A stretch of DNA of 64,000 nt, taken from contig NZ_JBBIAB010000010.1 in the NCBI RefSeq assembly GCF_039634785.1, positions 62,001 to 126,000 on the forward strand, written 5' to 3'. Below, one piece after another: positions 1 through 64,000 of this stretch. The DNA is from Tistrella mobilis. GTDB taxonomy: Bacteria > Pseudomonadota > Alphaproteobacteria > Tistrellales > Tistrellaceae. The notes under the pieces were generated by a model. It worked only from the letters and a program-made list of their open reading frames with translations, made no database searches and was not told the origin of the DNA. Positions within the stretch are counted from its first letter, which is position 1; each line of letters opens with the position of its first letter. Both the position numbers and the translations under genes were made by a program.

Positions 1-7
1 AAAGACA

Positions 8-40
8 AAAGGCGCAGACCCCGCAGGGATCCACGCCTTT
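8..40 (-). terminator. Probable intrinsic terminator downstream of tRNA-His
   Basis: On the minus strand a 7-bp stem (AAAGGCG at the base, closing arm CGCCTTT) encloses a second imperfect stem and is followed by a T-rich run (TTTTGTCTTT). It lies about 60 bases past the 3' end of the tRNA gene, where its transcript would end. Confidence 0.55.
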
Positions 41-98
41 CTCAAGTCTTTAGTCCGGGTCTCGACCGCCGCGCCGTTCTGAACGGCAAGAGGGGGAG

Positions 99-176
<78 letters not shown>

Positions 177-254
177 ACCGGAGTGCCGCTTCTCTAATAC
201 GCCAGCCCGTGGCGGGTCAAGCGGTTTGTGAAGCGGCGCCCTGAGTTTTTCGGC

Positions 255-1535
255 TCAGGCGCTGCGGGCCTGCTGAAAGCCGCCGGCGGCAAAGAAGCGC
301 TCCAGCCGGGCAACCGCCTCTTCCAGAACGCTTTCCCGCTTACAGAAGCAGAAGCGGACGAAGTTGCGGATGTCGCCCGCCTGATAGAAGGCGCTGAACG
401 GCAGGCAGGTCACCCCGGCCTCCACCGTCAGACGGCGGCTGAACTCCACGTCATCCATGTCGCCGACCAGCGGCCGGATGTCGGCGCCGATGAAATAGGT
501 GCCTTCCGCCGCCAGCACATCAAAGCCCACCCGGCGCAGCCCGGCCGAGAGCAGATCGCGCTTGGCGGCGAGATCGGCTGCCAGACCGTCGAAATAGCTG
601 CGGTCCATGGTCAGGCCATGGGCGACGGCCCGCTGGAGATTGGGCGCGGTGGTGAAGGTCAGGAACTGATGCGCCCGGCCGAGGGCGGCGGCGATCGGCG
701 CGTCGGCGACCAGGTAGCCGACTTTCCAGCCGGTGAGCGAAAAGGTCTTGCCGGCAGAGCCGACCCGGACGGTACGCTCGCGCATGCCGGGCAGGGTCAT
801 CATCGGCCGGTGTGCCCGGCCGTCGAAAACCAGATGCTCATGCACCTCGTCGCAGACGACGACCGCGTTGTGCGCCTTGACCAGATCGGCCAGGAAGGTG
901 AGATCGTCGTCGCTGAACACCTTGCCGGTGGGGTTCATCGGCGAATTCATCAGCAGCATGCGGGTCTTGGGCCCGAAGGCGGCCGTCAGCGCCTCGCGCG
1001 GCAGCTGCCAGTGCGGCGGCTCCACCCGCACCAGCTTCGGCACCGCGCCCGCCAGCTGCACGATCGGCAGATAGCTGTCATAGAGCGGCTCGATCAGCAC
1101 GACCTCGTCGCCGGGGTTGAGCAGGCCCAGCAGGGCCGCTGCCAGGGCCTCGGTCGCCCCCGAGGTCACGATCACCTCGCGCATCGGGTCGACCTCGATA
1201 CCGTAGAAGCGGTGGTCATGCTCGGCCACCGCCCGGCGCAGCTCGGGGATCCCCGCCATCGGCGGATACTGGTTGCCGCCGGCCATGAGGGCGTCGGCGG
1301 CCACGCGCCGCACCTCCTCGGGTCCTTCCCAGTCGGGGAAGCCCTGGCCGAGATTGACGGCCCCGTGCTCCTGCGCAAGCGCGCTCATCACGGTAAAGAT
1401 GGTGGTGCCATAGCCGGAGAGGATCTGATTGGCGAACTGCACGGCCCGTTCCTGCTGATGCGCCGACCCGGATTTATCAATCACGGGTTGGGTTGAAGAG
1501 AGATGAGGTCCCGAGGATCGCAGAAGCCGGGCCAT
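255..1535 (-). CDS. PLP-dependent aminotransferase, class I/II (methionine/kynurenine aminotransferase-like)
   Basis: A 426-residue fold-type I aminotransferase acting in the cytoplasm. The PLP lysine lies in SAGKTFSLTGWKVGY, typical of the YbdL/kynurenine-oxoglutarate transaminase group. Other family landmarks are VNLGQGFPDWEGP near the N-terminus, NPMNPTGKVF, the PLP aspartate in CDEVHEHL, and a C-terminal arginine-rich FVRFCFCKR that should hold the substrate carboxylate. The likely substrate is a sulfur or aromatic amino acid, by family. I chose ATG 1535; the conserved domain begins about 30 residues later, so a shorter start is possible. The longer upstream frame is not supported because it runs across the glnB control region. 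Confidence 0.9.
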   Translation of the reverse strand: MARLLRSSGPHLSSTQPVIDKSGSAHQQERAVQFANQILSGYGTTIFTVMSALAQEHGAVNLGQGFPDWEGPEEVRRVAADALMAGGNQYPPMAGIPELRRAVAEHDHRFYGIEVDPMREVIVTSGATEALAAALLGLLNPGDEVVLIEPLYDSYLPIVQLAGAVPKLVRVEPPHWQLPREALTAAFGPKTRMLLMNSPMNPTGKVFSDDDLTFLADLVKAHNAVVVCDEVHEHLVFDGRAHRPMMTLPGMRERTVRVGSAGKTFSLTGWKVGYLVADAPIAAALGRAHQFLTFTTAPNLQRAVAHGLTMDRSYFDGLAADLAAKRDLLSAGLRRVGFDVLAAEGTYFIGADIRPLVGDMDDVEFSRRLTVEAGVTCLPFSAFYQAGDIRNFVRFCFCKRESVLEEAVARLERFFAAGGFQQARSA

Positions 1536-1567
1536 CCGACAAGGCGGCCGCACAGATGCTGGCCCGA

Positions 1568-1602
1568 CTGCCCGTGTTTTGGGCAGCATCTGCCCGTGTT
1601 TT
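1568..1602. repeat. Direct repeat, two 13-bp copies 22 bp apart, upstream of the glnB promoter
   Basis: CTGCCCGTGTTTT occurs at 1568-1580 and again at 1590-1602, so the copies are in phase on the helix (22 bp, two turns). The spacer begins GGGCAG, which also forms an inverted repeat with CTGCCC. The pair lies about 80-115 bp upstream of the -24 element of a sigma-54 promoter, the usual place for an activator site. It does not match the textbook NtrC consensus. Confidence 0.5.
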
Positions 1603-1604
1603 AG

Positions 1605-2216
<612 letters not shown>

Positions 2217-2471
2217 CCGGTTTTGCGGGGTACCGGGCCTGTGCCGGACTGACCGGCGCGGCCATGGCTACCCTGCGACGAGATCGCCATTGATCCGCAC
2301 CGCCGCCGGTGGTGCACTCACGAGACTGAAAAAGCTCGGCCCCGCCCCCGCAGACGCCTGACGGCGGGCCGACCGGTCGGTATGACGGATCATCCGGGGA
2401 CACGGTGGTCCGCATGCCGCAGTCCAGGCAGGCCCGTCAACAGGCAGGCCAATCAACAGGCAGGATAGAAA

Positions 2472-3881
2472 ATGTCGGACGCGAAGACTGTCCTTCAGCA
2501 GATCAAAGACAACGAAATCAAGTTCGTCGATTTCCGCTTCACCGACCCGCGCGGCAAGTGGCAGCACACCACCTACTTCGCCGAGGCGGTGGACGAGGGC
2601 ACCTTCACTGACGGCGTGATGTTCGACGGTTCGTCGATCGCCGGCTGGAAGGCGATCAACGAGTCGGACATGATCCTGATGCCCGACTGCAGCAGCACCT
2701 TCGTCGATCCGTTCGCCGCCCAGCCGACCCTGGTCGTGGTCTGCGACGTGCTCGAGCCGTCGACCGGCCAGGGTTATGAGCGCGACCCGCGTTCGACCGC
2801 GCTGCGCGCCGAGGCGTACCTTAAGTACACCGGCGTCGGCGACACCGCCTTCTTCGGTCCCGAGCTGGAATTCTTCCTGTTCGACGACGTCCGCTTCAAT
2901 GTCGGCATGTTCGGCGCCTCCTACTCGGTCGACGAGCTGGAGCTGCCCTCGAACAGCGGCCGCGCCTATGACGAGGGCAACACCGGCCATCGTCCGAAGG
3001 TGAAGGGCGGCTACTTCCCCGTCGCGCCGGTCGACAGCATGTCGGACATCCGCGGCGAGATGCTGGAGCAGCTGAAGGCGGTCGGCATGACCCCGGTCCT
3101 GCACCACCACGAAGTGGCACCGGCGCAGAACGAGCTGGGCACCGGCTTCGGCACCCTGACCGCCACCGCCGACGGCGTGCAGAAGTACAAGTACGTCGTC
3201 CACAACGTCGCCCATGCCTTCGGCAAGTCGGCCACCTTCATGCCGAAGCCGGTCTCGGGCGACAACGGTTCGGGCATGCACACCCACCAGTCGATCTGGA
3301 AGGATGGCAAGCCCCTCTTCGCCGGCTCGGGCTATGCCGACCTGTCGGAGATGTGCCTCTACTACATCGGCGGCATCATCAAGCACGCGAAGGCGCTGAA
3401 CGCCTTCACGAACCCGTCGACCAACAGCTACAAGCGCCTGATCCCAGGCTTCGAGGCGCCGGTGCTGCTCGCCTATTCGGCGCGCAACCGTTCGGCTTCG
3501 ATCCGCATCCCCTATGTCGCGAGCCCGAAGGGCAAGCGCATCGAGGTCCGCTTCCCGGATCCGACCGCGAACCCCTACCTCTCGTTCTCGGCGATGCTGA
3601 TGGCCGGCCTCGACGGTATCGAGAACAAGATCCATCCCGGCGACGCGATGGACAAGAACCTCTACGACCTCCCGCCGGAGGAGCTGAAGGACGTCCCGAC
3701 CGTCTGCGGCTCGCTGCGTGAGGCCCTGGCGGCTCTCGACGCCGACCGCGAATTCCTCAAGAAGGGCGAGGTCTTCACCGACGCCCAGATCGATGCCTAT
3801 ATCGATCTGAAGATGGAGGAAGTCTACGATTGGGAGCACACCCCGCATCCGGTCGAGTTCCGGAACTACTACAGCGTGTGA
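2472..3881 (+). CDS. glnA: Glutamine synthetase, type I (GSI-beta)
   Basis: A 469-residue ammonia-assimilating enzyme (glutamate + NH3 + ATP to glutamine), cytoplasmic dodecamer. Landmarks: the grasp domain ending in FDGSSIAGW, the metal/ATP-site segments [10 protein letters not shown] and [20 protein letters not shown], and the arginine-rich [10 protein letters not shown]. The adenylylation tyrosine is in [10 protein letters not shown] near residue 397, so it should be regulated by GlnE. The length equals the E. coli enzyme. An AGGA ribosome site lies upstream of ATG 2472. It forms the classic pair with glnB. Confidence 0.98.
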
Positions 3882-3969
3882 TCTCCAAGCGTTTGATCGC
3901 GCCGGGCTGGGTCGCGGATCGAGGAGCGGGGGCCTTCGTTTCGTGAACCACCGGTGACGGTCGACCGAC

Positions 3970-4018
3970 GGGGCCGTCGTTTCCGCCTTCGGGTGGGGAC
4001 GGCGGCCCCGGCGTTTTT
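3970..4018 (+). terminator. Intrinsic terminator after glnA
   Basis: GGGGCCG (3970-3976) pairs with CGGCCCC (4003-4009), followed after GGCG by TTTTT (4013-4017). A second possible stem (GGCGGCCCC 4001-4009 with GGGGCCGCC 4020-4028) overlaps it and would serve the convergent permease gene. Confidence 0.6.
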
Positions 4019-4056
4019 GGGGGCCGCCATGGACGTCGGGTGTATCCGCGACGCCT

Positions 4057-4989
4057 TCAGCGGGGCGCGGCACCCGTCCTGGCAAGCCAGATGCCGCCGG
4101 CCAGAATGACCGCCCCGCCCGCCAGGGCTGCGGGCCCCGGCACTTCGGCAAACAGCAGCCAACCCAGGGCGGCGCTGAACACGATCCAGACATAGCGCAC
4201 CGGGCCGAGTGTCGCGGCATCAGCCAGGCGATAGGCCTGGATGTTGCAGGTCTGGCCCAGGATCGCCGCCGGCCCCAGGCACAAAAAGGCGGTCAGCATC
4301 CAGCCCGACATCGGCTGCCAGACCAGCAGCGCCGGCAGGGCGAGCAGCAGGCTACCGAACAGGTTCACATAGAACAGCACCACCAGCCGGGTTTCCGAGC
4401 GCGCCAGCGTCTTGATCATGATCGCCTCGATCGCGATCAGCGCCGCACCGCCCAGCGCCACCAGGGCCGGCGCCAACATGGCCGGCGTGAAGCGCACCCC
4501 CTCTCCGCCGGCAAAGACCACGATTGCGGCGCCGCCCAGACACAGCGCCGCCGCTGCCCAACGTGCCGGCCGCACCCGCTCTCCCAGCAGCGTCACCCCC
4601 AGCACCACGGTGAACAGCCCTTCCAGCAGGCCGATCGCTGCGGCATTGGCAACCGGCATTGCGGTTGCGGCATGAATGGCCGCCATGCCGCCCAGCCCGC
4701 CGCATCCGGCGCGAACGGCATGCAGGCCCGGCTGGCGTGTCGCCATCGACCGCCAGCGGCCACCGGCGGTGACCGCCACCACAACCGTCGCCAGCCCGCC
4801 CACATAGCGCAGCCACATGATCTGCAAAGCCGGGATCAGCCCGCCGGCAATCTTGCCCGACATGAAGATCAGGGCGAAGAGCCCCACCGCCGTCACGGCC
4901 CAGAGAATACCCTGCGCCTCGGCGCCGATCACGGGGGCCGCAGGTGCAGTCCGCCTGAGGGTCGCGCCGTCGTCACCATCGATCGACAT
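4057..4989 (-). CDS. EamA/DMT-superfamily permease
   Basis: A 310-residue inner-membrane protein with ten predicted hydrophobic segments in two EamA repeats, first from about residue 30, second beginning LAPALVALGGAALIAIEAIMI. The family exports amino acids, their derivatives or other small metabolites. The substrate cannot be read from sequence. Start ATG 4989 has TGGAG eight bases upstream; longer upstream starts lack a ribosome site and run into the divergent regulator's leader. The gene is divergent from the LysR regulator at 5127, which likely controls it. Confidence 0.88.
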   Translation of the reverse strand: MSIDGDDGATLRRTAPAAPVIGAEAQGILWAVTAVGLFALIFMSGKIAGGLIPALQIMWLRYVGGLATVVVAVTAGGRWRSMATRQPGLHAVRAGCGGLGGMAAIHAATAMPVANAAAIGLLEGLFTVVLGVTLLGERVRPARWAAAALCLGGAAIVVFAGGEGVRFTPAMLAPALVALGGAALIAIEAIMIKTLARSETRLVVLFYVNLFGSLLLALPALLVWQPMSGWMLTAFLCLGPAAILGQTCNIQAYRLADAATLGPVRYVWIVFSAALGWLLFAEVPGPAALAGGAVILAGGIWLARTGAAPR

Positions 4990-5126
4990 GATGCCGCTCC
5001 ATTCCGCATCCGCCGCAACAGGCGGCTCGCCACGGAGCATCGGCCAGGGATACCATATCGGTCCAATGCCGTTTTGGCGGCACTTCATACGTTTCTGATA
5101 TGGATGACGGAAGAGCGAAGGGCCCC

Positions 5127-6089
5127 ATGAAACTCGGCATGCGCCAGCTCGATGCCTTTCAGGCGGTGATGACGCTGGGCACCGTCACCGCAGCGGCGAA
5201 TGTGCTCGCCACCTCGCAGCCGGCGGTCACCCGGTCGATCCGGCAGCTGGAAGATGCGACCGGTCTTCAGCTTTTCCGCCGCGTCCGTGGCCGACTGGAT
5301 CCCACGCCGGATGCCCGCGAGCTGATGGAGACGGTCCGGCAGAGCTATGCCGGCATCGACCGCATCGCCCAGGTCGCGAGCCAGCTGCGGCGGCGCCATA
5401 CCGGCCATCTGCGCGTCGGCTGCCTGCCCGCCTTCGCCCAGGGCTTCATCGCCCGGACCATCGCCGACTTCCTGGCCGACCATCCCAAAGCCAGCCTGTC
5501 GGTCACGCCGCTGATGTCGTCCGACGTGGTCCGCGCCACCCGCAGCCGCGAGGTCGATATCGGCATCGCCGCCTATGATATCGACGTCACCGGGCTCGAC
5601 ACCCGCCCGTTCACCGACTGTCCCGAGATCGCCGTGGTTCCGGCCGGCCATCCCCTCGCCGACCGTCAGGTCGTCGCTCCCGCAGATCTGGCCGGGCAGC
5701 CCCTGGTGATGCTGGGGGCGAGCGACCCTTACCGCCAGCGGCTCGATCGTCTTCTGGCCGGTGAGGGCGTGACACCGGCACGGCTGGTCGAAACGCCGAC
5801 CAGTTCAGCGCTCTGCGCCATGGTCGTCGAAGGGGTCGGCGTCGGCGTGGTCAACCCGATCACCGCGCTGGATTTCATCGGGCAGGGTCTGGTCATGCTG
5901 CGCCTTGCGGCAGACCTGCCCTTCGTCACCACCCGGCTGCAGGTCACGACCGGCAGCGCCGACTCCCTGGCCGCGGCCTTCATTTCGGCCCTGGAGCTGC
6001 GACGGGACCGGGATCTCGCGGCGGTGGCGGCAGCGCTCAATCCGGCAGAGGCCGCGGCCGCCCCTCGGCATCGACCGCCACGAAGGTGA
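5127..6089 (+). CDS. LysR-family transcriptional regulator
   Basis: About 320 residues. An N-terminal winged helix-turn-helix starts at MRQLDAFQAVMTLGTVTAAA, with the recognition region SQPAVTRSIRQLE, then a periplasmic-binding-like effector domain (GHLRVGCLPAFAQGFI to residue 300). It is divergent from the EamA permease with a 137-bp gap, the standard arrangement for control of the neighbour plus autoregulation. I preferred ATG 5127 (GAAGGG just upstream) to ATG 5100. The 3' end overlaps the convergent thioesterase gene by 53 bases. Confidence 0.92.
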   Translation: MKLGMRQLDAFQAVMTLGTVTAAANVLATSQPAVTRSIRQLEDATGLQLFRRVRGRLDPTPDARELMETVRQSYAGIDRIAQVASQLRRRHTGHLRVGCLPAFAQGFIARTIADFLADHPKASLSVTPLMSSDVVRATRSREVDIGIAAYDIDVTGLDTRPFTDCPEIAVVPAGHPLADRQVVAPADLAGQPLVMLGASDPYRQRLDRLLAGEGVTPARLVETPTSSALCAMVVEGVGVGVVNPITALDFIGQGLVMLRLAADLPFVTTRLQVTTGSADSLAAAFISALELRRDRDLAAVAAALNPAEAAAAPRHRPPRR

Positions 6090-6453
6090 AGACCGCTTCG
6101 GTCACCAGCTCCTCGATCGGATCCTCAAGGCCGGTGCGGCGGCGGGTCACCCAGGTTTCCAGATGCAGACGGATCGAGCTGCGCCCCGTGCCGACGATGC
6201 GGCAATAGACGCTGACCAGGTCGCCGACCCGCACCGGCTTCAGAAAGCTCATTGCGTCCACGGCGGCGGTGACGACCCGGCCGCGGGCGCGCTGGCCGGC
6301 TGCGATGCCTCCGGCGATGTCCATTTGCGACATCACCCAGCCGCCGAAGATGTCGCCTGCCGGGTTCGCATCGGCAGGCATGGCGACGGTGCGCAGCTCC
6401 GCCGCGCCTTCCGGGCGGCGCGGCATGGTACCGGGCTCGTGGCTGCGGGTCAT
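6037..6453 (-). CDS. Acyl-CoA thioesterase, hotdog fold (YciA-like)
   Basis: A 138-residue single hotdog domain hydrolysing acyl-CoA to free acid and CoA. The family signature PADANPAGDIFGGWVMSQMD carries the catalytic Asn/Asp region, followed by SFLKPVRVGDLV and the strand SIRLHLETW. Length is normal for YciA-type enzymes, which act as hexamers. It is transcribed convergently to the LysR gene and overlaps its end, so it is probably expressed independently from the 166-bp gap before parE. Confidence 0.9.
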   Translation of the reverse strand: MTRSHEPGTMPRRPEGAAELRTVAMPADANPAGDIFGGWVMSQMDIAGGIAAGQRARGRVVTAAVDAMSFLKPVRVGDLVSVYCRIVGTGRSSIRLHLETWVTRRRTGLEDPIEELVTEAVFTFVAVDAEGRPRPLPD

Positions 6454-6619
6454 GGCGCAGGGCTCCCCTCATCGATGGGTGCAGGGCCGGACAGGCTGCA
6501 GCGCAACAGGGCCGATCCTCCGGGCTTCCGCCGGCCCGCGACGTCACATCGCCCGACCCGCGACGTAACATCGACTGTAGCCCTTGCCGGTGATCCGCGC
6601 GATTCCTATAATCCGCGCC

Positions 6620-8599
<1,980 letters not shown>

Positions 8600-8659
8600 T
8601 CATCAAGGGGCGATGCTGGCGTTTCACATACTGCCAGCGTCAAACCAAGAGCATCCTGC

Positions 8660-9280
8660 ATGGCCCCCCGACGCCTGCCTCGTCCCACCCCGATGCGCCG
8701 CCTTCGCCCGATGCGCGGGCTGATCGCCGCCCTCTCACTTCTCGCAGTCGCGGGCTGTGACGCCGAGGACGTGGTGGTGGTTGAAAGCGTCCGCCATGCA
8801 GGCTGGGTGTCCGACACCGACATCCGGATGATGCTCGCCTATCAGCCGCTGATGGTGGTGGTACGCGGCGACCTGCCCGGTCTTTCTCGCATTGCGACCG
8901 AAGCCGCGGTCATCGACGGGATCGCGAAAGCGGTCTCCCGCAGCCGCGACTCGCTCGAAATCCTGGCGGATGCCGGCACCAGGCCGCACATCCTCGTGCG
9001 GTTCGATCCGCCCGTCGTGAACACCGACGAGGTCTGTACCGCCGATCTCAAGAGCGGCGATGGTGATCCGGGCGGAGAAAATGATGGCGATGCCGATGAC
9101 GCGGTGACACCCGTCATCAGCTGGCGGATCAGCCTGTGCAATTCTCGATCCATGGTGGCAACGGTGACGGCGCGCGGCCCATTCGACCTTCAGGCAACCT
9201 CCCCGCTTGAAGACATCGCCGCCCAGAGCCTGGTTCTCCTGCGCGACCCGCGCGAGAACATTCAACGCAGAGGCAGCTGA
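8660..9280 (+). CDS. Putative lipoprotein, tandem family member 1
   Basis: 206 residues with an arginine-rich n-region and a lipobox LAVAGC, so it is probably lipidated and held at a membrane. I do not recognise the family. It shares a pattern with the next two genes: an aromatic/Asp segment (HAGWVSDTDIRMML), then MVVVRGD, then a core with HILVRFDPP, a cysteine (DEVC), an acidic linker (GDGDPGGENDGDADD), and a second cysteine in ISLC. The two cysteines could form a disulfide. ATG 8693 is an alternative start. Confidence 0.75.
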   Translation: MAPRRLPRPTPMRRLRPMRGLIAALSLLAVAGCDAEDVVVVESVRHAGWVSDTDIRMMLAYQPLMVVVRGDLPGLSRIATEAAVIDGIAKAVSRSRDSLEILADAGTRPHILVRFDPPVVNTDEVCTADLKSGDGDPGGENDGDADDAVTPVISWRISLCNSRSMVATVTARGPFDLQATSPLEDIAAQSLVLLRDPRENIQRRGS

Positions 9281-9327
9281 CCGGGCCGCGGCCGGCTTCC
9301 CTGCCGGTCATGGGAGCCTGGATCAAG

Positions 9328-9858
9328 ATGGATCGGATCGGGACCGCACGCCCCGCAAGTGCACGCCGCCTTCCCCTGGTCGCGGGAACGATCGCCCTCA
9401 TCGCGGCGCTCGCCGGCTGTGCCGGCGCCGGTACGACGGTCGAAAACGCCCGCCGCGTCGGCTGGGCAACCAGCCAGGACGTCACCATGTTCCTGTCGGG
9501 CAGCCCGCCGGTGGTGGTCGCCGCCGGAACCCCTGATCAGGCCCGGCCGCTGGCGGATGCCGTCGGGCGCGCGGTCGGTCATACCCTGCCTGTCGCGACC
9601 ACGCCGCCGGACGGGCCGCATATCCTGCTGCGGGCCGATACGCAGCCGATCGTCCTCAATGCCTGCGACCCTGTGGCCGTGGGCCGGCCGGCCGGTACCG
9701 AGCGTCTGCAGCTTGCCCTCTGCGCCGATACGGGCGACCCTCTCGGTGCTGCCACGGTCCGTGCCACGGATCCGGCCGCCCTTGATCAGGCGCTGGGTCA
9801 GGCCGTCATCCTTCTGAAGCAGCCCGGCGATTCCGGCACGCGCCGCGGCGGCAACTGA
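9328..9858 (+). CDS. Putative lipoprotein, tandem family member 2
   Basis: 176 residues. Signal peptide with lipobox IAALAGC. Paralogous to its upstream neighbour: VENARRVGWATSQDVTMFLSG aligns with VESVRHAGWVSDTDIRMMLAY, PPVVVAAGT with PLMVVVRGD, and PHILLRAD with PHILVRFD. The two conserved cysteines are in LNACD and LALCAD. Start ATG 9328 is preceded by GGGAG 11 bases upstream; ATG 9310 is in frame but lacks a ribosome site. The gaps to its neighbours are 47 and 23 bases, so the three are probably one transcript. Function unknown. Confidence 0.72.
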   Translation: MDRIGTARPASARRLPLVAGTIALIAALAGCAGAGTTVENARRVGWATSQDVTMFLSGSPPVVVAAGTPDQARPLADAVGRAVGHTLPVATTPPDGPHILLRADTQPIVLNACDPVAVGRPAGTERLQLALCADTGDPLGAATVRATDPAALDQALGQAVILLKQPGDSGTRRGGN

Positions 9859-9881
9859 CGTCGTTCAAGGGTATCCCTCCC

Positions 9882-10529
9882 ATGTCCGCCTCCCGCCTGC
9901 GCGCACTGTCTCTTGTCGCCCTGCTGGCTGCCCCGGCGCTCAGCGCCTGTGCCGGCATGGCTCTGACGCGGATCGAGCCGCCCTTCGTCGGCAGCTTCTA
10001 CGACCGCGATGCCGTGGACCGTGCCTTCCGGGCGCAACCCATGCCGGTGGTGGTGCCGCGTCCGCTGGCGGGAATGGATGCGGACACGAGCGGTGCCGTG
10101 GTCGTCGATGCGCTGACCCGCGGGTATCCGCGCCCCTCCGCCGGGTTCACCCTGGCCGATCCCGCCCCGGGCAGCGTGCCCGCCGGCTATTATCTGGTCA
10201 TCCAGACCGGCGGCAACGTCACGCCGCGCACCGAGGCCTGCACGGCGAAGGCGCTGCAGATGCCCGATCCGGCAAGGGCCCCTGCCCCGGCTATGGCCCC
10301 GACCGGGCCGCAGCAGCTGGGCCTCGCCATCTGCTATGGCGACACCACGGTCAGCGCCACCCAGGGCAGCCTCTCGGTTCCGACAGCCGACGGCACCGGC
10401 TACGCGCCGCTGGTCCGCGCCCTGCTGCTGGAAGTCACCCCGCCGCGCAATCCGAACATGGACAATGACTGCCTCGGCTTCTGCAACGATGCCCGCGCAC
10501 CGATCGGTCCCTGGTGGATGGCCGGCTGA
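9882..10529 (+). CDS. Putative lipoprotein, tandem family member 3
   Basis: 215 residues with signal peptide and lipobox PALSAC. It is more diverged, but keeps the layout of the two upstream genes: a Tyr/Asp segment (FYDRDAVDRAF) followed by PMPVVVPRP, a strand YYLVIQTGG, and cysteines in TEACTA and LAICYGD. It adds a Pro/Ala-rich linker and a C-terminal pair of cysteines (NDCLGFCND). AAGGG lies 10 bases before ATG. It is the last gene of the trio and is followed by a 13-bp hairpin. Function unknown; envelope location is inferred from the lipobox. Confidence 0.72.
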   Translation: MSASRLRALSLVALLAAPALSACAGMALTRIEPPFVGSFYDRDAVDRAFRAQPMPVVVPRPLAGMDADTSGAVVVDALTRGYPRPSAGFTLADPAPGSVPAGYYLVIQTGGNVTPRTEACTAKALQMPDPARAPAPAMAPTGPQQLGLAICYGDTTVSATQGSLSVPTADGTGYAPLVRALLLEVTPPRNPNMDNDCLGFCNDARAPIGPWWMAG

Positions 10530-10551
10530 GGGGTCTGAAAGACGCCAAAAA

Positions 10552-10582
10552 GACAAGGGGGAGAGGCGATCTCCCCCTTGTC
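10552..10582. terminator. Strong hairpin terminator between convergent genes
   Basis: A perfect 13-bp stem (GACAAGGGGGAGA 10552-10564 with its complement at 10570-10582) and a 5-base loop. On the minus strand it is followed by TTTTT (complement of 10547-10551), so it is a full intrinsic terminator for the small minus-strand gene ending at 10607. On the plus strand it ends the lipoprotein transcript without a T run. Confidence 0.8.
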
Positions 10583-10606
10583 GCGTTCAGTACGTGCGCC
10601 GGACGG

Positions 10607-10759
10607 TTAAAGCAACCGGTTACGGTTTGCCGCTTCCTGAAAGTTCCGGGCGGCAACCGACAGGTGCTCACGGCTCGCTTTCATGCGTTGGGCCAATGAG
10701 CGCAGGGCGTCGGTGATGACGTCACATTCACGCGACAGCCTGGAGACATGATCAACCAT
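10607..10759 (-). CDS. Hypothetical small protein (50 aa)
   Basis: A short frame encoding a charged, probably helical protein beginning MVDHVSRLSRECDVITDAL, with no signal peptide or membrane segment. Three things support it. GAGGA sits 8 bases before ATG 10759. The stop TAA at 10607 is followed 25 bases later by a 13-bp hairpin with a T run in the right orientation. An AT-rich stretch suited to promoters lies upstream. ATG 10768 is an in-frame alternative. It is divergent from the globin-coupled receptor gene. I recognise no family. Confidence 0.55.
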   Translation of the reverse strand: MVDHVSRLSRECDVITDALRSLAQRMKASREHLSVAARNFQEAANRNRLL

Positions 10760-10839
10760 GGCGGACATCCTCGAAGGAGTATCAACGCCCCACCTACGAG
10801 GCGGCCAATGTTTCAGATCACGGTCAGCAGCTGATTTTC

Positions 10840-11000
10840 TGCCCCCAGGCAAGTTGTTATTAAATTTTCAATCATGTTGTCTGATCCTGATTAAATCAAT
10901 TTTAGCAATCTCAGACATACTTCTGATTTAGGTGAACGCAAATTTCCCCTGGGAATCTCGCCCGGGATTTACGCTTCAATAACCTCTGACGGGATAAATT
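10840..11000. promoter_or_regulatory. AT-rich divergent control region
   Basis: The gap between the small minus-strand gene and the globin-coupled receptor contains a markedly AT-rich stretch, in contrast with the GC-rich surroundings. It includes the palindrome TGATTAAATCA (10888-10898) and several TATAAT-like hexamers. Individual promoter elements cannot be assigned with confidence. The remainder, up to the GGGGA ribosome site at 11040, shows nothing else clear. Confidence 0.45.
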
Positions 11001-11049
11001 GGCACGTCCGCTACAACAAGTGCCACAGTCGAGACGTTGGGGGAACAGA

Positions 11050-12408
11050 ATGAACATGACGGCCGCCCTGTCGCAGACGGATGAAACGTCGGATCGGCTC
11101 GCGTTTCTGCGTCTGGACGACGCAGCGCGTGCCGATCTCCGGGCGCTGAAGCCCTTCCTGGAGAAACATCTCCCGGACGTGCTCGCCGCCTTCTACGAGC
11201 ATCTCCGCCACTACCCGGAGCTGGGCCGGATGTTTGGCGGCTCGACCGGTCAGGATCGCGCCCGTGGCGCCCAGCTCAAGCACTGGCTGGTCATTGCCGA
11301 CGGCCGGTTCGACCAGACCTATGTCGACTCGGTCCGCCGCATCGGCAACGTCCATGCCCGTCTCGGCCTGGAGCCCGGCTGGTATATCGGCGGCTATGCC
11401 TTCATCCTCTCGGGCATCATGGAGCGCCTGACCCGCGAGATGGAAAGCGGCCTGTTCGGACGCCGCTCGGAAAAGCTCTCGCGCTACGGTACCGTCCTGA
11501 TCCGCGCCGCCATGCTCGACATGGATTTCGCCATCTCGATCTATCTGGAGCGCGGGCGCGCCGAGAAGGCGGAAGCCCTCCGCCATCTGGTCGATGCCTT
11601 CCGCTCCACCGTGGGCACGATCGTTGAAAGCGTCGGCGACGCCGCCGGTGCGATGCGTGACAGCGCCAGCCGGATGGCAAGCAATGCCGAGGCCACCAGC
11701 ACCAGCGCCGAAACGGTCGACATGGCGGCCGCCGATGCCAGCCGTGCGGTCGGCTCCGCCGCCGCCGCCACCGAGGAAATGAGCCGCGCCGCCAGCGAGA
11801 TTGCCCATCAGCTGGAGCGGATGAAGCAGCTGTCGTCGGACGCCGTCGGCCATGTCGATGCCGGGCGGACCGCGATCAACGAACTGGTCGGCGCGGCCGA
11901 AAGCATCGGCAAGATCGTCACCCTGATCCGCACGATCGCCGAGCAGACCAATCTCCTGGCCCTCAACGCGACCATCGAGGCCGCCCGTGCCGGAGAGGCC
12001 GGCCGCGGCTTCGCCGTGGTGGCGAACGAGGTCAAGACCCTGGCCGGTCAGACGCAGAAGGCGACGGAAGAGATCGGCGGCCAGATCGATCAGGTCCGGT
12101 CGATCATCTCCCGCGTCGCCAGCACGTCGGATGCCGTCGCCTCGGCGATCGCAGCACTCGACGGCACCACCACCACCATCGCCGCCGCCACCGAGGAACA
12201 GACCGCCGCCACCCGCGAAGTCGCAAGCTCGACCGCCGATGCCGCGACCGCCACCCACAAGGTGTCGGACATCATCACCGGTGTCGGCAATGCCGCGCGC
12301 GAGACGGGCGTCGCGGCCCGCCGGGTGGTGGATGCGGCCTCGGAACTCGACCAGGAATCGCACCACCTGCGTACCGAAGTCGACCGCTTCATCTCCAGCG
12401 TCGGCTGA
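11050..12408 (+). CDS. Globin-coupled methyl-accepting chemotaxis protein (HemAT-type)
   Basis: A 452-residue soluble receptor. Residues 1-165 form a protoglobin/globin sensor with the [17 protein letters not shown] signature holding the proximal heme histidine. The C-terminal half is a cytoplasmic MCP coiled coil whose hairpin tip [21 protein letters not shown] binds CheA/CheW. No transmembrane segments are present, so it senses intracellular O2 or another gas and should drive aerotaxis, as known for HemAT. Start ATG 11050 has GGGGA at 11040-11044. The C-terminus has no CheR/CheB-binding pentapeptide. Confidence 0.95.
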
Positions 12409-12510
12409 CGACGACACACAACAGGCTGTCACGAGAGTTTCATCCCCTCTCCCCCCGCCGCCGTCCTATCGTCCGCGTCCCCTCCCCGATCCTGCACGCG
12501 GAACGGTATC

Positions 12511-13704
12511 ATGACGGCGGCGCCCCTTTTCTCCCCCACCTCTCCGCTCACCCTGTGCGGCCGGCGCATTCTGCTGGCCGATGGCGACATCGCGCCGGGC
12601 AGGCTGACCCTCGCCGAGGGGCGCATCGTCGACACCTCGCGGCAGATCGGCGGTGATGCGATCGATCTCGGCGATCTGCTGGTGGCGCCCGGTCTGATCG
12701 ACCTGCACGGGGACGCCTTCGAGCGTCAGATCATGCCCCGCCCCGGCGTGCATTTTCCGGTCGATCTGGGCCTCGTCGATACCGACCGCCAGATGGCGGC
12801 ACTGGGCATCACCACGGCCGCGCACGGCATTACGGCGTCGTGGGAGCCGGGGTTGCGCAGCCTGGACGCGGCGGAAGCCCTGATCCTGGCGATCCACGCC
12901 CTGAAGCCCCGGCTGATGGTCGATACCCGCGTTCATCTGCGCCACGAAGTCGCCAATGCCGCAGGTGCCGCACGGGTCGAGGCCTGGCTTGCGGGCAGGC
13001 TGATCGATCTTCTGGCGCTCAACGATCATCTGCCCGATTTCGTCGCCATGCGTGCCCGGCCTCAGAAGCTCGCGGTCGTCGCCGGTCGGTCCGGCCTGTC
13101 GACCAACGAACTTCTGGCCAGGATCGATGCGCTTGCGGCCGATCGGACGGAACAATGGGCTGCGGCACGCCGGCTTGCAGCCCGCGCCCGTGATGCCGGC
13201 ATCCCCCTGCTGTCCCATGACGACGAGACGCCCGAGGCACGCAGCGCTGCCCGCGCGCTCGGTGCCCGCATCGCCGAATTCCCGGTCGACATGGCGACGG
13301 CCAGGGCGGCCGTCTCGGCCGGTGACGAGGTGATGGTCGGTGCCCCCAACCTGCTGCGCGGCACCAGCCATGCCGGACGGCTGGACGCCCGCGACGCCGT
13401 CGCCGCCGGTGCCGCCACCCTGGTCGCCAGCGATTACAGCCATGCGGCGCTGCTCTCGGCCCCCTTCGTGACCGCCACCACGACCGGGCTCGGTCTTGCG
13501 CGGGCCTGGTCGCTGGTCTCGGCAGGGCCGGCGCGTGCCGCAGGGCTCAGCGACCGCGGTCGCCTCGCGCCGGGTCTGCGCGCCGATCTGGTCGTGATCG
13601 ACGATACCGACCCGCTGGTGCCGCGGGTGGCACTCACCATGGCCGGCGGGCGGCTGGTTCATGCCGATACCACCGGCATCGCCCTGCTCGCCCGCCGGGT
13701 CTGA
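12511..13704 (+). CDS. phnM: Alpha-D-ribose 1-methylphosphonate 5-triphosphate diphosphatase
   Basis: A 397-residue amidohydrolase-superfamily enzyme of the C-P lyase pathway, removing pyrophosphate from ribose methylphosphonate triphosphate. The family motif APGLIDLHGDAFERQIMPRPGVHFP is present, as are ALNDHLPDF, LLSHDDETPEA, the segment GAPNLLRGTSHAGRL, and the metal aspartate in LVASDYSHAAL. Length is normal. No other phn gene lies within the window, and both flanking genes are unrelated, so it is an orphan copy here. Confidence 0.9.
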   Translation: MTAAPLFSPTSPLTLCGRRILLADGDIAPGRLTLAEGRIVDTSRQIGGDAIDLGDLLVAPGLIDLHGDAFERQIMPRPGVHFPVDLGLVDTDRQMAALGITTAAHGITASWEPGLRSLDAAEALILAIHALKPRLMVDTRVHLRHEVANAAGAARVEAWLAGRLIDLLALNDHLPDFVAMRARPQKLAVVAGRSGLSTNELLARIDALAADRTEQWAAARRLAARARDAGIPLLSHDDETPEARSAARALGARIAEFPVDMATARAAVSAGDEVMVGAPNLLRGTSHAGRLDARDAVAAGAATLVASDYSHAALLSAPFVTATTTGLGLARAWSLVSAGPARAAGLSDRGRLAPGLRADLVVIDDTDPLVPRVALTMAGGRLVHADTTGIALLARRV

Positions 13705-13705
13705 C

Positions 13706-13759
13706 AGGGGCGCCAGATGTGATGGGGGCGCCAGATGTGATGGGGGCGCCAGATCTGAT
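13706..13759. repeat. Tandem repeat, 3 x 18 bp
   Basis: Three contiguous copies (13706-13723, 13724-13741, 13742-13759) of an 18-bp unit containing GGGGCGCCAGATGTGAT. The first differs only in its first base and the third only by AGATCT for AGATGT. The array fills almost the whole gap between the convergent stops of phnM and the hydrolase, and its end touches the hydrolase stop codon. Confidence 0.9.
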
Positions 13760-14472
13760 CAGGCCGTCAGGCGGTCGAGCCAGCCGGCGATCGCCGCCAC
13801 CGCTTCGGCCGGACGTTCCATCGGCGGCAGATGTCCGCAATCTTCGATGACACGAAGCTCGGCCCCGGGGATGGCGGCCGCCATCTCCTCGGCCAGCGGC
13901 AGCGGGGTCAGCGCGTCCTCGCGCCCGCAGACCACCAGCGTCGGACAGGCGATCCGGGCAAGATCCGCCCGCCCGTCCGGCCGGGCCATGATCGCCTCCT
14001 GCTGGCGCAGAAAGGCCGGATGGCCGACCCTCTCTGCCATGGCCATGATCCGCCCGGTCAGCGCGTCGTCGGTCAGCCGGTCTTCGTTGATCAGCACCGG
14101 CAGCAGGCGCGGCGTCACGCCCTTGAAACGGCCGCGGCTCGCCACGTCGATCAACGCCCTGCGCCGCGCCTTCTGCTCTTCGGTATCGGCCCGGGCGGAG
14201 GTGTCGAGCAGAGCCAGGCCGATCACCCGGTCGGGCGCCTGGCGCATGATCTCCTGCGCCACATAGCCGCCCATCGACAGCCCGGCGAGGGCGAAACGCG
14301 GAGCCGTCACCTCGTCCAGCACCCGGGACGCCATGGCACCCACACTGTCATCCCGGGTGAGGTCGGCCACCGTCATGTCGGCGCGCGCCGAAAGCCCATC
14401 CAGAACCGATGCCCAGAGGTCATGGTCACAGAGCAGGCCCGGCAGCAGGACCAGGGGCAGGCGGTCGGACAT
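13759..14472 (-). CDS. Alpha/beta-hydrolase
   Basis: A 237-residue single-domain alpha/beta hydrolase. Visible are the oxyanion strand LVLLPGLLCDHDLW, the nucleophile elbow LAGLSMGGY (Ser near residue 84), an aspartate in VVCGREDALTP and the catalytic histidine in EDCGHLPPMERP, with a short lid between. The closest feel is to 3-oxoadipate enol-lactonase or haloperoxidase-like esterases, but the substrate is unknown. ATG 14472 is preceded by GAAAGG. The gene follows the cysteine hydrolase by 31 bases in the same direction. Confidence 0.88.
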   Translation of the reverse strand: MSDRLPLVLLPGLLCDHDLWASVLDGLSARADMTVADLTRDDSVGAMASRVLDEVTAPRFALAGLSMGGYVAQEIMRQAPDRVIGLALLDTSARADTEEQKARRRALIDVASRGRFKGVTPRLLPVLINEDRLTDDALTGRIMAMAERVGHPAFLRQQEAIMARPDGRADLARIACPTLVVCGREDALTPLPLAEEMAAAIPGAELRVIEDCGHLPPMERPAEAVAAIAGWLDRLTA

Positions 14473-14503
14473 CCGTAACAACCTTTCAGAACGTGCAATC
14501 CGC

Positions 14504-15097
14504 TCAGCGGATCAGCGGCAGCACCGCCTTGAAGCGGTCGTCACCCGCGCGGCCCAGCCATTCGAACAGCACCATCTCGGTCGAGACGATCTCGACGCCA
14601 TGACGGGCCATGCGGTCGAGGGCGAGCGCCTTGTTGGCGGGCGCGCGGCTTGCGACCGCATCGGCGACCACCGCAAGCTGGAAGCCGGCGCGGGCGGCGT
14701 CAAGCACGGTCTGCAGCACGCAGACATGGGCTTCGGTGCCGCAGACCACCAGGCGCCGACGGCCCGACGCGATCACCCGATCGCGGAACGCATTCTCGCT
14801 CCAGGACGAGAAGGTGATCTTGGACACGATCTCCGACGGGGCGAGCCGGTCGCGGATCAGATCCACCGTCGGGCCCAGCCCCTGGGGATACTGTTCGGTC
14901 GCCAGCACCGGAATGCCCAGCGCCCGGGCGCCGTCGATCAGGCGGCCGGCATCGGCAACCGCGGCCTCGCCGCCGGAAATCGCCGGCATCAGCCGGGCCT
15001 GAAGGTCGATCACCACCAGCAGGTCGGCATCTGCATCCATCAGCGCACCGGCCGGACGGGTGCGGTTTTCGGGGCGGCGGGGGGAGAAATCAGTCAA
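14504..15097 (-). CDS. Isochorismatase-family cysteine hydrolase
   Basis: A 197-residue Rossmann-like cysteine hydrolase. The catalytic triad is visible: Asp in LLVVIDLQARLMP, Lys in IVSKITFSSW and Cys in GTEAHVCVLQTVLDA, with the cis-peptide region just before it. The family hydrolyses nicotinamide, N-carbamoyl compounds or isochorismate; this compact form is a general amidohydrolase and the substrate is not determinable. The start is TTG 15097: a perfect AGGAGG lies seven bases upstream, whereas the next ATG is 20 codons in and has no ribosome site. Confidence 0.88.
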   Translation of the reverse strand: MTDFSPRRPENRTRPAGALMDADADLLVVIDLQARLMPAISGGEAAVADAGRLIDGARALGIPVLATEQYPQGLGPTVDLIRDRLAPSEIVSKITFSSWSENAFRDRVIASGRRRLVVCGTEAHVCVLQTVLDAARAGFQLAVVADAVASRAPANKALALDRMARHGVEIVSTEMVLFEWLGRAGDDRFKAVLPLIR

Positions 15098-15134
15098 GTC
15101 CTTGCCTCCTGGGGGTTAAGGCCGGTCGCCGTGA

Positions 15135-15162
15135 TTGACTTGCACGCCGCGGCGGTTATATA
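15135..15162 (+). promoter_or_regulatory. Sigma-70 type promoter of rhlE
   Basis: TTGACT at 15135-15140 and TATATA at 15157-15162 are separated by 16 bp (TATATG at 18 bp is also possible). The transcript would begin near 15170, giving a leader of about 43 bases before ATG 15213. Confidence 0.6.
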
Positions 15163-15212
15163 TGGCCCACACATCCGGATATCGACAAGCAGATCGGGCG
15201 TACCGTCTCGCA

Positions 15213-16796
15213 ATGACATTCGAAGATCTGGGCCTGAGTGCCGAAGTCCTGCGGGCGGTCACTGACGCCGGCTACAATCAGCCGACCCCCATCCAGGAGA
15301 AGGCCATCCCCTGGGTGCTCCAGGGGCGGGACGTGCTCGGCTGCGCGCAGACCGGCACCGGCAAGACGGCATCCTTCACCCTGCCGATGATCGACATCCT
15401 GGCCCAGGGCCGGGTGCGTGCGCGCATGCCGCGTTCGCTGATCATGACGCCGACCCGCGAGCTGGCGCAGCAGATCGCAGAGAATTTCAACACCTACGGC
15501 AAGTACACGCCGCTGTCGATGGCTCTGCTCATCGGCGGCGTGTCGTTCTCCGACCAGGAGAAGGCGCTGGACAAGGGCGTCGACGTGCTGATCGCCACAC
15601 CCGGACGCCTGCTCGATCATTTCGAGCGCGGCCGCGTGCTGCTGACCGACGTCCGCATCCTGGTGGTCGACGAAGCCGACCGTATGCTGGACATGGGTTT
15701 CATCCCGGATCTTGAGCGGATCGCCAGCCTTCTGCCACAGATCCGCCAGACCCTGCTGTTTTCGGCCACCATGCCGCCCGAGATCCGGCGTCTGGCCGAC
15801 AAGTTCCTGATGAACCCCAAGGAAGTGTCGGTGGCGCCGCAGTCCACCGCCGCCTCCACCGTCCGTCAGCTGGTCGTCCAGGTGCCGAACGAGCGCGCCA
15901 AGCGCCGCCCGCTCGAGACCCTGATGCGCAACGAGCCGGTCGGCAACGGCATCATCTTCTGCAATCGCAAGCGCACGGTCGCGACGCTTTACGAGACGCT
16001 GAAGCGGGCCGGCCACGATGTCGGCGCGCTGCATGGCGACATGACGCAGGATGCGCGCAACGAGACGCTGGCCGCCTTCCGCGACAACCGGATCAAGTTC
16101 CTGATCGCGACCGACGTCGCCGGCCGTGGGCTCGACATCGAACATGTCAGCCACGTGTTCAATTACGATGTGCCGCTGGCCGCGGAAGACTACATCCATC
16201 GCATCGGCCGGACCGGCCGTGCAGGCCGCAGCGGCACCGCCATCATGCTGGTCACGCCCGAAGACAAGAAGCTCTACGACCGCGTGGTCGCCCTGCTGGG
16301 AGGCAAGCCGTTGGAAGAGCTGAGCGATCTGTCGGTCAAGGCGCCGGCGGAAGCCCCGGCTGACGCCGAGACTGAAGCCGCAGCCGGCGGCCGCACCCCG
16401 CGTGGTGCCCGCACCCGTCCGCGGCGGCGCCGCGAGGCCGAAGCGGCAGACCTGCCGGCCGCCGAAGAGGTCCGGGCCGAAGGGATCCAGGCCGAAGAGG
16501 CTGCACCGGCCGTCGACGACACCCCTGCACCGGCTGCGAAGCCCGAGCGGCGCAAACGCCGCACGCCCCGTTCCGTCGAGAGCCGGCCTGTCGAGGTCGT
16601 GGAGGCTGAGGCTGCCGTTGACGAGGTCGAGGCCGTCGAGGAAGCCCCCGCACCGGCTCCTGAGCCCCGCCGTGCAGCCGAGCGCAAGCCCGAGCGGGCC
16701 CGTCCGTCCGAGCGCCGCCAGCGTGAAGACGACACACCGCTGGGCTTCGGGAAGGACATTCCGGCCTTCATGCTGAAATCCGCCCGCACCGGCTGA
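15213..16796 (+). CDS. rhlE: DEAD-box ATP-dependent RNA helicase (RhlE family)
   Basis: 527 residues. The full helicase core is present: AQTGTGKT, PTRELAQQ, TPGRLLDH, VDEADRMLDMGF, SATMP, then IIFCNRK, ATDVAGRGLDIE and HRIGRTGRAGR. It unwinds RNA duplexes in ribosome assembly or mRNA decay, in the cytoplasm. The C-terminal 150 residues are a low-complexity Ala/Glu/Arg/Pro tail with basic patches, typical of RhlE proteins and probably RNA-binding. Start ATG 15213 fits the conserved MTFEDLGLS N-terminus and the promoter position. Confidence 0.94.
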   Translation: MTFEDLGLSAEVLRAVTDAGYNQPTPIQEKAIPWVLQGRDVLGCAQTGTGKTASFTLPMIDILAQGRVRARMPRSLIMTPTRELAQQIAENFNTYGKYTPLSMALLIGGVSFSDQEKALDKGVDVLIATPGRLLDHFERGRVLLTDVRILVVDEADRMLDMGFIPDLERIASLLPQIRQTLLFSATMPPEIRRLADKFLMNPKEVSVAPQSTAASTVRQLVVQVPNERAKRRPLETLMRNEPVGNGIIFCNRKRTVATLYETLKRAGHDVGALHGDMTQDARNETLAAFRDNRIKFLIATDVAGRGLDIEHVSHVFNYDVPLAAEDYIHRIGRTGRAGRSGTAIMLVTPEDKKLYDRVVALLGGKPLEELSDLSVKAPAEAPADAETEAAAGGRTPRGARTRPRRRREAEAADLPAAEEVRAEGIQAEEAAPAVDDTPAPAAKPERRKRRTPRSVESRPVEVVEAEAAVDEVEAVEEAPAPAPEPRRAAERKPERARPSERRQREDDTPLGFGKDIPAFMLKSARTG

Positions 16797-16821
16797 CCGG
16801 CTGCACCGCCGGACGACATTG

Positions 16822-16849
16822 CCCCCGGAGAGAGTCTCCGGGGGTTTTT
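16822..16849 (+). terminator. Intrinsic terminator of rhlE
   Basis: CCCCCGGAGA (16822-16831), a 3-base loop, then the perfect complement at 16835-16844 followed directly by TTTTT. A textbook rho-independent terminator 26 bases after the rhlE stop. Confidence 0.95.
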
Positions 16850-16881
16850 CGTGGCACGGCATCCCGGCGCGCGGCTCGACG

Positions 16882-16917
16882 AAAAAACCGCCCTGGAAGC
16901 ACTGCTTCCAGGGCGGT
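16882..16917 (-). terminator. Intrinsic terminator of the minus-strand Liv-type operon
   Basis: A perfect 14-bp stem (ACCGCCCTGGAAGC and its complement, 16887-16900 and 16904-16917) with a 3-base loop. On the minus strand it is followed by TTTTTT (complement of 16882-16887). It ends the operon whose last gene stops at 17016. Confidence 0.95.
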
Positions 16918-17015
16918 CCAGTTTCGACCGGCGGGCTGTCTCCCGGCCCCGCCGATCGAGGCCCCCGCCATGACCGGTTCCCGGAACCGGCCACAGCGAG
17001 GAAGGGCGTCAAAAA

Positions 17016-17882
17016 TCAGCTGGCGAGGAAGTCCTCGATCAGCTGCAACTGGTCGGGAACGTTCAGAGCCGGAGCATGCCCGCAGCCGGGAATGACCGCA
17101 AGTCTCGCCTTGGGCCCGCGGCGGGTCATTTCTTCGGCCGTATCCTGAGTCAGCAGGTCACTGGTCTCGCCGCGCATGACCAAGGTCTTGGCATGAATAG
17201 CATCCCAGGCATCCCACATCTCGAAATCGTCTGTCGTCTCTGCAAAAACGCGCATGACGGCAGGGTCATAATGCACGGTCACCTTGCCGTCATCGCGGCG
17301 GCGGGTGGAGGTTTCGGCCATCTGCCGCCACTGGGCATCGGTGATCGCGCCATAGGGGGCGTAGATGGTGCGCAGATAGGCCTCCAGCTCCAGCACCGTG
17401 TCGAAAACCGGCGGCTGGGTGACGTAAGACCGGATCCGGCCGACCGCCACCGGCGACAATGCCGGGCCGATATCGTTCAGAACCAGATGGGTGATCCGGT
17501 CCCGCAGCGGGCCTGCGGCCAGCACCATGCCGATGGCACCGCCCATCGAGGTGCCCACCCAGCGCATCCGCTCGATGCCCAGCCGGTCGAGCAGCTCCAC
17601 CGCGATATCGGCATAATGCTCCAGCCGGTACTCGGCATCGGGGGCCTTTGACCACGACGACAGGCCGCGGCCGATGGTATCGGGGGCCACGATGCGGTAG
17701 CGATCGGCGAAATACGCCGCGCAGGGGTCGAAATCTCGGCCGGTCCGGGCTAGGCCGTGCCACATCACCACCGGTTCCGACCGGTCCTTCGACCAGTGCA
17801 TCAGGTGGATTTCATGACCGCAGGCGGTCAGGAATTCTGAGGTTGGATTCGGGGTCGAGGTGGGATCGGGGGTGGAGGTCAT
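17016..17882 (-). CDS. Alpha/beta-hydrolase, last gene of the Liv-type ABC operon
   Basis: A 288-residue alpha/beta hydrolase. It shows VVMWHGLARTGRDFDP, the nucleophile motif VGTSMGGAIG, an acidic residue after LVMRGETSDLL and the histidine in PGCGHAPALN. The N-terminus is a short Thr/Pro/Ser repeat (TPDPTSTPNPTS) before the domain. It starts three bases after the stop of the Liv-type permease gene and precedes a strong terminator, so it is co-transcribed with the transporter. By position it probably hydrolyses the imported compound or a product (ester, lactone or oligomer). The substrate is unknown. Confidence 0.9.
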   Translation of the reverse strand: MTSTPDPTSTPNPTSEFLTACGHEIHLMHWSKDRSEPVVMWHGLARTGRDFDPCAAYFADRYRIVAPDTIGRGLSSWSKAPDAEYRLEHYADIAVELLDRLGIERMRWVGTSMGGAIGMVLAAGPLRDRITHLVLNDIGPALSPVAVGRIRSYVTQPPVFDTVLELEAYLRTIYAPYGAITDAQWRQMAETSTRRRDDGKVTVHYDPAVMRVFAETTDDFEMWDAWDAIHAKTLVMRGETSDLLTQDTAEEMTRRGPKARLAVIPGCGHAPALNVPDQLQLIEDFLAS

Positions 17883-17885
17883 GGA

Positions 17886-18941
17886 TCAGCGTTCCCTGAG
17901 TTTGCCGACGATGCCGGTGGGGAAGAAGTAGACCGAGAGCACGAACAGGATGCCCAGCCACAGCATCCAGCGGTCGGCGGCGATCAGCTCGGGCAGGATC
18001 GGGATGCCGGCCAGCGCCTCGGAGGCCGTGCCCATCAGGTCCTGAAGATAGAACTGCGCCAGGCTGAGGATCACCACGCCGATCACCGCACCATAAAGCG
18101 TCCCCATGCCGCCGATCACGACCATCAGCAGCACGTCGAGCATGATCGCGAAAGAGAGCGTCGCGTCGGGCCCGGTATAGCGCAGCCAGAGCGCGTTCAG
18201 CACCCCGGCAAGCGCCGCCAGCGCCGCCACCAGGCACGAGGCGGCCGTGCGGTAGATCACCACGCGGTTGCCGAGCGCCTCGGCCCGGAAGTCGTTCTCG
18301 CGGATGGCCTGAAGCACCCGGCCGAAGGGTGAGTTGACCACGCGCAGCATGAACAGGAACAGCAGCAGAGAGACCAGGAAGACCAGGTAATAGGCAATGA
18401 TGCGGCCGTTGATCTTCTGGCCCAGCACCTCGCCGTCGACCAGCTTGAAGGCCGGGCTCAGCAGCCGCGGGATGCTGAACGACATGCCGTCCTCGCCGCC
18501 GGTCAGCCACGAGAGCTGCGACGCCAGGATCAGGAAGAAGCTCGCCACGGCAAGCGTGATCATGCTGAAGAAGATCGCCCTCACCCTGAGCGACAGCAGG
18601 CCGATCACCGCCGCCACCACGATCGAGAGCAGCACGCCCGCAACCGTGCCGAGGCCCACCGCCCCCCAGCTCGGGCCCAGCGCATTCAGCGAGATCGCGA
18701 CCCCATAGGCGCCGATGCCGAAGAACATGGTGTGGGCAAAGGAGACGATGCCGGTATAGCCGAGCAGGATATCGTACGAGGCGACCAGCACGATCAGCAC
18801 GCAGATGCGCGCCGCAACCGCAAGCGAGCGGGTGCCGGGGAAGACGAAGGGGGCGAAGGCGAGACCCAGCAGCACGACCAGCAGAACGATGGTCAGGATG
18901 CGGCTGCGCGGATGATCGCCGGAGATGATCCAGTTGAGCAT
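17886..18941 (-). CDS. Branched-chain amino acid-type ABC transporter permease (LivM family)
   Basis: 351 residues, about nine membrane helices. It shows the LivM-type sequence YDILLGYTGIVSFAHTMFFGIGAYG and the ABC-coupling loop near LQAIRENDFRAEALG. It pairs with the LivH-type permease to form the channel. It lies 17 bases after livH-type gene and three before the hydrolase. Start ATG 18941 begins MLNWIISGDHPRSR. The frame is open further upstream, but that region is the permease gene in another frame. Confidence 0.93.
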   Translation of the reverse strand: MLNWIISGDHPRSRILTIVLLVVLLGLAFAPFVFPGTRSLAVAARICVLIVLVASYDILLGYTGIVSFAHTMFFGIGAYGVAISLNALGPSWGAVGLGTVAGVLLSIVVAAVIGLLSLRVRAIFFSMITLAVASFFLILASQLSWLTGGEDGMSFSIPRLLSPAFKLVDGEVLGQKINGRIIAYYLVFLVSLLLFLFMLRVVNSPFGRVLQAIRENDFRAEALGNRVVIYRTAASCLVAALAALAGVLNALWLRYTGPDATLSFAIMLDVLLMVVIGGMGTLYGAVIGVVILSLAQFYLQDLMGTASEALAGIPILPELIAADRWMLWLGILFVLSVYFFPTGIVGKLRER

Positions 18942-18958
18942 GGCTGTTGTTCTCCGGC

Positions 18959-19966
18959 TCAGTTCTTCGTCGTGGGATAAAGCCCGCGGGGTCGCCAGAG
19001 CAGCACCGCCACCATCAGCAGGATGTTGGAGCCGAGCGCCAGCGTCGGGGCCAGATAGCCCATGAAATTGGCGGTCAGCCCCACCAGCAGGGCGCCGAGG
19101 AAGCAGCCGCCCACCGAGCCCAGCCCGCCGATGATCACCACGATGAACACCAGGATCATGACGTCCGCGCCGATATGGACGGTCACCAGCTCCTGATAGA
19201 GCGCCCACATCACGCCGCCCGAGGCCGCAAGTGCCGTGCCGGCCACGAAGACGCCGACGAACAGCCGACGCACCTTGTAGCCCAGCGCCTCGACCATCTC
19301 GCGGTTCTCGACGCCCGCGCGGACCAGCAGGCCGATGCGGGTGCGGTTGAGCGCGAAATGCATGCCGACATAGGCGACGAGGCCCAGCACGCAGGCGACC
19401 AGCCGGTAGCGCTCGACCGCGATGTCGCCAAAGAAGATCGAGCCGCGCAGGGTTTCAGGCTTGGGCAGCGGGATCGGATCCGGGCCCCAGATCACCGTGA
19501 TCAGCTGTTCGGCGACGATCAGCCCGCCGACCGTGATCAGGATCTGGCGCAGATGCGCGCCATAGACCCGGCGCACGATGATCCGCTCGAAAGCGAGGCC
19601 CAGAATGCCGGCCACCACGCAGGCGACCAGGATCGAGAGCAGCATCGCCCCCACATCCCCCAGCAGAGAGATGCCGAGCATGTCGTGGAAGGGGCCGCCC
19701 GGCGCCAGCAGCCCGGTCGCCAGATAGGCACCGACGGCCACAAAAGCCCCATGGGCGAAATTCAGCACATCCATCAGGCCGAAAACCAGGGTGAGCCCCG
19801 AGGCCATCAGGAAGATCATCATGCCCATGGCGAGGCCGGCGACCGCCAGCACCATCCAGGTGCCGGGATCGATGGCGATGAGCGGCAGGAACAGGATCAG
19901 GCCGGCGATCGCGAGCGGGGCATGCCGCTCGACCAGTCCGGCGGTCTTGAGGGCGCGCGCGGTCAT
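18959..19966 (-). CDS. Branched-chain amino acid-type ABC transporter permease (LivH family)
   Basis: 335 residues with 8-9 hydrophobic segments. The family motifs GLTLVFGLMDVLNFAHGAF and GLGSVGGCFLGALLVG, and the C-terminal LWRPRGLYP, are present. It forms the translocation pore with the LivM-type partner in the inner membrane. Its ATG overlaps the stop of the LivF-type gene (ATGA), indicating translational coupling. Confidence 0.94.
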   Translation of the reverse strand: MTARALKTAGLVERHAPLAIAGLILFLPLIAIDPGTWMVLAVAGLAMGMMIFLMASGLTLVFGLMDVLNFAHGAFVAVGAYLATGLLAPGGPFHDMLGISLLGDVGAMLLSILVACVVAGILGLAFERIIVRRVYGAHLRQILITVGGLIVAEQLITVIWGPDPIPLPKPETLRGSIFFGDIAVERYRLVACVLGLVAYVGMHFALNRTRIGLLVRAGVENREMVEALGYKVRRLFVGVFVAGTALAASGGVMWALYQELVTVHIGADVMILVFIVVIIGGLGSVGGCFLGALLVGLTANFMGYLAPTLALGSNILLMVAVLLWRPRGLYPTTKN

Positions 19967-20688
19967 TGATGAGCGTCCAGGCTGAGGCCGAGCAGGCGGC
20001 GCTGAAGATCTCCGTCATGGGCGAGTTCGTGCATCGAACCCGCATGGACGACGCGGCCGTCATCCATCACTGCCACCGTGTCACCGAGTGCGGTCGCCAT
20101 ACTGAAATTCTGTTCGACCATCAGAATGGTCGTGTGGGTCGATTTGAGCTCGCGGAAGGCCTGGATCAGATGACCGATGATCGCCGGCGCCAGCCCCTTG
20201 GACGGCTCGTCCACGATCAGCAGCTCCCGCGGCTCCACGATCGCCCGGGCGATGGCCAGCATCTGCTTCTGACCGCCCGACAGATTGCCGGCCGGCCAGT
20301 TCCAGAACTTCTCAAGGGCCGGAAACAGCTCGTAGATCCAGGCGAGGCGCTTCTGGTCCATGGGCCCCGACCGGGCGGCGAGCACCATGTTCTCGCGCAC
20401 CGTCAACCCGGCGAAGATGCCCATATCCTCGGGCACATAGGCGATGCCGGCCGCGGCGAGGTCGGCGGTATGGGCCCTGGTGATGTCGCGCCCGTCGAAG
20501 GTGATCTGCCCCTGCGAGGCCTGCCAGAGGCCCATGATCGTGCGCAGCGTGGTGGTCTTGCCGGCACCGTTGCGGCCGAGCAGCATGGTCAGCCCGCCGC
20601 GCGGCACCACCAGATCCACCCCCTGAAGGATGTGATACTGGCCGATATGGGTGTGCACGCCGGCAAGGGTGAGCAGGGCATCAGACAT
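19963..20688 (-). CDS. ABC transporter ATP-binding protein (LivF family)
   Basis: A 241-residue ATPase: Walker A GRNGAGKTT, signature LSGGQKQMLAIARA, Walker B LLIVDEPSKGLAP, H-loop MVEQN. The LivF-type motif GIAYVPEDMGIFAGLTV is present. It energises uptake as a heterodimer with the LivG-type protein. Start ATG 20688 overlaps the end of the upstream ATPase gene by 8 bases. Confidence 0.95.
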   Translation of the reverse strand: MSDALLTLAGVHTHIGQYHILQGVDLVVPRGGLTMLLGRNGAGKTTTLRTIMGLWQASQGQITFDGRDITRAHTADLAAAGIAYVPEDMGIFAGLTVRENMVLAARSGPMDQKRLAWIYELFPALEKFWNWPAGNLSGGQKQMLAIARAIVEPRELLIVDEPSKGLAPAIIGHLIQAFRELKSTHTTILMVEQNFSMATALGDTVAVMDDGRVVHAGSMHELAHDGDLQRRLLGLSLDAHQ

Positions 20689-21478
20689 GTGTGGCGGCCC
20701 CCATGCCCAGATAGGCTTCCTGCACGATCGGCGAGGCGACCACCTCTCGCGGGTCGCCATCGGCGACCAGATAGCCGTTGTGCAGCACGATGATCCGGTC
20801 GGCCAGCGAATGGACCACGTCCATCTTGTGCTCCACCAGCAGCACGGTCTTGGCCGGATCGGCCTTGATCTCGTGGATCAGGTCCAGGATAACCGGCACC
20901 TCGTCGACGCTCATGCCCGCGGTCGGCTCGTCGAACATGAAGATCGAGGGCTCGAGCGCGATCAGGATCGCCACCTCCAGCTTGCGCTGGTCGCCATGCG
21001 GCAGGGTTGCGACCACATCCTCGCCGCGCGCCGCCAGGCGCACCCGCTCCAGGATCTCGTCGGCCCGCTCGATCAGATGCCGGCCATGGGCGGCCATCGA
21101 GAAGATGTCGAAGCCGCGGCCGCGGCGGGCCTGCACCGCCAGGCGCACATTCTCGCGCACCGTGAGGTTGGGAAACAGGTTGGTCAGCTGGAAAGCGCGG
21201 CCGATGCCGCGCCGGGTACGCCCGGCCGCGCCATGCGAGGACAGGTCGTGGCCGTCCAGCAGCACCTCGCCCGCCGTCGCCTTCAGCTGGCCGGAAATCA
21301 GGTTGAAATAGGTGGTCTTGCCGGCGCCGTTGGGGCCGACGATCGCGGTCAGCGTGCCGCGGTCGAACCGGCAGCTGACGCCGTTCACGGCGACGTGGCC
21401 GCCGAAGCGCACGGTGAGGTCGCGGGTTTCGAGCGCCGGCCTGGCGCCGCCCTGGCCCGCGGCGGATGAAGCGGTCAT
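20681..21478 (-). CDS. ABC transporter ATP-binding protein (LivG family)
   Basis: A 265-residue ATPase with Walker A GPNGAGKTTYFNLISG, the LivG-specific GIGRAFQLTNLFPNLTVRENV, and Walker B FMFDEPTAGMSVDE. The ABC signature region reads LPHGDQRKLEVAI, lacking the canonical LSGGQ, as is common in LivG proteins. It follows the binding-protein gene after a 238-bp gap holding a strong hairpin. Start ATG 21478 (MTASSAAG) is chosen; an upstream ATG would add an unconserved extension. Confidence 0.93.
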   Translation of the reverse strand: MTASSAAGQGGARPALETRDLTVRFGGHVAVNGVSCRFDRGTLTAIVGPNGAGKTTYFNLISGQLKATAGEVLLDGHDLSSHGAAGRTRRGIGRAFQLTNLFPNLTVRENVRLAVQARRGRGFDIFSMAAHGRHLIERADEILERVRLAARGEDVVATLPHGDQRKLEVAILIALEPSIFMFDEPTAGMSVDEVPVILDLIHEIKADPAKTVLLVEHKMDVVHSLADRIIVLHNGYLVADGDPREVVASPIVQEAYLGMGAATHV

Positions 21479-21559
21479 GCCGTGTCCGTGGATGCCTGCG
21501 CCGCAGATGGCGGCGTCTGGTATGGGAAGCAACTGGTATGGGCAGCCGTGAGGGTTCTG

Positions 21560-21608
21560 CCGCCGCAGCCGGGCGACCGGGGTTCATGGACCACCCGGGC
21601 TGCGGCGG
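21560..21608 (-). other. Strong intercistronic hairpin between binding-protein and ATPase genes
   Basis: CCGCCGCAGCC (21560-21570) and its perfect complement (21598-21608) form an 11-bp stem, extendable by GGG/CCC across one bulged base. There is no following T run on either strand. It lies within the Liv-type operon after the gene expected to be needed in greatest amount. Such stem-loops are known to stabilise upstream mRNA or partly stop transcription (as in malE-malF). Confidence 0.7.
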
Positions 21609-21716
21609 AGGACCCGTGTGCAACGGCGGCGGGGGAAGAGAGGCCCGCACCCGGGGGAGGCATGCAGAACCGCCCCGCCCCGTCACACACGATCACGGGA
21701 TCAGCACCCGCTCCGG

Positions 21717-22913
21717 TCAGCGCTTGTTGCGCACCGGCACATTCATTTCGTCGATACCGATGACGCGCACCAGCTCGGGGATGCCCCAGGCGACGTTGTC
21801 GTCGACCTTGATCTTGAAGTGGTACATCTCCTGAAGCGCCTGATGGTCTTCCTTGCGGAAGATCATCTTGCCCTTGGGCGACATGAACTCCATGCCTTCC
21901 ATGGCCTTGATCAGGTCTTCGGTCTCGGTGGAACCGGCCTTGCGGATGGCCTCGACCGCGGCGATGCCGGCCGACATGCCACCGGCGGTGAAGAAGTCCG
22001 GCGGCGTGCCGAAACGCTTCTGATGCTCGGTCACCAGCCAGTCGTTCACCGGGTTCTTCGGAATGTCGTAATAGTAATAGGTGGCCCCCTCCATGCCCGG
22101 CAGCGCCTTGTAGGCGGCCATGGCCGGCAGGATGTTGCCGCCGGTCGCGATCTTGATGCCGCGCCGCTCGGGCTCCATCGCCGCCAGCTTGGCAAAGGGC
22201 GTGGAGGCGCCGGCCCAGATCACGAACAGCACCTTGTCGCCCTGCACGCCGTCGAGCGCGTCGAAGATGCGCTGCGCCGGGGCGGTGAAGTCGGTGGTGT
22301 CGCGCGGGACATATTCCTCGTGGACGATCTCGGCACCGGTCGAGGCAAGCGCCTCGCGGAAGGCGGCGACGCCGTCACGGCCGAAGGCGTAATCCTGGGC
22401 CAGCGTCGCGATTTTGACACCCGGCTTGCCCAGCGCCACGGCGTTCGAAATGGCATCCTGCGACGAATTGCGGCCGGTCCGGAAGATGTAGCGGTTCCAC
22501 TTGTCGCCGGTGATCGAATCCGCCACCGCCGGCTCGACCAGCAGGATCTTCTCGTATTCCTGGGCCACCGGCAGCATCGCCAGCGCGTCGCCCGAAGAGG
22601 TGGGACCGATGGCGAGGTCGACCTCGTCGTCGCCATAGGCTTCCGCCAGCACCGCGCGGGCGATTTCCGGCTTCAGCTGGGTGTCCTTCTCGATGACCTC
22701 GATCTTGCGGCCGTCGAGTTCCATCGTGCCCTGGGTCGCATATTCCAGGCCCATCATCAGACCGGTATGGGTCTGCTTGGCATAGGCCTCCAGCGGGCCG
22801 GTCTTGCCCGAGATCAGCGCGATCCTGATCGGATCGGCCGCCATCGCGGGTGCCGTGCCGATCGCCGCCGCCGTCGCTGCCGCGACGGCCAGGCGCTTCC
22901 AGTTGAGCGACAT
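21717..22913 (-). CDS. Periplasmic substrate-binding protein of Liv-type ABC transporter
   Basis: 398 residues with a Sec signal peptide (hydrophobic AAATAAAIGTAPAMA, cleavage near AMA-ADP). The mature part is a type I periplasmic binding protein starting IRIALISGKTGPLEAYAKQ. It differs clearly from the leucine-binding LivJ type: there is no paired disulfide near the N-terminus, and the ligand loop SSGDALAM is distinct. The ligand is unlikely to be simply leucine and is not determinable here. GGGAGG lies nine bases before ATG. It is the first gene of the operon, 80 bp downstream of a sigma-54 promoter. Confidence 0.94.
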   Translation of the reverse strand: MSLNWKRLAVAAATAAAIGTAPAMAADPIRIALISGKTGPLEAYAKQTHTGLMMGLEYATQGTMELDGRKIEVIEKDTQLKPEIARAVLAEAYGDDEVDLAIGPTSSGDALAMLPVAQEYEKILLVEPAVADSITGDKWNRYIFRTGRNSSQDAISNAVALGKPGVKIATLAQDYAFGRDGVAAFREALASTGAEIVHEEYVPRDTTDFTAPAQRIFDALDGVQGDKVLFVIWAGASTPFAKLAAMEPERRGIKIATGGNILPAMAAYKALPGMEGATYYYYDIPKNPVNDWLVTEHQKRFGTPPDFFTAGGMSAGIAAVEAIRKAGSTETEDLIKAMEGMEFMSPKGKMIFRKEDHQALQEMYHFKIKVDDNVAWGIPELVRVIGIDEMNVPVRNKR

Positions 22914-22992
22914 TGGGGTCAGCCTCCCTACCCTGTTCTTGGTGCCCTGACGGCTGCGCTACGCTCCCGGCGCAACCGTTTCGGGATAGAAA

Positions 22993-23009
22993 CAGCAAGG
23001 GGCATGCCA
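22993..23009 (-). promoter_or_regulatory. Sigma-54 promoter of the Liv-type operon
   Basis: On the minus strand, TGGCATGCCCCTTGCTG matches the TGGCAYR-N4-TTGCW consensus at every defined position. The -24 GG is at 23008-23007 and the -12 GC at 22996-22995. The transcript should start near 22984, about 70 bases before the binding-protein ATG. Confidence 0.9.
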
Positions 23010-23075
23010 CTTATACGACATGTTCAGAAAGCAAGCACTTACCGCAACGCAACAGAAGATGCGGCACCGCATCCT

Positions 23076-23091
23076 GTCCGGCTTTCCGGAC
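23076..23091. promoter_or_regulatory. Activator-binding palindrome A (GTCCGG-N4-CCGGAC)
   Basis: GTCCGG-CTTT-CCGGAC, a perfect 16-bp palindrome with a 4-bp centre. It is the nearest of three copies to the sigma-54 promoter, about 70 bp upstream of -24. Probably bound by the Fis-type domain of the activator encoded next door. Confidence 0.75.
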
Positions 23092-23099
23092 GCCGGAAC

Positions 23100-23115
23100 G
23101 TCCGGTCTGCCGGAC
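23100..23115. promoter_or_regulatory. Activator-binding palindrome B (GTCCGG-N4-CCGGAC)
   Basis: GTCCGG-TCTG-CCGGAC. It has the same half-sites and spacing as palindrome A, starting 24 bp further upstream of the promoter; the centre differs, so only the half-sites are conserved. Confidence 0.75.
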
Positions 23116-23127
23116 ACCTCGCCCTCT

Positions 23128-23143
23128 GTCCGGAATTCCGGAC
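23128..23143. promoter_or_regulatory. Activator-binding palindrome C (GTCCGG-N4-CCGGAC)
   Basis: GTCCGG-AATT-CCGGAC, fully palindromic including the centre. It begins 28 bp beyond palindrome B and ends 4 bp from the activator gene's stop codon. Confidence 0.75.
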
Positions 23144-23146
23144 GGG

Positions 23147-24679
23147 TCAGCCGCGGGTTCCCGGCAGCCCGGCCTCGATGCCGTGGGTCGCGAGTTTTTC
23201 GTAGAATTGTGCCCGGGAAATTCCCAGCAGTTTCGCTGCCTGGGTCTTCACCCCGCCCGCCGCGGCCAAAGCCCGGCGGATGGCATCGCGTTCGGCCGCC
23301 GCCAGCGCCTCGCGCAGCGGTTCCACGGTCTCGGCGGCACAGGCCGGCCCGTCCGTCGCCACCGGGTCGGCCCCCATCACCGGATCGGCCCCCACCACCG
23401 GATCGGCCACCGTCGTGCCGGGCTGCCCGGCGGCGATCAGCCCGTCCAGATGGCCGGCATCGATCTCGGCCTCGTCGGTCAGCAGCGCCGCCCGTTCCAG
23501 CAGATTGGCAAGCTCGCGCACATTGCCCGGCCAGTCATGGCGCTGCAGCCGGGCGACCGCCCGATCGGTCAGCCGCCGGGGCCGGCCGCCCTGTTCGATC
23601 GCCAGACGTTCCAGCAGGGCATCCGCCAGCGGCTCGATATCGTCCAGCCGCTCGCGCAGCGGCGGCAGGCGCAGCGGCAATACGTTCAGGCGATAATAAA
23701 GGTCGGCGCGGAACCGGCCGTCCTCGACCATCCGGCCCAGATCGCGGCTGGTGGCCGCAATCACCCGCACATCCACCGGGATCACGCGATTGGAGCCGAG
23801 CGGCTCGACCTCGCGTTCCTGCAACACCCTGAGCAGCTTGGATTGCAGGCTGAGCGGCATGTCGCCGATCTCGTCCAGGAACAGCGTGCCACCATGGGCG
23901 AGCCGGATCTTGCCGTCGCGCGGCTTGTTGCCGGCACCGGTATAGGCGCCGGGTGCCACGCCGAACAGCTCCGCCTCCAGCAGGTTTTCGGGAATGGCGG
24001 CGGTGTTCACCCGCACCATCGGCCCGGCCTGCCGCTCGCTCGCCGCATGCAGCGCATGGGCCAGCATCTCCTTGCCGGTGCCGGTCTCGCCCAGCAGCAG
24101 CACGGTGATGTCACGCTCGGCCGCCCGGCGGGCCTGGCGCTTCAGCAGCCGTACCGCCTCGGAATTGCCGATGAACTGTGAAAAGCCGTATTTGGCCCGG
24201 CGGGCATCGGCCAGCTGGCGGCGGGCGGCTTCCAGATCGCGCTGCATCCCCTGAAACTTGTCGACCAGCGGCTTCAGCGACTGCACCCGGTCGTAGAGGA
24301 TCATGCCCACCGCGCCCGAGACCCGGCCATCCTCGTCCTTCAGCGGGATGCGGCTGACCACCAGCTGGCGGCCTTCGACTTCGAAAATATCGATCAGATC
24401 CGCGCGGCCGCTGGCCACCACCTCGCGCAGCCGGCTGTTGGGAATGATGTCCTCGACCGGTCGCCCTTCCACGGGGTCCATGCCGTTCCAGCCCAGGATC
24501 GCGCGGTATTTGTCGTTCATCCAGAGCACGGTGCCGGCGGCATCGATCAGCACGGCGCCTTCATAGAGCTGGTCGAACAGCTCCACCGCCGCACGCGCGA
24601 CCCGGTCCCTGAGGCCCGCCTCGCGCGCGGCCGCGGCCCGGCGCCGGCGCGCCGCCACGCTGTCGATCAGCCGCTCCAT
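23147..24679 (-). CDS. Sigma-54-dependent transcriptional activator (PAS / AAA+ / Fis-type HTH)
   Basis: About 510 residues. An N-terminal helical stretch is followed by a PAS domain (residues ~35-130, GAVLIDAAGTVLWMNDKY), a linker, then the AAA+ core. The core has Walker A GETGTGKEM, the sigma-54 contact loop as GAYTGA (Tyr for the usual Phe), Walker B GTLFLDEIGDM and WPGNVREL. It ends in a Fis-type HTH (GGVKTQAAKLLGISRAQFYEKL). No receiver domain is present, so the PAS domain or a bound ligand is the sensor. ATG 24679 is chosen; ATG 24715 is in frame upstream. The three palindromes and sigma-54 promoter immediately downstream identify its likely target. Confidence 0.95.
   Translation of the reverse strand: MERLIDSVAARRRRAAAAREAGLRDRVARAAVELFDQLYEGAVLIDAAGTVLWMNDKYRAILGWNGMDPVEGRPVEDIIPNSRLREVVASGRADLIDIFEVEGRQLVVSRIPLKDEDGRVSGAVGMILYDRVQSLKPLVDKFQGMQRDLEAARRQLADARRAKYGFSQFIGNSEAVRLLKRQARRAAERDITVLLLGETGTGKEMLAHALHAASERQAGPMVRVNTAAIPENLLEAELFGVAPGAYTGAGNKPRDGKIRLAHGGTLFLDEIGDMPLSLQSKLLRVLQEREVEPLGSNRVIPVDVRVIAATSRDLGRMVEDGRFRADLYYRLNVLPLRLPPLRERLDDIEPLADALLERLAIEQGGRPRRLTDRAVARLQRHDWPGNVRELANLLERAALLTDEAEIDAGHLDGLIAAGQPGTTVADPVVGADPVMGADPVATDGPACAAETVEPLREALAAAERDAIRRALAAAGGVKTQAAKLLGISRAQFYEKLATHGIEAGLPGTRG
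23364..23410. repeat. 18-bp tandem repeat inside the activator gene
   Basis: About 2.6 copies of an 18-bp unit (23364-23381, 23382-23399, then a partial). It encodes an ADPVVG/ADPVMG/ADPVAT hexapeptide repeat in the flexible linker between the AAA+ core and the DNA-binding domain. The frame is kept. Confidence 0.8.
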
Positions 24680-24791
24680 CCAGCCTGCATCTCCCCCCTG
24701 CCGGCACCTGGCCATTATGGACGGCCATCGCCCGCCGGAACCCTGGTGCCAAGCCTAGGCGCGCGTTACGGGCGATGCAAGCCGCAGCCCG

Positions 24792-25727
24792 TCACCCCCC
24801 TGCCGCCCGGCGCACCGCCCGGGCGAGTGCGGCCGGCACCGCGCTCATATGGCCTTCATCCGGCACCACCAGCAGGTCGATCCGCCCGGCTTCGCCCTCA
24901 AGCTTCGTCAGCCGGTCGTGCATGTCGCGCACGCCGTCGACCATGCGCGCCATGCGCCGGAAGGCGATCCGGTCCGGCGCGTCACCGGGTTCCGCCGCCT
25001 GTTCCGCCCCGCCGACCGTCAGCGTCAGATCCAGAACCGGCCGGTCGGCGCGGGCGGCGAAGGCAGCCTCCTCTGCCAGCACCTCCCGATCATTCCACCA
25101 GATCGACGGGCTGGACGCCACCCAGCGGGTGAAGGCGTCCGGCCGGGTGAAGGCGGCGTGCAGCACGAAACGGCCGCCCAGCGAGTGGCCGAACAGGGTT
25201 GCCGCGTCGTCGTTCACCGGAAAGCGCCGGGCGACCTCGGGTCGGATCTCGTTCAGGATCAGGTCGAGAAAGGCTTCGTCGCCACCGGTCGGCACTTTCG
25301 GTGCCCGATTGCCCATCATCGCCCGGCCTTCGGGCGTCACGGCGGAGGTCAGGTTCAGATAGCGCCGGGCCATGTCGAAGCCGACGACCCCCGGATAGCC
25401 GATCGCCGCCACCACGATCGGCCGGTCGGCCGTCAACAGCGCCGCAACGGTACCGGCCACACCGAAGAAGGCATTGCCGTCCAGCACATAGAGCACCGGG
25501 AACCCGCCCGGCGGCGGGGTGACCGGCGGCACCGACACATCCACCCGATAGGTCAGGCCGTTGCGCGCCGCCGTCAGGTCGAAGGCGTGCAGGCCCGGCG
25601 CCACCGGTACGGCATCCGCCACACCGGGCGCCCCCGCTGCCCTGGCGGGCAGCAGCGTCCCCGACAGCGCGAAGGCCAGAACGAAAGCGGCGGCAAAGGG
25701 CATCAGCGGGCGCAGCACGACGGGCAT
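24792..25727 (-). CDS. Secreted esterase, IroE/esterase D-like alpha/beta-hydrolase
   Basis: About 311 residues with an N-terminal signal peptide (MPFAAAFVLAFALSG, cleavage near ARA-AGAP). The exported domain has FPVLYVLDGNAFFG, the nucleophile motif LFGHSLGGRF (Ser) and the catalytic His in PDEGHMSAVP. This layout is that of periplasmic ferri-siderophore esterases (IroE/BesA type) and related serine esterases. Siderophore hydrolysis is a family guess; no iron-uptake genes are nearby. ATG 25727 was chosen to give a normal signal peptide; ATG 25787 is in frame upstream. Confidence 0.85.
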   Translation of the reverse strand: MPVVLRPLMPFAAAFVLAFALSGTLLPARAAGAPGVADAVPVAPGLHAFDLTAARNGLTYRVDVSVPPVTPPPGGFPVLYVLDGNAFFGVAGTVAALLTADRPIVVAAIGYPGVVGFDMARRYLNLTSAVTPEGRAMMGNRAPKVPTGGDEAFLDLILNEIRPEVARRFPVNDDAATLFGHSLGGRFVLHAAFTRPDAFTRWVASSPSIWWNDREVLAEEAAFAARADRPVLDLTLTVGGAEQAAEPGDAPDRIAFRRMARMVDGVRDMHDRLTKLEGEAGRIDLLVVPDEGHMSAVPAALARAVRRAAGG

Positions 25728-25802
25728 CTCCAGCAGGTCGATCCGGGCGCCCATGGGACCGCAACTTGGATTGCGACGCAATCTCATTGAACGACATGCC
25801 GG

Positions 25803-27452
25803 TCAATACGGATCGGCACCGCCGATGGTGATCTCCAGAACAGCCGGCCGCCCTGCCCCGAGCAACCCTGGCAGGCCGTCCCGGATTGCGGCCACGGTAT
25901 CGGCACGGAGATGTGCCACCCCCATCGACGCCGCCAGCTGATCGAAGGCGATGGCGGGATCGTCCAGAACCATGCCGACGGCATGCCCTGCCGCAGCACT
26001 CTCCAGCCCCATCCCCGTCGCCGTCCGCATCAGAATGTCGTAGCGCCGGTTGTTCAGGATCACGAAGATCACCGGCAGCCGCAGCCGGGCAGCCGTCCAC
26101 AGCGCCTGCGGCGCATACATGGCACCGCCATCACCCGTCATGCACAGCACCGGCCGGCCGGTTGCGAGTGCGACGCCCGCAGCCGCCGGCATGCCCCAGC
26201 CCAGCCCGGCGCTGGCGACGAAATCATGCCGGTCGCCGATGCCGCCCTGCCAGAGCCGGCGCAGCCCCTCGATCAGGGCCGAGGCCTCGTTGACCACGGT
26301 CACGCCCCGCGGGACCGCCTTCAGCACCGCATCGGCGGCGATCATCGGATGCAGCGGCAGCCGGTCGCGGAGCCTGTCGAGCCGGGCCGTGAAGCCGGCA
26401 TCGGCGACCGCCTTCTCCGCCCGCCGCCGCATGGTGACGGCGGCGACGCCCGGCCGCGCCACGACCGCGGAGAGTGCGGCAAGGCCTGCCGCCGGATCGC
26501 CGCCGACCACCAGATCGGCCGCGACGTCGAGCCCGGGCGCCGCCGGATCGCGGGCCAGCTGAATGACCCGCATCCCCTGCGGCAGGGCGGGTCCGGGCCG
26601 GTAGTGATAGGGCCTGATTGCCCCCTCCCCCGCCAGCACCGCCAGCCGTGCGTCGCCGAGGATTGAGCGGATCTCCGCCAGATCGGGCGGCAGCACACCA
26701 CGCCAGCCCGGGTGATCGGTGGGGAAAAGATGGGCGCGCGGCACCGGGGTCGCAAAGACCCGGCAGCCCGTGGCATCGGCAAAGGCGATCGCCGCCCTCA
26801 TCCCCTGCGGCCCGGCCAGCGTGTCCGACACCAGAAGCACCAGATCATCGGCCTCCGCACCTGCGATCATCGACGCCGCGGCATCGATGTCACCCGCAGC
26901 CGGGGCCGGCGCGGGAATACGCGGCGGTGGCGGGTCGGCGGCGGCAAGCGTCAGATCGACCGGCAGCGACAGAAAGACCGGCCCCGGCGGCCAGGCCCGG
27001 GCCAGCGCAAAGGCCCGGCGCAGCACCTGGCCGGCATCCTCGGGCCGGGTCAGTTCATGGGCATGCTTCACCACCGGCCGGGCAATGCCCACCAGATCAT
27101 CGGCCAGCCAGGGCGCGCGGATCAGATGCCGGCTGTCCTGCTGGCCGGCGATGACCACCAGCGGCGTGCGCATGCGCGCCGCCCCGATCATCGCCCCCAT
27201 GGCATGGCCAAGCCCGGAAGCGGTGTGGAGATGGGCGACCCCCACCCTGCCGGCGGCATGGGCATAGCCGTCGGCCATGGCGACGGCGACCGCCTCCTGA
27301 AGCGCCGGCACATAGCTGAGCCCGGGTGCGCGGGCGATGGCATCGAGCAGAGGCAGTTCGGTGGAGCCCGGATTGCCGAAGACGTGGGTGACGCCCTCAT
27401 CCTCCAGCACCGCCGCGATCATCCGCGCGACCGACCTCTGCCCGTCCCCCAT
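25803..27452 (-). CDS. Thiamine-diphosphate enzyme, benzoylformate decarboxylase-like
   Basis: 549 residues in three domains. The N-terminal PYR domain has FGNPGSTELPLLDA and the catalytic glutamate in ALQEAVAVAMADGYA. The central domain follows LSLPVDL. The C-terminal PP domain carries the ThDP motif from CMTGDGGAMY to ILNN. The pattern is closest to benzoylformate decarboxylase / acetolactate-synthase-like enzymes, so a 2-oxo acid decarboxylase or carboligase is likely. There is no mandelate-pathway partner beside it. Start ATG 27452 has AGGGG upstream. It lies 75 bases before the esterase gene and may share a transcript. Confidence 0.88.
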   Translation of the reverse strand: MGDGQRSVARMIAAVLEDEGVTHVFGNPGSTELPLLDAIARAPGLSYVPALQEAVAVAMADGYAHAAGRVGVAHLHTASGLGHAMGAMIGAARMRTPLVVIAGQQDSRHLIRAPWLADDLVGIARPVVKHAHELTRPEDAGQVLRRAFALARAWPPGPVFLSLPVDLTLAAADPPPPRIPAPAPAAGDIDAAASMIAGAEADDLVLLVSDTLAGPQGMRAAIAFADATGCRVFATPVPRAHLFPTDHPGWRGVLPPDLAEIRSILGDARLAVLAGEGAIRPYHYRPGPALPQGMRVIQLARDPAAPGLDVAADLVVGGDPAAGLAALSAVVARPGVAAVTMRRRAEKAVADAGFTARLDRLRDRLPLHPMIAADAVLKAVPRGVTVVNEASALIEGLRRLWQGGIGDRHDFVASAGLGWGMPAAAGVALATGRPVLCMTGDGGAMYAPQALWTAARLRLPVIFVILNNRRYDILMRTATGMGLESAAAGHAVGMVLDDPAIAFDQLAASMGVAHLRADTVAAIRDGLPGLLGAGRPAVLEITIGGADPY

Positions 27453-27584
27453 ATCGTCTCGCCCCTGCCGCTTCGTATCCGCATGATGATCGCGCATGGC
27501 GCACATCATTCTGCCGACAGTCGCGGCATCGCTTCAAGACGGCAGACGGCAGGGGCGGTTGACGATGTCTCGGGGTCCCCCTCG

Positions 27585-28790
27585 TCAGGCGGCGCCGAGG
27601 ATGGCCTCATCGGTCACGCCGAACAGTTCGTAGCGGATGTTCGCGGGCGCGACCCCGGCCGCGATCAGGTGCCGGGCCTGCGCCTTCTGGAACGCCCGGG
27701 GCCCGCACATATAGACGTCGATCTCGCGATCGGGCAGCAGCCCGGCGATGCGTTCCGCGTCGAAACGGCCGACCGAATGATGGGTCACGCCGACGCGGTC
27801 CGATGCGCCCGGGCGCTCATAGGCGATGTGCAGATCCAGGCCGGGCGTCGCCTCGGCCAGCGCGCGCAGATGGGCCCCGAAGGCATGGGTTTCGCCGTCG
27901 ATCGCCGCATGGGCCCAGATCACCGGATGGTCCGGCCGCGTCGCCGCCAGGGTTTCCACCATAGCGAGCAGCGGCGTCTGGCCGACACCGGCACCCAGCA
28001 GCAGGATCGGCCGTGGCGTCTCCGTATCCAGGAAGAAGTCGCCCGCCGGCGGCGCCACCTCCAGCACCGCGCCGGGGCGGATCGTGTCGTGCAGCAGGCC
28101 CGAGCCGCGGCCTTCGGGTTCACGCTTCACCGCGATCCGCCAGCGGCCGTTGGCGGCACGTCCGGCCAGGCTGTAATGGCGCAGCAGCTGGGTGCCGTCA
28201 GGCCGGGTCAGGCGCAGGGTCAGATACTGGCCGGGGGCGAAATCCGGCAGTGCCTCCCCATCCTCGGGCGCCAGCAGGAAGCTCTTGATCACGCGGCTTT
28301 CCTCGGTGACCGCCTCGACCACGAAGCGGCGGAAACCGCGCCAGCCGCCCGGCCGTGCCGCGACCTCGCCGGCGAGCGCCGCCTCGCGATCGATGAACAC
28401 CTTGGCGAGCAGACCATAGGCCTCGCCCCAGGCCGCCAGGATCGGCGGCGTCGCCGCATCGCCCAGCACGTCCGAAATCGCGGCCAGCAGATTGGCCCCC
28501 ACCACGTCGTACTGCTCGGGCCGGACCTGGACGGCGACATGCTTGTGGGCGATGCGCTCCACCGCACCTGCCAGCGCGGCCAGATTGTCGATGTGCTCGG
28601 CATAGGCCAGCACGGCCGCCGCCAGCGCCCGCGGCTGCGACCCGTCGCGCTGATGCGCCGGATCAAACATCGCCGCGATCTCGGGGGCGGCCAGCAGGCG
28701 CTCGTAGAACCGGGTGGTGATGGCCTCGCCATGGGTGCGCAGCACGGGCACCGTTGCCTTGACGAGGGTAATGGTCGCGTCGCTCAACAT
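27585..28790 (-). CDS. hmp: Flavohemoglobin, nitric oxide dioxygenase
   Basis: 401 residues, the full flavohemoglobin length. An N-terminal globin carries the proximal heme His in RIAHKHVAVQVRPEQY. It is joined to an FAD domain (RHYSLAG, the RxYS motif) and an NAD(P) domain (GAGVGQTPLLAM, MCGPRAFQ). It converts NO + O2 + NAD(P)H to nitrate in the cytoplasm. ATG 28790 has GGAGAG upstream. It is divergent from the glycan cluster; a 9-bp inverted repeat at 28885-28914 may be its operator. Confidence 0.96.
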   Translation of the reverse strand: MLSDATITLVKATVPVLRTHGEAITTRFYERLLAAPEIAAMFDPAHQRDGSQPRALAAAVLAYAEHIDNLAALAGAVERIAHKHVAVQVRPEQYDVVGANLLAAISDVLGDAATPPILAAWGEAYGLLAKVFIDREAALAGEVAARPGGWRGFRRFVVEAVTEESRVIKSFLLAPEDGEALPDFAPGQYLTLRLTRPDGTQLLRHYSLAGRAANGRWRIAVKREPEGRGSGLLHDTIRPGAVLEVAPPAGDFFLDTETPRPILLLGAGVGQTPLLAMVETLAATRPDHPVIWAHAAIDGETHAFGAHLRALAEATPGLDLHIAYERPGASDRVGVTHHSVGRFDAERIAGLLPDREIDVYMCGPRAFQKAQARHLIAAGVAPANIRYELFGVTDEAILGAA

Positions 28791-28884
28791 GCGGAACTCT
28801 CCGGAACCTTCAACTCTGGCTTGGGTCCGGTGCATGGGCCGGATCCCGCAGGGCCGCCCTCCCGGACAAAAAGCTGTATATCAG

Positions 28885-28914
28885 ATGTTTCTTATGACCG
28901 CCAGAAAGAAACAT
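28885..28914. promoter_or_regulatory. Inverted repeat in the hmp / glycan-cluster divergent promoter region
   Basis: ATGTTTCTT (28885-28893) and AAGAAACAT (28906-28914) form a perfect 9-bp inverted repeat around a 12-bp spacer, the half-sites 21 bp apart. It lies in an AT-rich patch 95 bp upstream of hmp and 140 bp upstream of the first glycosyltransferase. The half-site only loosely resembles NsrR sites, so the regulator is unknown. Confidence 0.45.
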
Positions 28915-29053
28915 TCATTCCATGCGCATGTTATTGCATGGATGCCGCGCCCTGCATGCGCGCTTACCGCGTCGCGACATCCGTGCTTCCCGTCCGCTGC
29001 CGGCCTGTGCCATAGTCCGGCCGATATGCCGCAAGCTGGAGGTTCCGGAAGGC

Positions 29054-30376
29054 ATGAACGGCGCGCGTGTGCTGATCTACAGCCACGACAGCTTCGGGCT
29101 CGGCCATCTGCGCAGATGCCGCGAGATTGCACACGGCCTGGTCGGGACATTCCCCGACATGTCGGTGCTGATCCTCTCGGGTTCGCCGATCATCGGCAGC
29201 TTCGATTTCAGAACCCGCACCGACTTCGTTCGGGTGCCGGGTGTCATCAAGCTGCGCAATGGCGATTACACCTCGCTGAAGCTCAAGATGGACGTCGACC
29301 ACATCCTGAAGCTCAGGGGGGCGATCATCGAGCGCACGGCCGAGGTGTTCGAGCCCGACGTGTTCATCGTGGACAAGGAACCGCTGGGCCTGCGCGGCGA
29401 GGTCGCCCGCACGCTGAAGCGGCTGAAGCGCCGCGGCTCCCGGCTGGTGCTGGGGCTGCGCGATGTGATGGACGAGCCCGCCCAGCTGGCGCCCGAATGG
29501 AAGCGCAAGCGGGTGCTGCCGGCGTTGCGCGACCTTTACGACGACATCTGGGTCTACGGCCTGCCGGAAATCCATGATCCGCTGGAAGGCATCGACCTGC
29601 CGGCGGATGTCCGCGCCAAGATGACCTTTACCGGCTATCTGCGCCGCGAGGCGGTGCGGGGTGCCGCATCGGAACGCATCCAGTCGCTGATCGCCGGCGA
29701 CCCGTACATCCTGGTCACCACCGGCGGCGGCGGCGATGGCGAAGAGCTGATCGACTGGGTGCTGAAGGCCTATGAACAGCATGGGCATAGCCTGCCGCAC
29801 CGCGCCGTGCTGGTGCTGGGGCCGTTCATGAACCGCGAGGCGCGCGACCGGCTGCGCGCCCGGGCCCAGAAGCTGGACAAGATCGAAGCGCTGACCTTCG
29901 ATGCGAATATCGAGACCCTGATGGCCGGTGCGCTGGGTGTGGTCGCCATGGGCGGCTACAACACCTTCTGCGAGATCCTGTCGCTCGACAAGCCCGCGGT
30001 CATCGTGCCGCGCACCGAGCCCCGGCTGGAACAGTTCATCCGCGCCGACCGGGCCGAGAAGCTGGGGCTGACCCGGATGCTGCTCGATCCGGGCCCAGAT
30101 CGCAGCGCCGCCGCCATGGCCGAGGCGCTGCAAGGCCTCGAGCGCCAGCCCCACCCGTCTTCGGTGATGCCGGCCGGCATGCTCGACGGGCTGGATGCGG
30201 TCGCCGATCTGGTGGGTGCCGAGCTGGACCGGCGCGGCCGGCCCCAGGCCCGGATCCGCCAGGTGTCGGGCGGCGGTACCGGTCTGCTGCAGGCCCCGCA
30301 GGCCGAGGCCGCGCCCGACGAGGAAACCTGGTCCGACGAGGCCGATTTCGGGGCACGACGCCGTGCGGCACCCTGA
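29054..30376 (+). CDS. Glycosyltransferase, GT28/MurG-like (COG4671 type), glycan cluster gene 1
   Basis: A 440-residue GT-B protein. The N-terminal Rossmann half starts RVLIYSHDSFGLGHLRRCREIA (glycine-rich acceptor loop). The C-terminal half has LVTTGGGGDGEELIDW and MGGYNTFCEIL, which hold the nucleotide-sugar donor in MurG-like enzymes. No membrane segment. It is paralogous to the gene at 33483. Start ATG 29054 gives the conserved N-terminus, with GGAGG and GGAAGG upstream. The C-terminal 50 residues are variable and acidic. It is the first gene of a tightly spaced operon. Confidence 0.88.
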   Translation: MNGARVLIYSHDSFGLGHLRRCREIAHGLVGTFPDMSVLILSGSPIIGSFDFRTRTDFVRVPGVIKLRNGDYTSLKLKMDVDHILKLRGAIIERTAEVFEPDVFIVDKEPLGLRGEVARTLKRLKRRGSRLVLGLRDVMDEPAQLAPEWKRKRVLPALRDLYDDIWVYGLPEIHDPLEGIDLPADVRAKMTFTGYLRREAVRGAASERIQSLIAGDPYILVTTGGGGDGEELIDWVLKAYEQHGHSLPHRAVLVLGPFMNREARDRLRARAQKLDKIEALTFDANIETLMAGALGVVAMGGYNTFCEILSLDKPAVIVPRTEPRLEQFIRADRAEKLGLTRMLLDPGPDRSAAAMAEALQGLERQPHPSSVMPAGMLDGLDAVADLVGAELDRRGRPQARIRQVSGGGTGLLQAPQAEAAPDEETWSDEADFGARRRAAP

Positions 30377-31664
30377 CGGCTGGCGACCCGGCCCCGGCGT
30401 GACCTCTGCCAGCCATGGCCAACAACCGACCATCGCCGTGGTCCTGAAGGGCTATCCCCGCCTGTCGGAGACCTTCATCGCCCAGGAAATCCGGGCGCTG
30501 GAAATGGCCGGGCTGCCGCTTCGGCTGGTATCGCTGCGCCATCCCACCGATACCCGCGTCCATCCGGTCCATCGCGAAATCACCGCCGGGGTCCGCTATC
30601 TGCCGGAATATCTCCATCAGGAGCCCTTCCGCGTGCTGCGCGGCCTGCGGCGTGCCGCCCGCCTGCCGGGCTTTGCCCGGGCCCGGGACGTCTGGCTGCG
30701 CGATCTTGCCCGCGACCGGACCCGCAACCGCATCCGCCGCTTCGGCCAGGCGGCCGTGCTCGCTGCCGAGCTGGAAGACGATGTGGCGATGATCTACGCC
30801 CATTTCCTCCACACCCCGGCCTCGGTCGCCCGCTATGCCGCGATCATGCGCGGCCTGCCCTGGTCGGTGTCGGCCCATGCCAAGGACATCTGGACCAGTC
30901 CCGATTGGGAAAAGGCCGAAAAGCTGGCGGATTGCGCCTGGGCCGTCACCTGCACCGCCACCAATCGCGACCATCTGGCGTCGCTCGCCCCCGACGACCG
31001 GGTGCAGCTGCTTTATCACGGCCTCGACCTCTCGCGCTTTCCCGATCCAGGGCCACAGCCGGCGGGACCGGACGGCACCGACCCGGCCTGCCCGGTCATC
31101 CTGGTCGGCGTCGGCCGGCTGGTCGAGAAAAAGGGCTGGGACACCGTGCTCGACGCTCTGGCCCTGCTGCCGGCGGATCTCGCCTGGCGCTTCGTCCATA
31201 TCGGCGGCGGGCCGCTCAAGGACCGGCTGAAGGATCAGGCCGCCCGCCTCGGTCTCGCCGACCGGATCGACTGGCTGGGTGCCCGCGCCCAGGCCGAGGT
31301 GATCGAGGCCTATGGCCGGGCCGATCTCTTCGTGCTCGCCAGCCGCATTGCGGGCGACGGCGACCGCGACGGCCTGCCCAATGTCCTGATGGAAGCCCAG
31401 TCCCAGCGCCTGGCGGTGGTGGCGACGCGGGTTTCGGCCATTCCCGAATTCATCGACGACGGCGAAAACGGCCGGCTGGTGGCGCCCGATGATGCCGCCG
31501 GTCTGTCGGCGGCGCTCGCGTCCCTGATCCGCGATCCGGCCCGCCGGGCGGCGATGGGCGCGGCCGGGCGCCGCAGGCTTGAAGGCGCCTTCTCGCTGAC
31601 CGGCTCGGTCGGGCCGCTGATCGACCGGCTGCGGGCGGCGGTGGCGGCGCGCGGAGGCCGCTGA
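30363..31664 (+). CDS. Glycosyltransferase family 4, glycan cluster gene 2
   Basis: About 433 residues. The conserved part begins TIAVVLKGYPRLSETFIAQEI, the usual start of colanic-acid/exopolysaccharide GT4 enzymes. The donor domain has GVGRLVEKKGWDTVLDAL and the EX7E-like segment from DGLPNVLMEAQ. The start is uncertain: GTG 30363 overlaps the previous stop and has GGGG nine bases upstream; GTG 30399 is the alternative. It overlaps the next gene as TGATG, so translation is coupled. Confidence 0.87.
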   Translation: MRHPDGWRPGPGVTSASHGQQPTIAVVLKGYPRLSETFIAQEIRALEMAGLPLRLVSLRHPTDTRVHPVHREITAGVRYLPEYLHQEPFRVLRGLRRAARLPGFARARDVWLRDLARDRTRNRIRRFGQAAVLAAELEDDVAMIYAHFLHTPASVARYAAIMRGLPWSVSAHAKDIWTSPDWEKAEKLADCAWAVTCTATNRDHLASLAPDDRVQLLYHGLDLSRFPDPGPQPAGPDGTDPACPVILVGVGRLVEKKGWDTVLDALALLPADLAWRFVHIGGGPLKDRLKDQAARLGLADRIDWLGARAQAEVIEAYGRADLFVLASRIAGDGDRDGLPNVLMEAQSQRLAVVATRVSAIPEFIDDGENGRLVAPDDAAGLSAALASLIRDPARRAAMGAAGRRRLEGAFSLTGSVGPLIDRLRAAVAARGGR

Positions 31665-32854
31665 TGCGGGTCGCCCTCTACTGCCCCCTGAAACATCCCG
31701 ATCATCCGGTGCCGAGCGGCGACCGGCGGATGGCCCGCCAGATCCTGGCCGCCCTTCGCCATGCCGGCCATGACACCGTGCTCGCCTGCCGCTTCGGCAG
31801 CCGCGACGGCCGCGGCGACCCGGATCGGCAGGCGCGGATCGCGCGCATCGGCACCGCCCTCGGCCAGATGCTGGCCCGTCGCTACATGCGCCCCGCCGCC
31901 GCCGCCGCGCGCCCCGATGCCTGGATCACCTATCACCTTTATCACAAGGCGCCGGATCACCTGGGGCCGGTGGTCGCGGCCGCACTCGACATCCCCTATC
32001 TGGTGATCGAGGCGTCGGATGCGCCCAAGCGCGCGACCGGCCCCTGGCAGGCCGGTTTTCACGCCGCCCGCCATGCCCTCGCCGCCGCCGATCTGGTGAT
32101 GCCGATGACCAGGCTCGATGCCGTCTGCCTGGGGCGCCTGCTGCCGGCGGACCGGCTTCGCCTGCTGCCGCCCTTTCTGGACGATATCGGCCTGTTCCAG
32201 GCCGCCCGTGCCGATCGCGACCGGGCCCGTGCCCGGCTTGCCGCCGCGGCCGGGCTGGATCCGGCGCGGCCCTGGCTGCTGGCGGTCGGCATGATGCGGG
32301 CCGGCGACAAGCTCGACAGCTACCGCGTGATCGGCCGCATGCTCGCCGATCCGGCGCTCGCCGCGACACCGCTTCATCTGCTGGTCGCAGGCGACGGCCC
32401 CGCCCGGGCCGAGGTGACGGCCGCACTCGAACCCGCAGCCGCCGGCCGGGTGCATTTCCTGGGGGCGCTTGCCCCCGCCCCCCTGGCCGCGGCGATGGCG
32501 GCATCCGATATCCTGGTCTGGCCGGCGGTGCGCGAAGCCTATGGCATGGCGCTGCTCGAAGCTCAGGCGGCGGGGCTGCCGGTGGTTGCCGGTCGCACCG
32601 GCGGCGTGCCCGATGTGGTGGATGACGGGGTGACCGGCCTTCTGGCCCCGCCGGAAGACGCCGCCGCCCTCGCCGCCCTCACCCGGCGGCTGATCGATGA
32701 CCGGCAGACCCGCGCCCGGCTGGCCGCCGCGGCGGGCCGACGGGCGGCCAGCCGCGATCTGGCCGCCGCCGCAGCAGCACTCGACGACGCGCTGGCCACT
32801 GCCGCTCTCAATCATGCCGCGCGGCGGCCGCGGCCGATGGAGGAGACGAGATGA
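31664..32854 (+). CDS. Glycosyltransferase family 4, glycan cluster gene 3
   Basis: A 396-residue GT-B enzyme. The N-terminus RVALYCPLKHPDHPVPSGDRRMARQ resembles WbnH/MshA-like glycosyltransferases. The donor-binding half contains LLVAGDGPARAEV and the EX7E motif region REAYGMALLEAQAAGLPVVA. It is Ala/Arg-rich as its GC content requires. Its ATG overlaps the preceding TGA, and its own TGA overlaps the next ATG. Confidence 0.88.
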   Translation: MRVALYCPLKHPDHPVPSGDRRMARQILAALRHAGHDTVLACRFGSRDGRGDPDRQARIARIGTALGQMLARRYMRPAAAAARPDAWITYHLYHKAPDHLGPVVAAALDIPYLVIEASDAPKRATGPWQAGFHAARHALAAADLVMPMTRLDAVCLGRLLPADRLRLLPPFLDDIGLFQAARADRDRARARLAAAAGLDPARPWLLAVGMMRAGDKLDSYRVIGRMLADPALAATPLHLLVAGDGPARAEVTAALEPAAAGRVHFLGALAPAPLAAAMAASDILVWPAVREAYGMALLEAQAAGLPVVAGRTGGVPDVVDDGVTGLLAPPEDAAALAALTRRLIDDRQTRARLAAAAGRRAASRDLAAAAAALDDALATAALNHAARRPRPMEETR

Positions 32855-33468
32855 CCGGACCTGCCCGCCCGACCACCGGCGGTATCATCCTGGCCCTGAT
32901 CCGCCATGGCCGCACCGACTGGAACGACCAGGGCCGCATGCAGGGCCGGCACGACCTGCCGCTCAACGACCGGGGCCGCGCCGAGGTGACCGGCTGGCAG
33001 GTGCCCGCCGCCATCGCCACCGCCTATGACTGGTACACCTCGCCCCTCCTCCGGGCGCGCGAGACGGCGGCCCGGCTGGGGGCGCCCGGCGCCCGGGTGG
33101 CGCCCGAACTGGTCGAAATGGCCTGGGGCATCTGGGAGGGCCGGCGGCTGGAAGATCTGCGCCGAGAGCAGCCCGACCGCATGGCCCTGATGGAAGCCCA
33201 GGGCCTGGATTTCCGCCCGCCCGAGGGCGAAAGCCCGCGCGATGTCCAGCGCCGGCTGAAGCCCTGGCTGGCGGCCATCGGCACCCATGGCCGCAATGTC
33301 GTGGCCGTCACCCACAAGGGCGTGATCCGCGCGATCTATGCGGCGGCCACCGGCTGGCCGATGCTGGGCAAGCCGCCGGAAAAGCTCGCCCGGGATGCCA
33401 CCCATCTGTTCCGGGTCGACGAGACCGGCGCCGTCGCCGTGCATCACCTGAACCTGAAGCTCGTCTGA
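32851..33468 (+). CDS. Histidine phosphatase family protein, glycan cluster gene 4
   Basis: 205 residues of the phosphoglycerate-mutase-like superfamily. The catalytic phospho-histidine lies in ALIRHGRTDWN, the second arginine region in YTSPLLRARETA, the general acid Glu in VEMAWGIWEGR and the second His in VVAVTHKGVIRA. It probably dephosphorylates a small molecule such as a sugar phosphate in the glycan pathway. It overlaps the glycosyltransferase stop as ATGA. Confidence 0.9.
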   Translation: MTGPARPTTGGIILALIRHGRTDWNDQGRMQGRHDLPLNDRGRAEVTGWQVPAAIATAYDWYTSPLLRARETAARLGAPGARVAPELVEMAWGIWEGRRLEDLRREQPDRMALMEAQGLDFRPPEGESPRDVQRRLKPWLAAIGTHGRNVVAVTHKGVIRAIYAAATGWPMLGKPPEKLARDATHLFRVDETGAVAVHHLNLKLV

Positions 33469-33482
33469 GGACGCCAGACCAC

Positions 33483-34691
33483 ATGACCGACGCCACCACC
33501 AGCCGCACCGATCGTCCGCGCATCCTGCTCTATGTCCAGCACCTGCTCGGCATCGGCCACCAGAAGCGGGCGGCGACCCTGACCCGGGCGCTGGAAGCGG
33601 CCGGCTTCGCCGTCACCTATGTCAGCGGCGGCTTTCCGGTGCGCGGGTTGGATACCGGCCCGGCCGATTTCGTGCAGCTGCCGCCGGCCCGGGCGGTCGA
33701 CAAGTTCTTCAAGGTGCTGGTCGGCCCCGACGGCCAGGTGATCGACGATGCCTGGCGCGCCCGGCGCCGCGATCATCTGGTGGCGATCGTCGAGCGTCTG
33801 CAACCAGTGGCGGTGATCACCGAACTCTTCCCCTTCGGCCGCCGCCAGCTCGCCTCGGAAATCGTGCCGATGGTGGAAGCCGCGCGTGCGCTTCCCCGCC
33901 CGGCGCTGATCGTCTCCTCGGTGCGCGACATCCTGGTCGAGCCGCCGAAGGAAGAGCGCCGCCGCGAGATGCTGGCCCGGGCGCGGCGCTATTACGATCT
34001 GGTCATGGTCCATGGCGATCCGGCGCTGGTGCCGTTCGAGCGCACCTTCCCGCTGATGGCCGAGGTCTCGGATCTCGTCCGCTATACCGGTTATGTCGTC
34101 GACCGGGCACGCGAGACGGCGCCCTCGCCCGGCGGCAGCGCGCAGGACGGCCGGGACGAGGTGCTGGTTTCCGCCGGCGGCGGTGCCGTCAGCGAGGCGC
34201 TGTTCCGCGCCACCATCGCCGCCCGCGCCCTCACCTCGCCCGCCCTCGCCCGTCGGCGCTGGCGGCTTCTGGTCGGCTGGAACCTGGCCGATCCGGTGCT
34301 GGACGATCTCAGCCGTGTGGCGGCAGAGGCCGACGCCGACGGTTTCGTGGTGGAGCGTGCCCGTCCCGATTTCGTCGCCATGCTGGGCCGCGCCGCCCTG
34401 TCGATCTCCCAGGCCGGCTACAACACCCTGCTCGAGGTGATCGAGAACCGGGTGCCGGCCGTGGTGGTCCCCTATGCGGGCGGACTTGAAACCGAACAGG
34501 GGCTGCGCGCCGGCCTGGTCGCCGAGCGCGGCCTGGTCGAGGTGGTCGATGAAGAGACCCTGACCGCCGAAGGGCTGGCCGCTGCCGCCGATCGCGCCCT
34601 CGCGGCCGAACGGGACTGGCCGCGGCTCGACATGGACGGGGCCGCCGCCTCGGCACGGCTGCTGCACGACCGGCTGGCGGCCAGGGGATAG
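33483..34691 (+). CDS. Glycosyltransferase, GT28/MurG-like (COG4671 type), glycan cluster gene 5
   Basis: 402 residues and a paralogue of the gene at 29054. The N-terminal motif is ILLYVQHLLGIGHQKRAATL, and the donor-binding C-terminal half has VSAGGGAVSEALF and ISQAGYNTLLEVIE followed by VPYAGGLETEQ. It starts 14 bases after the phosphatase stop. Having two members of this uncommon family in one operon suggests two successive sugar transfers or a two-subunit enzyme. Confidence 0.87.
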   Translation: MTDATTSRTDRPRILLYVQHLLGIGHQKRAATLTRALEAAGFAVTYVSGGFPVRGLDTGPADFVQLPPARAVDKFFKVLVGPDGQVIDDAWRARRRDHLVAIVERLQPVAVITELFPFGRRQLASEIVPMVEAARALPRPALIVSSVRDILVEPPKEERRREMLARARRYYDLVMVHGDPALVPFERTFPLMAEVSDLVRYTGYVVDRARETAPSPGGSAQDGRDEVLVSAGGGAVSEALFRATIAARALTSPALARRRWRLLVGWNLADPVLDDLSRVAAEADADGFVVERARPDFVAMLGRAALSISQAGYNTLLEVIENRVPAVVVPYAGGLETEQGLRAGLVAERGLVEVVDEETLTAEGLAAAADRALAAERDWPRLDMDGAAASARLLHDRLAARG

Positions 34692-34697
34692 CATCCG

Positions 34698-35468
34698 ATG
34701 GCTGCCGACCCCTGGGCCGATCTCACCGCCGAACTGGATGCCTGGGCCGCGGCCGGCCGGGTAGCGAGCTTCTGGTGGCGCGACGACGATGCCACCGCGC
34801 CCTCGCCCGCGCTCGACCGACTGCTCGGCCGCGCCGAGGCGTGTGGCGTGCCGCTGGCCCTGGCGGTGATCCCGGCCACGGCCGGGCCTGCCCTCGGCGA
34901 TCGCCTGGCGGCGGCGCCCGCCGGGATCCGGGTGCTGGTCCATGGCTGGTCGCACGGCAATCATGCCCGGCCCGACAAGAAGAAATCCGAACTCGCCTGC
35001 GGCCGGCCGATGGCAGAGATGACCGCCGATCTCGCCCGTGGCCGCACCCGCCTGAACGAGCTGTTCGGCCCCCGCCTGCTGCCGGTCCTGACCCCGCCCT
35101 GGAACCGGCTGCCGGCCCCCCTGATCCGGGAGCTGCCGGCGATCGGCATCGACGGTCTCAGCCGGTTCAAACCGCGCAAGACCCGCACTCCGGCGCCGGG
35201 GGTGGTGGAGGTCAACACCCATATCGACCCGATCGACTGGCATGGTGGCCGTGGCTTCACGGGCGAGGTCGCGGTCCTGAGCGCCATTGCCGCACATCTG
35301 GCCGCCCGTCGCACCGGCCGGGCCGATCCGACGGAGCCGACCGGCCTGCTGACCCATCATCTTGTGCACGACCAGGCACTGGACGGGTTTCTCGACCGAC
35401 TGATGGCCCATTTTGCGGCCCATCCGGCCGTGATCTGGCCGGATCTGCAGACCGTTTTCGCCGCCTGA
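34698..35468 (+). CDS. Polysaccharide deacetylase-like protein, glycan cluster gene 6
   Basis: 256 residues with NodB-fold landmarks: WWRDDDATAPSPALDRLLG (metal/catalytic aspartates), LVHGWSHGNHA (metal histidines), LTPPWNR (the usual PPxG/PPW active-site loop) and a C-terminal LLTHHLVHD histidine. No signal peptide is visible, so it appears cytoplasmic, unusual for deacetylases of finished polymers. It may act on a lipid-linked or nucleotide-linked precursor. It starts 6 bases after the previous stop. Confidence 0.82.
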   Translation: MAADPWADLTAELDAWAAAGRVASFWWRDDDATAPSPALDRLLGRAEACGVPLALAVIPATAGPALGDRLAAAPAGIRVLVHGWSHGNHARPDKKKSELACGRPMAEMTADLARGRTRLNELFGPRLLPVLTPPWNRLPAPLIRELPAIGIDGLSRFKPRKTRTPAPGVVEVNTHIDPIDWHGGRGFTGEVAVLSAIAAHLAARRTGRADPTEPTGLLTHHLVHDQALDGFLDRLMAHFAAHPAVIWPDLQTVFAA

Positions 35469-35648
35469 TCCCGGCTGGTGCGACGCAACATGTCGATGGC
35501 GGTCCACCTCGGCGCAGAACGGCTTGCAAGGCGCGGGGGGCAACGGGCATCCTATCGACGGCGCGACATGGGGATCGCGCAACGCCGAGGATGATCCGGA
35601 CCGGTGACCTTTTCCACGACGTCGCTTCCGACCACGCCGGAGACTGCC

Positions 35649-36185
35649 ATGGACCTGACCGGCAGGCCCGCGTCGGCACGCGCGGTGGCCGCCGCCCTGC
35701 CGCGGTTGCGTCACCGGCCGGGCCCCCTGATCGCCGATCTTGCCCGCGCGGCCGCCGGCGGTGCGGTGGTCGCCCTGCCTCTGCTGGTGGTCGATGGCAT
35801 GAACGGCGTGCTGCAGCTGGCCCTGATCGCGCTGGTGCTGCTGTTCGCCGCCTTCGCGGTTCAGCGCGGGCTCAAGCTCACCGAAAGCTGGACGGCGGAC
35901 GGCCATCATATCGTCCGCCGCGGCGCCATCGGCCAGAGCCGGCTGGATCTCTCCCGCCTCAGGACCTTCCGGCTGGAACATTTCGCCCCCCGCAAGGGTG
36001 CGGGCTGGTTCCGCCTGCGTCTGGTCGACGGCGGCGGGGTACGGCTCGCGGCCGAAGACACGCTTGAAGACTTCCACCGCCTCGTCGCCCTGGCCCTGGC
36101 TGCGGCCGAAGCCCGCGCCCTGCCGCTCGACGACGTCACCACCCATAATCTGGCGGCGCTCGGCCTCGCCAGGGGGCTCGCATGA
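35649..36185 (+). CDS. Membrane protein, PH-domain-like
   Basis: 178 residues. Two adjacent hydrophobic helices (AAAGGAVVALPLLVVDGM and LALIALVLLFAAFAV) precede a beta-rich C-terminal part (ADGHHIVRRGAIGQSRLDLSRLRTFRLEHF) resembling bacterial PH/YdbT-type domains. GGAG lies six bases before ATG 35649. Its stop overlaps the ATG of the fused ABC ATPase, so it belongs to the transporter operon, perhaps as an accessory membrane factor. Function not known. Confidence 0.75.
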   Translation: MDLTGRPASARAVAAALPRLRHRPGPLIADLARAAAGGAVVALPLLVVDGMNGVLQLALIALVLLFAAFAVQRGLKLTESWTADGHHIVRRGAIGQSRLDLSRLRTFRLEHFAPRKGAGWFRLRLVDGGGVRLAAEDTLEDFHRLVALALAAAEARALPLDDVTTHNLAALGLARGLA

Positions 36186-38101
36186 GCGGGCGGCGCCATG
36201 GCTGGCCGCAGCCGAGGCCGCTGCTGTCGGTGCGCGATCTGGTCGTGCGCTTTCATCTGCCCGAAGGCCCGCTGACCGCGGTCGACGGCGTGTCCTTCAC
36301 CATCAATCCGGGCCGGATCACCGCGCTGGTCGGCGAAAGCGGCTCGGGCAAGAGCGTGCTGACCCAGGCGGTGATGGGCCTGCTGCCGTCCATCGCCCGG
36401 ATCGAGGGCGGGGCCGCGGTCTTCACCGACCCGCTCGACGGCCAGGCCACCGATCTTGCGACGCTTGCCCCCACCGGCCGGACGATGCGCCGGATCCGGG
36501 GAGGGCGCATCGGCATGATCTTTCAGGAGCCGATGAGCGCATTGTCGCCGCTGCACACGCTCGGCGACCAGATCACCGAGGCGGTGCGGCTGCATCTGAA
36601 CGAAGATGCCGCAGCGGCGCGCGAGATCGCCGCCGACATGCTGCACAAGGTGGGCTTCCCGAACCCTGAAGCCGCCCTTGACCGCTACCCGTTCGAACTG
36701 TCGGGCGGCCTGCGTCAGCGCGGCGTGATCGCCATGGCGCTTGCCGCCCGCCCGGCCCTGGTCATCGCCGACGAGCCGACCACGGCGCTCGACGTCACGC
36801 TTCAGGCCCAGATCCTGAAACTGCTCCGCGACCTGCAGGACGAGCTGGGCATGGGCGTGCTGCTGATCACCCATGATCTGGGGGTGGTCTCAAGCCTGGC
36901 CGACGACATGGTGGTGCTCTATCGCGGCAAGGTGATGGAGGCGGGCCCTGCAGCCGAGTTGATCCGCAAGCCGGAACATCCCTATCTGAAGGCCCTGCTC
37001 GGCGCCGTGCCGCGGATCGGCATGGACCGCACGGAACGGCTGGTGCCACTGCGCGAAATCGCCCTCGATCCCCGCCTGGCGGCGGATGTGGTGGGGCGTC
37101 AGGGCACCGGCCCGAAGGCGGCCGCCGACACGCCGCTGCTCGCGGTGGACGGGTTGACCAAGCGCTTCACCAGCCGCGGCACCGGGCTCTTCGCCCGCGG
37201 CGGCGGCAGCAGCGTGACCGCGGTCGACCATGTCTCCTTCAGCGTCGGCCGGGGCGAAAGCGTCGGCCTGGTCGGCGAAAGCGGCTGCGGCAAGACCACC
37301 ACCTCGCGCATGCTGCTGGGCGCGATCCGTGCCGATGAAGGCCGGATCCTGTTCCAGGGCGATCACGATGCCGCGCCGACCGACCTCGCCGCCCTCGACG
37401 ACGGCGGCTGGATCCCGTTCCGCAAGCGTCTGCAATACGTTTTCCAGGACCCGTTCCACTCGCTGAACCCGCGGATGACCGTGTTCGACATCATCGCCGA
37501 ACCGCTGGAGATCCACGGGGTCGGCACCGCGAAAGAGCGCGCCGAGCGGGTGAAGGCGTTGATGAAGATGGTGGGCCTGGATATCCGCCATCTCCGCCGC
37601 TATCCGCACAGCTTCTCGGGCGGCCAGCGTCAGCGCATCGGCATCGCCCGCTCGCTGGCACTCGGCCCGGAACTGCTCATCCTGGACGAGCCGGTCTCGG
37701 CGCTCGACGTGTCGGTCCAGGCCCAGGTGCTGAACCTGCTCAAGGATCTGCAGGATGCGCTGGGCCTCGGCTATCTGTTCATCTCCCACAATCTGGCGGT
37801 GGTCGACTATATGTGCGACCGCATCCTGGTGATGTGTGCAGGCCGGATCGTCGAGAGCGCGCCCCGCGAACGCCTGTTCGAAGATGCCCGCCATCCCTAT
37901 ACCAAGGCGCTGATCGCCGCGGTGCCCGAAGCCGATCCCGACCGGCCGCTCGACTTCGCGGCCCTGATGGATGGCCGCGCCTCGGATCCGGCGGCCTGGC
38001 CCGAGCCCTGGCGGCTGGCGCCGGGCATGCCGTCGGTGATGGACGAGGTGACGCCCGGCCATTTCGTCCGGGTGGCCGCAAGCGCGGAGGCCGCGGCATG
38101 A
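36182..38101 (+). CDS. Fused dipeptide/oligopeptide-type ABC transporter ATP-binding protein
   Basis: 639 residues with two complete ABC domains in tandem (DppD-like then DppF-like, as in YejF). The first has GESGSGKSVLTQ, LSGGLRQRGVIAMA (Leu for Gln in the signature) and VIADEPTTALDV. The second has GESGCGKTTTSRML, FSGGQRQRIGIARS and LILDEPVSALDV. Both have C-terminal oligopeptide-transporter extensions. It powers the importer encoded by the next three genes. The stop overlaps the next ATG. Confidence 0.95.
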   Translation: MSGRRHGWPQPRPLLSVRDLVVRFHLPEGPLTAVDGVSFTINPGRITALVGESGSGKSVLTQAVMGLLPSIARIEGGAAVFTDPLDGQATDLATLAPTGRTMRRIRGGRIGMIFQEPMSALSPLHTLGDQITEAVRLHLNEDAAAAREIAADMLHKVGFPNPEAALDRYPFELSGGLRQRGVIAMALAARPALVIADEPTTALDVTLQAQILKLLRDLQDELGMGVLLITHDLGVVSSLADDMVVLYRGKVMEAGPAAELIRKPEHPYLKALLGAVPRIGMDRTERLVPLREIALDPRLAADVVGRQGTGPKAAADTPLLAVDGLTKRFTSRGTGLFARGGGSSVTAVDHVSFSVGRGESVGLVGESGCGKTTTSRMLLGAIRADEGRILFQGDHDAAPTDLAALDDGGWIPFRKRLQYVFQDPFHSLNPRMTVFDIIAEPLEIHGVGTAKERAERVKALMKMVGLDIRHLRRYPHSFSGGQRQRIGIARSLALGPELLILDEPVSALDVSVQAQVLNLLKDLQDALGLGYLFISHNLAVVDYMCDRILVMCAGRIVESAPRERLFEDARHPYTKALIAAVPEADPDRPLDFAALMDGRASDPAAWPEPWRLAPGMPSVMDEVTPGHFVRVAASAEAAA

Positions 38102-40080
38102 TCCGCCTCACGCGTCTTGCCGGCATCCTGGCCGCAGCCGCCCTGCTCGCCTTCGGCGCACCCGCACGCGCCGCGGCCGGCGACGATGCCGGGCCCGCGA
38201 TGGGCAGTATCATCGAGATGATGATCTCGCCCAGCGCGCCCATGCCGGCACAGCTGATCGAGCCGCCGGTGCTTGAACAGCAGGTGACGGAGGGCAAGCT
38301 GCCGCCGATGGCCGAGCGTCTGCCCAAGGTGCCGGCGGTCGACGACGTCGTCGGCCCCGATCTCAGCCCCGGCCGCTATGGCGGCAGCTGGACGATGCTG
38401 GTCGGCCGGCCCAAGGATGTACGCATGGCGCTGGTCTACGGCTATGCCCGGCTGGTGCGCTACACCCGCGATTTCTCGTTCGAAGCCGATATCCTGCGGG
38501 AGATGGATGTCCAGGACGGGCGGATCTTCACCCTGCATCTGCGCCCCGGCCATCGCTGGTCCGACGGCGAGCCCTTCACGGCCGAAGATTTCCGGTATTA
38601 CTGGGAGGATGTGGTTAACAACAAGAAGCTCTATCCGGCGGGCCCGCCGCGCGAGCTTCTGGTCGATGGAGAGCCGCCGCGCTTCACCGTGATCGACCAG
38701 ACCACCATCCGCTATGAATGGTCGAAGCCCAATCCGCGCCTGCTGCCGGCCATCGCCGGGCCGCTGCCGCTGACGCTCTACCGGCCGGCACACTATCTGC
38801 GCCAGTTCCACGAACGCTATGCCGATCCCGACAAGCTTGCGGCGATGATCGAAAAGCGCAAGCAGTCGAGCTGGGCGGCGCTGCACAACCGCATGGACAC
38901 GGCGACCGATTTCAGCAATCCGGACTTCCCGACCCTGCAGCCCTGGCGGCTGCTGACCGCGCCGCCGGCGGTGCGGTTCCTGGTCGAGCGCAACCCCTAT
39001 TACCACCGCATCGACCTGAACGGCCGCCAGCTGCCCTATCTGGACCAGATGGCGATCGACATCGTCGACGGAAAGCTGATCGCGGCGCGGGCCGGCACCG
39101 GTGACGCCCTGCTCCAGGCGCGCGGGCTGGATTTCACCGACTACACCTTCCTGAAGGCAGGCGAAAAGCGCTCTGACTACAAGGTGTCGCTGTGGCGGAC
39201 GGGGCGCGGGGCCCATCTGGCGCTCTACCCCAATCTCAACGCCCGGGATCCGGGCTGGCGGGCCCTGTTCCGAGATGCGCGCTTCCGCCGGGCCCTGTCG
39301 ATGGGCGTCGACCGGCACGAGATCGATGCGGTGCTCTATTACGGCCTGACCATCGGCGGCGGCAACAGCGTGCTCGACGAAAGCCCGCTGTCGCGCCCGG
39401 GCTATCGGAAGGTCTGGGCCAACCACGATGTCGACCGGGCCAACAAGCTGCTCGACGATATGGGTCTCGACAAGCGCAACGAGCGCGGTATCCGGTTGAT
39501 GCCCGATGGCCGGCCGCTGGAGCTGGTGATCGAGACCGCGGGTGAAAGCACCGAACAGATGGACGTGCTGGAACTGCTCCACGATCAGTGGTTGCAGCTC
39601 GGCATCAAGACCTATGCGCGGCCGATGCAGCGCGACCTGTTCCGCAACCGGATCTTCGCCGGCGATACCCTGATGAGCGTCTGGTTCGGCATGGAAGCCG
39701 GTCTCGCCACCGCCGAGACCGACCCGTGGGAGCTGGCGCCGGTCAGCCAGCAATCGCTGCAATGGCCGAAATGGGGCCAGTACTTTGAGACCGGCGGCCG
39801 GTCGGGCGAAGCGCCCGACATGGACAAGCCCGATCAGCTGCTGGCGCTCTACAAGGAGTGGACGGTGGCGCCGTCCTCGGCCGACCGTGCGCGGATCTGG
39901 CGGGAGATGCTCGCGATCAACGCCGATCAGGTCTACACCATTTCTCTGGTCGCAGGCGTGTTGCAGCCGGTGGTCGCCAATCGGCGCCTGCGCAACCTGC
40001 CCGATCGGGGGCTCTACAACTGGGATCCGGGATCGCATTTCGGCCTTTACCGGCCGGAGCGTTTCTGGCTCGACAACTGA
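38098..40080 (+). CDS. Periplasmic substrate-binding protein, family 5 (peptide/oligosaccharide type)
   Basis: 660 residues with a signal peptide (LAGILAAAALLAFGAPARAAA). It is an SBP_bac_5 protein: HLRPGHRWSDGEPFTAEDFRYYWED is the family signature, and RFRRALSMGVDRHEID the second landmark. It is longer than DppA (~530 residues), mainly through an N-terminal insert. Proteins of this size often bind larger ligands, but the substrate cannot be told. It overlaps the ATPase gene by ATGA; a hairpin follows it. Confidence 0.92.
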   Translation: MIRLTRLAGILAAAALLAFGAPARAAAGDDAGPAMGSIIEMMISPSAPMPAQLIEPPVLEQQVTEGKLPPMAERLPKVPAVDDVVGPDLSPGRYGGSWTMLVGRPKDVRMALVYGYARLVRYTRDFSFEADILREMDVQDGRIFTLHLRPGHRWSDGEPFTAEDFRYYWEDVVNNKKLYPAGPPRELLVDGEPPRFTVIDQTTIRYEWSKPNPRLLPAIAGPLPLTLYRPAHYLRQFHERYADPDKLAAMIEKRKQSSWAALHNRMDTATDFSNPDFPTLQPWRLLTAPPAVRFLVERNPYYHRIDLNGRQLPYLDQMAIDIVDGKLIAARAGTGDALLQARGLDFTDYTFLKAGEKRSDYKVSLWRTGRGAHLALYPNLNARDPGWRALFRDARFRRALSMGVDRHEIDAVLYYGLTIGGGNSVLDESPLSRPGYRKVWANHDVDRANKLLDDMGLDKRNERGIRLMPDGRPLELVIETAGESTEQMDVLELLHDQWLQLGIKTYARPMQRDLFRNRIFAGDTLMSVWFGMEAGLATAETDPWELAPVSQQSLQWPKWGQYFETGGRSGEAPDMDKPDQLLALYKEWTVAPSSADRARIWREMLAINADQVYTISLVAGVLQPVVANRRLRNLPDRGLYNWDPGSHFGLYRPERFWLDN

Positions 40081-40108
40081 CGGGCGCCCGACGACCGATC
40101 GGGCTCAA

Positions 40109-40155
40109 GATCCGCCGCGACAGCTGAGGGGCACCACAGAACCCCGCGGCGGATC
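40109..40155 (+). other. Strong intercistronic hairpin after the binding-protein gene
   Basis: GATCCGCCGCG (40109-40119) and its perfect 11-bp complement (40145-40155) flank a 25-base loop. No T run follows, and the right arm ends just before the GGAGGGGG ribosome site of the permease gene. It may stabilise the binding-protein mRNA or restrain permease expression. It parallels the hairpin at 21560. Confidence 0.7.
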
Positions 40156-40178
40156 CAGGAGGGGGAGCAAGGCAAGCG

Positions 40179-41177
40179 ATGTTCGCCTACATCGCGCGGC
40201 GGTTGCTGATGATGATACCGACGCTGATCCTGATCAGCATCCTGGTCTTCGTCATCATCCAGCTGCCGCCCGGCGACTATCTGACGACGCAGCTTGCCGA
40301 GCTGGCGGCCCAGGGTGAGGCCGCCAGCCAGGCCAAGATCGAGTTTCTGCGCGCAGAATACGGGCTCGACCTGCCGCTCTGGGAACAGTACATCCGCTGG
40401 GCCTCGGGCCTGCTGGTCGGCGATCTCGGCTACTCCTTCGAATATCAGCTGCCGGTGGCCGAGGTGGTCGGCGACCGCCTGTGGCTGACCATGCTGGTGT
40501 CGTTCGCCACCATCATCTTCTCCTATGCCGTCGCCTTCCCGATCGGCATCTATGGCGCCATCCGCCAGTACAGCGCGCTCGACCACGGCCTGACCCTCGT
40601 CGGTTTTCTGGGCCTCGCCACCCCCAATTTTCTGCTGGCCCTGGTGCTGCTCTATCTGTCGAACATCTGGTTCGGCACCTCGATCGGCGGGCTGATGGAC
40701 CCGGAATATCTCGACCAGCCGCTCAGCTGGGCCAAGTTCCTGTCGGTGATGGAGCATCTCTGGGTGCCGGTGGTGGTGATCGGCACCTCCAACACCGCCG
40801 GCATGATCCGCCGGCTGCGGGCCAATCTGCTGGACGAACTGCGCAAGCAATACGTCACCACCGCGCGTGCCAAGGGCCTGCATCCGGCGAAGATCCTGGT
40901 CAAATATCCGCTGCGCATGGCGCTGAACCCGTTCATCGCGGATCTCGGCAATGTGCTGCCGCAGGTGGTCTCGGGTGCGGCGATCGTGTCGGTGGTGCTG
41001 TCGTTGCCGACCACCGGGCCGATGCTGCTGCGCGCGCTGCAGACCCAGGACATGTATCTGGCCGGATCGTTCCTGATGTTCATGGCGCTGCTGACGGTGA
41101 TCGGCGTGCTGGTGTCGGATCTGCTGCTCGCCCTGCTCGATCCGCGCATCCGCCTCGACGGAGGACGTTCGCGATGA
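40179..41177 (+). CDS. Peptide-type ABC transporter permease 1 (DppB/OppB family)
   Basis: 332 residues, six membrane helices, starting MFAYIARRLLMMIPTLILIS, typical of DppB. The EAA coupling loop is around VTTARAKGLHPAKILVKYPLRMALNPF. It pairs with the next gene. A GGAGGGGGAG stretch precedes ATG. The stop overlaps the start of permease 2. Confidence 0.95.
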   Translation: MFAYIARRLLMMIPTLILISILVFVIIQLPPGDYLTTQLAELAAQGEAASQAKIEFLRAEYGLDLPLWEQYIRWASGLLVGDLGYSFEYQLPVAEVVGDRLWLTMLVSFATIIFSYAVAFPIGIYGAIRQYSALDHGLTLVGFLGLATPNFLLALVLLYLSNIWFGTSIGGLMDPEYLDQPLSWAKFLSVMEHLWVPVVVIGTSNTAGMIRRLRANLLDELRKQYVTTARAKGLHPAKILVKYPLRMALNPFIADLGNVLPQVVSGAAIVSVVLSLPTTGPMLLRALQTQDMYLAGSFLMFMALLTVIGVLVSDLLLALLDPRIRLDGGRSR

Positions 41178-42328
41178 GCGGCCCTGATCGCTACATCTCC
41201 CACGCCCCCTTCGACCCCGTTCATGACGAGGTCCTGACCCCGGCGCAGGAGAAATACTATCTCGCCTCGCAATGGCGGCTGATGTTCTGGCGGCTGCGCC
41301 GGCACAAGCTCGCCATGGCCTCGCTCTGGTTCCTGGGCTTCATCTATCTGGTGATGATCTTCGCCGAGCCCTTGAGCCCCTATAACCCCAACACCCGTCA
41401 CATCGACAACATCCATGCCCCGCCGCAGACGGTGCATCTGTTCCACAATGGCGCGTTCGTCGGCCCCTTCGTCTATGGCACCCGCTATGCGCTGAACATG
41501 GACACCCTCACCCGGACCTATTCCGAAGACCGGGTGCGGCCGCTGCCGATCGGCTTCTTCTGTTCGGGAGAGCCCTACCGGCTCTGGGGGCTGATCCCGA
41601 TGGATATCCGGCTGGTCTGCCCGCCAAAGGGCGGCACGCTGTTCCTGCTGGGCACCGATCGGCTGGGGCGTGACATGCTCTCGCGGGTGATCGAAGGCGC
41701 GCGGATCTCGCTGACCGTCGGTCTGATCGGCATCACCATCAGCTTCGCCCTGGGCATCCTGTTCGGCGGGCTCTCGGGCTATTACGGCGGCTGGGTCGAT
41801 GCCGGCATCCAGCGGCTGATCGAGGTGATCCGCTCCTTCCCGGAGCTGCCCTTGTGGATGGCTCTGTCTGCCGCCATGCCGGTCACCTGGCATCCGCTCT
41901 GGATCTTCATCGGCATCACCGTGATCCTGGGCCTGCTCGACTGGACGGGTCTTGCCCGGGCGGTGCGCTCGAAACTTCTGGCGCTGCGCGAGGAAGACTA
42001 TGCCACCGCCGCCGTGGTCATGGGCGCACGGCCCAGGCGGGTCATCCTCCGCCATCTCCTGCCCAATTTCATGAGCCATCTGATCGTCTCGGCCACCCTG
42101 ACCATCCCGGCCATGATCCTGGGCGAGACCGCGCTCTCCTTCCTGGGCCTCGGCGTGCGCGCGCCGCTGATCTCCTGGGGCGTGCTGCTGAACGATGCCC
42201 AGGACATCAACGTCGTCACCCAATATCCCTGGCTGTTGCTGCCGGTGGTACCGGTGGTGCTGACGGTGCTTGCCTTCAACTTCCTGGGCGACGGGCTGCG
42301 CGATGCGGCCGACCCCTACCAGACCTGA
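41174..42328 (+). CDS. Peptide-type ABC transporter permease 2 (DppC/OppC family)
   Basis: 384 residues. After the first membrane helix there is a periplasmic insert of about 100 residues (from NPNTRHIDNIHAP to FLLGTDRLGRDMLSR) containing two cysteines (FFCSGEP, LVCPPKG) that could form a disulfide. Then come the remaining five helices and the EAA loop YATAAVVMGARPRRVILRHLLPN. The insert is longer than in E. coli DppC. Last gene of the operon, followed by a strong terminator. Confidence 0.94.
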   Translation: MSGPDRYISHAPFDPVHDEVLTPAQEKYYLASQWRLMFWRLRRHKLAMASLWFLGFIYLVMIFAEPLSPYNPNTRHIDNIHAPPQTVHLFHNGAFVGPFVYGTRYALNMDTLTRTYSEDRVRPLPIGFFCSGEPYRLWGLIPMDIRLVCPPKGGTLFLLGTDRLGRDMLSRVIEGARISLTVGLIGITISFALGILFGGLSGYYGGWVDAGIQRLIEVIRSFPELPLWMALSAAMPVTWHPLWIFIGITVILGLLDWTGLARAVRSKLLALREEDYATAAVVMGARPRRVILRHLLPNFMSHLIVSATLTIPAMILGETALSFLGLGVRAPLISWGVLLNDAQDINVVTQYPWLLLPVVPVVLTVLAFNFLGDGLRDAADPYQT

Positions 42329-42344
42329 ACAGCCTGGACGCCCC

Positions 42345-42382
42345 CAAAAAAGAACGCCGGCCACAGGATGGCCGGCGTTCTT
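42345..42382. terminator. Bidirectional intrinsic terminator
   Basis: A perfect 14-bp stem, AAGAACGCCGGCCA (42350-42363) with its complement at 42369-42382, loop of five. Minus-strand read-out is followed by TTTTTT, so it serves the FNR-type gene fully. On the plus strand the right arm ends in TTCTT, closing the transporter operon. Confidence 0.9.
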
Positions 42383-42408
42383 CATGTCGGAGGCGGGTTC
42401 AGCCTGGA

Positions 42409-43173
42409 TCAGCAGGCCGCCATGCGGTCGGCTTCGTCGCCGGTCGCCAGCGACCGCATCCGCTCGGGGTCGAGCAGACGGACGGCATGGACGCCATCGA
42501 GCGAGATGATGCCGTCGCGCTTGAAGGCGGCGAGCGTCCGGCTGACGGTCTCGATCGTCAGGCCCAGATAGTCGCCGATATCGGTCCGGGTCATCGGCAG
42601 CGGCAGAGGGTCGTTCGCCTCGCCGCGTGCCTCCAGCCGGTCATAGAGGCCCAGCAGGAACGAAGCCAGACGCTCGCGGGCGCTCTTGCGGCCCAACAGC
42701 AGCATCTGCTCGCGCGAGCGGGCGATTTCGTCCTGCGCGAGGCTCAGCAGACGGCGGCCCAGAACCGGGATCCGCTCCTGCAGGTTTTCGAAATCACGGC
42801 GCCGGAAGCGGCAGACCGAGACCCGGGTCAGACTCTCGGCGGCCAGGCCGCCCAGGCGGTCATCACCCAGGCCAAGAAAATCTCCGGGCAGCAGGAAGCC
42901 CAGAACCTGGGTCCGCCCGTCCGGCAGACTCTTATAGAGCTTCGCCGTACCCGCGGTCACGTTGTACACATAGGGCGACCGCTCGCCTTCCTCGGCAAGC
43001 AGCGCATGGGCCGGCACCTCGATCCGCGACACGATCGACGCCACCGCCGACATCGCCTCGTGGCCGAGATCGCCGCAGAAAGTCAGGGCACGCACGTCGC
43101 AGGCATCACAATCGACACGCGAGCAGCTCGTGGGTGGCTGTCCGGAACTGGGCAGAAGGCGGCTGTCGTTCAT
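42409..43173 (-). CDS. FNR/CRP-family oxygen-responsive transcriptional regulator
   Basis: 254 residues. An N-terminal cysteine cluster (C17, C22, C25, C33) and a central C121 match the arrangement that binds the oxygen-labile [4Fe-4S] cluster of FNR. A cyclic-nucleotide-fold domain follows, then an HTH with recognition helix TIETVSRTLAAFKRDG whose E-SR residues read TTGAT half-sites. It should switch genes to micro- or anaerobic metabolism. A near-consensus FNR box lies 79 bp upstream, suggesting autoregulation. Divergent from uppP. Confidence 0.93.
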   Translation of the reverse strand: MNDSRLLPSSGQPPTSCSRVDCDACDVRALTFCGDLGHEAMSAVASIVSRIEVPAHALLAEEGERSPYVYNVTAGTAKLYKSLPDGRTQVLGFLLPGDFLGLGDDRLGGLAAESLTRVSVCRFRRRDFENLQERIPVLGRRLLSLAQDEIARSREQMLLLGRKSARERLASFLLGLYDRLEARGEANDPLPLPMTRTDIGDYLGLTIETVSRTLAAFKRDGIISLDGVHAVRLLDPERMRSLATGDEADRMAAC

Positions 43174-43251
43174 GGCTCTCGGACCTTATCGTCGAAGGGC
43201 GCATCCGTTGCATATCGGGCGCCTTTGCGGTGCCGTTCATGCACCGCGTGT

Positions 43252-43265
43252 TTGTTGCAGATCAA
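43252..43265. promoter_or_regulatory. FNR/FixK-type box
   Basis: TTGTT-GCAG-ATCAA differs from the TTGAT-N4-ATCAA consensus at one base. It lies between the FNR-type gene and uppP, 79 bp upstream of the former, consistent with autoregulation. Confidence 0.55.
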
Positions 43266-43293
43266 ATCTAGCATGAGCGTAAGCGGTTTGAGA

Positions 43294-43308
43294 GTGACGT
43301 TTCGTCAC
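43294..43308. promoter_or_regulatory. Palindrome GTGACG-TTT-CGTCAC
   Basis: A perfect 6-bp inverted repeat with a 3-bp centre in the FNR/uppP divergent gap. It looks like a dimeric regulator site, but I cannot assign a regulator; it could also be part of a promoter-proximal hairpin. Confidence 0.4.
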
Positions 43309-43436
43309 GCTCCGGCCCCCCGGCATTGCATGCAACGCCGGGCTGGCACCCCAATCGGATCATGATCTGGCACCGGCTGATGTGCTAAACAGGGTCGCCG
43401 CACCCGCCGCATCCATCCTTTCCGGAGCGCTACCCC

Positions 43437-44270
43437 GTGACCCTTGGAGATGCCGTCGACGCCCTGGTTCTGGGCATTGTCGAAGGTCTGACCGAATTCG
43501 TGCCGGTCTCCAGCACCGGCCATCAGATCGTCGTCGCCGATCTGCTGAATTTCCGCGGCGACTTCGCCATCGCCTTCAACGTGATCATCCAGCTGGGCGC
43601 CATCCTGGCGGTCGTCTGGGAATATCGCGGAAAGATCGTCCATGTCGTCGCCGGCCTGCCCAGCGATCGCGAGGCGCAGCGTTTCACCCGCAACCTGCTG
43701 ATCGCCTTCTTCCCGGCGGTCATTCTGGGGCTGCTCTTCGCCGACATCATCCAGGAATACCTGTTCAACCCGATCACGGTTGCCGCGGCGCTGGTGATCG
43801 GCGGCCTGATCATCCTGTGGGCGGAGAAGCGGGATCACCGCATCCGGGCAAACTCCACCGAAGAAATGCGCTGGTCGGATGCGCTGAAGATCGGGTTCTG
43901 TCAGTGTCTTGCGCTGATCCCCGGCACCTCGCGCTCCGGCTCCACCATCATGGGCGGGCTGATTTTCGGCATGTCGCGCAAGGCGGCCACCGAATTCTCC
44001 TTCTTCCTCGCCATCCCGACCATGATCGGCGCCACCGTCTACATGTTCCTCAAGCACGGCTCCACCCTGCTTGCGGGTGATCTGGGCGTGCTGGCGATCG
44101 GCTTCGTCACCTCCTTCATCTTCGCGATGATCGCGGTGCGGGGCCTGCTGAAATTCATCGGGCAGCACAGCTATGCCGTGTTCGCCTGGTATCGCATCGC
44201 CTTCGGCCTGTTCATCCTGGCGACCTGGGTGTTCGGCTGGATCGACTGGACCAGCGTCACCGACCTCTGA
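43437..44270 (+). CDS. uppP: Undecaprenyl-diphosphatase
   Basis: A 277-residue polytopic membrane enzyme (BacA/UppP) that dephosphorylates undecaprenyl diphosphate to recycle the carrier lipid for peptidoglycan and O-antigen synthesis. Both catalytic motifs are present: [17 protein letters not shown] near the N-terminus and [17 protein letters not shown] in the middle. Length is normal. The start is GTG 43437, with CCGGAG about ten bases upstream. It is unlinked to the glycan cluster, though it serves the same lipid carrier. Confidence 0.97.
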
Positions 44271-44316
44271 CACCTCCCGAACCGCCCCGGCGGCCTCTCC
44301 GTTTTCAAACGGCTTT

Positions 44317-44359
44317 AGCGGAACCTGCGCCAGGATCGTGCAGGCTCCGCTTTTCTTTT
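44317..44359 (+). terminator. Intrinsic terminator after uppP
   Basis: AGCGGA plus CCTGC (44317-44328) pair with GCAGG plus TCCGCT (44340-44351), with one mismatch, and are followed by TTTTCTTTT. It lies 47 bases after the uppP stop. Confidence 0.8.
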
Positions 44360-44577
44360 GCGGGCATCGCCCGAGGTGCATTCGGCATGGACCACCGCCG
44401 GACCGCGCCGTCACGCCACGATGTTCTTTCAAGCCGGCGCGCATGACGCGTCTTCGGCAGAACCCCTTCAGCCGCCCGCGCTAACGTCGCGTCAGCAGGC
44501 CGGTCCCGCATGCCGATGGTGAACAGCCGTCGGGATGACGAGGCCGGGTTGAACATGCTGACGTGAAAGGATGCGAC
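44360..44577. other. Gap upstream of the flavin-monooxygenase cluster
   Basis: The 307-bp interval from uppP to the first crotonase holds the uppP terminator, then about 220 bases in which I see no gene and no convincing promoter hexamers. It ends in the AAAGGA ribosome site of the crotonase. The promoter of the cluster should lie here, possibly recognised only with an activator. Confidence 0.5.
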
Positions 44578-45342
44578 ATGCTGAGGATCGATCGTGCATC
44601 CCCGGCGCTGGTCCGGATGACCATCGACAGGCCGCCCGCCAATGCGCTCACCCTGGATCTGATCCAGGCCCTGGCGGACGCCCTCGTCCGCTTCGGGGAA
44701 GAGGCCGAGGCACCGGCCGTGATATTGACCGGGGCCGGTCAGCGCTTCTTCAGTGCCGGCGGCGACATACGCGAAATCGAGACGCAGGCGGACGTCGCGC
44801 TGCCCAGAATGCGCGTCTTCCACCATCTGCTGACCGTGCTCGAGAACTATCGCTGCCCGCTGCTCTGCGCCGTCAACGGCTATGCGGTGGGCGGCGCGCT
44901 GGAACTGGTGCTGTATGCCGATTATGTCGTGGCGAGCGAAAACGCCCGGTTCGGCTTCCCCGAAATCAATCATGGCCTGCTTCCGGCGGCGAAGGGCATG
45001 CGCCAGGCGATGAACCGCCTTGGGCGTCGGATGGCCGAGCGGCTCCTCTATTCCGGCGAACTGGTTTCGGCACCCGAGGCGCAGGCGATGGGCCTCGTCG
45101 ACGAGGTCGTTCCGTCGCAGGATGTGCAGGATCGGGCTCGCGTCGTGGCCGAGGCCCTTCGTCTCAAGGACATGCATCTGTTCGCCGCGATCAAGCGGAC
45201 CTTCAACGACGCGCCCCTCATGACCGACGCGCAGCTCGAAGCGCGCACCCTCAGCGACATGCAGGATTATCTGAGCCGCGCGGAGACCGCCGCGGCGCGC
45301 GAACGGTTCCTCCAGCGCAAGGCGAGGCAGACCCATGATTGA
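44578..45342 (+). CDS. Enoyl-CoA hydratase/isomerase family protein 1 (crotonase)
   Basis: 254 residues. The oxyanion-hole segments FFSAGGDIREI and YAVGGALELVLYADYV are present. Both glutamates that act in enoyl-CoA hydratases can be placed: one in FGFPEINHGL, the other in MAERLLYSGE. It is therefore likely an active hydratase on an enoyl-CoA. ATG 44578 has AAAGGA six bases upstream. It overlaps the next gene by 8 bases. First gene of the flavin-monooxygenase cluster. Confidence 0.92.
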   Translation: MLRIDRASPALVRMTIDRPPANALTLDLIQALADALVRFGEEAEAPAVILTGAGQRFFSAGGDIREIETQADVALPRMRVFHHLLTVLENYRCPLLCAVNGYAVGGALELVLYADYVVASENARFGFPEINHGLLPAAKGMRQAMNRLGRRMAERLLYSGELVSAPEAQAMGLVDEVVPSQDVQDRARVVAEALRLKDMHLFAAIKRTFNDAPLMTDAQLEARTLSDMQDYLSRAETAAARERFLQRKARQTHD

Positions 45343-46105
45343 CGGCGATCATCTCCGGCTTGAGTTCATGACCTCGCCCGAGGTCGCCCGTGCCATCGAA
45401 AACGGCATGCGGACCATCGTCATCCCCTGCGGCGCGGTGGAGCAGCACGGGCCGCACCTGGCCCTCAGCGTCGATGCCGACCATGCGGAACACCTGGCCG
45501 TCCTGGTGGCCAAAGCTATCGGAGATGCGCTGGTTGCACCGACCATAAGGGTCGGCTGCTCCTCCCACCATCTCGCCTTTCCCGGCACGATCTCGCTGCA
45601 GGACAGCACCTTCGAAATGATCTGCCGGGATTATTGCACCAGCCTGGCGCGGCACGGCTTCGACCGCATTCTCATTTTCTCGGCACATGTCGGCAATTTC
45701 CCGCCATTGGCCGGCATGCTGCCCCGGCTGCGATCGGCCGTGCCCGCCTCCTGCCGCGTCTCGGCATTCACCGAGTCCAGGGCCTGGCTTGAACGGTGGC
45801 GCGATGCCGTCGAAGAAGCGGGGGGTGAGCCGATCAGGGTGGGCGGTCATGCGGATATCGCCGAAACCTCGCTGATGCTCGATATCCACCCCGAGCGGGT
45901 GCGTACCGCGAAATACGAAGCCGGAAAACCGGGTCTTCTGTCGCAGAGCGATCTGGAACTGATGTGGCGCGACGGGCTTGCGGCCGTCAGCCCCAACGGC
46001 ATTCTGGGCGACCCCGACGGATCCTCGGCAGCGATCGGCAGGCACTGCATCGAGCGGATCGCCGCCCTCCTCGTCGCGGGTTTTTCCGAAGGCGATCCGG
46101 CGTAA
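45335..46105 (+). CDS. Creatininase-family amidohydrolase
   Basis: 256 residues. The metal-binding signature IPCGAVEQHGPHLALSVDADHAE is clear. The second motif is SAHVGNFPP (usually NGHGGN) and the third GGHADIAETSLML. The family hydrolyses cyclic or formyl amides (creatinine, formamidopyrimidine in ArfB, the mycofactocin peptide in MftE). Here it may open a lactam or cleave an amide of the cluster's substrate. The Asn-to-Ser and Gly-to-Val changes in the second motif suggest an altered pocket. Its ATG lies within the end of the crotonase gene. Confidence 0.9.
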   Translation: MIDGDHLRLEFMTSPEVARAIENGMRTIVIPCGAVEQHGPHLALSVDADHAEHLAVLVAKAIGDALVAPTIRVGCSSHHLAFPGTISLQDSTFEMICRDYCTSLARHGFDRILIFSAHVGNFPPLAGMLPRLRSAVPASCRVSAFTESRAWLERWRDAVEEAGGEPIRVGGHADIAETSLMLDIHPERVRTAKYEAGKPGLLSQSDLELMWRDGLAAVSPNGILGDPDGSSAAIGRHCIERIAALLVAGFSEGDPA

Positions 46106-46248
46106 CCGGGGGGATCCTCCTCCCGCCAAACAATATTCCGAACACCCGGCAAACCTCGCGGATCTTCGGCAGCTTCTGCTGCGGGCTTCGTGACAAGCTT
46201 CCAGTCATTAGAGGGGTATTCCAAACAAACCCGAGAGGGCATCCCAAA
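46106..46248. other. 143-bp gap before the luciferase-like monooxygenase
   Basis: Contains two small hairpins (GGGGGATCCTCC near 46110 and GCAGC-TTCT-GCTGC near 46170), then a less GC-rich stretch, and ends with the GAGAGGG ribosome site. An internal promoter is possible but no clear hexamers are seen. Confidence 0.35.
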
Positions 46249-47388
46249 ATGGCAGTCAAGTTCGGCTTCTGGTCCGAGCAGGAAACTCTGGTCGGTCAGA
46301 GTTATGCGCGCCGGCTTCATGAGCTTGTCGAGGAAGCGGTCTTCGCCGAGAAGATGGGTTTCGACATCGTCAGCCTGTCCGAACAGCATGTCGCACTGGG
46401 CGGGATTTCCAGCTCCGCGCCCGAGGTCGTCTATGGCTACCTCGCGGCGGTCACGTCCCGGATCCGGCTGCGGCCGGCGGTCTCGCTGATGCCCAAGAAG
46501 ATCAACCACGCGCTACGCACGGCAGAGCGTGCCGCGGTCACCGACATCCTGTCCAACGGGCGCCTGGAGCTGTATTGCGGCCGTGCGAACACCACGATCG
46601 CGATGCGGGCCTTCAATGTGGAGCCCGCTGAAACCCTTGCGCAGATGGAAGAAGGGATCGCGCTTATCCGCGAAGCCTTCAGCAAGGACATCTTCACCTT
46701 CCAGGGCGAGCACTACCAGGTTCCGCCCCGCATGCTGGTCCCGAAGCCGCTCCAGAAGCCCTATCCGCTGATGGGTATCGCCGCGACCAGCGAACGCAGT
46801 CACGTCTGGGCGGCCCATCAGGGGCTCGCGGTCCTCAGCCACACGCTCTATCAGGGCTGGGAGGCGCAGGCGAAGATGGTGGAAGCCTATCGGTCGAACT
46901 GGCGCCGGGATCCGAACGGTCCCCTCGACCGTCCGCGTCTCGGCATGCCGGTGTTCCTCGGCATCGCCGAAACCGATCAGGCGGCGAAGGACATCTATGC
47001 CGAGCCGCTGATGCACTACGCCCGCATCTCGACCGATGCCTATCCCCGGCTCGCCAAAATCGCGGACGACTACGCCTATATGGGCGAAGGTCTGGAAGCC
47101 CTCCAGCGCGCAGCCACCGATTGGGATTATCTCCTGAACGACTCGGCCAGCCTGGTCTGCGGCAGCCCCGATACGGTCATCCGTCAGCTGGAACGGTTCA
47201 TCGACGCCGGCGCCGAAGAAATTCTGTTCCACATCGACTCGGTTTCACATGCGGAGATCATGAAGGCGATCGATCTGGTCGGGCGCTACGTCATTCCGCA
47301 CTTCAACGATCGGAACAATGTCGTGCGCCCGACCGACGAGATACTCGACCGGATCCGCATGATGCGAAAGACGGGCACCTCCGCCTGA
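46249..47388 (+). CDS. Luciferase-like (LLM-class) flavin-dependent monooxygenase
   Basis: A 379-residue TIM-barrel of the bacterial-luciferase family. It has the N-terminal strand VKFGFWSEQE, AEKMGFDIVSLSEQHV, the VTSRIRLRPAVSLMP segment, LSNGRLELYCGRA and the C-terminal LVCGSPDTVIRQL. These enzymes oxidise a substrate with FMNH2 and O2 supplied by a separate reductase, and one is encoded at 51364. GAGAGGG lies nine bases before ATG 46249. Substrates in the family range from aldehydes to sulfonates, aminopolycarboxylates and pyrimidines, so this one remains open. Confidence 0.93.
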   Translation: MAVKFGFWSEQETLVGQSYARRLHELVEEAVFAEKMGFDIVSLSEQHVALGGISSSAPEVVYGYLAAVTSRIRLRPAVSLMPKKINHALRTAERAAVTDILSNGRLELYCGRANTTIAMRAFNVEPAETLAQMEEGIALIREAFSKDIFTFQGEHYQVPPRMLVPKPLQKPYPLMGIAATSERSHVWAAHQGLAVLSHTLYQGWEAQAKMVEAYRSNWRRDPNGPLDRPRLGMPVFLGIAETDQAAKDIYAEPLMHYARISTDAYPRLAKIADDYAYMGEGLEALQRAATDWDYLLNDSASLVCGSPDTVIRQLERFIDAGAEEILFHIDSVSHAEIMKAIDLVGRYVIPHFNDRNNVVRPTDEILDRIRMMRKTGTSA

Positions 47389-47416
47389 TCCCTGTCCGAC
47401 CGATCTGGAGGGTCTC

Positions 47417-48205
47417 ATGACCGACAAGACCTATAGGGGCCTGCTCGTCGAGAAGCGCGCGAGCGGCGTGGCCGTCATCACCCTGAACCGGCCCGAAATT
47501 CTGAACGCCATCGACTGGCCGATGCACGCCGCGCTGGAAGAGGTATTCGTCGACCTCGACAACGACCCGGCCGTCAAGGCCATCGTGCTCACCGGTGCGG
47601 GCCGCGGCTTCTGTTCAGGCGGCGATCAGAACGCGCTCGACGACGACGTGGGAACCATCTCGGCCACCCGCTCCGGTCGTCATCTCATCCGCAACATGCT
47701 CGAACTGGAATCGCCGCTGATCGCCGCCGTGAACGGGGTTGCCGTCGGCCTTGGCGCCACGCTCGCGCTGTTCTGCGATGTCGTCTTCGCAGAACCCGCT
47801 GCCCGCTTCGCCGACACCCATGTGACGGCGGGCGTGGTTGCCGGAGATGGCGGCGCGACGATCTGGCCGCTTCTTCTGGGGCCGGTCCGGGCGAAACACT
47901 ACCTGATGACCGGCGACTTCATTTCGGCCGAGGATGCGGCCGCAGCCGGCATGATCAACAAGGTCGTACCGGAAGGCACCGTCGTCGAACATGCGATCCG
48001 CTATGCGGAGATGCTGGCATCCGGCCCGCGCGACGCCATCGTCTGGACCAAATATGCCGTCAACAAGCTGATCAAGGAGCAGGTTCATCTGAACCTCGAC
48101 ACGGCGGCGGCGCTCGAAATGCTCACCTTCAACAGCCCTGAGCGCAGAGATGCCGTCTCCACGTTCCGCGAAAAGCGCAAGCGCTTCGCAGAAGGTGGCT
48201 ACTGA
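47417..48205 (+). CDS. Enoyl-CoA hydratase/isomerase family protein 2 (crotonase), atypical active site
   Basis: 262 residues. The crotonase frame is clear: ITLNRPEILNAI, oxyanion-hole segments GRGFCSGGDQNA and GVAVGLGATLALFCDVV. However, the position of the first hydratase glutamate reads FADTHVTAGVVAGDGG, and the second aligns with AKHYLMTGD, so both usual catalytic glutamates are replaced. It probably catalyses another CoA reaction (isomerisation, decarboxylation, C-C hydrolysis or dehalogenation type). It starts 28 bases after the monooxygenase. Confidence 0.92.
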   Translation: MTDKTYRGLLVEKRASGVAVITLNRPEILNAIDWPMHAALEEVFVDLDNDPAVKAIVLTGAGRGFCSGGDQNALDDDVGTISATRSGRHLIRNMLELESPLIAAVNGVAVGLGATLALFCDVVFAEPAARFADTHVTAGVVAGDGGATIWPLLLGPVRAKHYLMTGDFISAEDAAAAGMINKVVPEGTVVEHAIRYAEMLASGPRDAIVWTKYAVNKLIKEQVHLNLDTAAALEMLTFNSPERRDAVSTFREKRKRFAEGGY

Positions 48206-48206
48206 C

Positions 48207-50099
48207 ATGGGCGGGCCACACGCGCTTTCTCCGGCCGCCCCCTCTGTCACTGCTCCTTCACCGATGCCCCCCGAAGACGGGACGCTGCCGTCGCTGCTGC
48301 GTGACCGCCGCGACAGAATGGGCAAGGACGTCGCCTTTTTTCAGAAGCGGGGCGGCTCGTGGCACGCCTCGACCTGGGATGACTATGCAAGGCAGGTCGC
48401 CTGCCTGTCGCGTGCCCTCCTGGATCATGGCCTGCAGAAAGGGGACCACGTCGCCATCATCGGCGACGTCTCGCAGGAATGGGTCGTCGCCTTCATGGCG
48501 ACGGCCTGTTCCGGCGGCGTGGCGGTCGGGATCTATTTCACCTCGTCGACAGAGGAGGTGGAATATTTCCTGGAAGACTCCGGCAGCAAATTCGTCTTCG
48601 TTGCCGGCGAGAAGGAACTCGACATCCTCCTCCGCAGCCGGCAGGCGGCGACGCTCAAAAAGATCGTGGTGTTCGATCCCACGGTTCCGTCCCTCGGCAA
48701 CATCGTGACGCTGTCGCAGTTCTCCGCGCCGGCTTCGGCCTGTGCCGCGCTGCTCGACGATCAGGCCGGCCTGGCACGTCCCGGCGACAATGCCTGCATC
48801 GTCTACACCTCGGGGACGACCGGCAATCCAAAGGGCGCGATCCTCACCCACCGGTCGCTGATCCAGGGGGCCGCGACCACCCGAAGCTATTGCCCGGCCC
48901 TCTACCGCGACCCCCAGCGGGTTGTCGTCCATCTCCCGCTCTCTCATGTCGTGGGGCTCGGACAGGGGATCGTCTTTCCCCTCATCAGCAGGGTGACGCC
49001 CTATTTCGGCGAGACCGGTGCCGACTTCGCGGCGACCATTCAGGACGTGAAACCGACCTACTGGATGGCGCCGCCGCGCTTTTATCAACGCTATGCCGCC
49101 GAACTGGTCAGCAGGATCAATGCATCCTCGTCGGCACGGAAGACGTCCTATCACTTCGCGATGTCGATCGCACAGAAGGCCCTGGCGGATCGCCAGGCGG
49201 ACGGCCCCGATGACCCGTTTCTCCAGGCGCTTTTCGCCACCTGTCGCGATCAGATCTTTCTGCCGCTTCTGGCGGAGATCGGGCTCGACCAGCTGACGTC
49301 TCCCTATACCGCATCCGCACCGATGCCGCCGGACGTCATGAAGCTCTGGCAGACATGGGGTGTGAATCTCAAGGAAGCCTATGGCCAGACCGAACTGGTC
49401 GGGGCCAATGTCGCCCAGATGCGCGACTGGTCGACGCCCGGCACGATCGGCGTGCCGATCGCGGATCCCCGCTGGAAGACGCGGGTCGCCGGCGACGGCG
49501 AAATGCTGGTCGCGGGGCCCGGCCTGTTCATCGGCTATCTGAACAAGCCCGAGGAGACGCTGGAAGCCCTCCGCGACGGCTGGCTCCACACGGGCGACGT
49601 CGTCGAACGTCGACCGGATGGCCTGCTGGTGATCATCGATCGGAAAAAGGAGATCATCAACACCTCCGGCGGCAAGTCGATCAGCCCGGCGCAGATCGAG
49701 AATGAATTGCGGCAAAGTCCGTACATCTCGGAAGCGGCGGTGTGCGGCGACGGACGCAAATACCTCGTGGCATTGATCGAAGTGGACCACATTGCGGCCG
49801 CCGACTGGGCAAAAGACCGCGGCGAGGCCATCAACACATATGCGGATTTCTGTTCGTCGGAAGCCGTCATCCGCCTGATCGAGGGCGAAGTCGCCAAGGC
49901 GAACCAGAGGCTGGCGCCTGTCGAACAGATCAAGTCGTTCCGGATCCTCCCCGAGGAACTGACGGCCGAGAATGGCGTGATGACGGCCACCAGGAAGAAG
50001 AAGCGGAAGGTCCTGAACGAACGCTATAAGGACCTCATCGATTCTCTCTATGACCATTCCGAAGACAGCCTGATCCGCAGCGCCCTCTCGAACACATGA
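48207..50099 (+). CDS. Long-chain-type AMP-dependent acyl-CoA ligase
   Basis: A 630-residue adenylate-forming enzyme. It has the phosphate loop VYTSGTTGNPKGA, the substrate/adenine motif LKEAYGQTELVG, GWLHTGD, the hinge DRKKEIINTSGGKSISP and a basic C-terminus. Length and ending follow the long-chain acyl-CoA synthetase (FAA1-like) group. It should activate a carboxylic acid of the pathway to its CoA thioester for the two crotonases. GAAGGTGG precedes ATG 48207, directly after the crotonase stop. Confidence 0.93.
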   Translation: MGGPHALSPAAPSVTAPSPMPPEDGTLPSLLRDRRDRMGKDVAFFQKRGGSWHASTWDDYARQVACLSRALLDHGLQKGDHVAIIGDVSQEWVVAFMATACSGGVAVGIYFTSSTEEVEYFLEDSGSKFVFVAGEKELDILLRSRQAATLKKIVVFDPTVPSLGNIVTLSQFSAPASACAALLDDQAGLARPGDNACIVYTSGTTGNPKGAILTHRSLIQGAATTRSYCPALYRDPQRVVVHLPLSHVVGLGQGIVFPLISRVTPYFGETGADFAATIQDVKPTYWMAPPRFYQRYAAELVSRINASSSARKTSYHFAMSIAQKALADRQADGPDDPFLQALFATCRDQIFLPLLAEIGLDQLTSPYTASAPMPPDVMKLWQTWGVNLKEAYGQTELVGANVAQMRDWSTPGTIGVPIADPRWKTRVAGDGEMLVAGPGLFIGYLNKPEETLEALRDGWLHTGDVVERRPDGLLVIIDRKKEIINTSGGKSISPAQIENELRQSPYISEAAVCGDGRKYLVALIEVDHIAAADWAKDRGEAINTYADFCSSEAVIRLIEGEVAKANQRLAPVEQIKSFRILPEELTAENGVMTATRKKKRKVLNERYKDLIDSLYDHSEDSLIRSALSNT

Positions 50100-50131
50100 C
50101 GCGGTCGCATCGTGCCGCTCGAAGGATTGTC

Positions 50132-51262
50132 ATGACAATGCTGTCCTGCACCTCACGCCATCCGTTCCTGTCCTCGACGGCAGAGATCATCGACGAGGCG
50201 CGCAATGGTCGGATGTTCATCCTTGTCGACGACGAGGATCGGGAGAACGAGGGCGATCTCGTCATTCCGGCGCAGATGGCGACGCCTGACGCCATCAACT
50301 TCATGGCGTCACATGGCAAGGGTCTCATCTGTCTGGCGCTCAGCAAGCAACGGGTCGATCAACTCGGCCTCAAACTGATGAGCGCCGAGAACGGCACGCG
50401 GCACGCAACCGCCTTCACGGTCTCGATCGAGGCGCGCGAGGGGGTTTCCACCGGCATTTCCGCAGCCGACCGGGCGCGGACCGTGGCGGTGGCGATCGAC
50501 GCGGCCCGGGGCCCCGAACATCTCGTCTCCCCGGGCCACGTATTTCCTCTGGTGTCCCGACCGGGCGGCGTGCTGGTCCGCGCCGGGCATACCGAGGCGG
50601 CGGTCGACGTCGCCCGGCTGGCCGGCCTCAACCATTCCGGCGTGATCTGCGAGATCATGAAGGAAGACGGCACGATGGCCCGTCTCGACGATCTCATCGC
50701 CTTTGCCCGCCGTCACGGGCTCAAGATCGGCACGATCCGCGACCTGATCGCCTATCGTCGCCGCCATGATCATGATGTAGAACGTGTCGTCACGGCGAAA
50801 TTCGACAGCCGATGGGGCGGCACGTGGAGCGCCATCACCTTCCGCAGCACGGCGACCGGGACGGAAGCGATCGCGCTGGTGAAGGGCGTGATCGACGCGC
50901 GGCCGACCCTGGTGCGCATGCACCCGCTGGACGTCCTGTCGGACGTGCTCGGCCAGACCGGTGATCGCAGCGATATCGTCGCCCGGTCCATGGCCGACAT
51001 CGCCGCGGAAGGCCGCGGCGTCATCGTGCTGTTCAGCCGCGATCTGCCGATGTCGCAGCTTCTTCGGGTGAAGTCGGGTGAGCCGATCGTGGATAAGACC
51101 GAGCTGCGCAATTATGGCATCGGCGCCCAGGTTCTGGCCGAGTTGGGCATTCACGACATGATCCTTCTCTCCAATTCGGAGCACACCCCGGTCGCCCTCA
51201 GGGGTTATGGCCTGAACATCGTGGAGCGCCGGACACTGCCGGTCGCCACCGCCGCCCCGTGA
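50132..51262 (+). CDS. 3,4-dihydroxy-2-butanone-4-phosphate synthase fused to degenerate GTP cyclohydrolase II (RibBX-like)
   Basis: 376 residues. Residues ~10-215 are a complete RibB domain (DDEDRENEGDLV, NFMASHGKGL, VSTGISAADRARTV, HVFPLVSRPGG, RAGHTEAAVDVARLAG). The rest resembles GTP cyclohydrolase II, but the zinc-binding cysteine segment is replaced by RMHPLDVLSDVLG, so cyclohydrolase activity is unlikely. It should make the four-carbon riboflavin precursor. GAAGGA lies five bases before ATG 50132. Its place between a flavin monooxygenase and a flavin reductase suggests extra flavin supply for this pathway. Confidence 0.92.
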   Translation: MTMLSCTSRHPFLSSTAEIIDEARNGRMFILVDDEDRENEGDLVIPAQMATPDAINFMASHGKGLICLALSKQRVDQLGLKLMSAENGTRHATAFTVSIEAREGVSTGISAADRARTVAVAIDAARGPEHLVSPGHVFPLVSRPGGVLVRAGHTEAAVDVARLAGLNHSGVICEIMKEDGTMARLDDLIAFARRHGLKIGTIRDLIAYRRRHDHDVERVVTAKFDSRWGGTWSAITFRSTATGTEAIALVKGVIDARPTLVRMHPLDVLSDVLGQTGDRSDIVARSMADIAAEGRGVIVLFSRDLPMSQLLRVKSGEPIVDKTELRNYGIGAQVLAELGIHDMILLSNSEHTPVALRGYGLNIVERRTLPVATAAP

Positions 51263-51363
51263 AGCCGGTTCACCCGACATCAGGCCCCGATGCTGAACGG
51301 CCGTGTCCGCAGTCACCATCGGGTCGACAGCATGTCATTCCATCGCCTTGTGGGAGGCTCAGC

Positions 51364-51903
51364 ATGTCCGCGCACGATCATGCCGTTCTGAAACATGTGG
51401 AGACGGCGGCCTTCAGAACGCTCCTCAGATCCGTTGCCGGGTCGGTCTCCATCGTGGCCTCGGGCCAGGGGCCCGACAGACGTGGTCTGACCGTCACCGC
51501 TGCCACCTCGCTATGCGTCGAGCCGCCGATGGTTCTCGCCTGCATCAACCGCAATGCCGAGGCGCATGACGTCATCCTCCGCACCGGCGCCTTTTCCTGG
51601 AACGTGCTCGCCGCCGATCAGGTCCGGCTGGCGGAACGCTTCGCCGCGATGGACGGCAGCAAGGGCGCATCGCGTTTCACCCCCGCCGACTGGCACGATC
51701 TGGCCACCGGCGCGCCGGTTCTTCTGCATTCGGTCTGCAGCTTCGATTGCAGGATAGAAGACACTCTCCAGGTCTCTACACATACCATCATCATGGGTGC
51801 GGTTGTCGCGCAGAGCCACAACCATGACAAACGCCCCCTGATCTATGCCGCGGGCAGATTCGGAACCCTGGAATATTTCGACCTAGCGGTCCCGGGGAAA
51901 TAA
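51364..51903 (+). CDS. Flavin reductase (HpaC/NTA-monooxygenase component B-like)
   Basis: A 179-residue flavin-reductase-like domain with SVAGSVSIVASGQG, LTVTAATSLCVEPPMVLACINR and AFSWNVLAADQ, the usual FMN-binding landmarks; the C-terminal HTIIMGAVVA is also typical. It reduces FMN or FAD with NAD(P)H for a partner monooxygenase, here most likely the one at 46249. GGGAGG lies six bases before ATG 51364, which strongly fixes the start. Confidence 0.93.
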   Translation: MSAHDHAVLKHVETAAFRTLLRSVAGSVSIVASGQGPDRRGLTVTAATSLCVEPPMVLACINRNAEAHDVILRTGAFSWNVLAADQVRLAERFAAMDGSKGASRFTPADWHDLATGAPVLLHSVCSFDCRIEDTLQVSTHTIIMGAVVAQSHNHDKRPLIYAAGRFGTLEYFDLAVPGK

Positions 51904-52242
51904 CCCCTCTCCCGACCCTGCACCATGACCGTCCCGCAGACAGGCTTTCCGGACATCTCGGATCCGGAGAGAGGGTGGCGTGCGCGGTGCTGATCCCCGC
52001 CGCACCGTCTCGCCCACCCTCTCATCGTCCCCTCCTCCCCCATATCGCCCCCTCCCTTTCCTCCCCCCTTCGATGCTGCTTGTCCGACGCTCCCCGTCGA
52101 TATGGACCAGCCCCTTGCCCTGCTCGCCCACGTCGCCTCCTCCGGGAGCGGAACGTGAGCACTGCGTGCTGCCCGATACCGGGTTCCGACCGAAACCGAC
52201 CCGGCACAACCGCGTATGCCCGGTCCTTTTGGAGACTGCAGG
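51904..52242. other. 339-bp gap before the MFS transporter
   Basis: No gene is supported here. It contains a 9-bp hairpin (51945-51953 with 51963-51971, one G-U pair) without a T run, then a long pyrimidine-rich stretch of the plus strand (about 52018-52085). It ends with the GGAG site of the transporter gene. The transporter may have its own promoter here. Confidence 0.6.
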
Positions 52243-53592
52243 ATGATCGAAGACGCAACCACAAAGGTGTCGGCGCCGCCGCTGACAGCCACGCCGACCC
52301 GCCATCGGCGGTATGCCCTGACGATGCTGTTCCTCATCTACATGCTGAATTTCGTCGATCGCCAGATCGTCAATATTCTGGCGGAGCCGATCAAACGGGA
52401 ATTGAGCCTTGCGGACTGGCAGCTGGGGTCGTTGACCGGGCTGTCTTTCGCCCTCTTCTATGCGGCTTTGGCTCTTCCGATCGCGCGATGGGCAGAGCGT
52501 GCGAACCGGGCCAGGATCGTGGCGCTCTCAGCGATCATCTGGAGCCTTTTCACAGCCCTCTGCGGCATCGCCCAGAACTTCGCCCAGCTGTTCCTCGCCC
52601 GGGTCGGCGTCGGCGTCGGCGAAGCCGGCTGCACCCCCGCCTCCCAGTCTCTGATCACCGACTACACGAGCAGAGAGAAGCGGGCCTCCGCACTGGCCTT
52701 CTTTTCCATGGGCATTCCCGCGGGTTCGCTGGTCGGCATGATGGTCGGCGGCCTGATCGCGGACCAGCTCGGCTGGCGCGCCTCCTTCGCCCTGGTTGGC
52801 GTGCCCGGCATCATTCTGGGGCTTCTCGCGTTTTTTACCCTGCCTGAGCCACGTAAATCCGCCTTCGCTGCGAAAGAGGTGCAGACGACGCCGCCCCTCA
52901 GGGACGCGCTGCGCGAACTCGCCAGGAACCGCACCTATATCTGCCTGACGATCGCCATGGTCGCGATGAGTTTCGGGACCTACAGCAATCTCGGATTTCT
53001 GGGCTCCCATTACCTGCGCAATCACACCGAGGGATTGGAGACCCTGGCCGCTGCGGTCAACGACCTCACCGGTCTTCAGCTGGGCGCCACCGGCTTTCTC
53101 GGCACGGCGTTGGGGCTCATCATCGGCATCTTCGGCGCGGCAGGCACCTGGCTGGGTGGCTGGGTCACCGACCGCGCCGTGCGCCGCAACCTGAATGCCT
53201 ATGCCACCATTCCGGCCGTGGCGGCGCTCTGCCTGCCCTTTGCGCTGCTCGCAACCTATCTCACCTCGAACACATTGGCGGCGCTCTGCCTTCTGAGCCT
53301 GCCCATGATGCTGCAATCCATCTATTACGGCCCCATCTTCGCGACGGTCCAAAGCCTGGTCCGCCCGCGCAGCCGGGCAACGGCCACCGCCATCTTCCTG
53401 TTCTTCGCCAATCTGATCGGGCTTGGTCTCGGGCCGCTGTCGGTCGGCCTGCTCAGCGATTTTCTCGCACCCTCCCTCGGCTCCGGTGATGCCATCCGCT
53501 GGGCCCTGATCAGCACCGCGGTCGTCTTTATCGTGGCCGCCATGGCCTTCCTGGCGGCGCGAAAGAGCATCCATCAGGACATCGTCAGCTGA
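52243..53592 (+). CDS. MFS transporter (spinster-like/organic anion type)
   Basis: A 449-residue, 12-helix major facilitator protein starting ALTMLFLIYMLNFVDRQIVNIL, with DRQ in helix 1, and GVGVGEAGCTPASQSLI in helix 4. These features are typical of the Spns/HsrA-like group that moves aromatic or other organic acids. It probably imports the substrate of the cluster. GGAG lies eight bases before ATG 52243. A 12-bp hairpin follows the gene. Confidence 0.92.
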   Translation: MIEDATTKVSAPPLTATPTRHRRYALTMLFLIYMLNFVDRQIVNILAEPIKRELSLADWQLGSLTGLSFALFYAALALPIARWAERANRARIVALSAIIWSLFTALCGIAQNFAQLFLARVGVGVGEAGCTPASQSLITDYTSREKRASALAFFSMGIPAGSLVGMMVGGLIADQLGWRASFALVGVPGIILGLLAFFTLPEPRKSAFAAKEVQTTPPLRDALRELARNRTYICLTIAMVAMSFGTYSNLGFLGSHYLRNHTEGLETLAAAVNDLTGLQLGATGFLGTALGLIIGIFGAAGTWLGGWVTDRAVRRNLNAYATIPAVAALCLPFALLATYLTSNTLAALCLLSLPMMLQSIYYGPIFATVQSLVRPRSRATATAIFLFFANLIGLGLGPLSVGLLSDFLAPSLGSGDAIRWALISTAVVFIVAAMAFLAARKSIHQDIVS

Positions 53593-53631
53593 TGGGATGA
53601 TCGTCCCGCAGGGCTGACGCCCGAAGCAGAT

Positions 53632-53659
53632 CCCGATCAGGCGGCCTCGCCTGATCGGG
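53632..53659. terminator. Hairpin between convergent MFS and AraC genes
   Basis: A perfect 12-bp stem, CCCGATCAGGCG (53632-53643) with its complement at 53648-53659, and a 4-base loop. There is no T run, but the position between two convergent stops indicates a bidirectional terminator. Confidence 0.65.
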
Positions 53660-53694
53660 CCCCCTTCGTGCCGGATACCCGCGCCGCCCCCGCG

Positions 53695-54573
53695 TCAATC
53701 CCCCACGACCTCCGTCCGGTCCCGCAGATATCGACGCGGAGGTTGTCCCATGTGCTTTCTGAACATGGCGGTGAAAGCACTTGGGGAATCATATCCCAGC
53801 TCCTGCGAGATCGCCTGGACGGTCGCCCCCATCGACAGCCGCTGAACGGCCATCACGATATGGAGTTGCTGGCGCCACCGGCCGAACGGCATCCCGGTAT
53901 GTTTCAGGACCAGCCGGGCGAAGCTGCGCTCGCTCATCGCGACCGCTGCCGCCCATTCCTTCAGGGTTCTGCGATCGTCCGGCGCCTCCAGCAATTGTGT
54001 TGCGATGCGCTGTATCCGTGGGTGGCTGGACACCGGGAAGTGCAGCGGCTCCGCCTTCATATGCGCAAGTTCGTCCAGAATGACCTGCACCAGACGGCTC
54101 GTGGGGCCTTCCAGGGGATAGAGCGGCGGCTGGTTGGCCAGATGAAAGATCATCTCGCGCAGCATCGGGTTGATAGAAAATGTCGCACAGGCATTCGGAA
54201 GCGGTGACACGCCTGTGGTGATGAACAGGCAATATGCCCGGCCGTTATCCGACATGGAGACGCTGTGGGGAATCTCTCCCGGAATCCAGACCGCGCCATT
54301 GGACGGAACGATACGAAGCCCGTCGAGCGTCCGGCACATGACCGACCCTTCTGCCGCCACCACCAGTTGCCCCTTCCGATGCTGGTGGATCGGCAATTCG
54401 TCGTCGTCGACTTCGCGGCGGATCAGAAACGAGGTGACCGGCCGGGCAAGCTCGTCAGGATCAAGCGCGGCAAAGCTGACACGCAGGCCCGTGACATCCC
54501 ATGGCCGCGACACCGCCTCGCCGATCGTCGAGGCGTCCGGCCGTTTGGCACCCTTCCGCACAATCTTCGGCAA
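53695..54573 (-). CDS. AraC-family transcriptional regulator
   Basis: 292 residues. A cupin sensor domain (DDDELPIHQHRKGQLVVAAEG, WIPGEIPHSV) is followed by a double-HTH AraC domain (LKEWAAAVAMSERSFARLVLKHTGMPFGRWRQQL, then VQAISQELGYDSPSAFTAMFRKHMG). It is likely the regulator of the adjacent flavin-monooxygenase cluster, being convergent to its transporter gene. The start is TTG 54573, since GAGGGG lies eight bases upstream; GTG 54561 is an alternative without a good site. Confidence 0.92.
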   Translation of the reverse strand: MPKIVRKGAKRPDASTIGEAVSRPWDVTGLRVSFAALDPDELARPVTSFLIRREVDDDELPIHQHRKGQLVVAAEGSVMCRTLDGLRIVPSNGAVWIPGEIPHSVSMSDNGRAYCLFITTGVSPLPNACATFSINPMLREMIFHLANQPPLYPLEGPTSRLVQVILDELAHMKAEPLHFPVSSHPRIQRIATQLLEAPDDRRTLKEWAAAVAMSERSFARLVLKHTGMPFGRWRQQLHIVMAVQRLSMGATVQAISQELGYDSPSAFTAMFRKHMGQPPRRYLRDRTEVVGD

Positions 54574-54598
54574 TATTGCGGCCCCTCACCCATTCCAA

Positions 54599-54631
54599 CG
54601 CGAAACATACGCCCAATTTGACAGTTTCGCG
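54599..54631. promoter_or_regulatory. Inverted repeat with embedded TTGACA between the AraC and Lrp genes
   Basis: CGCGAAAC (54599-54606) and GTTTCGCG (54624-54631) form a perfect 8-bp inverted repeat with a 17-bp spacer. The spacer ends in a perfect -35 hexamer TTGACA (54618-54623) on the plus strand. The best -10 at 17-bp spacing is poor (GGCAAT). This looks like an operator over a promoter that needs help. Confidence 0.45.
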
Positions 54632-54797
54632 ACATAAAATGGCAATCCCATAGATCCTGCCAAGGGCTGGTGTCGGATACACTCTCCGATGTGCACAGCC
54701 GGAAGGCAGACGGAAAGCGTATCGACCCGAAGAGGTCTGTCCGGCGGTGTTTTCCGCCGTCGCGTCGGTTCTGAGCCAGGCCATCCGCTGTGCAAAG

Positions 54798-54835
54798 GGG
54801 AGTCGCCATGATGAACGGGAGTCACCATCATGAAC
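54798..54835 (+). repeat. 19-bp tandem duplication carrying the ribosome site and start codon of the Lrp gene
   Basis: Two contiguous copies (54798-54816 and 54817-54835) differing at two bases, each with GGGAGTC, CCAT and ATGAAC. Only the ATG of copy 2 (54830) opens the Lrp gene. ATG 54811 in copy 1 opens a 27-codon frame in another phase that ends inside the gene. Confidence 0.85.
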
Positions 54836-55327
54836 ACGCTGACGCTCGACAGGACGGACATCAAGATCCTCAACGAGTTGCAGAAGGATGCTAATCTGAC
54901 GAATGTCGAGCTTGCCGGCCGGATCAACCTGTCTCCGTCGCCCTGCCTCACGCGCGTGAAGAAGCTGGAGCAGATGGGCATCATCGAGAGGAGGGTCACC
55001 CTTCTGAACCCCAAGGCGATGGGGCTCGAAATCAACGCCTATATCCAGGTCACGCTCGACAAGCAGCCGCAGTCGGCGCTGGAGAATTTTCGGGACGCGG
55101 TCGAGCGGATTCCGGAGGTGATGGAATGCAACTGGATGACCGGCGACTGCGATTTTCTCCTGCGTGTGATCCTGAGGAATGTCGAAGACCTTGAACATCT
55201 GATCACGAGCAAGCTGTCGAAAATCGAGGGCGTCGCCACCATCAGGTCCAACCTGGTTCTCAAACAGATCACCTACAAAACGGCGCTGCCCATCGGCACA
55301 TCCCACACGATCATCGTCCGGCTCTGA
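54830..55327 (+). CDS. Lrp/AsnC-family transcriptional regulator
   Basis: 165 residues: an N-terminal HTH (LDRTDIKILNELQKDANLTNVELAGRINLSPSPCLTRVKKLE) and a C-terminal RAM ligand-binding domain (YIQVTLDKQ, ECNWMTGDCDFLLRVI). It senses an amino acid or related metabolite. GGGAG lies eight bases before ATG. It could act on the flavin-monooxygenase cluster, or on azlCD 1.3 kb downstream, since an Lrp-type protein controls azlCD in Bacillus. Confidence 0.94.
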   Translation: MNTLTLDRTDIKILNELQKDANLTNVELAGRINLSPSPCLTRVKKLEQMGIIERRVTLLNPKAMGLEINAYIQVTLDKQPQSALENFRDAVERIPEVMECNWMTGDCDFLLRVILRNVEDLEHLITSKLSKIEGVATIRSNLVLKQITYKTALPIGTSHTIIVRL

Positions 55328-55522
55328 CACGGGGGCCCCCTGTCCGACCTCGCCGCCCGGGGGCGACGAGGGCTTGCCGATCGCGGCCATCCCCTCAATA
55401 TGAAGGTCGGGCAGCCCACCCGGGGGGCTCAGAACCTTCAGGGACGCGCCGTGACGGTGGCGATTTTCGTCTGCGTGCCCTGCGCACTCCGCCATCGAAA
55501 CCGGGCCGAAAACGTCGTAAAA

Positions 55523-55552
55523 GGGCGTGCCGTCATGTGCACGCCCCTTCTC
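55523..55552 (+). terminator. Possible terminator between the Lrp gene and dusA
   Basis: GGGCGTGC (55523-55530) pairs with GCACGCCC (55539-55546), followed by CTTCTC on the plus strand and by TTTT on the minus strand. The T run is weak on the plus strand, where it would be needed. The rest of the 250-bp gap shows no gene I can support. Confidence 0.4.
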
Positions 55553-55577
55553 AACAAGCCGAGGCCGCAGGAAACCC

Positions 55578-56570
55578 GTGAAAGATCAATGGCGTAAGAT
55601 AGCCGTTGCCCCGATGATGGACTGGACCGACCGGCATGACCGCTATTTTCTGCGGCAGATCAGCCGGCGGGCGGTGCTGTTCACCGAGATGATCACCACC
55701 GGTGCCCTGATCTACGGGGATGCCGCCCGGCATCTGGCTTACGATCCGTCGGAACATCCGGTCGTGGTGCAGCTCGGCGGCTCGGACCCCAAAGATCTGG
55801 CGACGGCGGCCCGTATCGCCGCCGATGCCGGCTATGACGAGATCAATCTGAACTGCGGCTGCCCCAGTGATCGGGTCCAGTCAGGCCGCTTCGGTGCCTG
55901 CCTGATGGCCGAGCCGGCGCTGGTGGCGGAATGCATGGCCGCGATGAAGGCTGCGGTCGACGTGCCGGTGACAGTGAAATGCCGCATCGGCATCGACGAC
56001 CAGGACGAGACCGAAACCCTGTTCCGCTTCGTCGAAACGGTGGCATCGGCCGGTGTCGGCGTCTTCTACGTCCATGCGCGAAAGGCCTGGCTCAAGGGGT
56101 TGAGCCCCAAGGAAAACCGGGAAATCCCGCCGCTGAACTACCCGCTGGTGCATGCGCTGAAGCGCGCCCGCCCGGATCTTGAAATCCTGATCAATGGCGG
56201 GCTGACCACGCTCGATCAGGCCGAGGTGGAGATCGGGGGCGGGCTCGATGGTGCGATGTTCGGCCGCGCCGCCTATCACGACCCCTATATCCTGGCCGAG
56301 GTCGATACCCGGTTTTACGGCGAGACCACCCGGATCCCGGATCGGTTCGAGATCGCCGAGCGCATGCTGCCCTATATCGAGGCCGAGTGCAGCCGCGGCA
56401 CCAATCTGATCGCGATCACGCGTCACATGCTGGGCCTGTTTCAGGGCCTGCCCGGTGCCCGCGCCTATCGCCGCCATCTGAGCGAGAACCATGCCCGCAA
56501 GGGGGCCGGACCCGAGGTTCTGGTCGCCGCCCTCGACGAGATGCGCCGTCGCGGCCGCCATGCTGCCTGA
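55578..56570 (+). CDS. dusA: tRNA-dihydrouridine(20/20a) synthase
   Basis: A 330-residue FMN enzyme that reduces uridine in the tRNA D-loop with NADPH. It has APMMDWTDRHDRYFLRQIS, the active-site cysteine in NLNCGCPSDRVQSGRFGA, VKCRIGIDD, FYVHARKAWLKGLSPKENR and MFGRAAYHDPY, all DusA-specific. The start is GTG 55578 (AGGA upstream); the first in-frame ATG falls inside the conserved APMMDW segment, too late to be the start. Confidence 0.95.
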   Translation: MKDQWRKIAVAPMMDWTDRHDRYFLRQISRRAVLFTEMITTGALIYGDAARHLAYDPSEHPVVVQLGGSDPKDLATAARIAADAGYDEINLNCGCPSDRVQSGRFGACLMAEPALVAECMAAMKAAVDVPVTVKCRIGIDDQDETETLFRFVETVASAGVGVFYVHARKAWLKGLSPKENREIPPLNYPLVHALKRARPDLEILINGGLTTLDQAEVEIGGGLDGAMFGRAAYHDPYILAEVDTRFYGETTRIPDRFEIAERMLPYIEAECSRGTNLIAITRHMLGLFQGLPGARAYRRHLSENHARKGAGPEVLVAALDEMRRRGRHAA

Positions 56571-56673
56571 TGCTTGCAGGTCACCCATGCAACCTTTGCG
56601 TTCTTTTCCGCATGGCGCACTGCAGCATCGACTGCCATGATGCCTCTGACGCGATCTGTCGAGGCCGGGTGGA

Positions 56674-57405
56674 ATGAGTACAGTATCGACATCCGAAACG
56701 ACTCTATCCCCCTTCATGCAGGGCATGCGTGATGCCGTCCCGGTGGCGATCACCTTCCTGCTGATTTTCACCGCCTATGGCGCCGTTGCCCGCCAGACCG
56801 GTCTGGATGCGGCGGAAACCGTGGCGGTCACCCTCGCGATCTTTGCCGCGCCGGCACAATTCGTGATCCTGGAGCCGTTGAAGCAGCACGCCTGGATCAC
56901 GGTTGCCGGCATCGCCCTGGTGGTGAACTTCCGCTTCCTGTTGATGGGCGCGGCGCTGGTTCCGCATTACGGGTCCCTGCCCCATCGCCGGGTGCTGCCG
57001 CCGCTGCTCTTCCTCTCGGCCAGCACCTTCGCGCTGGGCTATACCTGGGCCAATCAGCATGCCAACCGGTCGGCGGCCGAAAAGCTGCGCTATTATGTGG
57101 GGGTGGTCACGCTGTCGGTGCCGCTCGCCGCGGGCGGTTCCGTCGCAGGCTTCCTGGCCGATGACATTCTGCCCGCTGAACTTTCCGCCCTGCTGCTGCT
57201 GGTGATGCCGGTCTATTTCACCACGCTCCTCGCCAAGGCGGCCCGGCGGCGGGCGCCTTTCATCGCCGGCCTTATCGGCTTCGCGCTGGTCGACCCTGCG
57301 GATCAGCTGGTCCCCGGTTTCGGCCTGATGATCGTGGCGGTCACCACCGGACTGGTCATCGTTCTGGTCGAGGAAATCGGCGCCCGCCGCGGGAGGGCTG
57401 CATGA
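56674..57405 (+). CDS. azlC: AzlC-family branched-chain amino acid exporter, large subunit
   Basis: A 243-residue membrane protein with the AzlC pattern: MRDAVPVAITFLLIFTAYGAVA, FAAPAQFVILEPL, VNFRFLLMGAAL. It forms an exporter of branched-chain amino acids or analogues with AzlD. GGTGGA precedes ATG. It overlaps azlD by ATGA. Confidence 0.92.
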   Translation: MSTVSTSETTLSPFMQGMRDAVPVAITFLLIFTAYGAVARQTGLDAAETVAVTLAIFAAPAQFVILEPLKQHAWITVAGIALVVNFRFLLMGAALVPHYGSLPHRRVLPPLLFLSASTFALGYTWANQHANRSAAEKLRYYVGVVTLSVPLAAGGSVAGFLADDILPAELSALLLLVMPVYFTTLLAKAARRRAPFIAGLIGFALVDPADQLVPGFGLMIVAVTTGLVIVLVEEIGARRGRAA

Positions 57406-57776
57406 CCGCTCTGCTCGACTCGTTGATGACCGACTGGCGGGTCTGGCTCGCGATCCTGCTCGCCGGCGTGATCAGCCATGCCCTCCGGCTGCTGCCCTTC
57501 GTGGTGTTGAAAGCACCCGACAACGCCGCCGCCAGCCCCCTCTTCCGCTTTTTCGACTATGCCGCCTTCGCCGTGTTGGGCGGGATCATCGGCAGCGCCC
57601 TGCTGGCGCCCCAGGCGGGCCGACCGCTGATGGGCTATGTCCATCCCGGCACGCTGGTCTCGGTGGTGGTGGTGGTCGAATGCTTCCTGATCGCCCTTCG
57701 CCTGGACCGCCCGCTGCTGATCGTGCCGATCGGGCTTGCCAGCCACGCCCTGCTCACGGCCCTGCTGGTCGGCTGA
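57402..57776 (+). CDS. azlD: AzlD-family small subunit of branched-chain amino acid exporter
   Basis: 124 residues with four hydrophobic helices, beginning after a short N-terminus at WLAILLAGVISHALRLLPFVVLKAP, which is the AzlD signature. Its start overlaps the azlC stop, as is usual for this two-component exporter. Confidence 0.9.
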   Translation: MTALLDSLMTDWRVWLAILLAGVISHALRLLPFVVLKAPDNAAASPLFRFFDYAAFAVLGGIIGSALLAPQAGRPLMGYVHPGTLVSVVVVVECFLIALRLDRPLLIVPIGLASHALLTALLVG

Positions 57777-57948
57777 CGCTTGTCTCACGCCCGCGACCTG
57801 ACCTATGCTTCGCGCATGGGGTCCGGTCGGCCCCGCCCGTCCGCGGAAAGGGCTGCGCCCGCGACCGACGAGAGATATGGCCGATCATTCCGTCGCCCTT
57901 TCCCTCGTCCGCCGGCGGACACGGACGGTACCGGAAAGGGTTTCCGTG

Positions 57949-59256
57949 ATGACCGACCGGCGTTCTCTGCCCGCAGCGCGGCCCGAACCATTCCTTCTCG
58001 ATCTCGATCAGCAGCGTCGCCAGGCACGCGACCTGCTCCGTGGCGCCCGGGCGGGCGATCCCGATGCGCTGGCCCGGCTGCACCGCCACTGGCATCGTGC
58101 CGACCGGCCGGCCGTGCTGGCCGATGCGCTTCACGTCATCGCCCGCGAGCTGGGGCTCGCCTCCTGGCCGAAGCTCAAGGCCCATATCGCAGCGCTCGAT
58201 GCGGCCGGCGCCGCCATCGCCGGCGCGCAGCCCGTGGCGGATGAAGCCCCGGGCACCCTTCATCTGCGCTGCGGCAGCGACATTCGCGACGGCCTGCGCC
58301 TCGCCGGCTTTACCGGTGATTTCCTGGAAGTCTCGGACCCGATCTGCCACGGTCCCGTAGCCGAGGGCGACGACATCATCGGGGTCCGCGCCCGCTTCAT
58401 CGCCGGCAGCTATCAGAGCCTCCCCGGGCTGACCGTGGCTGCCGTCACCGACAAGCTCACCCGCGAGGCCGAGGGGCTCGCCGCAGCCGCAGGCGGCACC
58501 AGGCCCGTGGTGCTCTGGATGGAGCATGACCCTTATGACCAGCTGATCCTGGCCCGATGCCTTGCCGCCTTCGCGGCAGCCGGCCGCTGCGAGGGGCTGC
58601 AGCTGATCCTGCGCGACGGCTTCCCCGGCCGGGCGCGCTTCATCGGCCTCGGCCAGTTGCCGCCGCCGGCGCTGCGCCTGCTTTGGGCTGAGCGTCTGCC
58701 GGTCACCCGCGACATGCTCGGGCTCGGCCAGGCGGTCTGGGCGGCCCTGCGCCGGCCCGATCCGCGCGATCTGGCGACGCTTGCGGCCGGCGGGACCCCC
58801 GCCCTGCCGCAGATGGCCCCGGCACTGCGCCGGTATCTGGCCGAACTGCCTGGGCTCGGTGACGGCCTGTCGCTGACCGAACGCCTGACGCTGGAGATGA
58901 TCGCCGCGGCCCCGGACGCGCCGCCGACCACCGGCCGGCTGTTCGGCCGGCTGATGCGCGAGACCGACCCTCTGCCCTGGCTGGGCGACGCCATGTATCT
59001 CGCGATCCTGCACCAGATGACGCAGGCCGGCGATCCGGCGATCTGCCTGATCGATGCCCCGGATGGCGATCCCTATCGGGCGACCGTCGCGTTGACCGAC
59101 GCCGGGCGCGCGGTGCTTGCAGGCCGGCGCGATGCCCTCGGCCTCGCCCCGCCGCCGCGCCAGCTGGGCGGCGTACAGATCGACCCCGCCGCCCGCCACT
59201 GGCGCTGGGACCGCGAGGCGGAGTGCGTCGTAGAAGCCGGCCCCGCCATCGGCTGA
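57949..59256 (+). CDS. DUF1835 domain-containing protein
   Basis: A 435-residue soluble protein. Residues ~1-75 form a small helical module (DQQRRQARDLLRGARAGDPDALARLHRHW to SWPKLKAHI) often found before ankyrin or catalytic domains. Then comes DUF1835 (LHLRCGSDIRDGL, VSDPICHGPV, LWMEHDPYDQLIL), followed by a C-terminal winged-helix-like part. Biochemical function is unknown. ATG 57949 has AAGGG eight bases upstream; the longer frame upstream has no ribosome site and runs over the intergenic region. Confidence 0.85.
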   Translation: MTDRRSLPAARPEPFLLDLDQQRRQARDLLRGARAGDPDALARLHRHWHRADRPAVLADALHVIARELGLASWPKLKAHIAALDAAGAAIAGAQPVADEAPGTLHLRCGSDIRDGLRLAGFTGDFLEVSDPICHGPVAEGDDIIGVRARFIAGSYQSLPGLTVAAVTDKLTREAEGLAAAAGGTRPVVLWMEHDPYDQLILARCLAAFAAAGRCEGLQLILRDGFPGRARFIGLGQLPPPALRLLWAERLPVTRDMLGLGQAVWAALRRPDPRDLATLAAGGTPALPQMAPALRRYLAELPGLGDGLSLTERLTLEMIAAAPDAPPTTGRLFGRLMRETDPLPWLGDAMYLAILHQMTQAGDPAICLIDAPDGDPYRATVALTDAGRAVLAGRRDALGLAPPPRQLGGVQIDPAARHWRWDREAECVVEAGPAIG

Positions 59257-59274
59257 CGGTCGGATGCCCGACAG

Positions 59275-59306
59275 AAAAACGGCCCCGCGCATCACGCGCG
59301 GGGCCG
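59275..59306 (-). terminator. Intrinsic terminator of the second Liv-type operon
   Basis: A perfect 11-bp stem, CGGCCCCGCGC (59280-59290) with its complement at 59296-59306, loop of five. On the minus strand it is followed by TTTTT (complement of 59275-59279). It ends livJ and also separates the convergent DUF1835 gene. Confidence 0.93.
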
Positions 59307-59342
59307 CCAGACATTCCTGATCGTTGCGGATGAACGCGCGGA

Positions 59343-60458
59343 TCAATAATAGGCGTACTTGCCGTTGCTCCACTTATAGACCACGTAGCCGGGGGCAGCC
59401 ACGTCGCCCTTGGCGTCGAAGCTGATATTGCCCAGCACGGTGTCGAACTTCATCGAGTGGAGGTTCTTGTTCACCGGCTCGAAGTCGACCGACTTGGCGG
59501 CATTGGCCGCCTGGGCCCAGGCCTGGACCGCACCATAGGTGTAGAGGGTGTAGCCCTCGGGGTCGAAGCCCGATTCCTGGAACTTCGCCACAACCGGGGC
59601 CGCCGCCTCGTTCAGCTTCGGATCCGGGCTGAAGGTCATCAGCGCGCCCTCGCCGGCCGGGCCGGTGATCGACCACCATTCCTCGGTGACCATGGCGTCG
59701 CCCGACATCAGCACCGCGTTCAGGCCGGCTTCCTTGGCCTGGCGCTGGATCAGCGCCGATTCGGTGTGATAGCCGCCGACATAGATCAGGTCGATGCCTT
59801 CGTTCTTCATCTTGGTGACGAGGGCCGAATAGTCCTTTTCGCCGGCGGTATAGGCCTCATACATGGCCTCCTGCACGCCCAGCTTGTTCAGATTCTTCTT
59901 GGTCTCGTCCGCCAGACCCTGACCATAGGTGGTCTTGTCGTGCAGGATCGCGACCTTCTTGCCCTTGAAATGCTCGTTGATGAAGGCGGCCGCCACCTCA
60001 CCCTGCTGGTCGTCGCGACCGCAGGTGCGGAACACGCCCGAGAGGCCGCGTTCAGTCAGCTGCGGGTTGGTGGAGCCCGGCGAGATCTGGACGATGCCCT
60101 CGTCATTGTAGATGTCCGACGCCGGGATCGACGACGACGAGCACCAGTGGCCGGCGACGAAGACCACGCCGTCCGACACCAGCTTGTTGGCCAGCGACAC
60201 GGCCTGCTTCGGATCGCAGGCATCGTCGCCCACCACCAGACGCAGCTGCTCGCCATTCACGCCGCCGGCGGCGTTGATGTCCTTCACCGCCATTTCGGCG
60301 CCGTTGCGCATCTGGGTGCCGATGACGGCGTACTGGCCGGTCATCGGGCCCGCAACCGAGATCACGATCTCGGCCTGCGCCGCACCGGCCAGCGCCAGCG
60401 TCGCCACGGCGCCGAGCAGCGCCCCCTTGAGACCGCGATTGATCGAAGTCCTGGTCAT
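59343..60458 (-). CDS. livJ: Branched-chain amino acid ABC transporter substrate-binding protein (LivJ type)
   Basis: 371 residues with a Sec signal peptide (LLGAVATLALAGAAQA). The mature protein begins EIVISVAGPMTGQYAVIGTQMRNGAEMAVKDINAAGG, the classic LivJ/LivK start, with the disulfide-type cysteines (GDDACDPKQA, GHWCSSSS). GSTNPQLTERG and RDDQQG hold the amino-acid ligand. Periplasmic. It is the last gene of the operon, preceded by a 133-bp gap with two hairpins. Confidence 0.94.
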   Translation of the reverse strand: MTRTSINRGLKGALLGAVATLALAGAAQAEIVISVAGPMTGQYAVIGTQMRNGAEMAVKDINAAGGVNGEQLRLVVGDDACDPKQAVSLANKLVSDGVVFVAGHWCSSSSIPASDIYNDEGIVQISPGSTNPQLTERGLSGVFRTCGRDDQQGEVAAAFINEHFKGKKVAILHDKTTYGQGLADETKKNLNKLGVQEAMYEAYTAGEKDYSALVTKMKNEGIDLIYVGGYHTESALIQRQAKEAGLNAVLMSGDAMVTEEWWSITGPAGEGALMTFSPDPKLNEAAAPVVAKFQESGFDPEGYTLYTYGAVQAWAQAANAAKSVDFEPVNKNLHSMKFDTVLGNISFDAKGDVAAPGYVVYKWSNGKYAYY

Positions 60459-60481
60459 GGTCTGGTCGTCTCCCTGTTGAC

Positions 60482-60520
60482 CCGTGCCGACGGGCGATCA
60501 CGCCCGCTCCCCCGGCACGG
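60482..60520 (-). other. Hairpin upstream of livJ within the operon
   Basis: CCGTGCCG and CGGGCG (60482-60496) pair with CGCCCG and CGGCACGG (60501-60520) around an ATCA loop, interrupted by small bulges. A second, smaller GGGCG/CGCCC hairpin lies at about 60542-60556. They may partly separate livJ expression from the upstream transporter genes or mark an mRNA-processing point. Confidence 0.55.
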
Positions 60521-60591
60521 AAACCCATCTCAATCGTCCTGGGCGCCACCGCCCGGGCCTCAACCGCCCTGAGCCAGGGGCCGAGCCGGTT

Positions 60592-60945
60592 TCAGCCGGC
60601 AGCCCCACCCTTCTCGCGCCAGCCGAAAATCCCGGCGCGCTCATAGGCCCATGGATACTGCTTCACCATCATCATCGCGTTATACGCACGATAGACGATC
60701 ATCGCGATCGCGACGAGCACCACCGCATCCACCACATAACCGGTGAAGGATATCAGCTCACCGTCATAGAGCGCGTATTTCAGGAACCGCGACGCCGCGG
60801 CCAGCAGCATGCCATAGGGCACGGCATGCCAGACCGGCCGCCAGGTCATGGCCAACGCGCGGCCGGTCATGTAGGCGCAGAAGCCCATCAGCGCCAGCGT
60901 CACGCCGATGAAGACCGGCAGGCTGCTTCCGATCACGGCTTCCAT
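60592..60945 (-). CDS. Small membrane protein of Liv-type operon (DUF6867-like)
   Basis: 117 residues with three hydrophobic helices (PVFIGVTLALMGFCAYMTG, VPYGMLLAAASRFLKYAL, YVVDAVVLVAIAMIVYRAY) and a charged C-terminus. It lies between livF and livJ. I believe this is the small conserved protein, DUF6867, seen in alphaproteobacterial liv operons. GGGGGG precedes ATG 60945. Its role, perhaps in transporter assembly, is unproven. Confidence 0.8.
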   Translation of the reverse strand: MEAVIGSSLPVFIGVTLALMGFCAYMTGRALAMTWRPVWHAVPYGMLLAAASRFLKYALYDGELISFTGYVVDAVVLVAIAMIVYRAYNAMMMVKQYPWAYERAGIFGWREKGGAAG

Positions 60946-60973
60946 GAACCGTTCCCCCCATCGATAGCGCGCA

Positions 60974-61684
60974 TCAATGCCCGCCCTCCAGATAGGCCCG
61001 CCGCACTTCCGGATCGGCCAGAAGTGCCTGGCCGGTGCCCGAGGTGACGATCTGGCCGGTGGCCATCACATAGCCGCGATGGGCCAGTTTCAGCGCATGG
61101 AAGGCGTTCTGTTCCACCAGGAAGATGGTGATCTTCTCAGAGGTGTTGATCTCGCGGATGATCGAAAAGATCTGCTTCACCACCAGCGGTGCCAGCCCCA
61201 GCGACGGCTCGTCGAGCAGCAGCAGCCGCGGCCGGCTCATCAGCGCCCGGCCGATCGCCAGCATCTGCTGTTCACCGCCCGACAGCGTGCCGCCGCGCTG
61301 ATTGCGCCGCTCCTTCAGCCGCGGGAACAGGTCAAAGACCCGCTCCAGATCCTGCGCGAAATATTTGGGATCGGTGGTCACCGCCCCCAGCTGCAGGTTC
61401 TCGATCACCGACATGCGCGGGAAGACCCGCCGGCCCTCGGGCGACTGGGCAATGCCCATGCGCACGATCTGGTGGGTGTCGAGCCCGGTGATGTCCTGGC
61501 CGTCGAAGACGATCCGGCCGGATCGCGCCCGCGGATTGCCGCAGATGCTCATCAGCAGGGTCGACTTGCCGGCGCCATTGGCGCCGATCAGCGACACGAT
61601 CTCCCCCTCGGCCACCGACATCGACACGCCCTTCAGCGCCTGGATGTTGCCGTAGAAGGTTTCCAGCCCAGAAATCTCCAGCAT
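60974..61684 (-). CDS. livF: Branched-chain amino acid ABC transporter ATP-binding protein
   Basis: 236 residues: LETFYGNIQALKGVS, Walker A GANGAGKST, the LivF motif GIAQSPEGRRVFPRMSV, signature LSGGEQQMLAIGRA, Walker B LLLLDEPSLGLAP, and FLVEQN. The ATG overlaps the livG stop (TGATG). It partners LivG in energising import. Confidence 0.96.
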   Translation of the reverse strand: MLEISGLETFYGNIQALKGVSMSVAEGEIVSLIGANGAGKSTLLMSICGNPRARSGRIVFDGQDITGLDTHQIVRMGIAQSPEGRRVFPRMSVIENLQLGAVTTDPKYFAQDLERVFDLFPRLKERRNQRGGTLSGGEQQMLAIGRALMSRPRLLLLDEPSLGLAPLVVKQIFSIIREINTSEKITIFLVEQNAFHALKLAHRGYVMATGQIVTSGTGQALLADPEVRRAYLEGGH

Positions 61685-62571
61685 CACTGCGCCTCCGGGC
61701 TGATGCCGAGATCGGCTGCGACCTCGGGCGGCAGCTCGTCATCCTCTTCCTCGCCCAGATAGGCGCGGATGACGGCGGGGTCGTTGCGCACCGCTTCCGG
61801 CAGGCCGTCGGAAATCTTGCGGCCGTAATCCAGCACCACGACGTGGTCGGAAATGGTCATCACCACGCTCATGTCGTGTTCGATCAGCAGCAGCCCCACC
61901 CCGTCGCGGTCGCGGATCGAGAGCAACAGATCGTTGAGTTCCAGCGATTCCCGCGGGTTGAGCCCCGCCGCCGGCTCGTCCAGGCACAGCACCGCCGGAC
62001 GGGTGCACATGGCACGGGCAATCTCCAGCCGGCGCTGATGGCCATAGGGCAGCTCGCTCGCCAGCCGGTCGGCATGGTCCATCAACTCCACCCGGCGCAG
62101 CCAGTCGACCGCCAGCTCAAGCGCTTCGGTCTCGACCTTGCGATAGGATGGCAGGCCGAACAGGCCGGCGATGGAGAAGGCGGAGGCGCGCATCAGCAGG
62201 TTGTGCTGGGCGACCAGCAGATTCTCGAGCACCGACAGGCTCGGGAACAGCCGGATGTTCTGGAAGGTGCGCGCCACACCGGCGCGGGCGATGCGGAAGC
62301 CGTCCATCCGCTCCAGCTTGCGGGCACCTTCCGCGGTGTGCAGCGTCAGCGCCCCCGCCGTCGGCCGGTAGAAACCGGTCAGGCAGTTGAACACCGTGGT
62401 CTTGCCGGCGCCGTTCGGGCCGATGATCGCGGTGATCTCGCCCTTGGCGGCGGTGAAGCTCAGATCGTTCACGGCGGTCAGCCCGCCGAAACGCATGGTC
62501 AGGTGCTCGACCTCGAGCAGCGGCGCCGGGGCGGTGGTCGCGCGGGGCGCCGCGGTTGCGGTCGTCGTCAT
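61684..62571 (-). CDS. livG: Branched-chain amino acid ABC transporter ATP-binding protein
   Basis: 295 residues: Walker A GPNGAGKTTVFNCLTGFY, GVARTFQNIRLFPSLSVLENLLVAQHN, signature-equivalent LPYGHQRRLEIARAM, Walker B LCLDEPAAGLNPRE, and LIEHDMSVV, all typical of LivG. The C-terminus is extended and acidic (EEEDDELPPEV). GGGGAGGA eight bases before ATG 62571 decides the start; ATG 62607 would overlap livM and lacks a ribosome site. Confidence 0.96.
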   Translation of the reverse strand: MTTTATAAPRATTAPAPLLEVEHLTMRFGGLTAVNDLSFTAAKGEITAIIGPNGAGKTTVFNCLTGFYRPTAGALTLHTAEGARKLERMDGFRIARAGVARTFQNIRLFPSLSVLENLLVAQHNLLMRASAFSIAGLFGLPSYRKVETEALELAVDWLRRVELMDHADRLASELPYGHQRRLEIARAMCTRPAVLCLDEPAAGLNPRESLELNDLLLSIRDRDGVGLLLIEHDMSVVMTISDHVVVLDYGRKISDGLPEAVRNDPAVIRAYLGEEEDDELPPEVAADLGISPEAQ

Positions 62572-62590
62572 CCGATGGATCCTCCCCGCC

Positions 62591-63916
62591 TCATCCGTCG
62601 CGCCCATTGAGGCCCAGCCTGGACCTCAATCGCGAGAGCTGCATGGTCGGCTCGCGGAAGGCGAGCAGGCCGCGCGGCCGCCAGATCATGATCAGCACCA
62701 TGGCGAGGCCGAAGAACAGCATGCGGAACTGCTGCAGATCACGGGCGAGTTCCGGCAGCAGGATCAGCAGGATGGCGGCCAGAACCACGCCGACCTGGCT
62801 GCCCATGCCGCCCAGCACCACGATCGCCAGGATCACGGCACTTTCGGTGAAGACGAAGCTCTCGGGGCTGATGAAGCCCTGGCGGGTGGCGAAGAAGGCG
62901 CCGGCGAAGCCGCCGAAGGTGGCCCCCAGCGCGAAGGCCGAGAGCTTCACATTGGTGGGATTGATGCCCAGCGACCGGCAGGCGATCTCGTCCTCGCGCA
63001 GGGCCTCCCAGGCGCGGCCGATCGGCAGCTTGCGCATGCGCAGCACCACCAGATTGGTGATCAGCGCCAGTGCCAGGATCAGGTAGTAGAGGAACACCAC
63101 CCGGTGTTCCGAGGAATAGGAGAGCCCGAACAGCTCGTGGAAGGCGGTCTCGCCCTCGCCGGCATTGCGGGTGAACTCGAACCCGAAAAAGCTCGGCCGC
63201 GGAATGCTGGCGATGCCGTTGGGGCCGCCGGTGAACCAGCTCCAGTTCAGCAGCACCACGCGGATGATCTCGCCGAACCCCAGCGTCACGATCGCCAGAT
63301 AGTCGCCGCGCAGACGCAGCACCGGATAGCCGAGCGCGATGCCGAACGAGGCGGCGAACAGCCCGGCCAGCGGCAGGCAGGCCCAGAAGGACCAGCCGAA
63401 ATAGGCGTTGAGCAGCGCATAGGAATAGGCGCCGACCGCATAGAAGGCGACATAGCCGAGGTCGAGCAGACCCGCCAGGCCGACCACGATGTTGAGCCCC
63501 CAGCCCAGCATCACATAGATCAGCACCAGGGTGGCGAGGTCGACCGAGGTGCGGTCCATGAACGGCATCAGCGGCAGGATGATCGCCACGACGATACCGC
63601 CCCAGCCGATGCCCTTCAGATATTTCGCCACACCCTGGCCGGCATGGGTGCCGGTGCGGGCGCCGCCATGGGCCGGACCGCGGACCCGGGCCCAGGTGGT
63701 GATGGCCAGCCGGCCGAAGAACACCGCGACGACCGCGATGATCAGCCAGTCCCAGCGCGGTTCCACCACCACGACCGGGCCTTCGGCGACGGTCTTGAGG
63801 CCCAGCATCGGCAGGGCCAGGATGAAGGCGACGAAGGCGGCGAGACCCGCATCCTTGATCGCCGCGCCGACGGGGTTGGGCCGGCCGGCGGCAGGGGTTC
63901 CGGTGGTGGTCGCCAT
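62591..63916 (-). CDS. livM: Branched-chain amino acid ABC transporter permease
   Basis: 441 residues. An N-terminal extension with two hydrophobic helices (DUF3382-type, as in E. coli LivM) precedes the permease core: YVMLGWGLNIVVGLAGLLDLGYVAFYAVGAYSYALL, LRLRGDYLAIVTLGFGEIIR, AWEALREDEIACRSLGINP (coupling loop) and the C-terminal IWRPRGLLAFREP. Its ATG overlaps the livH stop (ATGA). Confidence 0.96.
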   Translation of the reverse strand: MATTTGTPAAGRPNPVGAAIKDAGLAAFVAFILALPMLGLKTVAEGPVVVVEPRWDWLIIAVVAVFFGRLAITTWARVRGPAHGGARTGTHAGQGVAKYLKGIGWGGIVVAIILPLMPFMDRTSVDLATLVLIYVMLGWGLNIVVGLAGLLDLGYVAFYAVGAYSYALLNAYFGWSFWACLPLAGLFAASFGIALGYPVLRLRGDYLAIVTLGFGEIIRVVLLNWSWFTGGPNGIASIPRPSFFGFEFTRNAGEGETAFHELFGLSYSSEHRVVFLYYLILALALITNLVVLRMRKLPIGRAWEALREDEIACRSLGINPTNVKLSAFALGATFGGFAGAFFATRQGFISPESFVFTESAVILAIVVLGGMGSQVGVVLAAILLILLPELARDLQQFRMLFFGLAMVLIMIWRPRGLLAFREPTMQLSRLRSRLGLNGRDG

Positions 63917-64000
63917 CAGACCTTCTCCACCTCAGGCTGGCCGAGCAGGCCGGTGGGCCGGAAGATCAGCACCGCGACCAGGATCGAGAAGGCCGCCACA
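63916..64000 (-). CDS. livH: Branched-chain amino acid ABC transporter permease, 3' end only
   Basis: The last 27 codons and the stop are in the window. They read VAAFSILVAVLIFRPTGLLG followed by QPEVEKV, the characteristic LivH C-terminus. The rest of the gene, the operon start and its promoter lie beyond position 64000. Confidence 0.9.
   Translation of the reverse strand, partial: VAAFSILVAVLIFRPTGLLGQPEVEKV

Follow-up and report, generated by a model that had tools for sequence, protein, structure and literature searches.

Among the described systems closest to the locus presented here, HbcR is a sigma-54 activator linked to the catabolism of (R)-3-hydroxybutyrate in Pseudomonas and is activated by this compound in P. 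fluorescens (PMC10482368). The protein, PA2005, carries an N-terminal PAS domain at residues 17-123, which another study assigns, from conserved residues, to binding of the autoinducer DPO (PMC8694187); this assignment counts against the 3-hydroxybutyrate explanation proposed below. The activator encoded in the window, by which we mean the whole stretch of 64,000 nucleotides of Tistrella mobilis DNA that was analysed, shares with HbcR an N-terminal PAS domain within a sigma-54 activator. Its clade relatives adjoin genes for 3-hydroxybutyrate dehydrogenase and CoA-transferase, although the operon in the window has neither, and its predicted target in Tistrella, unlike that of HbcR, is an ABC operon of Liv type that includes a hydrolase gene. 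A further comparison concerns hbtABC, a transporter of TRAP class: the proposed cargo is alike, and TRAP-type DctP genes also lie behind some clade activators, whereas the Tistrella transporter belongs to the ABC class. The enhancer sites of NifA and NtrC are likewise dyads upstream of a -24/-12 promoter, but the NifA site reads TGT-N10-ACA while the dyads of the window family read TGT-N12-ACA, from which the NtrC site differs too. Our literature searches on Tistrella, and on hydroxybutyrate in connection with sigma-54 or with uptake by TRAP or ABC systems or of oligomers, listed no description of the present circuit. The circuit adds one more case to a familiar type; what is new here is its candidate ligand.

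The activator, its dyads and the promoter

The activator gene lies on the minus strand (23147..24679), with its stop at 23147 and its start at 24679, as chosen in the earlier sequence-only reading, or alternatively at 24715. Pfam matches define a PAS domain, a sigma-54-interaction AAA+ domain (PF00158, E 8e-68), a lid and a C-terminal Fis-type HTH (PF02954, E 6.2e-12), and the translation has the GAFTGA loop in the variant form GAYTGA; the core GA[FY]TG is present in 40 of the 41 activators of the clade, the exception being L158. In the tree these 41 relatives form a separate group (support 100/100), which is also set apart from paralogues in four genomes by a gap in E values, 2.6e-136 or better versus 1.4e-85. 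The Tistrella genome contains a single rpoN-type gene. By its sequence, the protein qualifies as a sigma-54 enhancer-binding protein, for which DNA binding and ATP-driven activation are predicted.

Three base pairs past the activator stop codon begins the first distal dyad, GTCCGGAATTCCGGAC (23128..23143), followed at 28 bp by the second (23100..23115) and then by a promoter-proximal dyad (23076..23091). All three are exact copies of GTCCGG-N4-CCGGAC, at the positions 23076, 23100 and 23128 given by the sequence-only reading, and they are the sole exact copies in the window; at up to two mismatches the window holds 13 matches, no excess over shuffled sequences (mean 10.8). Their centres lie 76, 100 and 128 bp from the -24 GG, all upstream of it, so that the earlier figure of 70-135 bp was right. 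With respect to the family motif, TGTCYGG-N4-CCRGACA, every copy in the window deviates at a single position, which is an outermost base. The promoter, TGGCATGCCCCTTGCT (22994..23009, minus strand, thus read from 23009 to 22994), had been called a consensus -24/-12 element and is indeed the only sequence of the window that fits TGGCAYG-N4-TTGCW exactly; two matches occur there at up to one mismatch versus 1.24 in shuffles; like elements are found in relatives.

Conservation among relatives

Conservation in homologous loci had been proposed as a check on the circuit, and the circuit passed it. Over the 41 clade loci there are 36 dyads versus 0.31 expected in shuffles, so that chance was rejected, even if 22 of these loci lack a dyad when two mismatches are allowed; in 27 of the 41 loci the activator is followed by a -24/-12 promoter (0.67 expected). 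Among 80 loci of the binding protein, a dyad is present in seven of the nine with an adjacent activator and in none of the other 71. The information over 20 sites sits in both half-sites; the six bases that flank them to the left and to the right reach no more than 0.32 bits. Six of the seven loci of the inner group have the 28-bp pair of dyads, and all seven activators of this group have in common the recognition helix SRAQ(F/L)YEKL. This evidence supports the predicted role of the activator, namely binding to the dyads and sigma-54-dependent activation of the ABC operon.

Could the dyads instead be RNA hairpins that end or protect the activator transcript? The stretch would fold strongly as RNA (-46.5 kcal/mol, z -4.86), but no terminator-like site was found at the dyads and the Rfam search gave no match, so that a terminator or RNA element was rejected there. 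Moreover, in six loci (L008, L069, L070, L087, L091 and L013) one or more dyads begin inside the activator reading frame, and the 28-bp spacing in six of seven loci, together with a promoter behind the dyads, also speaks against hairpins, which we consider very improbable.

The pairing of activator and transporter is far from universal. The flanking DNA examined holds no clade activator in 58 of the 80 binding-protein loci (15 of these 58 have less than 6 kb upstream), and when 30 of the 80 genomes were searched as a whole, 15 had none at E values up to 1e-110. The transporter therefore often obeys other regulators.

The transporter operon and its candidate ligand

The operon behind the promoter runs on the minus strand and consists, as claimed earlier and confirmed by family matches, of a five-gene ABC system plus a hydrolase: a periplasmic substrate-binding protein of the Peripla_BP_6 family (21717..22913), ABC ATPases of LivG type (20681..21478, start at the ATG at 21478) and LivF type (19963..20688, start at the ATG at 20688), BPD_transp_2 permeases of LivH type (18959..19966) and LivM type (17886..19208, with a provisional start, its first ~95 residues matching no family), and finally an alpha/beta hydrolase (17016..17882) that occupies the same position in some relatives. 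One Peripla_BP_6 protein with two BPD_transp_2 permeases and two ATPases is the composition of Liv-type (HAAT) importers. These subunit families would fit an ordinary importer of branched-chain amino acids that is controlled by a local sigma-54 activator; yet the five proteins score far below the curated cut-offs of the Liv models (60.4/477, 182.4/362, 168.9/441, 60.9/379 and 62.6/366 bits) and likewise below those of the urea models, and the gene company of the activator clade points elsewhere. LivJFGHM proper was rejected on the five Liv scores, and we give the branched-chain reading hardly any credence.

The closest solved relatives of the binding protein are PDB 3n0x and 3nnd (match over 373 residues, E 1.2e-181), a binding protein of Rhodopseudomonas palustris; our literature search on these entries found no paper on function or ligand. 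Domain and model searches found no dehydrogenase or CoA-transferase gene inside the Tistrella operon and no match of its hydrolase to models of 3-hydroxybutyrate-oligomer hydrolases.

What, then, does the operon import? Genes behind clade activators include those for 3-hydroxybutyrate dehydrogenase, CoA-transferase, 3-hydroxybutyrate-oligomer hydrolase and transporters of TRAP and MFS class. The dehydrogenase scores above its curated cut-off in L009 and L168, as does an acetoacetyl-CoA reductase in L160; CoA-transferase genes lie near the activators of L092, L152 and L039, and a neighbour cluster of 11 loci (cluster 8) has its identity as CoA-transferase from L039. The clustering of neighbouring reading frames also took in shadow frames on the opposite strand and was used only for this cluster and for the gene order of L089, the remaining neighbour clusters having been inspected as translations. 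TRAP-type DctP binding-protein genes follow the activators of L093, L158, L159 and L164, while a GntP-like permease seen in translations beside L097 and L154 has no Pfam match and was not counted. In L150 the start of a 3-hydroxybutyrate-oligomer hydrolase lies behind an SDR that is, by its score, a FabG rather than a 3-hydroxybutyrate dehydrogenase. A Mariluticola plasmid has a row of activator, 3-hydroxybutyrate dehydrogenase, binding protein, ATPases, permeases and alpha/beta hydrolase, that is, the operon of the window type with the dehydrogenase inserted. In the Cupriavidus locus L089, where the gene upstream is of TetR type, a full-length 3-hydroxybutyrate-oligomer hydrolase (1062.9 bits) comes after the permease genes and closes the operon.

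From the clade gene company, the Mariluticola operon and the Cupriavidus oligomer hydrolase, we infer that the switch resembles HbcR and serves 3-hydroxybutyrate or oligomers of it, and the operon probably imports 3-hydroxybutyrate or fragments of the storage polymer PHB. The activator would be a one-component, PAS-sensing enhancer-binding protein, the dimers of which would bind the three TGTCYGG-N4-CCRGACA dyads, the 28-bp pair plus the proximal one. On sensing its ligand it would assemble there and, through the GAYTGA loop, remodel sigma-54 RNA polymerase at the -24/-12 promoter, thereby switching on the genes for the binding protein, the ABC subunits and the hydrolase. (R)-3-hydroxybutyrate, or else a short-chain acid close to it, would most likely serve as the signal and would also be the cargo or what hydrolysis of the cargo yields; monomer or short ester oligomers would be taken up, the latter being cut by the hydrolase. 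Several observations weigh against this explanation: the clade loci without a dyad, the binding-protein loci and genomes without a clade activator, the plasmid neighbours described below, the TetR-type gene upstream in L089, the FabG-like SDR of L150, the lack of a close dyad or promoter at the 3-hydroxybutyrate dehydrogenase gene of Tistrella, and the lack of an oligomer-hydrolase match for its hydrolase. We regard the circuit by itself as highly probable, and the whole explanation as reasonably probable, its lower standing being due to the 3-hydroxybutyrate assignment.

The main alternative keeps the same circuit but has it respond to another short-chain acid, crotonate, acetoacetate, a branched hydroxy acid or an ester of one, the 3-hydroxybutyrate company then reflecting an ancestral or sister specificity. 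On plasmids, relatives of the binding protein stand next to genes for acyl-CoA ligase, enoyl-CoA hydratase or acyl-CoA dehydrogenase, neighbours that fit other short-chain acids. In these plasmid loci, which have no activator, the neighbours are genes for an AMP-binding ligase, an enoyl-CoA hydratase, a MaoC-type protein and a phosphate acetyltransferase in some relatives, for a ligase and a hydratase in another, and for a hydratase, a thiolase and acyl-CoA dehydrogenases in a more distant one. The Tistrella operon, without dehydrogenase or CoA-transferase, would also suit this alternative; against it stand the dehydrogenase within the Mariluticola operon and the oligomer hydrolase that ends that of L089, and we judge it rather unlikely.

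Within the 3-hydroxybutyrate explanation, a more specific picture can be offered tentatively: an ABC-class importer for 3-hydroxybutyrate oligomers from extracellular PHB breakdown might possess its own cytoplasmic oligomer-cutting hydrolase and an HbcR-like activator with a three-dyad enhancer (28-bp pair and proximal site), and a single activator clade might have come to control three or more classes of transporter (ABC, TRAP and MFS) for the same nutrient. Since a relative of the binding protein has been solved (3n0x), the operator is defined and there is a likely inducer, both uptake and the DNA specificity of the activator are directly testable, and the dyad motif is usable for finding such switches in other proteobacteria.

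Dyads and promoters in the rest of the genome

The 6.16 Mb genome of Tistrella contains seven exact dyads, three of them at this locus, versus three copies of the reversed pattern. At up to two mismatches there are 72 near-dyads versus 50 for the reversed pattern, and promoter-like places number 34 versus 37, so that neither pattern is telling alone. We examined 16 of the 72 near-dyads (L001-L004 and L099-L113, which overlap; three are those of the window) and 30 of the 34 promoter-like places. No examined near-dyad outside the window has a promoter-like site within 500 bp, and the 3-hydroxybutyrate dehydrogenase gene of the genome itself has no close dyad or promoter of the window type. The description of the circuit as self-contained fits the places examined, since the window alone joins an exact promoter to close dyads. 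Among the 29 promoter-like places examined besides that of the window, L140 is accompanied within 500 bp by a dyad with two mismatches, and L127, L131, L132 and L134 by one with three.

Layout of the locus and chance occurrence of its elements

On the minus strand of the window, the predicted activator gene (24679 or 24715 to 23147) is followed by three GTCCGG-N4-CCGGAC dyads starting at 23128, 23100 and 23076, then by a -24/-12 promoter (23009-22994) and an operon for a periplasmic binding protein, two ABC ATPases, two permeases and an alpha/beta hydrolase. The operon runs down to 17016 and is taken to end at the hydrolase, because the DEAD-box helicase gene beyond lies on the opposite strand. 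This layout suggests that the activator would work on the neighbouring operon as a one-component sigma-54 enhancer-binding protein; its predicted sensor, a PAS domain, makes a small-molecule signal probable. T. mobilis KA081020-065 has the same locus (identity to the window 99.7% for the binding protein, 99.4% for the activator), and the Tistrella genome has one sigma-54 gene.

Taken singly at relaxed settings, the dyad and promoter patterns are common in this genome: 72 dyad places against 50 for the backward-read control, and 34 promoter-like places against 37. The exact dyad occurs seven times in 6.16 Mb (backward control, three), three of them within the 68 bp of the locus, and the window has a single exact match to the promoter pattern. 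Only the window locus combines an exact promoter with close dyads, among 16 near-dyad places (three being the window's own) and 30 promoter-like places.

A strong GC-rich hairpin at about 21540-21612, in the 238 bp that separate the binding-protein gene from the first ATPase gene (folding of 21520-21630: -54 kcal/mol, z -3.3), may hold the binding-protein mRNA above that of the remaining genes. Genes for an esterase and for a TPP enzyme resembling benzoylformate decarboxylase lie upstream of the activator on the same strand (24792-27509). At 27585-28835 there is a flavohemoglobin-like gene with globin, FAD and NAD domains.

Conservation of the switch among relatives

Relatives of the activator were drawn from partly overlapping searches of 41, 385, 30 and 369 genomes plus plasmids, near-identical rows being dropped before tree building. 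A branch with support 100/100 separates 41 activator rows from 26 paralogues; deep searches of four genomes gave E 2.6e-136 or better for the clade member and 1.4e-85 for the best paralogue. The sequence-only reading would have been refuted by a lack of the palindromes in relatives, but relatives do carry them: at the 41 clade loci, the motif TGTCYGG-N4-CCRGACA (at most two mismatches, in a stretch of at most 520 bp around the activator stop) occurs 36 times, against 0.31 in dinucleotide shuffles, with at least one dyad at 19 loci and none at 22. A -24/-12 element (at most one mismatch, within 260 bp of the stop) accompanies 27 of the 41 (0.67 expected). Among 80 public binding-protein loci (the best 80 of 377), nine have a clade activator no more than 700 bp upstream. 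Seven of these nine carry a dyad within 450 bp ahead of the binding-protein gene, against none of the other 71 loci; at 13 of those 71, a clade activator stands at a greater distance, separated by intervening genes. Because the loci share descent and one of the seven is T. mobilis itself, the Fisher p of 1.1e-8 makes them look more independent than they are. The sigma-54 switch is very probably real, conserved and of an ordinary kind.

Within this clade, an inner group of seven rows (support 100/99: the window, L008, L013 from Terasakiella, L069, L070 from Oceanibacterium, L087 and L091) has two or three dyads per locus throughout. In its 20 sites the information is concentrated in the half-sites; the centre is AT-rich, and the six bases on either side contribute at most 0.32 bits. 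A spacing of exactly 28 bp between the two distal dyads recurs in six of the seven loci, the middle dyad of L013 falling below the cut, and the last dyad begins 69 to 113 bp upstream of the promoter. The third-to-second distance is 24 bp in the window against 55 to 72 in five other loci, and at least one dyad starts before the end of the activator reading frame in all six loci other than the window. All seven rows share the recognition helix SRAQ(F/L)YEKL, which differs in rows with other sites, such as L164 (SRSVLYDKL, with TGTCCTGA sites); such covariation of helix and site is suggestive only.

At L070 a further dyad, TGTCCGGAAATCTGGACA, lies 1603 bp before the activator stop, about 100 bp ahead of the activator gene, and hints at autoregulation; one more lies inside that gene. 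At L166 (Azospirillum ramasamyi plasmid) the clade activator stands downstream of a Liv-type ABC operon, ahead of an IclR gene, and neither dyad nor -24/-12 element was found there.

Ligand and cargo

According to PMC10482368 and PMC13390443, the Pseudomonas protein HbcR (PA2005) is the sigma-54 activator for (R)-3-hydroxybutyrate. The gene company of clade activators points the same way. Besides Liv-type binding proteins (e.g., at L161), the genes behind them encode a 3-hydroxybutyrate dehydrogenase with an ABC ATPase next (L009; 386.5 bits, cut-off 307), an SDR scoring as FabG and, behind it, the first part of a 3-hydroxybutyrate-oligomer hydrolase (L150; PF10605, 5.5e-43), an acetoacetyl-CoA reductase (L160) and CoA-transferases (L092, L152). 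A CoA-transferase also sits between activator and binding protein in Bradyrhizobium (L039, L061, L063). The Mariluticola plasmid locus L168 has in a row activator, 3-hydroxybutyrate dehydrogenase (369.8 bits), binding protein, ATPases, permeases and alpha/beta hydrolase, with one dyad at two mismatches and a promoter at one. In Cupriavidus pinatubonensis (L089), a full-length 3-hydroxybutyrate-oligomer hydrolase (1062.9 bits) follows the permeases, although a TetR-type gene stands upstream.

Several observations count against 3-hydroxybutyrate: the Tistrella operon contains neither dehydrogenase nor CoA-transferase, the genome's own 3-hydroxybutyrate dehydrogenase has no such control region nearby, and on plasmids the genes next to binding-protein relatives encode a ligase, a hydratase or an acyl-CoA dehydrogenase. 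Compared with solved structures, the Tistrella hydrolase, a generic alpha/beta hydrolase, best matches hydrolases without assigned function; PHB depolymerase chains are among the weaker matches (2.4e-12). PMC8694187 lists the HbcR PAS domain and, judging by conserved residues, gives it a role in binding an autoinducer; this would argue against direct sensing of 3-hydroxybutyrate. On balance, we lean towards the combined statement of a sigma-54 switch serving 3-hydroxybutyrate-type uptake, an assignment that is new and testable; in searches of an open-licence library, neither a TGTCYGG-N4-CCRGACA operator nor an ABC-type 3-hydroxybutyrate importer was found described.

This single activator clade adjoins not only ABC genes but also those for DctP binding proteins of TRAP systems (L093, L158, L159, L164) and an MFS symporter (L153): the transporter class is swapped while the regulator is kept.
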